From contig JAJDNM010000097.1 of the NCBI GenBank assembly GCA_022340665.1, positions 1 to 37,494 of the forward strand: a stretch of 37,494 nucleotides of DNA. Reading direction: 5' to 3'. The position numbers and the translations under genes were made by a program. The stretch is from Acidobacteriota bacterium. GTDB taxonomy: Bacteria; Acidobacteriota; Thermoanaerobaculia; Thermoanaerobaculales; Sulfomarinibacteraceae. Shown here piece after piece: positions 1 to 37,494 of the stretch; position 1 is the first letter of the stretch, and each line of letters begins with the position of its first letter. The notes under the pieces were generated by a model. That model was not told the origin of the DNA. It saw only the letters and a program-made list of their open reading frames with translations, and searched no databases.

Positions 1-1
1 C

Positions 2-523
2 GCGATATTTCCCACAGCCGGCGCCGCAGTCCTCCGCCACTCCTACGGCATCCCCGGCGTCATCGGCGAAGCCTCCTTCTTCACCAACCCCCGTGAAGAG
101 GAGCGCCTGCGCGATACGGTGTACAACCGGCGCGAGGCCGATGCGTACGTGGCGGCCCTGGCTGATTTTTTCTCCCGTCCCACACCCCCAATCCTCGACA
201 AGGGCTCGCTCGTCAGCGTCGAGCCCTTCGAGGTCTTCGAGCAGGCCGGGCGTATGAGTCCCGAAGCCCTTGAGTGGAAGGCGAGCTGGCTCGCGGGCCA
301 GGAAGCGCAGAGAATCGGCACACCCGAGGCCCTCGAGCAGGCGCTCCAGCTTTTCACCTTCTCCGCCCGAGCCTTTCCCGACTCGTGGATCGCACGCGAC
401 TGCCATCTGCGCAGGGCGGAGATTCTCGAAGCTCTGGGCCAGCACGAAGAAGCCGCGATGGCCCGGCTCCGCGCCGATGAGCTCTACGTCCCACTCGATC
501 TCCAATCAGGAGTTAGGAATTAG
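2..523 (+). CDS. N-acetylmuramoyl-L-alanine amidase, C-terminal part (left end outside window)
   Basis: The reading frame is open from base 2, so the start lies outside the window. The visible 173 residues begin with the end of an Amidase_3-type catalytic domain. The stretch HSYGIPGVIGEASFFTNPRE matches the usual 'P-x-V-L-x-E-x-x-F-x-T-N-x-x-E' block, whose Glu is a catalytic/zinc-site residue in the family. The domain closes with a helix (EADAYVAALADFF). A roughly 100-residue extension rich in Ala, Glu and Leu follows; its helical pairs resemble TPR repeats (ALEQALQLFTFSARAFPDSW, LRRAEILEALGQHEEAAMAR). The family cuts the bond between MurNAc and the stem peptide in the periplasm. The last codons (SGVRN-stop) fall inside a 7-bp repeat array, and the TAG stop is part of the AATTAGG unit, so the original C-terminus may have been altered. 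The family call is fairly sure; substrate and export cannot be judged here. Confidence 0.72.
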   Translation, partial: AIFPTAGAAVLRHSYGIPGVIGEASFFTNPREEERLRDTVYNRREADAYVAALADFFSRPTPPILDKGSLVSVEPFEVFEQAGRMSPEALEWKASWLAGQEAQRIGTPEALEQALQLFTFSARAFPDSWIARDCHLRRAEILEALGQHEEAAMARLRADELYVPLDLQSGVRN

Positions 524-610
524 GAATTCCCACCCTACCCTTCGGTTCTATCCGCGCACTGCGGGAGGGTGGGCGGCATTCCTAATTCCTCATTCCTCAT
601 TCCTCATTCT
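508..610. repeat. Palindromic heptamer-array element, copy 1
   Basis: The left array (about 508-530) reads in AATTAGG-type 7-bp units. The core runs from CCCACCCT to AGGGTGGGCGG, and the right array (578-610) reads ATTCCTA, ATTCCTC, ATTCCTC, ATTCCTC. The two arrays are inverted relative to each other, so the element can fold into a long imperfect hairpin. It begins inside the amidase coding end and contains its TAG stop. No transposase or coding frame is associated with it. A role as terminator or mRNA 3'-end structure is inferred from position. Confidence 0.8.
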
Positions 611-647
611 GAAAAGTTCTTGCTTTTCAGTATGGTGGGCGCATAAT
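609..647 (+). promoter_or_regulatory. Possible hutH promoter with overlapping inverted repeat
   Basis: CTGAAAAG (609-616) and CTTTTCAG (623-630) form a perfect 8-bp inverted repeat around TTCTTG. TTGCTT (620-625) could be a -35 box and CATAAT (642-647) a -10 box with a 16-bp spacer. The inverted repeat overlaps the proposed -35, as an operator would. About 110 bases separate this from the hutH start. The palindrome is certain; its regulatory role is inference. Confidence 0.35.
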
Positions 648-756
648 CGAGCTACGCGGACCGAAGGCTTCGTGGGCACTCGGTTGCAGCGGGGTGGGTG
701 GGAGCGACCCCTTCGGGGAATCGCTCAATTTGCCCCGGAGGCAATCGGAGGTGTTC

Positions 757-2286
757 ATGGCCGTTACCATCACTGGAAAAAATCTCACCATCGAAGATGT
801 CATCGCGGTCGCCCGCCACGGCGAAAGCGTCGAACTTCACCCCGACGCCGTCGAACGGATCACGCACTGTCGTGCATTCCTCGACGAACGGGTCGCCGCA
901 CGCGAGATCATGTACGGCGTCAACACGGGGATCGGCGAGTTCTCGGAGGTCGCACTCTCGGACGAGCAGGTGCGGGACTTTCAGCGCTACCTCATCTACA
1001 ACCATGCCGCAGGCATCGGCGAGCCATGCCCGATCGATCATATCCGGGCCGCGATGCTGCTGAGGGTCAACGTCCACGCCAACGGCCACTCCGGCTGCCG
1101 GCGCGAGATCACAGAGACCCTGATCGCCATGCTGAACGCCGGCGTGACCCCGGTGGTGTGCGAAAAGGGTTCGGTCGGCGCCTGCGGCGACCTCGCACCG
1201 ATGAGCCAGATCGCGCTGCTGATGATGGGCGAAGGCGAGGCCTTCTACCAGGGTGTGAGAATGCCCGGCGACAAGGCTCTCGAGGCGGCCGAGATTCCGA
1301 TGCCGGGTCTCGAGGTGCGCGACGGATTGGCCGTGATCAACGGCTCCAACCTGACCAATGCGATCGGCTGCCTGACGGTGTGGGACACCGAGCGTTTCAT
1401 CAAGCAAGCGGAGATCGCCTGCGCAATGAGCCTCGAAGCGCTGCGCGCCAATATGAAGCCTTACGATTCGCGAATTCACGAGCTGCGCGGTTTCCGGGGT
1501 GCGGTCGCTTCGGCGTCCAACATCCGAGCAGTGATCGACGGCTCCGATCTCTTGACCGGCAAGGAGAAGGTCAAGGTGCAGGACGCCTACAGCATGCGCT
1601 CATCGCCGCAGGTCATCGGCGCCGCCCGCGACCAGCTCCGATGGACGCGCGAGCAGCTGGAGATCGAGGCCAATGGCGTCGGCGACAACCCAATCTTCCT
1701 GCCGGACGACCAGATCGTTCTGACCGGAGCCAACTTCCAGGGCACCCCGATCAGCCTGCCGCTCGACACCCTCGGGGGAGCGATCACGATGGTCTGCGTT
1801 CTTTCGGAGCGCCGGCTCAACCGGCTCACCAATCCGGCATTGAGCGCAGGTTTGCCCCCGTTCCTGACCAAGGGCGCCGGGATGTTCTCCGGCATGATGC
1901 TGAGCCAGTACACCGCCGACATGCAGATCGTCGAGCAGCGGATCCTGTCGAACCCCGCCTTCACCCAGTCGATCCCGGCTGCGGCCGACCAGGAGGATTT
2001 CGTCTCGATGGGCATGAACACGGCCCTCAAGACCCGAACCATCCTCGACAACGCCCACGGTGTCCTCGGCATCGAGCTCATGGCCGCGGCGCAGGGCCTG
2101 GATTTTCGCGAGTTCGAACCCGGACACGGGACGCGGGCGGCCCGTGACGAAGTCCGTCGTCACGTCGAATTTCTCGACGAGGACCGGCCGCTCTATCCCG
2201 ACCACAACGCGATGAAGAAGGCGGTCGCCAAGCTCGATATTCTGCGTGCGGTGGAAGAGGAGATCGGGGAACTCACGACGTATTAG
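757..2286 (+). CDS. hutH: Histidine ammonia-lyase (MIO family) with Ala-Cys-Gly cofactor triad
   Basis: The 509-residue protein has the usual length of histidine ammonia-lyases, which convert histidine to urocanate and ammonia in the cytoplasm. The start ATG at 757 has GGAG at 747-750. Active-site landmarks fall where the Pseudomonas enzyme has them: Y53 in IMYGVNTGIG, H83 in YNHAAGIG, N196 in INGSNLTNAIGC, Y278 in QDAYSMR, and E413 in DQEDFVSMG. Glu at that last position is typical of histidine lyases, while Phe/Tyr lyases carry Gln. The MIO-forming triad at 142-144 is Ala-Cys-Gly (GSVGACGDLAPMSQ) instead of Ala-Ser-Gly. No hutU, hutI or hutG lies nearby, so the gene stands alone before thrC. 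The stop is directly followed by a heptamer array. Histidine is the best substrate guess; an aminomutase or a lyase for another amino acid remains possible. Confidence 0.88.
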   Translation: MAVTITGKNLTIEDVIAVARHGESVELHPDAVERITHCRAFLDERVAAREIMYGVNTGIGEFSEVALSDEQVRDFQRYLIYNHAAGIGEPCPIDHIRAAMLLRVNVHANGHSGCRREITETLIAMLNAGVTPVVCEKGSVGACGDLAPMSQIALLMMGEGEAFYQGVRMPGDKALEAAEIPMPGLEVRDGLAVINGSNLTNAIGCLTVWDTERFIKQAEIACAMSLEALRANMKPYDSRIHELRGFRGAVASASNIRAVIDGSDLLTGKEKVKVQDAYSMRSSPQVIGAARDQLRWTREQLEIEANGVGDNPIFLPDDQIVLTGANFQGTPISLPLDTLGGAITMVCVLSERRLNRLTNPALSAGLPPFLTKGAGMFSGMMLSQYTADMQIVEQRILSNPAFTQSIPAAADQEDFVSMGMNTALKTRTILDNAHGVLGIELMAAAQGLDFREFEPGHGTRAARDEVRRHVEFLDEDRPLYPDHNAMKKAVAKLDILRAVEEEIGELTTY

Positions 2287-2496
2287 TTTTGAGTTCTTAG
2301 TTTTGAGTTTTGAGTTTTCCGCCACCCGCTCTATTGATTGCGGGTGGAGGGGCGGGAACTCGCGCCCGGCAGCGATTCGCGGCTGACGGCCGAGAGGGAA
2401 GGATTGGTGGTGGTCGGTCTTCAGCCGCTCGCTGGCGGGAGTGAGTCACGACGCCCGCAGGGCGTCCGTAACTCTCAACTCTTAACTCCTCCCTCC
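2287..2496. repeat. Palindromic heptamer-array element, copy 2 (hutH-thrC gap)
   Basis: The left array starts at the base after the hutH stop: TTTTGAG, TTCTTAG, TTTTGAG, TTTTGAG (2287-2314). The right array (2470-2490) reads AACTCTC, AACTCTT, AACTCCT, which is the opposite orientation. Between them is a perfect 8-bp stem, CCACCCGC (2322-2329) with GCGGGTGG (2340-2347), loop TCTATTGATT, followed by about 120 bp of GC-rich sequence. There is no open frame of note. This element fills nearly the whole 240-bp intergenic gap. Confidence 0.75.
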
Positions 2497-2515
2497 AAAA
2501 ACGCAGTTGCATAGC

Positions 2516-2528
2516 TACAATCGACGTC
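2516..2528 (+). promoter_or_regulatory. -10 box adjacent to thrC start (leaderless candidate)
   Basis: TACAAT at 2516-2521 sits 7 bases before the thrC ATG at 2529, so transcription would begin at or next to the A of the start codon. There is no Shine-Dalgarno sequence ahead of this ATG, which fits leaderless translation. No clear -35 box is visible. Confidence 0.35.
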
Positions 2529-3788
2529 ATGGCTCGCTTCCACTTCCGGTGCATCGAGTGCGGTGAGGAGTATCCGGAGGACCCGAACCGCCTGGTCTGC
2601 TCGACCTGCGCCGGGAAACAGGAACCGGGCGGGACCGTTCGCGGTGTGCTCGAGGTGGTCCTCAAAGTGCTGCCGAACTCATGGCCACACTTCAGGCCCT
2701 CCGACCGGGAGTTCCTCCACGCGTTTCTCCCGATCAACGACGAAAGTGCGCTCGCGCCGCTGCCGGTAGGCGACACACCGTTGCTCGATGTGTCCCGCGT
2801 CCGCGATGCCCTCGAGATGCCACACCTGTTCGTGAAGGACGACACCCGCAACCTGTCCGGTTCGACCAAGGATCGCGCGTCGCTGCTGGTGGTCGCCAAG
2901 GCCGCGGAGTACGGCTGCGACACCGTGGCCACCGCCTCGACCGGAAACGCGGCGTCGTCGCTGGCCGCAATTTCGGCCGCAACCGGCATGCGCGCCGTAG
3001 TCCTGGTACCCGCCGCGACGCCACCGGCCAAGCTCGCGCAAATGCAGAGCTATGGAGCGTCCGTGGTGCCGGTTTCAGGCACCTACGACGACGCCTTCGA
3101 ACTCTGTATCGCAGCCTGTAATGAGTTCGGCTGGTACAACCGGAGCACCGCCCTCAACCCGTTCACCATTGAGGGGAAGAAGACTGCGGCGCTCGAGATA
3201 GCGGTTGCCATGGCCCCTCATGCTCCCGATGTTCTGATCGTGCCGACGGGTGACGGTGTCATCCTCGGCGGCCTGGCCAAGGGCTTCCGGGACCTCGAAC
3301 TTGCGGGTCTGATCGATCGCCGTCCACGGTTCATCGCCGTCCAGCCGGATGGGTCCTCGGCCATAGTCCGGGCGCTTCGATCGGGCGAAGACCAGCCAGC
3401 GGAGATGACAGGCGCAGAAAGCGTTGCCGACAGCCTGACGGTCCAGACGCCGCGCAACGCCATCGGGTGCATGGCGGAGATCAGGGCTTCGGGCGGTAGC
3501 GGCGTGACCGTGTCGGACGAGGCGATCCTGGCTGCGATTTCTGACCTGGCGAGCTCGACCGGCGTGTTCGCCGAGCCGGCCGGCGCGGCAGCTCTGGCCG
3601 GACTTCGGGCAGCCCTCGACCAGAACCTCGTCAATCGGGACGAAACAGTCATTCTAATGGTGACGGGCAGTGGGCTCAAGGATGTCGGGGCTGCAGCAAA
3701 AGCCTTGCCGTCTCTCGAGCCGGTCGAGGCGAATCTCGAGGGCGTAGAGCGCGCGGTCAAGCTCTGCAATAAACGTTCAAACGTTTGA
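2529..3788 (+). CDS. thrC: Threonine synthase
   Basis: The 419-residue PLP enzyme converts O-phosphohomoserine to threonine, the last step of threonine synthesis. An N-terminal zinc-ribbon with C8, C11, C24 and C27 (RCIECGEEYP, LVCSTCAGK) is typical of the archaeal/Thermus-like class. K114 in NLSGSTKDRAS is the Schiff-base lysine. STGNAASSLAA binds the cofactor phosphate side, and PTGDGVILGGLAKGF is the conserved threonine synthase glycine-rich segment. MVTGSGLKD near the C-terminus is also family-typical. The start at 2529 lacks a ribosome site and has a -10 box 7 bases upstream. The last codons (KRSNV-stop) lie inside a 22-bp perfect palindrome, so the repeat seems to have reached into the gene. 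A homoserine dehydrogenase is encoded at 22.3 kb, but no homoserine kinase is visible. Confidence 0.92.
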   Translation: MARFHFRCIECGEEYPEDPNRLVCSTCAGKQEPGGTVRGVLEVVLKVLPNSWPHFRPSDREFLHAFLPINDESALAPLPVGDTPLLDVSRVRDALEMPHLFVKDDTRNLSGSTKDRASLLVVAKAAEYGCDTVATASTGNAASSLAAISAATGMRAVVLVPAATPPAKLAQMQSYGASVVPVSGTYDDAFELCIAACNEFGWYNRSTALNPFTIEGKKTAALEIAVAMAPHAPDVLIVPTGDGVILGGLAKGFRDLELAGLIDRRPRFIAVQPDGSSAIVRALRSGEDQPAEMTGAESVADSLTVQTPRNAIGCMAEIRASGGSGVTVSDEAILAAISDLASSTGVFAEPAGAAALAGLRAALDQNLVNRDETVILMVTGSGLKDVGAAAKALPSLEPVEANLEGVERAVKLCNKRSNV

Positions 3789-3927
3789 ACGTTCAACGTT
3801 AATATTTCTGTCGGTCGAGATCCTTCGACTCGTCGCCTCCCGTACCTCGCATCCGATCACAAACAGCTCCCGTGACGAAGTGGGAAGGGCGGGCGGGAAA
3901 TTCGAAATCCGAAATCCGAAATCGAAT
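3772..3927. repeat. Heptamer/palindrome element between convergent stops, copy 3
   Basis: A perfect 22-bp palindrome (3772-3793) is built from AACGTTC and its complement, followed by one more AACGTT; it overlaps the thrC stop at 3786-3788. At the other end, 3898-3927 reads in AAATCCG-type 7-bp units after a G-rich block (GGGCGGGCGGG). The array ends one base before the stop of the convergent gene (3929-3931). The middle contains no recognisable gene. Confidence 0.65.
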
Positions 3928-3928
3928 A

Positions 3929-4306
3929 CTACTTAGGTCCCAGAATCTTTGACGTAGTATCAGCACCCGGTACCACAATCTTGGACATTTCCTTGCGCTG
4001 GAGCTCCTTGACCTCGTCAATCATCTGCTCGACCGCCGCCTGGATCGCGGCCGGAAACCTCTCGATGGCAGCCTGCAGATTCTCGGCTTCGATTCGCGTC
4101 TGGACCGGCAGCGGTCCCACCTGCGACATGAGCTGGGTCTCGGCGATGTAGGCCACGGGCCGCGAAAGATCGCGCTCTCCATTGCTCGTCACCGGGGTCA
4201 GCTGTTTGAGCGAGCCCACCCTCAGATCAGTAAAAACCTCTTCCTTGTAAAGATTCTGTTCATCCATTTTGATCTCGGACAGTGCCTGGACCTGCGGTTC
4301 TTCCAT
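3929..4306 (-). CDS. Conserved hypothetical cytoplasmic protein
   Basis: The predicted protein is 125 residues, acidic and soluble, with no signal or membrane segment. The ATG at 4306 is chosen because GGAGGAGG precedes it by 4 bases; an in-frame start at 4324 lacks this. The N-terminal half has a compact pattern (KEEVFTDLRVGSLKQLTPV, then RPVAYIAETQLMSQVGPLPV). It is followed by an amphipathic helix (LQAAIERFPAAIQAAVEQMI) and a charged tail ending KILGPK. I have a sense of related proteins of unknown function in other bacteria but cannot name a family. The gene starts 32 bases after the stop of the DUF374 acyltransferase, so the two are probably cotranscribed. Confidence 0.8.
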   Translation of the reverse strand: MEEPQVQALSEIKMDEQNLYKEEVFTDLRVGSLKQLTPVTSNGERDLSRPVAYIAETQLMSQVGPLPVQTRIEAENLQAAIERFPAAIQAAVEQMIDEVKELQRKEMSKIVVPGADTTSKILGPK

Positions 4307-4338
4307 GCTTCCTCCTCCGGCCAACCGGCGTTGGCCGA

Positions 4339-5085
4339 CTATGCTTCTTTACGAACCCCCAATCGCTCTCGGGATATTTCCATAAGGTTATTGATTCGCT
4401 CCTCGAGCTCCTGTCGACGCGCCTCGATGTCATCGCTGTCCGTGTGCCGTTCGACCACCATCGGCTCGCCGACGGTGATGGCGACTTTGGATCCGGGGTA
4501 CGGCACCAGATGACGGTCCCACGATCGGGCACGCCAAGCCCGGCTCGCCGCAAAGCCGATCGGCACAACCGGCACCCCCGCCATCCGGGCCACCATGATG
4601 GCCCCCGGTTTGCAGTATCTCCTCGGCCCCTTCGACCCGTCGACCGCGATCGCCGGCGCCTGCCCGGCGCGCACGATCGCCTTCTTCAGCCCCCGCAAGG
4701 CCGCCGCACCACTCCGCCGAGCCGATCCTCTGACAGCCCGGCTCCCGAATCTGGCAAGAATCTGAACGCCAAGCTCTCCGTCGGTCGAAGGACTGATCAG
4801 GAATGTCACCGGTATGCCTCGGTACAAGAGCTGGGCGGCATACCAGCCAACCGTCAGCAGGCCCTCGTGCCAGAACGCGAACACCGCCGGCTCGCCAGCT
4901 CGCTCGAGCTCGACGAATTTCTCGTCTTCCTCGACCCTAAACCGGTAGGTCGACCAGGCCAACTTGAGAAATCCCGCGATGATCGGAGCCGCGATGGCGA
5001 ACAGGATTCTCCGCCCCCGCGTCATTTGACGCGGACGGTGCCCCGTACGGCCGTTCGAATCATTGGTGCTCGCCGTATCGATCAT
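4339..5085 (-). CDS. DUF374 lysophospholipid acyltransferase-family protein
   Basis: The 248-residue protein has one hydrophobic segment near residues 27-44 (ILFAIAAPIIAGFLKLAW), followed by the DUF374 domain of the LPLAT superfamily. Visible landmarks are FWHEG with H73 in the place of the acyltransferase catalytic His, ISPSTDGELG, and VDGSKGPRR at 148-156, which matches the DUF374 DGP(R/K)GP block. DUF374 members sit in the inner membrane and are thought to acylate lipid A-like or other lipid substrates; the substrate here is unknown. A promoter-like TGCTACCAT lies at about 5125-5133 on the same strand. The gene is followed closely by the small conserved protein, suggesting a two-gene unit. 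The family is sure, the exact start less so (an alternative ATG lies at 5025). Confidence 0.85.
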   Translation of the reverse strand: MIDTASTNDSNGRTGHRPRQMTRGRRILFAIAAPIIAGFLKLAWSTYRFRVEEDEKFVELERAGEPAVFAFWHEGLLTVGWYAAQLLYRGIPVTFLISPSTDGELGVQILARFGSRAVRGSARRSGAAALRGLKKAIVRAGQAPAIAVDGSKGPRRYCKPGAIMVARMAGVPVVPIGFAASRAWRARSWDRHLVPYPGSKVAITVGEPMVVERHTDSDDIEARRQELEERINNLMEISRERLGVRKEA

Positions 5086-5142
5086 GGAAGATCCCGCTCC
5101 CGCATGCGGGCGTCAGGCCGGCAGGATGGTAGCACGGGGGAA

Positions 5143-5170
5143 GGATTTGGGATTTGGGATTTCAGAATTC
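5143..5170. repeat. Short heptamer array, copy 4 (single array)
   Basis: GGATTTG, GGATTTG, GGATTTC and AGAATTC lie in tandem with a 7-bp period. The array is between the start of the DUF374 gene and the stop of the kinase/glycosidase gene, both on the minus strand. Only one array is present, without the C-rich/G-rich core. Confidence 0.6.
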
Positions 5171-5185
5171 TGAGTATTTGGCCTG

Positions 5186-7363
5186 TCACTTGAGATGGTA
5201 ATAAATCGGGGAGGGTCCGAGCTTGACGGAGGTGCCATCAGGGACGGGCAAGGGTTGTCCATCGCGTGAAATGGCTTCGGAGGCGGGGCGGGGAAGAGTT
5301 GCCCTGGCACCGGCGGACACGCTCCAGCCGACGACCAGCTCTCGGTCGAGGCTGAAGTGGTAGAGGAATGTACCCTCGGGCGCCGACAAGGGCCCTCGGA
5401 AGTCGCTGCCCTCGACCTGGTCGATCAGCGTTCGGAGCGCGTGCCAGGATGGGCGCCGGCGGAGCGAACCGTCGCTCTCCGGCGACACCAGGCCGTAACC
5501 GCGGGCGATCAATTGCCACCAGAAGACGCGCTCGACAAGTCCAGTCCCGAGGGTCAAAAGGAAGTATCGAACGAGATAGTCCGCCTGCACCTCCTCGCTC
5601 ACCGAAACCGTCTTGCCCGCCGGAGAATGGGGCCCCTCCCACAACGGCCAGTTCACCTCGGTGATCCAGCAGCGATCACTCGAGTTCCGTCCAGTTTCGG
5701 CGATCGCCCGCAGCAGAGTGACCTTGTCGACCGTGTCGAGCCCCATCTGGCAATTCTCGGGTGCGCCGCGCCGGTCCACGTAGAGCAGGCTCGACACGAT
5801 ATCGAAGTGAAGTCCCGGCGTGCTCCTGTTGAGCAACGCGATCAGCGCCTGGAACTCGAAATCGATCACCGCCGGACCCATCACCTGGACGCCATCGATT
5901 CGGTGCAGGATCTCGGCCGCCTCGAGATAGAGATCGACGTACTCGCTGTGAGTCCAGATTCCCCACTTGCTGCGATTGATTGCCTGGCCGACCTGAAAAC
6001 AGCGGCCGAATCGGCTGAACCGTTCGCCCATTTCTTCGACAGATGCGCGCCACCGCGCGCGGTCCAGTACGAGGTCCCGGTTTTGCGGTATGACGAACGA
6101 GACCTCGTGCCCCCGGCCGACCAGGGATTCGGCCAATCGCACCTCGGCCACATGCTCACTTTCCCACGGGTGGAGACGCACGAGAACCGGACCTACACCC
6201 AGCGCCTCGATGAGTTCGAGCTGCGCCTCGAGGTCCGGCTCCCGCGGGCGCAACGCGAGCCCAATGCCCCCGAACGCGGTCGGCCTCTCGTACAGGGCCG
6301 ACTTGAGCTTTCGGTATCGACGTCTGACCTTCGCCGCAGACGCTGCCACGATTCCGAGATCACGGAGATGATCGGGACTGTCGGCAAGGCGGATGAAAAA
6401 CTTCTCGCCGCGGCTCGCGTGCTGGTGCGGTTGGTCGGAGAGGTGGTCCCAGACCGCCTTGTCTCGCGACGAGACACCCTCCGAAGCCGCGGGTATGTGG
6501 GCATGGTGGGAGCCTCCATGTGCGTGACGGCGTTTCAAGCGCAGGAACGTGGTCCTTTTCTTGATCGCATGCTTGAGGATGAATCCGTTGACCGACAAAG
6601 CGTAGAACCACCAGCGGAACGAAAGCCGGGGAGGGACTTCCCCCCAATAGCCCCCGAGAAAGGCGGCCCGGTGTTCCCGCTCCAGCACCGGCAGGCGGCA
6701 GATATCACGGGTCCTTCGGAAGACGCCAGGCGAGCGTCCGGTCCGCGCCCGGTTGAAGTCGATCAGATAGAGGTCGAGGTCGTCCGCTTCACCGACGGCG
6801 AGGATGTTTCCCATCGAAAGGTCGCGGTAGAGAATGCCGGCGTCGTTGATCTCCCTCGCCAGCCGGCCGAGCCTGCCGAGAAAATCGATGTCCTCCACCT
6901 CCGGGAACTCCCCCGCCAGCGGTTCGTGGTTGAGTCGGCGAAAGAACTGACGCACCTCGACTGCATCGTTCAACCGCTCGGCGATGAAGAAGGACGGCCC
7001 CTCCAACTCGGCCGACTCGACCCAGAGGATCGGCTCCGGTGTCGGAAGGCCCACCCGGACCAGCTCCTTGGCGACCCTCCAGCTTCGCTCGGCCTTGCTG
7101 CCCCGGATGCGACGATCGAGCCGACTCTTCAGGCCTTGGTTCTTGAACTGTTTGACGACCACCGGCAGCCTGCCCGCAGGGGTGTTCATCTCGGCCGCAT
7201 AGATGTAGTTCCGACCCCAGTGAATGGTCTCCGTCGCGCAGGAAGGATCGGTCAAGCGGGCGACCTCGCCTCCGACATCTTCAGGGCGGCGATCGGGCGC
7301 CACCTCACCGTAGAATTCCCCACAGTCGAAGGCATCGTACGGTGATCGGGCGTCTGCTGGCAC
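5186..7363 (-). CDS. Fusion of lipopolysaccharide-kinase-like domain and clan-A glycoside-hydrolase-like domain
   Basis: The 725-residue protein starts with GTG at 7363. Residues about 45-260 form a small kinase fold of the Kdo/WaaP/InaA type: K71 in VVVKQF, the catalytic loop ILYRDLSMGNIL with D181 and N186, and LIDFNRARTG with D202 in place of DFG. Residues about 365-650 look like a TIM-barrel glycosidase: GIGLALRPREPD and VLVRLHPWE on early strands, and WITEVNWPLWEG, where E569 fits the strand-7 nucleophile of clan GH-A. At the expected acid/base position I read FQVGQAINRSKWG, without an obvious Glu. A C-terminal beta-rich part (about 650-725) follows. No signal peptide is present, so the protein is probably cytoplasmic. 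The role is inferred as glycolipid or LPS-core phosphorylation coupled to glycan processing; the pairing itself is what the sequence shows. Confidence 0.78.
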   Translation of the reverse strand: MPADARSPYDAFDCGEFYGEVAPDRRPEDVGGEVARLTDPSCATETIHWGRNYIYAAEMNTPAGRLPVVVKQFKNQGLKSRLDRRIRGSKAERSWRVAKELVRVGLPTPEPILWVESAELEGPSFFIAERLNDAVEVRQFFRRLNHEPLAGEFPEVEDIDFLGRLGRLAREINDAGILYRDLSMGNILAVGEADDLDLYLIDFNRARTGRSPGVFRRTRDICRLPVLEREHRAAFLGGYWGEVPPRLSFRWWFYALSVNGFILKHAIKKRTTFLRLKRRHAHGGSHHAHIPAASEGVSSRDKAVWDHLSDQPHQHASRGEKFFIRLADSPDHLRDLGIVAASAAKVRRRYRKLKSALYERPTAFGGIGLALRPREPDLEAQLELIEALGVGPVLVRLHPWESEHVAEVRLAESLVGRGHEVSFVIPQNRDLVLDRARWRASVEEMGERFSRFGRCFQVGQAINRSKWGIWTHSEYVDLYLEAAEILHRIDGVQVMGPAVIDFEFQALIALLNRSTPGLHFDIVSSLLYVDRRGAPENCQMGLDTVDKVTLLRAIAETGRNSSDRCWITEVNWPLWEGPHSPAGKTVSVSEEVQADYLVRYFLLTLGTGLVERVFWWQLIARGYGLVSPESDGSLRRRPSWHALRTLIDQVEGSDFRGPLSAPEGTFLYHFSLDRELVVGWSVSAGARATLPRPASEAISRDGQPLPVPDGTSVKLGPSPIYYHLK

Positions 7364-7378
7364 CGGCGAAGGATAGCA
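7364..7378 (-). promoter_or_regulatory. Extended -10 next to the kinase/glycosidase start
   Basis: On the minus strand TGCTATCCT ends 6 bases before the GTG start at 7363. It fits an extended -10 (TGN plus TATNNT-like) and leaves no room for a 5' leader. No Shine-Dalgarno sequence is visible. Confidence 0.35.
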
Positions 7379-7390
7379 CCCGGGCTTCGC

Positions 7391-7500
7391 AATTAGGAAT
7401 TAGGAGTTATGAATGAGGAATTCCCGCCCCTCCCCCCTGAGGCTTGGAGTCCGAGGGGGTGGGCGGCATTCCTAATTCCTCATTCCTAATTCTTCATTAG
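7391..7500. repeat. Palindromic heptamer-array element, copy 5
   Basis: The left array reads AATTAGG, AATTAGG, AGTTATG, AATGAGG. The core is CCCGCCCCTCCCCCC with a GGGGGTGGGCGG partner. The right array reads ATTCCTA, ATTCCTC, ATTCCTA, ATTCTTC. The order and spacing are the same as copy 1, and the right arm from GGGTGGGCGG through TCATTCCT is nearly identical between the two. It sits between the start of the fusion gene and the stop of hemW, which are on the same strand. Confidence 0.8.
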
Positions 7501-7549
7501 AAACTCCGTGGTTTCTTGGCGCCCTTTGCGCCTTGACGTTGGCAGCCGA

Positions 7550-8698
7550 CTAGAGGACGAAGGAGCGCGCGAGGGTGTCGGCGATGGCGAGGCCTCTCAG
7601 GGTTGGTCGAAGTCGTGCGCCATCCACCAGGAGGTGGCCCGAATCGCTCAATCGATCGACCACCTCCGTGTTTGCAGCCATCAGATCAACAGCGTATCGA
7701 TCCGCCAGGCGGTCGAGGTCGACGCCCTCCGAGGTTCGAAAGCCGAGCATCAATGTCTCGAGGACGAGCTGTTCTTCCGACGGCCGCTCGTCGTCCTCGA
7801 CCGGTGCTTCCCGCGTCGCCAGTGCCTTCTGCCAGAGCCTCAGTCGAGGTCGGTTCCACCATCGCCGGCCGGCCGCGAACGAGTGAGCGGAGGGGCCCAA
7901 ACCGAGGTACGGAGAGTGATCCCAGTATTTCTGGTTGTGCTTCGAACGGTGCTCGGGTGACGACGCGAAGTTGGAGACTTCGTAACCCTCGAAGCCGGCC
8001 TCGGTCAACACTTCGTGGGTGAGGAAAAAGAGCCGTTCCAGACGAACGTCCTCGAGCTGTTTCACCGTCCCCCGAGCCACCCTCCGCCCGAGGAGCGTCT
8101 TCGGGTGAATCGTGAGCTGGTAGCAGCTGAGGTGGTCCGTTCCGAGGCCGACGGCGGTCTCGAGCTGGGCTCGCCAGTGTTCCGGAGATCTCCCGTGAAG
8201 CCCGTACATGAGGTCGATCGACACCGTGCTGAAGCCAGCCCCCATGAGCTCGTCCACGGCGCGGAAGGCATCTTGGGCACTATGCCGGCGGCCGAGGACG
8301 CCGAGATCGGTATCGTCGAATGACTGAACGCCGAGGCTCACGAAATCGACCCCGAGACGGCGCCAGGCAGCGGCGCTCCGAGCATTCACGTCCTCCGGGT
8401 TTGCCTCGAGAAAAATCTCCACACCGCGAACCAGATCGAGATGCCAATCGAGCGCGTCCACGACCCGGGAGAGTTGTTCCGGGGACAACGAAGATGGAGT
8501 TCCGCCGCCGAAATACAGGGTGTCGAAGGTGAGCCCGATCTCCTCGTACATTTCGGCCTCACTGATCACGCCCTCGACCCATCCCTCGCGCCGTTCCTCA
8601 CCTGCAATCGTCACCGCAAAATCACAATATGGGCAGACTGACGTGCAGAATGGAACGTGAACGTACAGGCCAGCGTTCTCCGGTGCCGAGGAAGTCAC
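7550..8698 (-). CDS. hemW: Radical SAM heme chaperone HemW (coproporphyrinogen oxidase-like)
   Basis: The 382-residue protein has the normal length for HemW. The [4Fe-4S] motif CTSVCPYCDF gives C18, C22 and C25 for radical SAM chemistry. GGGTPSSL follows at about 65-72. The HemN/HemW hallmark HNQKYW...YLGLGPSAHSF lies at about 270-290, with a winged-helix HemN_C part at the end. PWC- or PFC-type openings (VPFCTSVCPYCDF) are characteristic of HemW, and the family holds heme for delivery to respiratory enzymes. The start is GTG at 8698, with no good ribosome site; no upstream alternative fits better. The gene lies 197 bases downstream of lepA in the same orientation, a lepA-hemW order often seen in bacteria. 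HemN is less likely because of the CxxxCxYCDF form and the short length. Confidence 0.88.
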   Translation of the reverse strand: MTSSAPENAGLYVHVPFCTSVCPYCDFAVTIAGEERREGWVEGVISEAEMYEEIGLTFDTLYFGGGTPSSLSPEQLSRVVDALDWHLDLVRGVEIFLEANPEDVNARSAAAWRRLGVDFVSLGVQSFDDTDLGVLGRRHSAQDAFRAVDELMGAGFSTVSIDLMYGLHGRSPEHWRAQLETAVGLGTDHLSCYQLTIHPKTLLGRRVARGTVKQLEDVRLERLFFLTHEVLTEAGFEGYEVSNFASSPEHRSKHNQKYWDHSPYLGLGPSAHSFAAGRRWWNRPRLRLWQKALATREAPVEDDERPSEEQLVLETLMLGFRTSEGVDLDRLADRYAVDLMAANTEVVDRLSDSGHLLVDGARLRPTLRGLAIADTLARSFVL

Positions 8699-8707
8699 CG
8701 GTTACGC

Positions 8708-8895
8708 ATTTCGGATTTCGGATTTCGGAGTTCGGATTTACGTTCAACCTCACCAATCCCGTCGCTCGGTCGATTCGCTCCCGCGGTCGCGATAACAGAT
8801 GGAAACGTCATCCCGAATAAGACTGAAACGGGTGTTCGTATGGCATTCCGAATTCCGAATTCCTAATTCCTAATTCCTAATTCTTAATTCCTCAT
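8708..8895. repeat. Heptamer-array element, copy 6 (lepA-hemW gap)
   Basis: The left array (8708-8740) has TTTCGGA units. The right array (8845-8895) is the longest in the window: ATTCCGA, ATTCCGA, ATTCCTA, ATTCCTA, ATTCCTA, ATTCTTA, ATTCCTC. The switch from CCGA to CCTA within one array suggests local slippage and point change. It ends against the lepA stop (TGA on the minus strand, 8896-8898). About 100 bp of unassigned sequence separates the two arrays. Confidence 0.75.
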
Positions 8896-10692
8896 TCAAT
8901 CTCTATCCGTCTTCAACACGGCAACAAACGCGGATTGCGGGATCTCCACCGACCCCACCATCTTCATCCGCTTCTTGCCCTTCTTCTGCTTTTCGAGGAG
9001 CTTTCTTTTGCGGGTGATGTCGCCACCGTAGCACTTGGCGGTCACGTCCTTGCGGTAGGCGTTGATCGTTTTGCGGGCGATGATGTCGCCTCCCACCGCA
9101 CCCTGGATGGCGATCTTGAACTGCTGTTTGGGGATCGTATCCGCAAGCCTTTCGCAGTAATGCAGTGCACGAGCCCGGGCCTTTTCCTTGTGTACCAGCT
9201 GAGCAAGCGCGTCAACCGGTTCCCCGTTGACGAGGATGTCGACCTTGACCAGATCGGTCGGGCGGTAATCGAGCATTTCGTAGTCGAAGGATCCGTAGCC
9301 CTGGGTCACCGACTTGAGGCGATCGTAGAAATCGAAAAGGACCTCGGCCAGCGGCATTTCGGAGGTCAGCTCTACCCGGCCGACAGCGAGATAGTTGAAG
9401 GTCGTGTTCTCGCCTCGCCGCTCCCGGCACAGCTCCATCACCGGACCGACGTAACGCTCCGGCATCATGACCGACGCCTTGATATACGGCTCCTCGGAAC
9501 TCTCGATGGACCCGCGATCGGGGTAGAGGCTGGGATTGTCCACCCACAGCTCCTGGCCGTCGGTCATCGTCACCCGGTAACGGACCGAGGGCGCCGAGAG
9601 GATGAGCGACAGATCGTACTCCCGCCGAAGCCGTTCCTGGACGACCTCGAGGTGGAGAAGGCCGAGGAAACCACAGCGGAAACCGAAGCCGAGGGCTGAC
9701 GACGAGTCCTTCTCGTAGGTCAGAGCGGCGTCGTTGAGCTTGAGCTTTTCCAGCGCCTTCGTCAGGTCGGGATACTCGTCGGTCGACATCGGGTAGATCG
9801 ACGAGAACACCACCGGCTTCGCCTCCTTGTAGCCGGGCAGCGGCTCGGCAGCAGATTCGTCCGCATCGGTGATGGTGTCCCCGATCGCGATGTCCGACAC
9901 TGCCTTGACCCCCGCGATGACGTAGCCAACCATGCCCGCGGCCAATTCTTCGGTCGCTACCTTGTTGATCTTCAGGAGGCCGACTTCCTCGACGGTGTAG
10001 GTCTTGTCGGCGTGCATCAGAAGGATCTTCTGGCCGGGCCGCAGCGTGCCCTCCATGACCCGCACCAGTAGTACCGCCCCACGATAAGGGTCGTACTGGG
10101 CGTCGAAGATCAGCGCCTGTAACGGCGCCGAGGGATTTCCGCTCGGCGGCGGCAATCGCTGGACGATGGCCTCGAGGACCTCTTCGATGCCTTCGCCAGT
10201 TTTGGCCGAGCACAGCACGGCGTCATCGGCATCGAGGCCGAGATCCTCCTCGATCTCCTCCCTGACGCGATCGACGTCAGCCGCTGGCAGGTCGATCTTG
10301 TTGATGACCGGCACCATCTCGAGGTCGTGCTCGAGCGCGAGGTAGAGGTTGGCGACTGTCTGCGCCTCGACGCCCTGCGATGCGTCCACCAGGAGCAATG
10401 CTCCCTCGCACGACATCAGCGAGCGGCGCACCTCGTGCGAGAAGTCCACGTGCCCGGGAGTGTCGATCAGATTGAGCTTGTACGCCTTGCCATCACGAGC
10501 CGTGTAATCCAGGGTCACCGTGTTCGACTTGATGGTGATGCCTCGTTCACGCTCGATGTCCATCGAGTCGAGGATCTGGTCACGGAACTCGCGATCCTCC
10601 ACCGCACCGCAGTACTGGATCAACCGGTCGGCAAGCGTTGACTTGCCGTGATCGATGTGCGCGATGATGCAAAAGCTGCGAACGTTGTCCAA
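8896..10692 (-). CDS. lepA: Elongation factor 4 (LepA), ribosome back-translocating GTPase
   Basis: The protein is 598 residues if begun at the TTG at 10692, the usual LepA length. GGGAGGAA lies 5 bases upstream, and the product then begins [19 protein letters not shown], matching the family N-terminus. An in-frame TTG at 10740 would add 16 residues without a ribosome site. The P-loop AHIDHGKST, the switch region [24 protein letters not shown] and NKIDLP define the GTPase domain. The middle carries the EF-G-like domains II, III and V, and the C-terminal LepA-specific domain ends [17 protein letters not shown]. It binds stalled ribosomes and moves tRNAs back one step. The gene is divergent from a response regulator gene and upstream of hemW. 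Confidence 0.93.
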
Positions 10693-10840
10693 CAATTCCT
10701 CCCAACCCGCATTATTCAGGAAACCAGCCCGATCCGACAAGTTTTCCGCGGAGTCACCCTGCTACCGACCCGCATCCGGGTGAGGCTTTTGTTTTACAGG
10801 ATCCTGACGCTCACTGCCCGCGAAGCGGTTATCCTGAGGC

Positions 10841-11530
10841 ATGCGCGTTCTCATTGTCGAGGATGAGCCCGCCCTTCGCCAAGGCCTTTTGGATCTGCTC
10901 TCGGCAGCAGGGCATGAGGTCGCGGCCTGCGAAATGGGCAAGGATGCGATCGCGACTGGAACCGGAGAGGCCTTCGATCTGGTGCTGCTCGACCTCATGC
11001 TGCCGGACATCGATGGTGTCGAGGTCTGCCGGCGTCTCAAGCGGGCGCGTCCCTCATTGCACATCCTGATGCTGACCGCTCGCGGATCCGAGAACGACAA
11101 GGTCGCCGGACTCGAGGCCGGGGCCGACGACTACCTGACCAAGCCCTTCGCAGTGCGCGAGCTCCTGGCGCGGATCGACGCTCTCGGGCGCCGCTCGGCA
11201 GCAATCCCGGCAGACCCGGAGATCATCGAAGCCGACGGCTGCACGATGGACCTCGGGCGCCTGGTGGTCGATCGTGGCGACAATCCTGCTAGCCTCACGC
11301 CCCGTGAAGCCGGGATCCTGAGGTGGCTTCATCGACACCGCTCGCGGGCGGTTTCGCGGGCCGAGCTCCTCGAACGAATATGGGGATCCTCCGGAGAACT
11401 TCAGACCCGCACCGTGGACATGACGATCGCCAATCTCCGCCAGAAGATCGAACGAGATCCCTCCGAGCCAAAGATTCTCCTGACCGTCACCGGAGTCGGC
11501 TACGCGTGGGGGGGAGAAGAAGAGCGGTGA
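10841..11530 (+). CDS. OmpR/PhoB-family response regulator
   Basis: The 229-residue two-domain protein has an N-terminal receiver with the acidic pair at E7-D8-E9, phospho-acceptor D51 in LLDLMLPDIDG, T79 and K101 in LTKPFAV. The C-terminal winged helix (about 135-225) contains LTPREAGILRWL, RAELLERIWG, TRTVDMTIANLRQKIE and VGYAWGG, typical of OmpR/PhoB DNA-binding domains. TTATCCT and GAGG lie just before the ATG, so the leader is very short. Its stop overlaps the GTG of the following histidine kinase (GTGA), indicating translational coupling. Target genes cannot be told from the window; neighbouring lepA and the sulfatase-like gene are candidates only by position. Confidence 0.93.
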   Translation: MRVLIVEDEPALRQGLLDLLSAAGHEVAACEMGKDAIATGTGEAFDLVLLDLMLPDIDGVEVCRRLKRARPSLHILMLTARGSENDKVAGLEAGADDYLTKPFAVRELLARIDALGRRSAAIPADPEIIEADGCTMDLGRLVVDRGDNPASLTPREAGILRWLHRHRSRAVSRAELLERIWGSSGELQTRTVDMTIANLRQKIERDPSEPKILLTVTGVGYAWGGEEER

Positions 11531-13224
11531 AGGTGTCCAAAAGAACGACGCTCGCGGCAGTCCTGATCGGAGTTGCCGTGCTTCTGCCGACCAGTGCGTG
11601 GTACGTAACGGGTTCGCGCGAAGCGGCGCGCCGTGCCGCAGCCCTCGAAGCACGCACACAGCTGGAGCGTCGTGAGGAGGTCGAACGTGAGGCGGCCCGG
11701 TTGGGCAGCCGTCTTGAGGCTCTTCGCGCTCAGGAGTCCGAACGCCCGTTTTTCCACTATCAGACCCTGTATCGGGATCCACGGGGAGCGGCGGAAGGGC
11801 TCGCCGTAACGCGGTCACCCCTGGCCTCGGGCGCCACCGACCCACTCGTTCTGGCGCATTTTCAGATTGATGAACACGGGCTCGTCACCCTTCCGACGGT
11901 CAGCGAGCGTTTTCCGGAGCTGTCGAGCGACGAGGATTTCGGCGCTTTTTGCACCCTTTTGGAGGAACTGCAGACCGCTGTCCTGATGGACGAAGGCGCT
12001 ACGCCGGATACCGAGGTCGACGAGGAACGCGTTCTGACCCTGACCGGCTTCGAGTGGGAACAGATCGCACTTGCCGACGCGGTCTACGCGTCCATAACCG
12101 GGCGCCAGGAGGGTGATGCCGGACCCGCACCGGTGAACCCGGACCTCGGCCGCGTCGTAGTTCGCGTGCGGCCGCTCCGCTGGCACACGATGGTGCTCGG
12201 CAGCGGGCCCACTTTGGCCGCACTTCGCGACGTGCACACGCCGGCAGGTGTCGTCCTGCAGGGGTTCGCAGTGGCTAAGCCAGTGGTGGATCAGTGGCTC
12301 GGGTCCGGTTCTCTGCCGCTCCGGTTCACTCCCGGACCGCCACCCCCAGAAGACGAAATGTCGGCGCCTGTAGGATTCACCGGCTGGATCCTCGACCTCG
12401 ATCATTCTGTGCTCACCACGCCGGCCTCCGCCGAGGCGCGGACCCTGAGAGCGCAGTTCCACCGCACCTTTGCCCTGACGGTCGGTGGGATCGCGCTCGC
12501 TGCAGTTGCGGTGATCATGATCCTGTTCCAAACCGACCGGACGGCACGACAACGAGCCCGCTTCGCGGCCGCAGCCGCCCACGAGCTCAAGACACCGCTG
12601 GCGAGCCTGCAGCTGCACGCGGAAATGCTCGCGGAGGACCTCGGAGAGGCTGAGAACCGAACCCGCTACGCCGCGACCGTCAGTGCCGAGGCGGATCGGC
12701 TCGGTCGTGTGGTCACCAACATGTTGGACCTGACTCGCCTCGAACGGAGCGCGCCGCTGGTGAACCCGCGGGCTGGTGATATCGCCGAAACCGTCCGAGC
12801 AGTCTTCGATCGTGAGCGGTCTCGCCTCGAAGACGCCGGTGTGACTGTCCGTCTGGACCTCCAAGAGGATCTGCCGGACGCCCTGTTTGACTCCGATGCT
12901 CTCCGCCAGATTCTCGACAATCTCCTCGACAACGCGGAGAAACACACACGCGACTCCGAGGATCGTTCGATTGAGATCTCGGTTGTCGCCGAAGACGATC
13001 AATTGCGAATCGAGGTTGCGGACAACGGCCCGGGAATACCTCGGAGCCAAAGGCGTAGCTTGTTTCGGCCGTTCGATCGGGCCGAGAATGCGGTCGGCAG
13101 ACCGGGGCTCGGGCTCGGGCTTGCCGTTTCGCGGACCTTTGCGCGTGCTCAGGGCGGAGACCTCGAACTCGACGGCAGCCCGCGTCAGGGCGCCACTTTC
13201 GTGCTCACGCTGCCGCAGGCGTGA
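11527..13224 (+). CDS. Membrane sensor histidine kinase
   Basis: The 565-residue protein begins at GTG 11527, which overlaps the response regulator stop. A transmembrane helix at about 8-27 is followed by a coiled, Arg/Glu-rich stretch and a roughly 280-residue extracytoplasmic sensor region with no domain I recognise. A second helix lies at about 314-334 (FALTVGGIALAAVAVIMILF). The H box AAHELKTPLASLQLHAEML has H352 as phospho-acceptor. The N box LDNLLDNAEKHT, G1 VADNGPGIP and G2 GRPGLGLGLAVSRTF complete the HATPase domain. There is no HAMP domain between TM2 and the H box, which is slightly unusual. A longer open frame upstream (from 11323) belongs to another frame of the regulator and is not a start. 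The signal is unknown. Confidence 0.92.
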   Translation: MKVSKRTTLAAVLIGVAVLLPTSAWYVTGSREAARRAAALEARTQLERREEVEREAARLGSRLEALRAQESERPFFHYQTLYRDPRGAAEGLAVTRSPLASGATDPLVLAHFQIDEHGLVTLPTVSERFPELSSDEDFGAFCTLLEELQTAVLMDEGATPDTEVDEERVLTLTGFEWEQIALADAVYASITGRQEGDAGPAPVNPDLGRVVVRVRPLRWHTMVLGSGPTLAALRDVHTPAGVVLQGFAVAKPVVDQWLGSGSLPLRFTPGPPPPEDEMSAPVGFTGWILDLDHSVLTTPASAEARTLRAQFHRTFALTVGGIALAAVAVIMILFQTDRTARQRARFAAAAAHELKTPLASLQLHAEMLAEDLGEAENRTRYAATVSAEADRLGRVVTNMLDLTRLERSAPLVNPRAGDIAETVRAVFDRERSRLEDAGVTVRLDLQEDLPDALFDSDALRQILDNLLDNAEKHTRDSEDRSIEISVVAEDDQLRIEVADNGPGIPRSQRRSLFRPFDRAENAVGRPGLGLGLAVSRTFARAQGGDLELDGSPRQGATFVLTLPQA

Positions 13225-13287
13225 TATTGCGTCTTCCTGCTCATCAATGACCAAGGCGTCCGGGCTTACGGAGGCTTCGTCAGCGGT

Positions 13288-14892
13288 TCAGTGAATGTAG
13301 CCGAGCTCGCGAAGCCGCTTGATCTCCTCCTCGCTCAGCTCCGCCTCGTTGACCTCAGCCATCGCCGCCCCTTCAACACGTTCCCTCAATTTCGAACGCA
13401 GTTCATCGAGGATCTCTGACGCCGATGGGGCAAGGTTTTGGATCTCACCTGGATCGTTGTGCAAGTCATAGAGCTCCTCCCACTCGCGATCATCGGTACG
13501 CGAGTGGATGTACTTGTAGCCCCGCGCGACCACCGCTTGCTTGTCCGCATAGGCCTCCGGGCGGTAGGTCACACCGTAGATCGGCCGGCTTTCGACCTTC
13601 GCTCCGTGAATCAGGGGGAGCAGGCTGACACCGCTCGCGGATTCGGGTTTCGGTAGAACGAGAAGCTCGGAGATGGTCGGCAGGACATCAATCAGTGAAA
13701 CCGGTTCTTGAATCACCACGCCTTCCGGCAGCCGGCCCGGAAAAGACATGATGAGTGGCACCCTCAGAAGCGAATCATAGAGCTGGCTGATATGGCCGAC
13801 ATGGTTGTGCTCACCGAGTCCTTCGCCGTGATCCGAAGCGAAAACGACCAGAGTATTCTCGAGCAGCTCGAGCTCTCGCAGACGGCTCAGGAGAAGGCCG
13901 ATTTGCCGGTCCACATACTCGACCTCCAGAGCATACCGTTCAGCGATCTCCGCTCGCTTGAGAACCCGTTTGCAGGCGGTCTCCAGGACAGCGGGACGTG
14001 GATCGGAACCTGGATTCACCAACTCGACCGTGGCCGGGAAAGTCCCCTGATACGCAGGTTGCCCAACCCGTTTCTCTCTCGTCTTCCACTTCGCGGGCGG
14101 TCGCACCTCGAATGACCGATCGTCCAACCGGATATTCGTAAGACGATAGAGGTCGGACCGCTTTGTACCAGCGTCACGAAACCGAAGGTGGTTGACCCCT
14201 GGCTGGAGCTCGATTTCGAACGACTGCCCCCTCCCACCGGCCGTCAGTTCGCCAATCGGGACTCCGTTCAGTGCGAGCGGAATTTTCGGGTATTCGAGGG
14301 TCGGCGGGGCGTAGGGTTCGTGGGGATCCGAGTAGTGAACCCACAGAAAAAAGGGTTGCATGAACCCTCCCTCGAGGATCTCGAAGACCTCCTGGTTCAC
14401 CTGCCCGGCATCTTTCATCCAATCGCTGCCGAATTCATCCCGGTACACTTCGAAACCTCGACCGATCTCGAACTTTCGTTTGAGCACTCCAAGACTGATG
14501 ACCGCGGCCGTGTTGCGCGCGTTGTCTCGGAGAATCTCGGCCAGGGTGCGGAATTTCGGATCGAGGATTTGCCCATTGTTGTGCACGCTGTGTTCGAAAG
14601 GAAGCAGGGAGGTGAAGAGTGATGAATGGCTTGGGCCGGTGATCGGAATCTGTGCGTACGCCTGTCTGAAAGTCACTCCCCGGGCTGCCAGATCATCAAT
14701 GTTCGGGGTCGCGATACTGGCGCCGTACACGCCGACATGATCCGCCCGCAGGGTGTCAACCACGATCAACACGACGTTTTCGGGCGGCTGTCCACCACCA
14801 CAACCACCCGTCACCGCGGCAAAAACCGTCAGCCAAAGCACGATCCGCAGATATGAAATGCGGCGGAGGAAGCGGCGTATTGAATTACCCAT
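13288..14892 (-). CDS. Sulfatase-family lipoprotein with Thr at the nucleophile position
   Basis: The 534-residue protein has an N-terminal signal with a possible lipobox ending at C31 (VTGGCGGG), placing it on the outside of a membrane. The alkaline-phosphatase-superfamily core shows D46 in VVDTLRADH, the nucleophile block ITGPSHSSLFTS with T85 where sulfatases carry Cys/Ser of CxPSR, and FASDHGEGLGEH with the late metal ligands. Thr at this place is what phosphotransferases and phosphodiesterases of the superfamily use, so sulfatase activity is doubtful. An insert at about 215-300 (QPGVNHLRFRDAG) looks like a beta-sandwich. The C-terminus ends EEEIKRLRELGYIH, a tail shared with two neighbouring unrelated proteins. 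TAGAAT lies 8 bases before the ATG and no ribosome site is seen. Confidence 0.82.
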   Translation of the reverse strand: MGNSIRRFLRRISYLRIVLWLTVFAAVTGGCGGGQPPENVVLIVVDTLRADHVGVYGASIATPNIDDLAARGVTFRQAYAQIPITGPSHSSLFTSLLPFEHSVHNNGQILDPKFRTLAEILRDNARNTAAVISLGVLKRKFEIGRGFEVYRDEFGSDWMKDAGQVNQEVFEILEGGFMQPFFLWVHYSDPHEPYAPPTLEYPKIPLALNGVPIGELTAGGRGQSFEIELQPGVNHLRFRDAGTKRSDLYRLTNIRLDDRSFEVRPPAKWKTREKRVGQPAYQGTFPATVELVNPGSDPRPAVLETACKRVLKRAEIAERYALEVEYVDRQIGLLLSRLRELELLENTLVVFASDHGEGLGEHNHVGHISQLYDSLLRVPLIMSFPGRLPEGVVIQEPVSLIDVLPTISELLVLPKPESASGVSLLPLIHGAKVESRPIYGVTYRPEAYADKQAVVARGYKYIHSRTDDREWEELYDLHNDPGEIQNLAPSASEILDELRSKLRERVEGAAMAEVNEAELSEEEIKRLRELGYIH

Positions 14893-14914
14893 CGGGGAGC
14901 ATTCTACAGCCCAT

Positions 14915-15220
14915 TCATAGATCGCTCAGTGAACGCATCTGAACGTCCCGGCTCTTTTGTTCGCGGAAATTGCACCCCTGCCCGCTGATCGCCCGTGACA
15001 GTTCGGCTCGCCTCACTCGTTCTTCCCGAGGACGGACCTGTCGATTCGACCAGAAGGCGACCCCCGACCGCTCCAAGAAATCCGCAGTGATATCAGCCTC
15101 CAAACAGAGGGTGAACTGCCGCTGCGCGTAGGGAGCCAGCGACGTTCTGACTCTGTGCCGCAGAGGATCGGCGGCTATCGTCAACAGGATTGACAACACA
15201 ACGGCAAGCCGTTTGCGCAC
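14915..15220 (-). CDS. Small secreted/membrane-anchored protein, fragment related to the upstream ASST-like C-terminus
   Basis: The 101-residue frame (GTG start at 15220) begins 6 bases after the stop of the arylsulfotransferase-like gene. It has a hydrophobic N-terminus (LAVVLSILLTIAA). Residues about 18-65 resemble the C-terminal domain of the preceding protein: AQRQFTLCLEADIT against TYQNIELCLSTEVT, followed by D, ER, VA and N at matching spacing. It lacks the propeller and the LGYI tail. It could be a short functional paralog of the C-terminal beta domain or a gene remnant left after duplication and deletion. No ribosome site is evident. Confidence 0.45.
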   Translation of the reverse strand: MRKRLAVVLSILLTIAADPLRHRVRTSLAPYAQRQFTLCLEADITADFLERSGVAFWSNRQVRPREERVRRAELSRAISGQGCNFREQKSRDVQMRSLSDL

Positions 15221-15226
15221 CGTCCG

Positions 15227-16900
15227 TCAGTTGATATAACCGAGAGTCTTGAGCTGTTGCTCACGAAGCCTCCGCTCTCTTTCGCTGATTTGCCCTACCT
15301 CGGTCAACTCCAACGGGTGTTGGATTGGACTCTCGATCAAAGGATTCGCCCAGGCAACCATCCTCTCGGGCTCTTCCATGTCGCCCGTAACCTCCGTGGA
15401 AAGGCACAGCTCAATATTCTGGTAGGTGAACCTCGCGAGTGGAACCCATCGTCCACGCCAGGGGCTTTCGGATTCCGTATTGAGCGCCCGGTCGAGCAGC
15501 GTTTCGGGAGGGTGCCCCTCACGCTGGACTGTGAGCCGGAATTGCACCTCGAGCCACCGACCTCTGAGTCGCTCCTCGTCAATCCCAAACTCAACCCACA
15601 TCGTCGCTCCCGGTGGTATCAAGAGCTCCCGGCATCCATTGATATCGCGCACCAGACGACGGGAGATGCCGGCCACATCGCGGGTGATGAACTCCTCGTC
15701 CAAAGCGAAACGGTAGAGGTCGGTATCTACATAGGGGCGCCGATCTCCTGACAGGAATACCGCGATCTCCTCGGGGCGAGGAAGCTCGGCGAGTTGCGGA
15801 CAGTGATCGTAGGACAGCCGCTCGGGACGCATCGGCTTGTATGGGGGCACCAACTCCCACACGATCTCACGGTTGGGATTGACCTCGAAGATTCGGCCAC
15901 CGTGACTCGAGGCGATCACGAAGTTCGGGCCATCCGTCATCTGGACGGTGCCCGCTACCGAAGAGAAAAAGTATTTCGAGCCGTACTCCCATACGATTTC
16001 GCCGGTTGTCGGCTCGATGATCTGAATCAAGCTGCGCCGGTAGCCGTTTCGGCCCTGGCGGCCGTTGTTGAAAAGGAGGATCTGCCCATCGCCGGACCTC
16101 CCCTTGGGAATCATCGATGCCTCGTGCTGGCGGTCGAGCTTGCCGGTATACTGCCAGACGACGCCACCGGAGCGTTTGTCGACGATGAAGATCGCATCCA
16201 GATGGCGTGCGCTCACGAGGATGTTTCCGGGACGGAAGCGCTCATCGCCAGCGTCGAAGTGTCGATTTGGCGGCAACTCGTGGATCGAGTTGAAGTGGGT
16301 AGGATCCTTGCGTTCGTGATCCCATGTCGGAAATGAGTCGATGAAGTCTATCGAGCGCCACTCCCACACCACCCGCCCACGCCGGTCGACCTCCTGGAGA
16401 TACCCGGTGAAGTTCGTCCTATCGCGCGCGAGGACCAGGTTGTTCCCGTTCTCGAGTCGGATGATGTCGTGGTGGGGAAAATCGATCTCCGCTTCGAGCT
16501 GGAAGGCCCACTGCAAATCCCCTTCCCAGTCGTACTCTTTGACGATGTTGTCGGTGCCGATGACCAGGAGGCTTCCATCGGCGTTCAAACGTGCGCGTGA
16601 GACCGCGCGGACCTTTGGCCAGGTATGGACGATGCGGCCGTTCATGTCGAGGATCATCGGTATGCGCCTGCGATAGAGGATGAGCGTGTAACCTCCATCA
16701 GAAGACTCGGGCTTGTACCGGCGAACCCAGCCGGTGGCATCGAGATCCTCGAGGCCCAGGTGCCAATCGTCGAGAGCCTCGGCGTCGTCTGCAGCTACCC
16801 GGGCCAGAAATCGTCTCTGCTCGAAACGCTCCTTGAAATACAGCGCCCCTGTAGTCACGAGTGCAGCGCCGATCGCGACCAAGATCACCCGCCTGAGCAT
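15227..16900 (-). CDS. Arylsulfotransferase (ASST)-like beta-propeller protein
   Basis: The protein is 557 residues from the ATG at 16900, which has GAGGGG 6 bases upstream; the ATG at 16906 touches that site. A membrane anchor lies at about residues 4-22. A propeller with repeated 'x-D-x-x-G-x-x-x-W' blades follows (NGRIVHTWP, WEGDLQWAF, RGRVVWEW, SGGVVWQYTG, TGEIVWEYG, NREIVWELV). Characteristic ASST-like pieces include FPHHDIIRLENGN, HFNSIHELPP, GNILVSARHLDAI and RQHEASMIP with histidines in the propeller centre. The C-terminal 170 residues form a separate beta domain, and the protein ends QLKTLGYIN. ASST enzymes move sulfate between phenolic compounds without PAPS in the periplasm; the actual acceptor is unknown. 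It stands between the PAPS-synthase-like gene and a sulfatase-like gene, all on one strand, in a probable operon. Confidence 0.78.
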   Translation of the reverse strand: MLRRVILVAIGAALVTTGALYFKERFEQRRFLARVAADDAEALDDWHLGLEDLDATGWVRRYKPESSDGGYTLILYRRRIPMILDMNGRIVHTWPKVRAVSRARLNADGSLLVIGTDNIVKEYDWEGDLQWAFQLEAEIDFPHHDIIRLENGNNLVLARDRTNFTGYLQEVDRRGRVVWEWRSIDFIDSFPTWDHERKDPTHFNSIHELPPNRHFDAGDERFRPGNILVSARHLDAIFIVDKRSGGVVWQYTGKLDRQHEASMIPKGRSGDGQILLFNNGRQGRNGYRRSLIQIIEPTTGEIVWEYGSKYFFSSVAGTVQMTDGPNFVIASSHGGRIFEVNPNREIVWELVPPYKPMRPERLSYDHCPQLAELPRPEEIAVFLSGDRRPYVDTDLYRFALDEEFITRDVAGISRRLVRDINGCRELLIPPGATMWVEFGIDEERLRGRWLEVQFRLTVQREGHPPETLLDRALNTESESPWRGRWVPLARFTYQNIELCLSTEVTGDMEEPERMVAWANPLIESPIQHPLELTEVGQISERERRLREQQLKTLGYIN

Positions 16901-16931
16901 CAGCATCCCCCTCGGACCGTCGCGTCAGCTC

Positions 16932-18677
16932 TCATTGGGCGCCGTTGATATAGCCCTCGCTCTGGAGGTAGAGCAGGACCTCACGAGTCGCATCCTCCGG
17001 GGTCAATGCCGAGGTGTCGATCACCACGTCGGCGTCGTGCGGCATCTCGTACGGATCGGAGATGCCGGTGAACTCCTTGATGATGCCTGCCCTCGCCTTG
17101 GCATACATTCCCTTTCGGTCACGCGCTTCGCAGACTTCGAGCGGCGTCGCCACATGAACCAGCACGAAACCGCCGCATGATTGGACCATTTCCCGCACCT
17201 CTCGGCGCACGACATCGTAGGGCGCGATCGGCGCGCAGATGGCGACGCCTCCTCCGCGGGTGATTTCGGAGGCGACAAAGCCGATGCGGCGGATGTTGAG
17301 GTCCCTGTGCTCCTTTGAAAAACCGAGCTCGGACGAGAGATTGGCGCGAACCAAATCACCGTCGAGCAGCGAGACTCCCCGCCCACCAATCTCCAGAAGT
17401 TTGACACGCAGGACATTCGCGATCGTCGACTTGCCCGATCCGGAAAGTCCGGTCAGGAATACGGTGAAGCCCTGCTCACCTCGTCGTGGGTGGCGGTCCT
17501 GGAGCTCTTTCGAGACTTCTTCGTGGGTGTACCATCCCGGGAGCTCGATACCGTCATCGAGCCGTTGTTTGACCTCTGAGGCTTTCAGGTGCAAGGCCCG
17601 ATCGTCAGCCGGAACCTCGTCAACCGCCACGAACTGCTGGCGACCCTCCAGGTAGACCATCTCGCGGGTCGGCAGAAGCTCGATACCGAGATCCTCGGCG
17701 TGGCTACCGACGATCTCGATGGCGTCCTCCTGCCGGTATGCGGGTTCACCAACCGTCTCGAGGACCGTACCGAAACTGTCGAAGTCAATCATCAGGTGGC
17801 TGCACCCGTAGTTCTTGTGGACGATTGCGTGGAGGAGGGCCTCGCGAACGCCTCCGCCCCGTATCGCCATCGGCAACAAGTTGAGGCGCACCATGTCCTT
17901 GGGGAATTTGGCCACGGCAGCCTGATAACAACGGATCCGCGTGTAATGGTCGGCGTCGCCGGGCTGATCGAGGCCGACGACCGCATGGATGAGAATCTTG
18001 GCGTCTGTGATCTGCGCCGCTTCGACCATCATCGCCTGTTGTGCGCGGTGGATCGCTCGGTGGGTTTGGTAGGCGATCACATTTTCCCAACCGAGAGTCG
18101 AGAAGAGGCGACGGACGGCAATCGGCCTCCTCCGAAGCTCGCGATAGTCGTAGTGGACCGGCAACTGCAATGCTTCAAGGCTACCGGCTACGGACCACTC
18201 TCCAGTCCTGTGAAGGTACTGTGCAACACCGTCGTGCGACCGGTCTGTCGTACCGAAAACAGCTGCCACCTCAGCATCGATGTCTCGCTGGTAACACTCG
18301 TCGATCCGCATCGCGGCGATCATCACGCCTTCACGATCTCGAAGGGCGAGAGAGTCGCCGATCGCGAGGTCGTCGGCGAGCTTCGTGGTGATGTTGAGAG
18401 TCACCGGAATCGGCCAGAGGACACCATCACTGAGGCGCATGTCGGCACATACCGATTGATGGTCGGCGGAGCCGAGGTAGCGGTCGAGGGGCGAGAAAGC
18501 GCCGTTGATCAGAAGTTCGAGATCGCAAAGCTGGCGCGGTCCGAGGTCGACCGACCGCCATTCGCGTGAGGCTAGGTGAATTTCTGCTGCACGCTCCTCG
18601 TCGACCAGAAGATCGACCAGGCGCGATCCGTGCGGTGTGTTGAGATGATCCAATTCCGATGCTCCCCGTTGCCTCAT
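16932..18677 (-). CDS. ATP-sulfurylase-like/APS kinase fusion, sulfurylase site degenerate
   Basis: The 581-residue protein has the order of the Aquifex-type bifunctional enzyme. Residues about 1-385 form a sulfate adenylyltransferase-like part (PUA-like then catalytic domain) and about 400-575 an APS kinase. The kinase is intact: P-loop GLSGSGKS at 410-417, LLDGDLVRANL, FSKEHRDLNIRRIGFVA, APIAPYD, ATPLEVCEARD and KGMYAKARAG. In the sulfurylase part the QxRNPxHxxH block reads QTHRAIHRAQ (204-213), so the RNP and second His are lost. The GRDHAG block reads DFDSFG (298-303). The surrounding scaffold is well kept (LIHAVVGLDQPGD, REALLHAIVHKNYGCSHL). It should make PAPS from APS; whether it makes APS is doubtful. 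A -35/-10 pair lies upstream at 18707-18735. No cysD/cysN or second sulfurylase is in view. Confidence 0.88.
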   Translation of the reverse strand: MRQRGASELDHLNTPHGSRLVDLLVDEERAAEIHLASREWRSVDLGPRQLCDLELLINGAFSPLDRYLGSADHQSVCADMRLSDGVLWPIPVTLNITTKLADDLAIGDSLALRDREGVMIAAMRIDECYQRDIDAEVAAVFGTTDRSHDGVAQYLHRTGEWSVAGSLEALQLPVHYDYRELRRRPIAVRRLFSTLGWENVIAYQTHRAIHRAQQAMMVEAAQITDAKILIHAVVGLDQPGDADHYTRIRCYQAAVAKFPKDMVRLNLLPMAIRGGGVREALLHAIVHKNYGCSHLMIDFDSFGTVLETVGEPAYRQEDAIEIVGSHAEDLGIELLPTREMVYLEGRQQFVAVDEVPADDRALHLKASEVKQRLDDGIELPGWYTHEEVSKELQDRHPRRGEQGFTVFLTGLSGSGKSTIANVLRVKLLEIGGRGVSLLDGDLVRANLSSELGFSKEHRDLNIRRIGFVASEITRGGGVAICAPIAPYDVVRREVREMVQSCGGFVLVHVATPLEVCEARDRKGMYAKARAGIIKEFTGISDPYEMPHDADVVIDTSALTPEDATREVLLYLQSEGYINGAQ

Positions 18678-18706
18678 TCATGCCTGCTTCGAGCGCGCGA
18701 CGCGAG

Positions 18707-18735
18707 ATTGTATCCGCTTGCGCACTCCCTGTATA
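18707..18735 (-). promoter_or_regulatory. Predicted promoter of the APS kinase fusion gene
   Basis: On the minus strand TATACA (18730-18735) and TACAAT (18707-18712) are separated by exactly 17 bases. Transcription would start about 20 bases before the ATG at 18677. The arrangement fits a sigma-70 promoter; the -35 box matches the consensus at four of six positions. Confidence 0.4.
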
Positions 18736-18808
18736 GGCTGGATTACGCCACGATTGTCCGATTCGTCCATGATTGTGCTCTCTGTCAGGTCCTTGTTACC
18801 CCGATTCG

Positions 18809-19282
18809 TCACACGAGTATCGGCAATCGCCAGGTCGGGGTGCATTCGAAGATGAGGCGCGTCTGGATGTGATCGACCTCCGGTCGGTTGGTGAAGCTGT
18901 CCAGGGCGAGGTCGCGCAAATGGTCGGAATCACGTGCCGCCACGTGCACCAGGAAGTCATCACCTCCTGTGACGTGAAAGACGCTTCGCACTTCTGGAAG
19001 CTCGACCACGTAGTCCCGGAACGAGTGGACCAGATCGCGCGAGTGCTGGCGGAGACGCACAGCGATCATCGCTTCCAGACCCACGCCTACCGACGACGGA
19101 TCGATGTCGGCGTGGTACCCACGAATGACACCGAGACGTGTGAGGCGCCGCACCCGTTCGAGGCAGGTCGACGGGGCGACGCCTACTGCCTCTGCGAGGC
19201 GGTTATTTGCAGTGCGACCATTCTTCTGCAAGACGCCCATGATGTCGAAGTCAATTCGGTCGAGTTGGTCTGAAACCGTCAT
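18809..19282 (-). CDS. Lrp/AsnC-family transcriptional regulator
   Basis: The 157-residue protein has normal Lrp length. The N-terminal winged helix (LDRIDFDIMGVLQKNGRTAN, then RLAEAVGVAPSTCLERVRRL, then GVIRGYHADID) is followed by the RAM ligand-binding domain at about 70-145 (VELPEVRSVFHVTGGDDFLV). The glycine-rich GGDDFL turn usually contributes to amino-acid binding. The gene is divergent from the 433-residue protein, aminotransferase, homoserine dehydrogenase and aldehyde dehydrogenase genes, and is the natural candidate regulator of that set. TATAAT on the minus strand at 19290-19295 ends 7 bases before the ATG, so the mRNA would be leaderless. Autoregulation through the shared 149-bp intergenic region is likely but not shown. 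Confidence 0.92.
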   Translation of the reverse strand: MTVSDQLDRIDFDIMGVLQKNGRTANNRLAEAVGVAPSTCLERVRRLTRLGVIRGYHADIDPSSVGVGLEAMIAVRLRQHSRDLVHSFRDYVVELPEVRSVFHVTGGDDFLVHVAARDSDHLRDLALDSFTNRPEVDHIQTRLIFECTPTWRLPILV

Positions 19283-19289
19283 TCGTGGA

Positions 19290-19295
19290 ATTATA
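19290..19295 (-). promoter_or_regulatory. -10 box of the Lrp-type regulator gene (leaderless)
   Basis: A perfect TATAAT on the minus strand lies 7 bases from the ATG at 19282. There is no space for a ribosome binding site. The -35 region is not clear. Confidence 0.45.
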
Positions 19296-19304
19296 TTCGA
19301 ATTC

Positions 19305-19334
19305 TTGAAAGTTGCAGGAATCTTCTCCTACAAT
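19305..19334 (+). promoter_or_regulatory. Promoter of the amino-acid catabolic gene set
   Basis: TTGAAA (19305-19310) and TACAAT (19329-19334) are separated by 18 bases. The region between the two divergent -10 boxes is AT-rich and contains TTCGAATTCTTGAA, a partly symmetric stretch that could be an Lrp-type operator. The predicted leader before the ATG at 19432 is about 90 bases. Confidence 0.5.
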
Positions 19335-19431
19335 TCCGTCTCATGAAGAACATTTTTCAAAAACGAGACTCAATTTTAGAATTTCCCATCAGGTTGGCAT
19401 CAACCCGCCGCCAAGACTCGGAGAATGCCTC

Positions 19432-20733
19432 ATGAATTATCCCCTCTTGTCCCGCAATGACCAGGATGCCATCGATGCTCTGAAGGACTCGTATGGCGGC
19501 GCCAGCAATATATCCTCGACTCTTCGAGAGCGGCGTCAAACCGATACGCGCAAGAGAATCCTCGATGAAAAGGGATTCGGCGAGATGATTGCCGACGCCG
19601 AACGCCTGGTACAGGAGTTTTCGAAAATCGAGGACTTCGAGCAACAGGCATCACCCGCCTACCGCACGGAGTACGGAATCGCGACTGCTCAGGTCTCGGG
19701 GTTCCAGGGGGCGGCGGTCACCCACCGCGCGATGCAACGTATGGCAGAAAGCGCCGAGAGCACCGAGACCTGCTGGGTGCCTTCGGAGTTCATATCGGTG
19801 GTCGCCCTGTCCGAGAACTATGTCTACTCCGGTGATCTCCTGGCGACGCTGACGATGGCCGAAAACATCATGGGTGCATCGAAGTTCTGCAGCACCAATC
19901 TGATCGGATGTCCATTGCCGTCAGAACGGTTCGCCCGCCTGGAAAGGGTGACCGGCAAATCCTTCGAAACCCGCGACCTCGGCGACGGAACGGAACAGAT
20001 CATCCTCAAAAACATGGGCACCGCCTTTGGCAATCTCGGCGGAGTCGAGGTCGCGAATGACAACCACCTCGTCTACCTCGACGGCGTCATCCGCGCCGCC
20101 ATGGAAACCGGCAACGATTTCTTCCTCAACCCGTCGTGGTCGTCCATCGTCGCCGCCTGCTACCTCGGGCGCGACATTCCGAATCTCCAGTTCAAGATCT
20201 CGATGCTACTTTCGACCCAGAACCTGATGCAGTTCCGAATGCTCCTCAACATCATGGCCGAATACCTGCGCGACGACAAAACGACGCCGATCTACGAGGT
20301 GAATATCGGCAACGGCGTGTCACCCGAGAACTTCATCCGATGCGCCGAGGAACTTGGCCAGAGCGGGATCAAAGGCGTCAGCCTTGCGGCCCACCTGCGC
20401 ATCAACCCGGACCTCGGCATGCCCGATTTCGACTGGACCGAGCACGCCTTCACGGTTCTTGAAAGCGGCACCGATCTGACCTTCAAGTACGAATCGGACG
20501 GCACCTCACGAGAGCTCGACACGATGGAGGCCTACTTCATGTCCGAGGATGAACGGGCTCAGGTGGCGGACAAGATCGGCGACGTGATCTACTACAAGTC
20601 GCTTCGCGCTTCAAAGGACGGGCGCGAAATGATGCGGCGAGGCATCCGCACCCGTTTCGGAGCAGCTTCGTACCGCGGAGACGCACCGGCGGACCCGACC
20701 CATGCGGAGCTGGAGCTGGCCGGCGCGGATTGA
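19432..20733 (+). CDS. Protein of unknown function, first gene of the Lrp-linked amino-acid gene set
   Basis: The protein is 433 residues from the ATG at 19432; CGGAGA lies 8 bases upstream, and a longer frame to 19312 would overlap the promoter. I do not recognise the family. The protein is soluble and has no signal peptide. The N-terminus is charged and helical (STLRERRQTDTRKRILDEKG). The middle is rich in short strand-helix units with conserved-looking polar patches (YGIATAQVSGFQGAAVTHRA, CWVPSEFISVVALSENYVY, NLGGVEVANDNHLVYLDG, FFLNPSWSSIVAACYLG). Later come YEVNIGNGVSPENFIRCAEEL and GVSLAAHLRINPDLGMPDFD. The alternating pattern would fit an alpha/beta barrel-like enzyme. Its position directly ahead of an aminotransferase, homoserine dehydrogenase and aldehyde dehydrogenase points to a catalytic or activating step in the same pathway. 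There is no P-loop, radical-SAM or Rossmann motif. Confidence 0.82.
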   Translation: MNYPLLSRNDQDAIDALKDSYGGASNISSTLRERRQTDTRKRILDEKGFGEMIADAERLVQEFSKIEDFEQQASPAYRTEYGIATAQVSGFQGAAVTHRAMQRMAESAESTETCWVPSEFISVVALSENYVYSGDLLATLTMAENIMGASKFCSTNLIGCPLPSERFARLERVTGKSFETRDLGDGTEQIILKNMGTAFGNLGGVEVANDNHLVYLDGVIRAAMETGNDFFLNPSWSSIVAACYLGRDIPNLQFKISMLLSTQNLMQFRMLLNIMAEYLRDDKTTPIYEVNIGNGVSPENFIRCAEELGQSGIKGVSLAAHLRINPDLGMPDFDWTEHAFTVLESGTDLTFKYESDGTSRELDTMEAYFMSEDERAQVADKIGDVIYYKSLRASKDGREMMRRGIRTRFGAASYRGDAPADPTHAELELAGAD

Positions 20734-20780
20734 TGCGGGCTGGGACATTGCGGTGAGCGGACACCTGTTGGCGACGGGCG

Positions 20781-20815
20781 AAATCGGAGTTCGGTATTCG
20801 GAATGCCGCCACCCC
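20781..20815. repeat. Heptamer-array half element, copy 7a
   Basis: AAATCGGAGTTCGGTATTCGG is followed by AATGCCGCCACCCC, i.e. degenerate 7-bp units running into the same GCC-GCC-ACCCC core seen in the other copies. Directly to its right begins the larger inverted repeat at 20825. Confidence 0.5.
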
Positions 20816-20824
20816 TCTTTCACG

Positions 20825-20952
20825 ATGTCATTCCGACCGAGCGAACGGTGTGAGCGAGCGGAGGAATCCATGGTCAAAGTAAGACCGCGCTGCTGCCCGG
20901 GCCCATCCCTTAGATCCCTCCACTCAGCCTTTGGCCTCGGTCGGGATGACAT
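20825..20952. repeat. Inverted-repeat element (about 128 bp) with ATGTCATTCC ends
   Basis: The left end ATGTCATTCCGACCGAG (20825-20841) matches the complement of the right end CTCGGTCGGGATGACAT (20936-20952) with one mismatch. The interior also carries GGAGGAATCC near the left and GATCCCTCC near the right. This is the layout of the short 'GTCATTC...GAATGAC' inverted elements common in environmental bacterial genomes. No coding frame is inside. It may be a non-autonomous mobile element or a REP-type structure. Confidence 0.6.
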
Positions 20953-20959
20953 TCCGGTT

Positions 20960-21077
20960 GGGCTCGTCGGACGAGCCCGTCATCATGAAATTTCGGATTT
21001 CGAATTTCCCGCCCACACCCCCGAAGAACGGGGTGGTGGACGGGAATTCAAAATTCAAAATTCAAAATTTAACATTC
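20960..21077. repeat. Hairpin plus palindromic heptamer-array element, copy 7b
   Basis: GGGCTCGT (20960-20967) pairs perfectly with ACGAGCCC (20971-20978). The array element follows: TTTCGGA, TTTCGAA (20990-21005), a CCCGCCCACACCCCC core with GGGGTGGTGGACGGG partner, then AATTCAA, AATTCAA, AATTCAA (about 21045-21070). The element ends about 20 bases before the aminotransferase start and lies inside a presumed operon. With copy 7a and the inverted repeat, the whole 20734-21096 gap is repeat sequence. Confidence 0.7.
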
Positions 21078-21096
21078 GGTACGAAGGAATGCTCCG

Positions 21097-22317
21097 GTGA
21101 AGACCCCCTGGGTGGATCGCTTCGCAGAGAATGTCCGCGATTACGAAGGCTATCCGATCGGCAAGACCCTCCAGTACCTGAACGATCCCGAGATCATCTC
21201 TCTCGCTGGGGGTCTTCCCTCCCCCGATGTCTTCCTGCGATCGGGGCTGCGGACGGCTGCCGAGGACGCCTGCGACCGCGATATCGATCGGATCATGCAG
21301 TACTCGCCGATTCCCGGTGAAGCGAATCTGATCGACGCGACCCTGCGTTTCCTCGAGCGTGACGACATCCACATCGGCCGCGACGAAATTCTCATCACCA
21401 CCTCGGGACAGCACGGCCTCGATCTCACCGGTCGGCTTTTCCTCGAGCCGGGCGACCCGGTTCTGGTCGACCGGCCAACCTTCGCCGGGGCGATCGTCGC
21501 GTTCGAGATGCAACGCCCGATTTTCGTAGGCGTCAATATCGAAGAGAATGGTTCCGATATCGCCGGCATGCGGCTGGAGCTGGAGCGGTCGGCCTCCCAA
21601 GGAACGCCGCCGAAGTTCATTTACGTGGTGCCGGATTTTCAGAACCCGTCCGGAATCACGATGAGTCTGGCCAAGAGGAGTGCGCTCCTGGATCTCAGCT
21701 ACGAGTTCGATATACCTATCATCGAGGACAGCCCGTACCGTGATCTGAGGTACTCGGGCGAGAGCATCCCCGCGATCTTTACTCTCGACCAACAGCGGAA
21801 CGGCGGCCACGTCATCGGTCTTTACACCTTCTCGAAGCTCTTCTGCCCCGGCATGCGCGTCGGCTTCAATATCGGCCCGCCGGAGGTCGTCAAGCAGATG
21901 ACCCACATCAAAGAGGGCAACATCCTCAACACCCCGAAGTGGAACCAGGACATGTGCCTGGCGTTCCTCGAGGACATGGGTCTCGAGCAACACCTGGAGA
22001 AATGTCGCGACTATTACAGAGAGAAGCTCGACGTCTTTCTCGACACGATGGCCGAGCACTTTCCGTCGGAAACCGGAGTCAGCTGGACCAAGCCGGAAGG
22101 CGGCCTCTTCCTGTGGGTCACGGTTCCCGACCACATTGACACCCAGGACCTCTTTTTCGAAGCTATCGAGCACAAGGTCGCCTTCGTGCCCGGGGAGCAG
22201 TTCTACGGCAGAAACCCGGAGCACAACCACATGCGGATCAACTTTTCCTTCGTTTCGAAGGAACAGCTCGCCATCGCCGTGGAGCGGTTAGCCGCATGCA
22301 TCAAGAAAAAGCTCTGA
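21097..22317 (+). CDS. LysN/ARO8-like fold-type I aminotransferase
   Basis: The 406-residue protein belongs to the aminotransferase branch close to 2-aminoadipate transaminase (LysN) and MocR C-terminal domains. Family features are ISLAGGLPSPDVF at 34-46, QYSPIPGEANLID, TTSGQHGLDL for cofactor phosphate binding, PDFQNPSG with N183, IIEDSPYRDLRY with D211 and Y214, and TFSKLFCPGMRVGF with K247 as the PLP lysine. MRINFSF near the C-terminus carries the Arg that binds the substrate carboxylate. The GTG at 21097 follows AAGGA by 8 bases; the nearby ATG at 21089 is out of frame and stops at once. Substrates of this branch include aminoadipate, aromatic and branched-chain amino acids, so the amino acid cannot be named. 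It overlaps no neighbour, but homoserine dehydrogenase begins 11 bases after its stop. Confidence 0.88.
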   Translation: MKTPWVDRFAENVRDYEGYPIGKTLQYLNDPEIISLAGGLPSPDVFLRSGLRTAAEDACDRDIDRIMQYSPIPGEANLIDATLRFLERDDIHIGRDEILITTSGQHGLDLTGRLFLEPGDPVLVDRPTFAGAIVAFEMQRPIFVGVNIEENGSDIAGMRLELERSASQGTPPKFIYVVPDFQNPSGITMSLAKRSALLDLSYEFDIPIIEDSPYRDLRYSGESIPAIFTLDQQRNGGHVIGLYTFSKLFCPGMRVGFNIGPPEVVKQMTHIKEGNILNTPKWNQDMCLAFLEDMGLEQHLEKCRDYYREKLDVFLDTMAEHFPSETGVSWTKPEGGLFLWVTVPDHIDTQDLFFEAIEHKVAFVPGEQFYGRNPEHNHMRINFSFVSKEQLAIAVERLAACIKKKL

Positions 22318-22328
22318 CGGAGGATCAC

Positions 22329-23351
22329 ATGCGTTTGCTATTCGTCGGTTTTGGCACAGTTGCCCAGGGGCTTTCCGAGCTCCTGATCGAAAAGAAGGAG
22401 GAGCTCGCCCGACAGTTCGGGCTCGACTGGAAGGTCACCGGAATCGTCGATCTGCTGAAGGGCTCGGCCCACAACCCCACCGGGCTCGATCTCGACCAGA
22501 TCATGGAGATGGCAGCTCACGGCCACTCGATCTCCGAGTACCCGGACGGCGGCTGCGACTGGGACGCCCTGAAGATGATCGAGCAGGCTGAAGCGGATGC
22601 GATGCTCGAGGTCACCTACACCGACATCAAGACGGGCCAACCGGCCACCGACCACATCCGAGCCGCCCTGGATCGCGGGATGCACGTCACGACCACCAAC
22701 AAGGGACCTCTGGCCCTGTTTTCGAACGAGCTGATCGACCTAGCTGCCAAGAACGGCGTGCGATTCCTGTACGAGGGAACCGTAATGGCGGGTACGCCGC
22801 TGCTCAACCTGATTCGGGAAACGCTCGCCGGATCGGAGATCTCGGAGATGAAGGGAATCCTCAACGGCACGACGAATTACATCCTGACCCAGATGGAACA
22901 AGGGATGGATTACGCGACCGCACTCGCTCAGGCGCAGGAGCTGGGCTATGCGGAAGCTGTGCCCGATGCAGACGTCCTCGGCTGGGACGCCCTGGCCAAG
23001 GTAACGATCCTTGCCAACGTGGTCTTTGGCGGCTCCCTTTCTCCGGACGACAGCCCCTGCACCGGAATCACCGAGATCACGCCGGACGACATTTCCGCCG
23101 CGGCTGGCGACGGCAAGCGCCACAAGCTCATAGGGCGGGTCTGGCGCGAGGGCGACGACGTCCGCGCTTCAGTAGCACCACAACTGGTCGATCTCAATCA
23201 TCCGCTGGCCGGAGTCGGCGGTGCGACGAATGCGATGACGATCACCACCGACACTTTGGACGACGTCACGATCGTCGGACCGGGCGCCGGTCGCCGGGAG
23301 ACGGGTTTCTCCCTGCTCAACGACCTCATCGCGATCGCGAAAGGACACTGA
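22329..23351 (+). CDS. hom: Homoserine dehydrogenase (catalytic domains only, no ACT domain)
   Basis: The 340-residue protein starts at ATG 22329 with GGAGG 5 bases upstream. The N-terminal Rossmann part has FVGFGTVAQG. The central part has VTTTNKGPLALF, where the Lys is close to the cofactor/substrate, followed by the substrate domain: YEGTVMAGTPLLNLIRETL, GILNGTTNYILTQM and DADVLGWDALAKVTILANV. The last 60 residues are family-typical but lack the ACT domain that gives threonine feedback in biosynthetic enzymes. The family interconverts aspartate semialdehyde and homoserine with NAD(P). Context with an aminotransferase and an aldehyde dehydrogenase under a divergent Lrp regulator suggests a degradative direction or a related hydroxy/semialdehyde substrate. 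It is also the only homoserine dehydrogenase in view for the threonine synthase at 2.5 kb. Confidence 0.88.
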   Translation: MRLLFVGFGTVAQGLSELLIEKKEELARQFGLDWKVTGIVDLLKGSAHNPTGLDLDQIMEMAAHGHSISEYPDGGCDWDALKMIEQAEADAMLEVTYTDIKTGQPATDHIRAALDRGMHVTTTNKGPLALFSNELIDLAAKNGVRFLYEGTVMAGTPLLNLIRETLAGSEISEMKGILNGTTNYILTQMEQGMDYATALAQAQELGYAEAVPDADVLGWDALAKVTILANVVFGGSLSPDDSPCTGITEITPDDISAAAGDGKRHKLIGRVWREGDDVRASVAPQLVDLNHPLAGVGGATNAMTITTDTLDDVTIVGPGAGRRETGFSLLNDLIAIAKGH

Positions 23352-23354
23352 ATC

Positions 23355-24785
23355 ATGAAGATGCTGCTGGCCGGCCAATGGGTCGATCGCGAGAAGACGA
23401 TCGATGTCCGCGACCCGTTTGACGACTCCCCGATCGACACAGTTCCCGCAGCTACCGAACAAGACGTTGAAACCGCCCTGGCCGCGGCAGAGGCAGCGCG
23501 CGGTGCGGCTCGCGCGATGACCACCTACGAACGGTCACAGATCCTTCTCAAGACGGCGGCGATCGTCGCCGACAACCTAGAGGATTTCGCCACCACAATC
23601 GCGCGCGAGGGATCGAAGACCATTCGTGAAGCCCGTGGTGAGGCGAGGCGCTGCGTCAACACCTTGACGATCTCCGGTGAAGAGGCAAAACGTCTGCTCG
23701 GCGAGACGATCCCGTTCGACAGCTTCCCCGGGGGCGAACAGCGGCGCGGTCATTTCGAAAGGGTTCCGATCGGCGTGGTGGTGGCAATCACGCCGTTCAA
23801 CGACCCCCTCAACCTTGTCGCTCACAAGCTGGGACCAGCTATCGCCGGCGGCAACAGCGTGGTGCTCAAACCGGCGACCGTGACTCCCCTCTCGGCGCTG
23901 AAATTGACCGAGGCCTTTGTCGAAGCGGGATTGCCCCCAGGCGTCCTGCAGTGCCTCACCGGCCACGGTGCGGTGCTCGGAGACGCACTCGTCTCCGATC
24001 CTCGCGTGCGCATGGTGAGTTTCACCGGCGGAATCGAAGCCGGAGAGCGGATCGTCGCCAAGGCCGGTCTCAAGAAAATCGGCATGGAACTGGGCTCCAA
24101 CTCGCCGGTCATCGTCTGGCATGATGCCGAGATCGCTTGGGCGGCCGAAACATGCGTGTCAGGAGCCTTCTGGGCGGCCGGGCAGAATTGCATCGGAGTT
24201 CAGAGGATCTACATCCACCGCGACGTATATGACGCATTCCGCGATCGCTTCATCGAGCGAACCAAGGCCTATCAGATCGGCAACAAGCTCGACGAAAACA
24301 CCGACATGGGACCAATGATTAACGAGGGCGAGGCGAAACGCGTCGAACGATGGGTCGCCGAGGCAGTCGAAAAGGGCGCCACAATCCTTACCGGCGGCAA
24401 GCGGAATGGTGCGCTCATGGAACCGACTGTCCTCGAGAACGTGCCTGCAAACGCCACCATTCACCACGACGAGGTCTTCGGTCCGGCGGTCAACCTCTAC
24501 CCCGTCACAGACCTCGATGAAGCCGTTGCCGCCGCCAACTCGGTCGACTATGGCCTCCACGCTGCTGCGTTCTCGCGCGACGTCGAGACCTGTCACCGTC
24601 TCATCGAAGGCCTCGACGCGGGCAGCGTCCTGATCAACGACTCGACGGACTATCGCCTCGATTCGATGCCTTTCGGCGGCATCAAGAAATCCGGGCTCGG
24701 GCGTGAGGGCATTCGATTCTCCCTCGCAGAGATGACCGAGCCCAAGGTGGTGTGCTGGCTATTCCGGGAGATTTCCGGCGGTTGA
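23355..24785 (+). CDS. NAD(P)-dependent aldehyde dehydrogenase (lactaldehyde/semialdehyde-like)
   Basis: The 476-residue protein is a standard ALDH. N149 in ITPFNDPLNLVAHK, K172 in VVLKPA, E245 in MELGSNSPVIV and C279 in AAGQNCIGVQR are the expected oxyanion, cofactor, general-base and nucleophile residues. HHDEVFGPAVNLYP and MPFGGIKKSGLGREG are also present. ITPFNDPLNL and QNCIGVQR place it in the branch with lactaldehyde, glyceraldehyde and phosphonoacetaldehyde dehydrogenases rather than betaine aldehyde enzymes. It begins 3 bases after homoserine dehydrogenase, so the two are coupled. In that setting aspartate semialdehyde or another short semialdehyde is a reasonable substrate, oxidised to the acid. 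The precise substrate is not visible. Confidence 0.9.
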   Translation: MKMLLAGQWVDREKTIDVRDPFDDSPIDTVPAATEQDVETALAAAEAARGAARAMTTYERSQILLKTAAIVADNLEDFATTIAREGSKTIREARGEARRCVNTLTISGEEAKRLLGETIPFDSFPGGEQRRGHFERVPIGVVVAITPFNDPLNLVAHKLGPAIAGGNSVVLKPATVTPLSALKLTEAFVEAGLPPGVLQCLTGHGAVLGDALVSDPRVRMVSFTGGIEAGERIVAKAGLKKIGMELGSNSPVIVWHDAEIAWAAETCVSGAFWAAGQNCIGVQRIYIHRDVYDAFRDRFIERTKAYQIGNKLDENTDMGPMINEGEAKRVERWVAEAVEKGATILTGGKRNGALMEPTVLENVPANATIHHDEVFGPAVNLYPVTDLDEAVAAANSVDYGLHAAAFSRDVETCHRLIEGLDAGSVLINDSTDYRLDSMPFGGIKKSGLGREGIRFSLAEMTEPKVVCWLFREISGG

Positions 24786-24849
24786 CGCCTTCTTCAAATC
24801 CGGCGAACTGAACCTGTTCTTCCAACCGCGACCTCTTGAATAGAGCCTG

Positions 24850-25710
24850 TTAAACATCCGGCTTGGCCGCAGTCCGTCGATCCGGATCATCCTTCTCTGC
24901 CGGAGTCCGCCGATCGACGGTGCCACTGGCGGGACCTGCGTATTTCGCCAGCAGATGGCCGAACGGCAGCTTGAAATCGAGGCGATACAGCTTTCTCGTT
25001 GTATCCGGCCTGATCCAATAGATGAACTCGCCCTTACGGGCAAACATCTCACCGTCAGCAGTCATCGGCTGCGCACGCAGCAACCCGATCTTTCCATCCG
25101 GCGTCGTAAATTCCTTGGCTACGCCGATTCTCGTCGCTGTCGCCACAACTCCTTTATCGGTCAACAGGTTGAGATCGAAGGATGAGCCCGGGCCGCCGGC
25201 CAGAACCCTGCCACGAAAGACATAGGCCAGCGGATCGAGAGCACTCTCCCCTTCGAAGGGGACTGTCTCGGCCTTACCGTTCTTCTCGGCCGTTACCACC
25301 CCCGCGCGAGGGTCGACGTTATAACGGCTGATCTTGCGCCGACCCTTTTCAGTGATATCGCTCTGGTAGGCGATTGTGCTCATGGTCTCCGCGTCGACCC
25401 ACGAGTCGATCTGCCCGTCCACCCTGTAGATCTTGTTGAAGAACTTCGTGTTCGACGCGGTCATCACCACGTGGTATGCGGGCCGCCCCTGATACTTTTC
25501 GAGACGGCTCTCGAGCGTCATATGACCACAGGTGACGCCGAGGTATTCGACCTTGTAATGATATGGGCCATCGGTGGGGAACTCCGGCAGCTTTGCAGAA
25601 TCGTCAGAAGATTCTTCGAGCGAGCTCGAGAGGATATTCGCGGCCACAAGGGCTGGCACTGCGATGATCAGTGCGATGGTCACGTGCCGTCCTCCGCGAA
25701 ACCCGAACAT
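24850..25710 (-). CDS. DUF3108 secreted protein
   Basis: The 286-residue protein has an N-terminal hydrophobic signal or anchor (VTIALIIAVPALVAANI). The body fits DUF3108: DGPYHYKVEYLGVTCGHMTLE, then TKFFNKIYRVDGQIDSWVD, then SDITEKGRRKISRYNVD, ALDPLAYVFRGR and GKIGLLRAQPM, with a C-terminal RKLYRLDFKLPFGHL. These proteins are predicted periplasmic beta-rich, possibly lipid-binding barrels of unknown function. A charged, Pro-rich tail (PAEKDDPDRRTAAKPDV) follows. Its ATG overlaps the stop of the sulfotransferase gene (TGATG), so the two are translated in coupled fashion. This suggests that the sulfated product and the envelope protein act together. Confidence 0.82.
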   Translation of the reverse strand: MFGFRGGRHVTIALIIAVPALVAANILSSSLEESSDDSAKLPEFPTDGPYHYKVEYLGVTCGHMTLESRLEKYQGRPAYHVVMTASNTKFFNKIYRVDGQIDSWVDAETMSTIAYQSDITEKGRRKISRYNVDPRAGVVTAEKNGKAETVPFEGESALDPLAYVFRGRVLAGGPGSSFDLNLLTDKGVVATATRIGVAKEFTTPDGKIGLLRAQPMTADGEMFARKGEFIYWIRPDTTRKLYRLDFKLPFGHLLAKYAGPASGTVDRRTPAEKDDPDRRTAAKPDV

Positions 25711-26354
25711 CAGCCTGCTCGGTCGGCCACCGCGCCGTCCTGCGTTCTGCGATTCCGGTACAGGGTTCCATCCACGGCCCCCGCCATGCGGTCGGCATCG
25801 ACACCCCCCCCGAGGAAGTCGGCCATCCGCCGCGCCTCCCGCACGGGTTCGGCGACAACGTCGGCATAGTTGACGTACAGAACATCGAATTGGGGTCTGA
25901 ACCGGAGCTGGAACTCGATCTTCTCGAGGTGCGATTCATACATGGCCATCAGGTCCTCGTCTTCGGTATGGGATTCCTCATCTCTTCGTTCGAGCATCTT
26001 GGACTGCGACGCCAGCACTTCGTGCAGGTTGCGGCGCATGAACACCACCTTGTAGGTGTTGTCAGCGGGCAGGTGCGTGAGCAACGGCGACACGACCTTG
26101 ATGACCTTGCCACGCGCATTCGACAACCAGGTCTTGTCATTCATTTCCGCCAGATCCTTGACCCGCTCGTCCTCGAAGTAGCCCTTGGGATTATCTTCGT
26201 CTGCGGTGCGTATATTGTCGACAACCAGATCGAGGCCCCCCGCCTCGAGCATTTTCATGGCCATGGATGTACCTGACCGGGGCAAGCCGGAAACCACGAC
26301 CACCGGGCACCCATACCTCAATCGTCGAACAAAATCCTGCAGCACCGATGGCAT
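25710..26354 (-). CDS. PAPS-type sulfotransferase family protein
   Basis: The protein is 214 residues from the ATG at 26354, which has GAAGGAG 9 bases upstream; in-frame starts at 26402 and 26447 lack such a site. The 5'-phosphosulfate loop VVSGLPRSGTSMAMKML lies at about 20-36. The segment with NPKGYFEDERV and KVIKVVSPLLTHLP is typical of the short bacterial sulfotransferase-like group. YKVVFMRRNLHEVLASQ contains the Arg and Ser that hold the 3'-phosphate of PAPS. The acceptor is unknown. The gene is coupled to DUF3108 and divergent from the alkaline-phosphatase-superfamily gene. PAPS could come from the APS kinase at 17 kb. Confidence 0.82.
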   Translation of the reverse strand: MPSVLQDFVRRLRYGCPVVVVSGLPRSGTSMAMKMLEAGGLDLVVDNIRTADEDNPKGYFEDERVKDLAEMNDKTWLSNARGKVIKVVSPLLTHLPADNTYKVVFMRRNLHEVLASQSKMLERRDEESHTEDEDLMAMYESHLEKIEFQLRFRPQFDVLYVNYADVVAEPVREARRMADFLGGGVDADRMAGAVDGTLYRNRRTQDGAVADRAG

Positions 26355-26540
26355 CGTCGGAAACTCCTTCAAGTGGATGGGAATGCGCTCCTCGATCCCC
26401 ATATTTACAGTGCATTGAGTGACATATCGGACGCGCGGCAACACCACTCGCCCTGCGTACGAGGTATATTACAATGCCGCGGTCGTTTTCCCACCTGGAG
26501 ATAGCGGCTCAGCGTCAATCGACAGACTCACGGGAGAATC

Positions 26541-28685
26541 ATGAAGAGAGCGTTCGATCAGAATAGAGAATGCCTGTTGCGCGCCATCGTCGGTGGGGCC
26601 GCACTTCTCGTCATTCTGACCCTGCCCCGGTCGGCCGAGGCCTACATCGGTCCCGGTGCGGGATTCGCGGTTCTCGGGTCTTTTGCCGTCCTGTTCGTCA
26701 CCATGTTGCTCGCCGGTGTCTCGCTCCTGGTGTGGCCGTTTCGCATGCTGTGGAGAGCGATTCGCCACCGCACCAAGAGCAAGCCGCTGGTCAAGAGGCT
26801 CATAGTGGTCGGATTCGACGGTCAGGAGCCCCGCATCACCGAACGGATGATGAACGATGGAAAGCTCCCCAACTTCAAGAAACTGGCGGACAGTGGTTGC
26901 TACAGCAGGTTGCGGTCCACCTTCCCGTCGATCACACCGGTTGCATGGTCTTCCTTCACAACCGGCACCAACCCCGGCAAGCACAATATCTTTGATTTTC
27001 TCGACCGCGACCCCCGCACCTACCTCCCACGCCTCTCGTCAACCGAGATTGGTTCGGTCGACCGGGTCCTCAAGCTGGGGAAACTGAGGATTCCACTCGC
27101 AAAACCCACCATCCGCCTGCTGCGAAAGTCGAAACCCTTCTGGACGATTCTCGGAGAACACAATATCTGGAGCACGATCATCCGGGTGCCGATCACCTTC
27201 CCGCCCGACAAATTCTATGGCGCACAACTCGGGGCGATGTGCATCCCGGACCTGCTCGGCACCCAGGGCACCTTTCTCTACTTCACGACGAGGCCCGAGG
27301 GCGAGGCCTTTCAGGAGGGCGGACTGCGCTTCGAGCTCTCCTCGAATGGTTCCAAAGACAAATTCGAAGGCAATATCGAGGGACCGGAGAATACCTTTCT
27401 CGAGGGCAACCCACCGATGCTTCTGCCCCTGCATATCGACGTCGACCGGGAAAACGGTCGAGCCCTAGTCTCGGTCAACGGGGATTCTTTGGAGCTCGAG
27501 CCGCGGGTCCTCAGTGATTGGGTGAAACTGACCTTCAAGGCGGTTGCCGGAATGAAGGTGACCGGCATCTGTCGCATGATGCTCACCGAGATGGCGGAGC
27601 ACGTTTCGCTCTATATCTCGCCGATCAACATCGAACCCGAGAAGCCGGTGATGCCGATCTCCCACCCGGGTTATTACTGTTCATACCTCGAGAAAAAGCT
27701 GGGACCCTACGCGACTCTGGGCCTCGCCGAGGACACATGGGCTCTGAATGAAAAAATCACTGACGACCACACCTTCATGACCCAGACCACCGACATCGAC
27801 GTCGAACGAGAAGAGATGTTTTTCGCCGCCCTCGAAAGGCTGCGACAGGGAGCGTTGGTCACGGTCTTCGATGCGACCGACCGGGTCAACCACATGTTCT
27901 GGCGCTACCGGGAGGAGGGCCACCCGGCTGCCGCCGGCGTCGAAGACCCTGCCTACGCCGACGCCATCGAGGAGCAATACCGGCGCAACGACGAAATCGT
28001 CGGCCGCGTGATGGAACGGCTCGGTGACGGCGACGTCCTGTGGGTGATGTCCGACCACGGATGTACCTCGTTCAGGCGTGGCGTCAATCTCAACGCCTGG
28101 TTTCTGGAGAACGGCTACCTTGGGTTGAAAGACGACGCGGATGCTACGGAACCGTGGCTGCAATCGGTCGACTGGTCGAAGACCAGGGCCTATGCGGTGG
28201 GTCTGGTGGGCATCTTCCTCAACATCAAGGGTCGTGAAGCTCACGGCATTGTCGCCGCAGGTGACGAAGCGGAGGCGCTCAAAGCCGAGCTCAAAGGCAA
28301 GCTCGACGGTCTGGTTGACGAGGAGAAAAACGAGGTCGCAATCAACGAGGCGTTCGACACGGACGATCTCTACCGCGGTCCCTACAAGGGCAACGCACCG
28401 GACCTCCTGATCGGCTACAACCACGGCTACAGGATTTCGTGGGACTGCGCGAGCGGCGTGGTCGCGGGCTCGGTCTTCGAAGACAATACGAAAGCGTGGA
28501 GTGGAGATCACATCGTCGATCCGAGACTGGTGCCGGGAATCTTTCTTGCGAGCCATAAAATCGAAAAAGAAGACCCGGCAATCATCGACCTGGCGCCGAC
28601 CGCCCTGACGCTTTTTGGTATCAAACCCGAGGCCCACATGGAGGGCAGACCGATCGTGGACGTCGGAAAATTCAGTGAACGATAA
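26541..28685 (+). CDS. Alkaline-phosphatase-superfamily phosphodiesterase/nucleotide-pyrophosphatase-like membrane protein
   Basis: The 714-residue protein has a signal-like segment (about 14-34, ending AEAYIGPGAG) and a second hydrophobic helix at about 41-68 (FAVLGSFAVLFVTMLLAGVSLLVW), then the catalytic body. Metal and nucleophile landmarks of the type I phosphodiesterase branch are GFDGQEPRI with D93, FPSITPVAWSSFTTGTNP with T132 as nucleophile, FDATDRVNHMFW, MSDHGCTSF and GDHIVD near the end. An insert at about 225-370 with beta-rich sequence (LFYFTTR-like, RALVSVNGDSLELEP) has no clear relative. Substrate could be a phosphodiester or a glycerophosphate group on an envelope molecule. TATATT at 26465-26470 may be the -10. 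It is followed after 15 bases by a small ribbon-helix-helix-like protein, forming a unit with the next gene. Confidence 0.84.
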   Translation: MKRAFDQNRECLLRAIVGGAALLVILTLPRSAEAYIGPGAGFAVLGSFAVLFVTMLLAGVSLLVWPFRMLWRAIRHRTKSKPLVKRLIVVGFDGQEPRITERMMNDGKLPNFKKLADSGCYSRLRSTFPSITPVAWSSFTTGTNPGKHNIFDFLDRDPRTYLPRLSSTEIGSVDRVLKLGKLRIPLAKPTIRLLRKSKPFWTILGEHNIWSTIIRVPITFPPDKFYGAQLGAMCIPDLLGTQGTFLYFTTRPEGEAFQEGGLRFELSSNGSKDKFEGNIEGPENTFLEGNPPMLLPLHIDVDRENGRALVSVNGDSLELEPRVLSDWVKLTFKAVAGMKVTGICRMMLTEMAEHVSLYISPINIEPEKPVMPISHPGYYCSYLEKKLGPYATLGLAEDTWALNEKITDDHTFMTQTTDIDVEREEMFFAALERLRQGALVTVFDATDRVNHMFWRYREEGHPAAAGVEDPAYADAIEEQYRRNDEIVGRVMERLGDGDVLWVMSDHGCTSFRRGVNLNAWFLENGYLGLKDDADATEPWLQSVDWSKTRAYAVGLVGIFLNIKGREAHGIVAAGDEAEALKAELKGKLDGLVDEEKNEVAINEAFDTDDLYRGPYKGNAPDLLIGYNHGYRISWDCASGVVAGSVFEDNTKAWSGDHIVDPRLVPGIFLASHKIEKEDPAIIDLAPTALTLFGIKPEAHMEGRPIVDVGKFSER

Positions 28686-28700
28686 ATAGGAGAGAGGATC

Positions 28701-28895
28701 ATGTTCGGATACACCAAGGTCAAGCTCGAAAAAAGCCTGGTCGACAGGATCAGCCGCTTCTCGGAGATCGCCGGATACTCTTCGCCCGAGGAGTTCATCA
28801 CCCACGCTCTCGAGAAGGAGCTCGCCCAGCTCGAGGACGCGGACTCCGAGGAGGAGATCAAAAAGCGTCTTCAGGGCCTCGGCTACATGTCTTAG
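28701..28895 (+). CDS. Small ribbon-helix-helix-like protein with LGYM tail
   Basis: The 64-residue protein has ATG at 28701 with AGGAGAGAGGA just upstream. The first 45 residues read as a ribbon-helix-helix: a strand (YTKVKLEKS), helix (LVDRISRFSEIAGY), turn (SSPEE) and helix (EFITHALEKELAQL), as in CopG/Arc-type DNA binders. An acidic linker follows, then the tail EEEIKKRLQGLGYMS, which resembles the ends of the sulfatase-like and ASST-like proteins 12-14 kb away. It sits between the phosphodiesterase-like protein and a membrane protein and is probably cotranscribed. It may be a small regulator or a subunit that docks on the enzyme; I cannot tell which. Confidence 0.8.
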   Translation: MFGYTKVKLEKSLVDRISRFSEIAGYSSPEEFITHALEKELAQLEDADSEEEIKKRLQGLGYMS

Positions 28896-28914
28896 AAAGA
28901 CCGGTCGAGTCCAG

Positions 28915-29757
28915 ATGAAGCTGATCAACGATCTCCTGCGCCCGGTCTTCGATCTGCTGCAGGCCCCCCTCGCCGGGCTGCCCGCATTTGTCGGCGTTCT
29001 CGTGTGGTCGATTCCGGTCGGTGTCTTCGCCCTGTGGGTATTCGGTAAGACATCGAACCAGGAGCGAATCGCCGAAGTCAAACGACACATCCACGCAGGG
29101 CTCTTCGAGATCCGCCTGTTCAATGACGACATCCGAGCCATCATGCGCGCACAGGGCGAGATCCTCCGACACGTCGTGCACTACCAGGCGTTGGCGCTCA
29201 AACCGATGATCTTCATCCTCCCACCGCTGGTGCTGGTGATGGTCCAGCTCCACCAGTTCTACGGCTTTCGCGGTCTTCAACCGGGCGAAGAGGTCCTCCT
29301 CACCGTCCAGCTCGATCCCAAGGCGATCGAAACCTCCCAGCGGCCCGACTTCGAGATCAATCTCCCACCCGGCCTGAACGAGGCGATGGCCCCCGTGTGG
29401 GTTCCATCTCTCGGTCAGATCTCGTGGCTGCTTGGAGTCCAAGATTGGGGTGACTGGGAGATCCGGCTGGACATCGACGGCGCCACCTACGGCAAGACCG
29501 TTCGTGCGACGGAAGAGCTCGTCAGACTCTCCCCCGAAAAACCACCCCGGACCTTCGTCGACCAGCTCGAATGGCCGTCCGAGCCGCCTTTCGAAAAAGG
29601 AGAGGCGATCCGATCGATAACTCTCGACTATCCCGAAGGCTCAGTCTCGGTTCTCGGCTGGGATTTCGAGTGGGCCTTCGCCTGGATGGTCGTCTTCTTC
29701 GTCCTCACTATGGTCGTCGCGCTCGTCCTTCGCAAACCAATGGGGATCGAGCTCTGA
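28915..29757 (+). CDS. Three-helix membrane protein, possible Oxa1/EMC3-like fold
   Basis: The 280-residue protein has a helix at about 22-43 (LPAFVGVLVWSIPVGVFALWVF), a cytoplasmic helical hairpin (NQERIAEVKRHIHAGLFEIR, DDIRAIMRAQGEILRHVV), and a second helix at about 96-113 (KPMIFILPPLVLVMVQL). A roughly 130-residue extracytoplasmic beta-rich domain follows, and a third helix at about 253-273 (FAWMVVFFVLTMVVALVL). TM, charged coiled hairpin, TM is the layout of the DUF106/EMC3 and YidC group, but the large loop is different. Similarity to that group is inference. It follows the alkaline-phosphatase-superfamily gene and the small protein in close order and likely works with them at the inner membrane. 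Confidence 0.78.
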   Translation: MKLINDLLRPVFDLLQAPLAGLPAFVGVLVWSIPVGVFALWVFGKTSNQERIAEVKRHIHAGLFEIRLFNDDIRAIMRAQGEILRHVVHYQALALKPMIFILPPLVLVMVQLHQFYGFRGLQPGEEVLLTVQLDPKAIETSQRPDFEINLPPGLNEAMAPVWVPSLGQISWLLGVQDWGDWEIRLDIDGATYGKTVRATEELVRLSPEKPPRTFVDQLEWPSEPPFEKGEAIRSITLDYPEGSVSVLGWDFEWAFAWMVVFFVLTMVVALVLRKPMGIEL

Positions 29758-29779
29758 TCCCGGTTTCGAAAGGCCACAT

Positions 29780-30700
29780 GTGAAGATCCGCGCCGCCACT
29801 CTGGGTGCCGCCTGCATCTGCCTGTCGGCCGCCCTTTGGGGCCTGGACGGGGTCGTTCTGACACCCCGGCTGGCAAACCTGCAGGTTCCATTCGTGGTCT
29901 TTTTGCTGCACGCGATCCCCTTCGCGCTGATGCAGCCCTTTTTGTGGTCCAGCTATCGCCGTCTGCGCGAGATGCCTACCCGGGGCTGGCTCGCGCTCTC
30001 GCTGGTCGCTTTCACCGGCGGCCTCCTCGGCACGCTGGCCATTGTCAACGCGCTCTTTCTCGTCGATTTCAATCAGCTCAGCGTGGTGGTCCTTCTGCAG
30101 AAGCTGCAGCCCGTCTTCGCCCTCGCTCTGGCGGCCGTCCTGCTCGGAGAACGGGTCAGCGCCAGATTCGTGGCGGCCGCGGTAGTGGCCCTGGCCGGCG
30201 CCTACCTGCTGACCTTTGGTCTCGCTATGCCGGACGCAACGGCAGACGGGGTCTCCCTCAAAGCGGCGTTGTTGGCCATTCTTGCCGCAGCGGCTTTCGG
30301 CTCCGCAACCGTTCTGAGCAAGATGCTGCTCGGCTCGCTCGATTTCAAGGACGCGACCTTCGCCCGCTACGGCATGACCTCTGCGATGGCCCTGCTCTAC
30401 CTCGCCGTGCGTGGCATCGGCCTTCCCTTCGCGTCCGTCACCGGCACCAACTGGGCGGTGATCCTCGTCATCTCCCTGACCACCGGGTCGGGCGCCATCT
30501 TCCTCTACTACTATGGATTAACGCGGGTGCGGGCGAGTGTCGCCACCATTTGCGAGCTCTGTCTGCCGCTCTCCGCAGTTCTCCTCGACTACATCGTCAA
30601 CGACTCGGTACTCGGCCCCTGGCAATGGGTGGGAGCAGCCCTTCTCGTCGGCGCGATTCTGCGGATCACGATCACGCCGGAAAACGGGAAACAAGAATGA
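29780..30700 (+). CDS. EamA/DMT-family transporter
   Basis: The 306-residue protein has ten hydrophobic helices in two EamA halves. The first half has SAALWGLDGVVLTPRL, and the pattern LLQKLQPVFALALAAVLLGER is the EamA family signature before the halves meet. The second has AAAAFGSATVLSKMLLGSLD and CELCLPLSAVLLDYIVND. GTG at 29780 follows AAAGG by 6 bases. The substrate of such drug/metabolite transporters cannot be told by sequence alone. The gene starts 22 bases after the membrane protein and may share its transcript. Its TGA stop is part of an AATGAGG repeat unit, so the final residues NGKQE abut the heptamer element. Confidence 0.9.
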   Translation: MKIRAATLGAACICLSAALWGLDGVVLTPRLANLQVPFVVFLLHAIPFALMQPFLWSSYRRLREMPTRGWLALSLVAFTGGLLGTLAIVNALFLVDFNQLSVVVLLQKLQPVFALALAAVLLGERVSARFVAAAVVALAGAYLLTFGLAMPDATADGVSLKAALLAILAAAAFGSATVLSKMLLGSLDFKDATFARYGMTSAMALLYLAVRGIGLPFASVTGTNWAVILVISLTTGSGAIFLYYYGLTRVRASVATICELCLPLSAVLLDYIVNDSVLGPWQWVGAALLVGAILRITITPENGKQE

Positions 30701-30800
30701 GGAATGAGAAATTAGGTATTCCCACCCCTGCCCCCTGTGATATCAACGTCCCGGGCGGGTGGACGGCATTCCTAATTCCTAACTCCTAATTCCTCATTCA
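30696..30800. repeat. Palindromic heptamer-array element, copy 8, bridging two convergent stops
   Basis: The left array has AATGAGG, AATGAGA and AATTAGG. The core is CCCACCCCTGCCCCC with a GGGCGGGTGGACGG partner. The right array reads ATTCCTA, ATTCCTA, ACTCCTA, ATTCCTC, ATTCA. The element starts inside the EamA stop (TGA 30698-30700) and ends on the stop of the convergent toroid-like gene (30798-30800). The whole intergenic gap is the element. A bidirectional terminator function is the natural reading but is not shown. Confidence 0.8.
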
Positions 30801-31766
30801 ATCTGGTTTTTGCGGGAACATTCTCGGGAGCTGCGCATCGACGGCGAAGGTCATCAGAGCGACCGCACACTTCAGGGTCACCCACCGAGACGGCTCGCCG
30901 GGCTCGGCACCGCTCACGACTCCGAGAGAGCGTGGCACCGGAGCCCTTCGCCGCCACCGTCCACCATCTATTTGACGGTTCTGCAGATGCCTGAGCAGCG
31001 GAACCATGGCGGGCTGGAGCGACGTCTCCGATTTTGCGAGCGACCATAGCACCTCCGCCTCGTCGGTCCTTCCGAGGCATGGATGGCCGTCGTCACCCGA
31101 CAGCGAGTCGGACGAGGAGATAAGCCGCATGATCGATCCGGTCGCACGATCCCTCAGTCGTTTTCTCTTGCGGTCACCGCACGCGGTCAGGGCCGCAAGG
31201 AGGGCGATCGGCGTGACGTCACACTCACCCGAGCTGTCCCGGCGCCTCCAGCAACGCCAGCCACCGTCCGGGTGTCCGGCGTCGCCTTCTTCCAGCCACG
31301 CCAGACCTTCCTGAAATCGCTGATGGTGGCACCAACCCAGCTCGGCCAGCCCGTGCAGCACCCTGGCCGTCAACCACGGCACGGCCTGGCCTCCTTCCGC
31401 GCGCGCGAACCCCCCTTCGCCCGGGGCGGTCTCCAGGATCATCTCGGCCGCCGCCTGGAGCCTGGGGTCGGTCGGATCGGCGCCCCACTGGACGGCCGCC
31501 AGCAAGCGCCACCCGGGGCCCGCATAGGCACGCCACAGGGGCGTGTCGGTCGACCATGTACCGTCCGGGGCGAGATCCGCGATCAGGGTCGCAACCGGCT
31601 CGGCGGCGTTCGAGCCTCCGCGGGCACGGATCACGGCCGGGCTGTCCGATGGTCTCTTGATGAGCTCGGTCAGAGCCCTCCAATGAAGATTCGGCCGACG
31701 CGCATCGAGGAGCCACGGGAGGGGATCGCCACGTAATGACTCCCAGGGTTGATCGCAGGCCTTCAC
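30798..31766 (-). CDS. Toroid-like (prenyltransferase/squalene-cyclase-repeat-like) hypothetical protein
   Basis: The 322-residue soluble protein has no signal or membrane helix and starts at GTG 31766. It begins DPLPWLLDARRPNLHWRAL, an opening seen in several alpha/alpha-toroid-like bacterial proteins. Repeats with Gly-Trp or Gly-Gly turns follow at regular distance: APDGTWS, APGEGGFAR, GHPDGGWRCW, DDGHPCLGR, IDGGRWRRR. These resemble QW-like repeats of terpene cyclase and prenyltransferase barrels. The DxDD or zinc-ligand set of the true enzymes is not visible, so catalytic activity is doubtful. Neighbours give no functional hint. Family assignment is moderate. Confidence 0.72.
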   Translation of the reverse strand: MKACDQPWESLRGDPLPWLLDARRPNLHWRALTELIKRPSDSPAVIRARGGSNAAEPVATLIADLAPDGTWSTDTPLWRAYAGPGWRLLAAVQWGADPTDPRLQAAAEMILETAPGEGGFARAEGGQAVPWLTARVLHGLAELGWCHHQRFQEGLAWLEEGDAGHPDGGWRCWRRRDSSGECDVTPIALLAALTACGDRKRKRLRDRATGSIMRLISSSDSLSGDDGHPCLGRTDEAEVLWSLAKSETSLQPAMVPLLRHLQNRQIDGGRWRRRAPVPRSLGVVSGAEPGEPSRWVTLKCAVALMTFAVDAQLPRMFPQKPD

Positions 31767-31784
31767 CGTGGTCGCCGCATCAAC

Positions 31785-32063
31785 TCAGATCCGCCCGGCA
31801 CGACGCTGTTGAATAGTGTGCCGCAACACGCGAAGCGCCCCGTCGATGCGCGTGATTCTACGGTTTCGGGCTTGGAGGGCCGGTTGATCGTTGAGGTCAA
31901 CCTGCTCGCCGCGCGTCTCGCGGAGCCTCTTGTCGAGCTCGAACTCGAGAGTCGTCATCTGGTCTACGCTCAGGCGCTTGAGGGACACCTGAGATACCAG
32001 TGTGTAACCGTCACAGATCTGCCGTGCCATCGCCGGCGCCGATCCTCCCTGGTAGCTTCCCAT
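31785..32063 (-). CDS. Small hypothetical protein with charged helices
   Basis: The protein is 92 residues from the ATG at 32063, preceded by GGAGG at a 5-base distance; a GTG at 32075 is the alternative. It is basic and helix-rich: a segment ending LVSQVSLKRLSVDQM, then a coiled part (TTLEFELDKRLRETRGEQ), then LQARNRRITRIDGALRVLRH. There is no recognised domain. The REPIN-like element begins just upstream of the start, and the toroid-like gene begins 18 bases after its stop, so the two could be cotranscribed. Confidence 0.6.
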   Translation of the reverse strand: MGSYQGGSAPAMARQICDGYTLVSQVSLKRLSVDQMTTLEFELDKRLRETRGEQVDLNDQPALQARNRRITRIDGALRVLRHTIQQRRAGRI

Positions 32064-32075
32064 CTGCACCTCCAC

Positions 32076-32258
32076 TAACCCGGCCTTCTCACCGGGTGTC
32101 TACTGCGGGCGGCGGATGACAGCGATCTGTCGTGCTTTTCGCAAATCGTGCTCCTCGACGTAGTGCTACTACGCCTGCGTCGCCCGATCCGCGAAATACC
32201 CAACATCTCACTACCCTTCGCCGCCCTCGTCGCGAAACCCGGTGAGAAGACCGGGCTA
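32076..32258. repeat. REPIN/MITE-like element with 22-bp inverted ends
   Basis: The ends (32076-32097 and 32237-32258) are inverted repeats matching at 20 of 22 positions. Each end is itself a hairpin, ACCCGG and CCGGGT around an 8-base CCTTCTCA loop, so the layout is two REP-type hairpins facing each other. TA lies at both outer edges, as in TA-target elements. The interior holds further self-complementary parts, including GTAGTGCTACTAC near the middle. It has no frame of its own. Non-autonomous mobility or a structured RNA are both possible. Confidence 0.72.
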
Positions 32259-32340
32259 ACAATTCCAGTGTAACCGACGGTCACTCGCCCACTCGGTGAT
32301 CAGCCGACAGAGGGCTGGCGAGTTGGTTGCTGGCCACTGA

Positions 32341-33525
32341 TTACTGGTCACTGGTTGCACGGGCGGACCGCAGGGCGCCCTGCCGGTATTCGACAACATC
32401 ATTCGCCCGCGAGGCGAGCTCGCGATCCGGGGTCAGCCAGATTGCCGTGCGACCCACCGACGCCCGGACCACCGCCGCCCGCCAGAGCTCGCCCCGGACG
32501 GCGTTGACCCACGGCATCGGGTCGACAACGACGAGGATGCGGTAGGACGACGGAATGACCCGCGCCGCCTGCACGAGCATGCGGTGGTACGGAGTCAGCG
32601 GAGCCCCGTCGACTTCGAGATGGCGATCACCCAACGCATCAACGACTTCTTCGAGAGAGCAGGCTTCCCTGATTGCCGCGAGGGCAGCACGATCGAGTCC
32701 GGTTTCGGCGAGGGGCGTCAGATTGGCGACCAGCGCTCCGGGCACGAAGTCCTCGCCGGGAGCGACCAATGCCACCAGCCGCTCCCCTGCTTCGGGAGGC
32801 GACCCATCGATCATCACCTGCCCTGACAGGGGCGGGCGACGACCGGTCACGACTTCAGCGAACGCTGCCGCCTCTGCCGGTGAATCACAGAGGATCGCGA
32901 TCGACTCGCCGGCTCGAAGATCGAGATTGATCGGGACCGTTCGAGGCAGAGAATCGTCTCCCGGCACCACAATGTCCCTCAGACTCACGGTGCCGCGGAT
33001 GTCGCGGCCAGGCGGACTCGGTTGGGAACGATCCTGTGTTGGGGAGGAGAATCGAGCAATTCGCTGGGCGAAGAAGATCAGGATGGCGGGCGCCAACCAC
33101 CCGCCGCTGTCCAACGCCACGAGTCGAGGCTCGAGCACGAAGGCCATGCCCCATCCCAGGATGGCCAGCAAATCTGCAACGTCCGGGCGGCTGAGGTTTC
33201 GCCTCCCGACGGTCAGTGCGACGGCCACCACCAGGGCGGCCAGAAGGACCCAACTGAAGGTCAGCTCCCAGCCCCCTTCGAACAGGAGAAATCCCGCTGC
33301 CGAGCCGATGACCACCACGCTTGACCACGGTTCGGTCGCGCGCCTCCTGTCGACCGAGCGATGAACTGCAAGTGCCGCAGCGGTGATCACTGGAGCCAGG
33401 TTCGGTCTCCACCAAGCGACCCAGGGCAGCGCCGCGAACAGGGCCGCGTGGCACCATCCGGCGACCACGGTCCAAGGCAAATTCACGGGCCGATGGTACC
33501 CCGGCAAGGCTGCCGTACCAAGCAT
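32341..33525 (-). CDS. Membrane-anchored pseudo-ABC ATPase-like protein
   Basis: The protein is about 394 residues from the ATG at 33525. The N-terminal half has five or so hydrophobic helices (WTVVAGWCHAALFAALPWVAWW, PVITAAALAV, VVVIGSAAGFLLFE, WVLLAALVVAVAL, LAILGWGMAFVL, LAPAILIFFA). The C-terminal half follows the outline of an ABC exporter ATPase: a strand set VSLRDIVVPGDD, then LRAGESIAILCDSPAEAA where GxxGxGK(S/T) should be, GQVMIDGSPP, a Q-loop-like VALVAPGEDF, LTPYHRMLVQAARV in the place of LSGGQ, and YRILVVVDPMPWV in the place of Walker B. The Walker A Lys, the signature motif and the catalytic Glu are all missing, so ATP hydrolysis is unlikely. No partner gene is adjacent. An inactive exporter half with a structural or regulatory role is inferred. 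Confidence 0.72.
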   Translation of the reverse strand: MLGTAALPGYHRPVNLPWTVVAGWCHAALFAALPWVAWWRPNLAPVITAAALAVHRSVDRRRATEPWSSVVVIGSAAGFLLFEGGWELTFSWVLLAALVVAVALTVGRRNLSRPDVADLLAILGWGMAFVLEPRLVALDSGGWLAPAILIFFAQRIARFSSPTQDRSQPSPPGRDIRGTVSLRDIVVPGDDSLPRTVPINLDLRAGESIAILCDSPAEAAAFAEVVTGRRPPLSGQVMIDGSPPEAGERLVALVAPGEDFVPGALVANLTPLAETGLDRAALAAIREACSLEEVVDALGDRHLEVDGAPLTPYHRMLVQAARVIPSSYRILVVVDPMPWVNAVRGELWRAAVVRASVGRTAIWLTPDRELASRANDVVEYRQGALRSARATSDQ

Positions 33526-33527
33526 CA

Positions 33528-33659
33528 ATGGGAAAGCTTGAAGGACTCGATCTGCCGCAACTCGACGATCTTCTCGACGAGGAAGAGCACATCACCCGGG
33601 ATTCCGTACGGTCGTGGGTGGACGAACGGGTACTGCCCCACATCCAAGAATGGGGGTGA
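33528..33659 (+). pseudogene. Truncated acyl-CoA dehydrogenase (glutaryl-CoA-type) N-terminus
   Basis: A 43-codon frame starts at ATG 33528 and ends at TGA 33657-33659. Its product has LEGLDLPQLDDLLDEEEHIT then RDSVRSWVDERVLPHIQEWG, the typical first helices of glutaryl-CoA-type acyl-CoA dehydrogenases (L-L-x-E-E-E, RD(T/S)VR, V-x-E-x-V-L-P-x-I). The expected continuation (EGRFP and the FAD-binding body) is absent in all frames downstream. A factor-independent terminator lies 215 bases later, as if the body of the gene had been deleted. The start overlaps the divergent pseudo-ABC gene start. Confidence 0.55.
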
Positions 33660-33873
33660 AACTGTCACTTCCTACACGCGCTGACGGACTCGCTTACAGA
33701 GCACACGTCCAGAACCATGACGGAAGATGGAATCACAACCAGCCCTACTGATTGCAGGGGAAACCTTTTCTCAATTCCTGCGTATAAGACGGTTGAACAG
33801 ATGGGTCGAAGAGGCGGGCCCGGCGCCCCCCAGCGCCACACAACAACGACCTCTATCAAACTCCTCCTTTTTT

Positions 33874-33902
33874 GGCTCCTCCCCCGGGAGCCAACTTTTT
33901 TC
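33874..33902 (+). terminator. Factor-independent terminator upstream of aroDE
   Basis: GGCTCC (33874-33879) pairs with GGAGCC (33887-33892) around a C-rich loop and is followed by six T (33896-33901). It reads on the plus strand and lies before the aroDE promoter-like box. With no intact gene upstream on this strand, it is best read as the leftover terminator of the deleted acyl-CoA dehydrogenase gene. Attenuation of aroDE is a less likely alternative. Confidence 0.65.
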
Positions 33903-33922
33903 GCACTGAATTTTCGTGCTGA

Positions 33923-33939
33923 CTGGTATCCTCGACGCC
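33923..33939 (+). promoter_or_regulatory. Extended -10 next to the aroDE start (leaderless candidate)
   Basis: TGGTATCCT (33923-33931) fits an extended -10 and is 8 bases from the GTG at 33940, so the transcript would begin at the start codon. This supports 33940 as the real start and places the terminator at 33874-33902 outside the transcript. Confidence 0.4.
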
Positions 33940-35424
33940 GTGGACTGGATCGTCTCACTGACCCCCGAAGCTGTAGCCGACCCGACGGCGGCACTCGCCG
34001 ATCCGCCGCCCGGTGCGACGATTGTCGAATTACGTCTCGACCGTTTCCCAGGCATCGATATCCAGTCTGCCGTGACCTCCTGCCCGCTCCCCGTGCTGGC
34101 GACCTTACGTTCCCGGACCGAGGGCGGCGAAGGGCCGAACGATCCCGCTGCCCGGTTGGAAATCCTCAGTGCGGCTCGTGACTCGGGCGCGGCCCTGCTC
34201 GACCTCGAGTTCGAGCGTGATGCCCCGTTGATCCGAAAACTGGGCCTGACCCCCGAGCAAACCGTCCTGTCTTGGCACGATCCATCGGGAACCCCTGACG
34301 GACTTGCTGATATCACCGAGCGGATGAGCGAGAACTCGGCTCGCTGGATCAAGGTCGTACCGTTGGCGAACAGCGTACGAGATCTCGTTTCGGTTCTCGA
34401 ACTTCATGGGCGATTCAACCGCGGTCCGCACCGGGATCGACGACTGATCACCTTTGCCATGGGTGGGCCCGGTCTCGCGAGTCGGTATCTCGCTTCCCTC
34501 TTCGGCCCTCCGATCGGATTCGCCGCATGGAATGATGAGGGCCCGGCAGCGCCCGCGCAGATCACGATCGACCAGACTGAGGCCGTTATCTCTCACCTGC
34601 ACGGCCCACCTCAGCGTATGTACGGCGTCGTCGGCGCCGATGTAGCCAACAGCCTCAGTCCGGTTCTCCACTCGGCCGGCTACCGAAGCCTCGATCTTCC
34701 CTACCTGCTGCTGCCGATATCGGTCCCCGACGCCGCCGAAACGCTCGAGCTCTTCGGCCCTCGAGGCTCTACACCGTTCGATCGAGTCGGCCTCGAACCG
34801 TGGGGATGGGCGGTGACCACACCGTTCAAGGCGGACGCCGCTGCGGCAGCGGACCGACACGCGCCGAGGGTTCTGCGGGCCGGTGCGGCCAATACCTTGA
34901 TCCTCGGGGAACAGGACGTGCTCGCCGAGAACACGGACGCTGACGGTATCGTCGGTTCGTTGGTCGCCCTCGGAGTCGATCCCCGGGGTCGAAAGGCAGT
35001 TGTCCAGGGAACTGGCGGCGCAGCACGCGGCGCGGCCGTTGGACTCCACCTCGCAGGCGCGGACGTATTCTTGCGCGGCCGATCAGCCGAAAAGACCCGG
35101 GAGACGGCGGAGATGATGGATATCGGATGGCAGGATCCGGCAGAAAGCTGCCCGGATGGGGCGATTCTCGTCAACGCCACCCCCGTCGGTTGCGAACCCG
35201 ACGAAGAGGGACCTTTTTCAGAGGACGAGATCAGCAGGGCGGCGGCGGTCGTCGACATGGTGTATGCCGATCATCTGACCCACCTGATTCGCTGTGCCAC
35301 GGATGCAGATGTGCCGGCAGCCGACGGGCGCGATGTCCTCCTTCACCAGGGCATCGCTCAGTTCGCGGCCTTTACGCAGCGAGTCCCACCCAAGGATGAA
35401 ATGCGGGCCGCGCTGACGCGATGA
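33940..35424 (+). CDS. aroDE: Bifunctional 3-dehydroquinate dehydratase (type I)/shikimate dehydrogenase
   Basis: The 494-residue fusion covers steps three and four of the shikimate pathway. The first domain (about 1-220) is a type I dehydroquinase: IVELRLDRF with E30 and R32, LSWHDPSGTPD with general base H113, WIKVVPLAN with Schiff-base K138, and FAMGGPGLASRYLASLFG near the end. The second (about 225-490) is AroE: YGVVGADVANSLSPVLHSAG binds shikimate, TTPFKADAA has K297, ENTDADG has D333, and VVQGTGGAARGAAVGL is the NADPH loop. GTG at 33940 gives MDWIVSLTP, a normal first strand; an in-frame GTG at 33916 is the alternative. This domain order is that of plants and a few bacteria. trpS lies convergently downstream. 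Confidence 0.93.
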   Translation: MDWIVSLTPEAVADPTAALADPPPGATIVELRLDRFPGIDIQSAVTSCPLPVLATLRSRTEGGEGPNDPAARLEILSAARDSGAALLDLEFERDAPLIRKLGLTPEQTVLSWHDPSGTPDGLADITERMSENSARWIKVVPLANSVRDLVSVLELHGRFNRGPHRDRRLITFAMGGPGLASRYLASLFGPPIGFAAWNDEGPAAPAQITIDQTEAVISHLHGPPQRMYGVVGADVANSLSPVLHSAGYRSLDLPYLLLPISVPDAAETLELFGPRGSTPFDRVGLEPWGWAVTTPFKADAAAAADRHAPRVLRAGAANTLILGEQDVLAENTDADGIVGSLVALGVDPRGRKAVVQGTGGAARGAAVGLHLAGADVFLRGRSAEKTRETAEMMDIGWQDPAESCPDGAILVNATPVGCEPDEEGPFSEDEISRAAAVVDMVYADHLTHLIRCATDADVPAADGRDVLLHQGIAQFAAFTQRVPPKDEMRAALTR

Positions 35425-35547
35425 GCAGAGGGGACCAGGAGAAGAGGAAAAAGCCGACACACCACGCCCCCGGATTCCTCCCCACCTGTTCCTCCTTCAC
35501 TTCTCGGCTAGCGATAGGAGCAGCAGCGCGAGGCTTTGTGGCGAGTC

Positions 35548-36516
35548 CTACAGGATGCCGACGGCCCTGCGAACGTCGTCCATCAGTGGGGCAACCGTCT
35601 CGCGGGCCTTCTCGGCGCCGGCGGCAAGGATTCGGTCGACCTCTGCAGGATCATCACTGAGTTCCTCATATCGTACCCGTGCTTTTCCAAAGGTGACGAG
35701 GTAGTAGTCGAAGAGTCGCTTCTTCATGTCCCCATAACCAACGCCACCCTCTGCAAAGGCCTGTTCCACCCAGCCGCGCTCCGACTCATCCGGCGCGAAA
35801 ACCCTGAGGAGCTGATACAGGGCGTTGTCCTCGGTGGGCTTCGGCTCCTCGACCGGGGTGGAGTCCGTCACGATCGACATGATCTTCTTGCGAATCGGTT
35901 TCTCCGGGCCGAAGATATCGATCGTATTCTCGTACGATTTGCTCATCTTGCGACCGTCGAGGCCAGGCACGACCGCCACCTCATCGAGGATCAGCGGCTC
36001 CGGAAGGACGAATGGCTCCGCACCATAGGTATTGTGAAATGAGGCCGCCACATCCCGGGTTACCTCGAGGTGCTGTTTCTGGTCCTTTCCGACCGGCACC
36101 ATGTCGCTCTTGACAATGAGAATGTCCGCCGCCATCAGCACGGGGTAGGCAAAAAGACCGTGATTCGGAATCACCCCCTGCGCTACTTTGTCCTTGAAGG
36201 AATGACAACGTTGCAGCAAACCCATCGATGTGACAGTCGAGAGGTACCAGCTCAATTCGGTGACCTCGGGCAGATCTGACTGGCGGTAAATCACGGAGCG
36301 AGAGGGGTCGAGGCCTAGGGCGAGAAAACCGGTCGCCAGATCACCCACCAGACCTCGGAGGCGCTCGGGATCCTGGACGGTCGTGAGGGCGTGCAGGTCT
36401 GCGAGGAAGTAGTAACACTCGTGCTCTTCCTGCAGCTTCAGGAACTGGCGGACCGCTCCAAAATAGTTCCCGATGTGAAGGTTGCCGGAAGGCTGGACTC
36501 CGGACAGTACACGCAT
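35548..36516 (-). CDS. trpS: Tryptophanyl-tRNA synthetase
   Basis: The 322-residue class I synthetase charges tRNA-Trp with tryptophan. PSGNLHIGNYFGA carries the HIGN signature at 14-17, and GRKMSKSYENT carries KMSKS at 190-194. FLADLHALTT, YRQSDLPEVTELSW, PVLMAADILIV and VPVGKDQKQHLE are typical TrpRS blocks. Length is normal. GGGGAGG lies 4 bases before the ATG at 36516. No paralog or fusion is seen. The gene is convergent with aroDE and downstream of a ferredoxin gene in the same direction, separated from it by a strong terminator. Confidence 0.96.
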   Translation of the reverse strand: MRVLSGVQPSGNLHIGNYFGAVRQFLKLQEEHECYYFLADLHALTTVQDPERLRGLVGDLATGFLALGLDPSRSVIYRQSDLPEVTELSWYLSTVTSMGLLQRCHSFKDKVAQGVIPNHGLFAYPVLMAADILIVKSDMVPVGKDQKQHLEVTRDVAASFHNTYGAEPFVLPEPLILDEVAVVPGLDGRKMSKSYENTIDIFGPEKPIRKKIMSIVTDSTPVEEPKPTEDNALYQLLRVFAPDESERGWVEQAFAEGGVGYGDMKKRLFDYYLVTFGKARVRYEELSDDPAEVDRILAAGAEKARETVAPLMDDVRRAVGIL

Positions 36517-36556
36517 GAATCCTCCCCGTCAGCGGAAGATAGTAACACCCGGACAG

Positions 36557-36588
36557 AAAAAACCCGGCCGGGTTTGCCACCGGCCGGG
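36557..36588 (-). terminator. Factor-independent terminator of the ferredoxin gene
   Basis: On the minus strand CCCGGCCGG (36588-36580) pairs perfectly with CCGGCCGGG (36571-36563) across an 8-base loop, followed by six T (36562-36557). It lies 31 bases after the ferredoxin stop. It separates that gene from trpS, whose start is 41 bases further. Confidence 0.85.
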
Positions 36589-36618
36589 GTCTCGATCAGG
36601 AATCAACCGAGGCTTCGA

Positions 36619-36849
36619 TCACCCATCGTTGCCGATGGCTTCAGTCGGGCACGACTCCAATGCTTCTTCCATCAGCTCAGTTTCTTCGTCGTTTTCGGGC
36701 TGCTTGGAGACGTAGGAGTACCCCTCGTCTTCGTTTGCCTCGAAATTATTCGGCGCCGTCGTTCGGCAGACGTCGCAATCGATGCAGTTCGAATCCACGT
36801 ACCACGCTCCGGGTACGTTGTCAGCAAGCTTGTCATCAGGGTCAGCCAT
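36619..36849 (-). CDS. Small ferredoxin with a single [4Fe-4S]-type site
   Basis: The 76-residue acidic protein has NCIDCDVCRTTAP with C22, C25 and C28 and SCPTEAIG with C67, the four ligands of one cluster. The second cluster of bacterial 2x[4Fe-4S] ferredoxins is missing, and the region in its place is acidic. VDSNCIDCDVCRTTAPNNF is close to the monocluster ferredoxins of Firmicutes, deltaproteobacteria and actinobacteria. AAGGAGAGC precedes the ATG at 36849. It should be a soluble one-electron carrier. A strong terminator follows. Its redox partners are not in the window. Confidence 0.92.
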   Translation of the reverse strand: MADPDDKLADNVPGAWYVDSNCIDCDVCRTTAPNNFEANEDEGYSYVSKQPENDEETELMEEALESCPTEAIGNDG

Positions 36850-36935
36850 CTTGCTCTCCTTTCAGGCGGGTTTCCCGCACGTCCGCGGGATGATACCACC
36901 CGCTCGATTCTTGTCAATTCGCGAGTTGAGACTTC

Positions 36936-37494
36936 TCACCGTGGGGGAATCTCAACAGGGCGACGATTCAACGTCGGATACGATCCAGCGTTCGATTTCG
37001 CTTCTCCCGACGGCCACTGGCAATCGACGTTGTATGGATACGCAAACAGCGGCAGGACCGCGGTCGGATCCTGGGTCACATTATCGATCAGGGTCCCGTA
37101 GACCGTCATTCCGACAACCGGTTCGCTGCTGCCGGAGGTCCAACGAAGGACCGAGACCCTGAGCAAAGTGTCTTCAGGGACCGATCCGAAGCCGAAAATG
37201 GAAAACACCCTGTCGTACTGGACGTGCGATGCCGGAGGCATCTCGACGATTCTCGAGATCTGGTTCCCGTCCACGTCGAGATAGGGTTCGCCATCACCCC
37301 GGAACGGCTGCAGCAGGAGCGTGATCGAGGTCAACGGGTCGGAGGCGTTGACGATGCCGAGGTTGAAGCGCATATCCCCGTTCTCGTAACCGCCGGTGAC
37401 AATCTGGAAATTGAAGTCACCGTTCTCGCCCATCGCGGACGGATCTGCAAGGTTGTACCAGGCTACGCCAGGCAGGGTCTGGCCAAAGGTCCCG
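36936..37494 (-). CDS. C-terminus of a secreted beta-rich protein (start outside window)
   Basis: The frame is open to the right edge; the last 185 residues are visible. The sequence is beta-strand rich with small polar residues: GQTLPGVAWYNLADPSAM, FNFQIVTGGYENGDMRFNLG, IVNASDPLTSITLLLQPFRG, then IVEMPPASHVQYDRVFSIFG, LLRVSVLRW, VVGMTVYGTLIDNVTQDPTA. The pattern 'NLGIVN...V.DG.G...' followed by '...YGTLIDN.TQDPTAVLP' recalls Ig-like domains at the ends of large secreted proteins in Acidobacteriota-type genomes. It has no sorting motif or anchor. Function is unknown; it could be an adhesin, a peptidase accessory domain or a surface protein. Confidence 0.75.
   Translation of the reverse strand, partial: GTFGQTLPGVAWYNLADPSAMGENGDFNFQIVTGGYENGDMRFNLGIVNASDPLTSITLLLQPFRGDGEPYLDVDGNQISRIVEMPPASHVQYDRVFSIFGFGSVPEDTLLRVSVLRWTSGSSEPVVGMTVYGTLIDNVTQDPTAVLPLFAYPYNVDCQWPSGEAKSNAGSYPTLNRRPVEIPPR

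Follow-up and report, generated by a model that had tools for sequence, protein, structure and literature searches.

A heptamer-armed hairpin element between convergent stop codons in Candidatus Sulfomarinibacter and its dispersed relatives near gene 3′ ends

The element and its surroundings

The window, a stretch of 37,494 nucleotides that makes up contig C97 of a 3.95-Mb MAG of the genus Candidatus Sulfomarinibacter (Acidobacteriota, Thermoanaerobaculia), carries an EamA transporter gene that converges with a second gene on the opposite strand (Table 1). The 97-bp gap between their stop codons is wholly filled by one element (30692-30802), which supplies both stops. The TGA of the EamA gene (30698-30700) sits within GAATGAGGAATGAG, made of GAATGAG heptamers, and the stop of the convergent gene, seen as TCA at 30798-30800, lies within CCTCATTCAAT, made of ATTC heptamers. 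The earlier note had described an element spanning exactly from one stop to the other, and this description is exact to the base. The C-rich box between the arms is also given as CCCACCCC. As RNA, either strand of the element is predicted to fold strongly, with a minimum free energy of −40.8 kcal/mol for the plus and −47.2 kcal/mol for the minus strand (a range of −41 to −47 kcal/mol; z about −5, no shuffle being as good). Rfam, searched at the gathering threshold, gives no match anywhere in the window, and hence no known structured RNA family.

Table 1. Genes, arms, boxes and repeat elements of the window (positions are those of the window)
Feature	Position	Strand	Remarks
EamA transporter gene	29780..30700	+	Pfam PF00892; stop from left arm
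Convergent gene	30798..31766	−	Toroid-like according to the earlier note; no Pfam match
Left heptamer arm, GAATGAG GAATGAG AAATTAGG	30692..30716		Contains the EamA stop
C-rich box, CCCACCCCTGCCCCC	30721..30735	+	Pairs with the G-rich box
G-rich box, GGGCGGGTGGACGGC	30753..30767	+	Adjoins the right arm on its inner side
Right heptamer arm, ATTCCTA ATTCCTA ACTCCTA ATTCCTC ATTCAAT	30768..30802		Contains the stop of the opposing gene
Second full element	493..612		Left arm holds the stop (521-523) of the upstream amidase-like gene (array 506-529)
Element with ACTCAAA/ACTCTCA arms	2285..2490		Begins 5 bp past the hutH stop (2286)
Arrays in the gap between thrC and a hypothetical gene	3771..3926		AACGTT-type left array, ATCCGAA-type right array
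Lone left arm, GGATTTG	5141..5166		Near the 3′ end of gene 5186-7363
Full element	7387..7495		Between genes 5186-7363 (−) and hemW-like 7550-8698 (−)
Element between the hemW-like gene and lepA	8702..8895		Right arm at the lepA stop
Element with AATTTCG (left) and AATTCAA (right) arms	20985..21077		Within a composite of repeats

The gap downstream of thrC had been described as filled in the same manner. The stop of thrC (2529-3788, PALP fold) does lie within an array (3771-3800), and that of the facing gene is 2 bp from another one (3896-3926), but the two arrays are not inverted partners of each other, which makes this a looser case. Contact with arrays had also been claimed for the stops of the amidase-like, hutH and lepA genes; the first lies inside its array and that of lepA (8896) is in or adjoining the array 8842-8897, whereas hutH ends a few bases short of its element.

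A minus-strand gene (32341-33486) ends in another stop-supplying array, formed by ACTGATT/ACTGGTC heptamers at 32330-32357; the TAA stop of the gene, read as TTA at 32341-32343, overlaps these heptamers. In the composite intergenic stretch 20782-21077, a palindromic repeat of unrelated sequence stands between a left arm of heptamers and a full heptamer element, which suggests that elements land in or beside one another. A second dispersed repeat, about 185 bp long and partly palindromic, occupies 32073-32260, and its copies are 80-92% identical across the genus. At locus L037 (13767-14052, genome G000), a repeat of 8-9-nt units (CACAGAGGACACAGAGG, CGCAAAGACGCAAAG) is found in the same intergenic gap as a heptamer arm.

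A family of period-7 repeats

The census of repeat tracts is based on sampled stretches that total 837 kb of the 3.95-Mb MAG. Period-7 tracts number 184, whereas no other period, the multiple 14 excluded, exceeds 43, and only 10 of the 184 are mostly coding, although the coding density is 90%. This excess, together with the near-absence from coding sequence, indicates that the heptamer arrays are not due to chance. The heptamers are of many kinds, such as ATTCCTA, ATTCCGA, ATTCGAA, ATCCGAA, ATCCAGC, ACTCAAA and ACTCTCA, with units inside one array 89% identical. The degenerate unit A-Y-Y-S-N-N-N, read on one strand, fits 90% of the 184 tracts; with positions permuted within units, the fit drops to 37%.

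The elements share a plan composed of a left arm (NNN-SRRT)n, a core with C-rich and G-rich boxes and a right arm of inverted form, (AYYS-NNN)n. G-rich sequence flanks the arms on their inner side. Neighbouring tracts up to 200 bp apart are always oriented as the arms of a hairpin, as the reverse-then-forward order occurs 22 times and the forward-then-reverse order 0 times. The free positions of both arms pair in 72% of cases, against 47% for shuffled partners. Overall pairing between arms is 81.2%, and it is still 80.2% when the units are shuffled within an arm, so that it is hardly register-specific; since shuffled units pair nearly as well, the arms have a heptamer kind in common rather than an exactly maintained stem. 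Recent full-length copying of the elements was rejected, because the loops of the 92 elements are mostly unrelated, with 54 loop-loop matches only, mainly of box or arm sequence. The ATCCAGC-type subfamily, which has a common loop, is the exception. Its elements at L038, L045, L189, L201, L202 and L203 (G000) have a related loop, GAATTGTCAAG, unlike that of other elements, and may represent a younger subfamily.

Placement relative to genes

Placement was counted on gene calls obtained with a simple hexamer model written for this analysis. Stop-facing array edges overlap the stop or lie within 10 bp of it in 54 of 127 cases (null 32), and start-facing edges do so with the start in 6 of 115 (null 17); arrays overlap 22 stops and 3 starts. 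The comparison of array-to-stop distances that the earlier note had proposed thus reveals, over the stretches sampled, enrichment at gene 3′ ends. Of the convergent gaps, 30% contain arrays, at a density of 3.0 per kb of non-array gap; the values are 15% and 1.8 per kb for tandem gaps and 23% and 1.1 per kb for divergent gaps. The divergent gaps that contain arrays (22 of 94) have them well away from the starts, 66 of the 94 convergent gaps have none, and elements are also found within same-strand junctions and 5′ regions. The 3′-end bias of the arrays is real and not exclusive, and the exact stop-to-stop filling at the EamA site is the extreme of this broader bias.

In the earlier note, such placement was taken to be what either a bidirectional terminator or an insertion targeted to 3′ ends would give. 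A functional terminator or mRNA 3′-end hairpin, held by selection at gene ends, would agree with the strong hairpins predicted on both strands, the enrichment at 3′ ends and in convergent gaps, the complementarity that the arms retain, and the conservation of array presence at orthologous gaps despite changes in sequence, which is described below. Nevertheless, no U-tract follows the stem, as the outer flanks of 178 arms contain 15-26% T at every position, and a consensus scan gives a single weak site, which lies on the minus strand, as against 0.5 in shuffles. The pairing of the arms, which depends so little on register, also speaks against this explanation, as do the arrays in divergent gaps, their absence from many convergent ones and a sister genome (G001) in which the same gene pair has a 5-bp gap without the element. 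An intrinsic (Rho-independent) terminator was rejected, as the GC-rich stem lacks an immediate T-run on the sense strand. Because of the missing T-run, the arrays in divergent gaps and the element-free convergent pairs, a dedicated bidirectional terminator is the less likely cause and is not supported; selection for a terminator or 3′-end hairpin is, taken together, a rather doubtful explanation. Of the two causes originally named, insertion at 3′ ends gains from the tight empty sites found in sister species and from the closely spaced or overlapping lepA and hemW genes of several genera, while the terminator loses from the lack of a U-tract and from the elements within same-strand junctions and 5′ regions.

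Comparison between species of the genus

The EamA site bears ATTCCTC/ATTCCTA arms in G000, ACTGAT-type arms in G002 and GAGAGTT/ATTCCTA arms in G004, and in all three of these element-bearing species the stop lies within the first heptamers. The stops are 5 bp apart in G001, which has no element there, and unrelated repeats are found at this site in G003. An array is present at the lepA stop in four species with differing heptamers, and the position of the element between the hemW-like gene and lepA is common to G002, G003 and G004. Together with the EamA gap of G001, tight empty orthologous sites are the thrC gap (0 bp) and the hemW-Kdo gap (12 bp), both in G003.

Among 65 comparisons of orthologous gaps, 13 have an array in both genomes, 7 in this genome only, 3 in the sister only and 42 in neither (P=2e-6); for unique gaps longer than 60 bp, the corresponding counts are 10, 2, 3 and 11 (P=0.005). 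The best heptamer match is 5.54/7 at orthologous array sites and 5.27/7 at unrelated sites (P=0.17, n=13). The comparisons are limited in number and in part involve the same gap; in addition, many sister contigs were chosen for ATTCCTA arrays, which may lower the identity of the sister heptamers. Judging from these alignments, the presence of an array at an orthologous gap is conserved, and the heptamer that stands there is apparently not inherited. The conserved sites could equally reflect selection for a hairpin at these positions.

The arrays may also be considered plain heptamer microsatellites, formed in intergenic regions by slippage, with template switching providing the inverted partner, and devoid of mobility and function. 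The near-identity of units within arrays and the differences between species at one site would be expected of them, and template switching at imperfect hairpins or quasi-palindromes is known to make and mend stems (PMC8794818). Such an origin would, however, leave unexplained the common AYYS rule, the C- and G-boxes inside the arms, and the contrast between element-free gaps of 0-12 bp and whole elements of about 105 bp in sister species, which makes it unlikely.

Proposed origin and relation to known repeats

The favoured reading, based on the anatomy of the element and on the tight empty sites, regards it as a copy of a REP-like extragenic hairpin, dispersed over the genome and settling chiefly at the 3′ ends of genes; the chances of this reading are judged to be about even. 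Copies would settle where genes adjoin closely, in most cases on the 3′ side, as they would do the least damage there and the arm itself would often provide a new in-frame stop. After settling, 7-nt slippage would make the arms longer and alter them, and their sequence would probably also be replaced by copying between arms or from other elements. Such turnover would produce young arrays at old sites, and we infer that this is their present state. Transcription of either strand would give a long hairpin that could protect or define mRNA ends, likely as a by-product; the element may take part in ending or protecting mRNA. The elements also show how a repeat can supply stop codons to genes.

A RAYT/Y1 transposase was considered as the mover and rejected, as the family is near class-wide (120 of 149 class genomes, with or without arrays) and none of the three genes inspected, out of five Y1_Tnp matches in the genome, has an array directly beside it. 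On the C68 stretch, other genes stand between the Y1 gene and the array nearest to it. Both the lack of a transposase or other mover linked to the elements among the genes inspected and the mostly unrelated loops, in which full-length copying is not directly visible, weigh against the favoured reading. As to a possible MITE nature, inverted arms are present and empty sites occur, and the repeat edges mask any target duplication.

The elements resemble REPs and REPINs as intergenic palindromes that are present in high copy number, lie near the 3′ ends of genes and give hairpins on both strands. REPs are described as 20-40 bp long, bearing a tagged foot and linked to a RAYT transposase (PMC3733652, PMC2817692), whereas the present elements are about 105 bp long with heptamer arms, and no linked Y1 gene was found among the genes inspected. 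A GTAG/CGTC foot is absent from the ends of the EamA element, which read AAGAATGAGG and CCTCATTCAATC.

Although heptameric repeats have been noted here and there among bacteria for decades, neither a mechanism nor a rule that unites them has been available. The G-rich heptamers GGGAATC of Xanthomonas and GGGGA(C/T)T of Nostoc have the same bias to stop codons, avoid divergent gaps, and are conserved in position and variable in sequence (Rehm et al., 2015; PMC4692102). By inspection, these heptamers fit SRRT/AYYS as well, and like these intergenic SSRs, the arrays described here are tandem 7-mers, intergenic, near stops and least dense between divergent genes. Another example is the TAACTGA repeats of marine Beggiatoaceae, which are found mostly just upstream of start codons (MacGregor, 2015; PMC4679880). 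They resemble the present arrays in being dispersed and intergenic in a sediment bacterium, and their unit ACTGATA fits AYYS by inspection, but they are direct repeats of a single heptamer, unlike the inverted arms, many heptamers and stop bias seen here. What is new, also with respect to the Xanthomonas and Nostoc type, is the mixture of heptamers under one degenerate rule, the full hairpins with arms inverted around C- and G-rich boxes, and the replacement of heptamers at conserved sites.

Distribution beyond the genus

Among 60 relatives searched, ATTCCTA arrays have matches in the five genomes of the genus only, and period-7 arrays of other sequence are present in other genera of the class and of the phylum. 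In the arrays of other Acidobacteriota, the positions A, Y, Y and C are steadier, and the last three drift within single arrays, for example from ACTCAGC to ACTCAGT and ACTCATC. With pattern-selected arrays left out, AYYS fits 68% of 60 tracts in these genomes as compared with 37% expected, with a P of 1e-6 that is optimistic, as two arms belonging to the same element do not count as independent observations. Randomly chosen contigs of genera of the class give 47% versus 31% (P=0.16) in a small sample (n=15).

The conserved tetramer and drifting NNN within arrays of distant Acidobacteriota, together with this excess of AYYS, would be expected if the arrays served as multi-site platforms on which a dedicated factor, binding DNA or RNA, recognised AYYS/SRRT every 7 nt. 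This is very unlikely, as there is no candidate protein, the freedom of positions 4-6 could stem from mutational bias, and the stretches compared lay near hits. More speculatively, and with doubt, the AYYS/SRRT hairpins could be a phylum-wide class built and kept by a dedicated factor that reads the tetramer every 7 nt and rewrites the heptamers at fixed sites; if so, position and grammar would be inherited and sequence would not. The 7-nt grammar across genera of Acidobacteriota, the inverted arms and the replaced heptamers lead to concrete tests, namely of a binding factor, of termination and of turnover between strains.

The lepA and hemW genes are at most about 15 bp apart or overlap in several other genera, where arrays are absent. 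In a genus without ATTCCTA arrays (L213, G006), the gap at the 3′ end of lepA contains a different palindromic repeat (CATCCTGAGC...GCTCAGGGTGACA).
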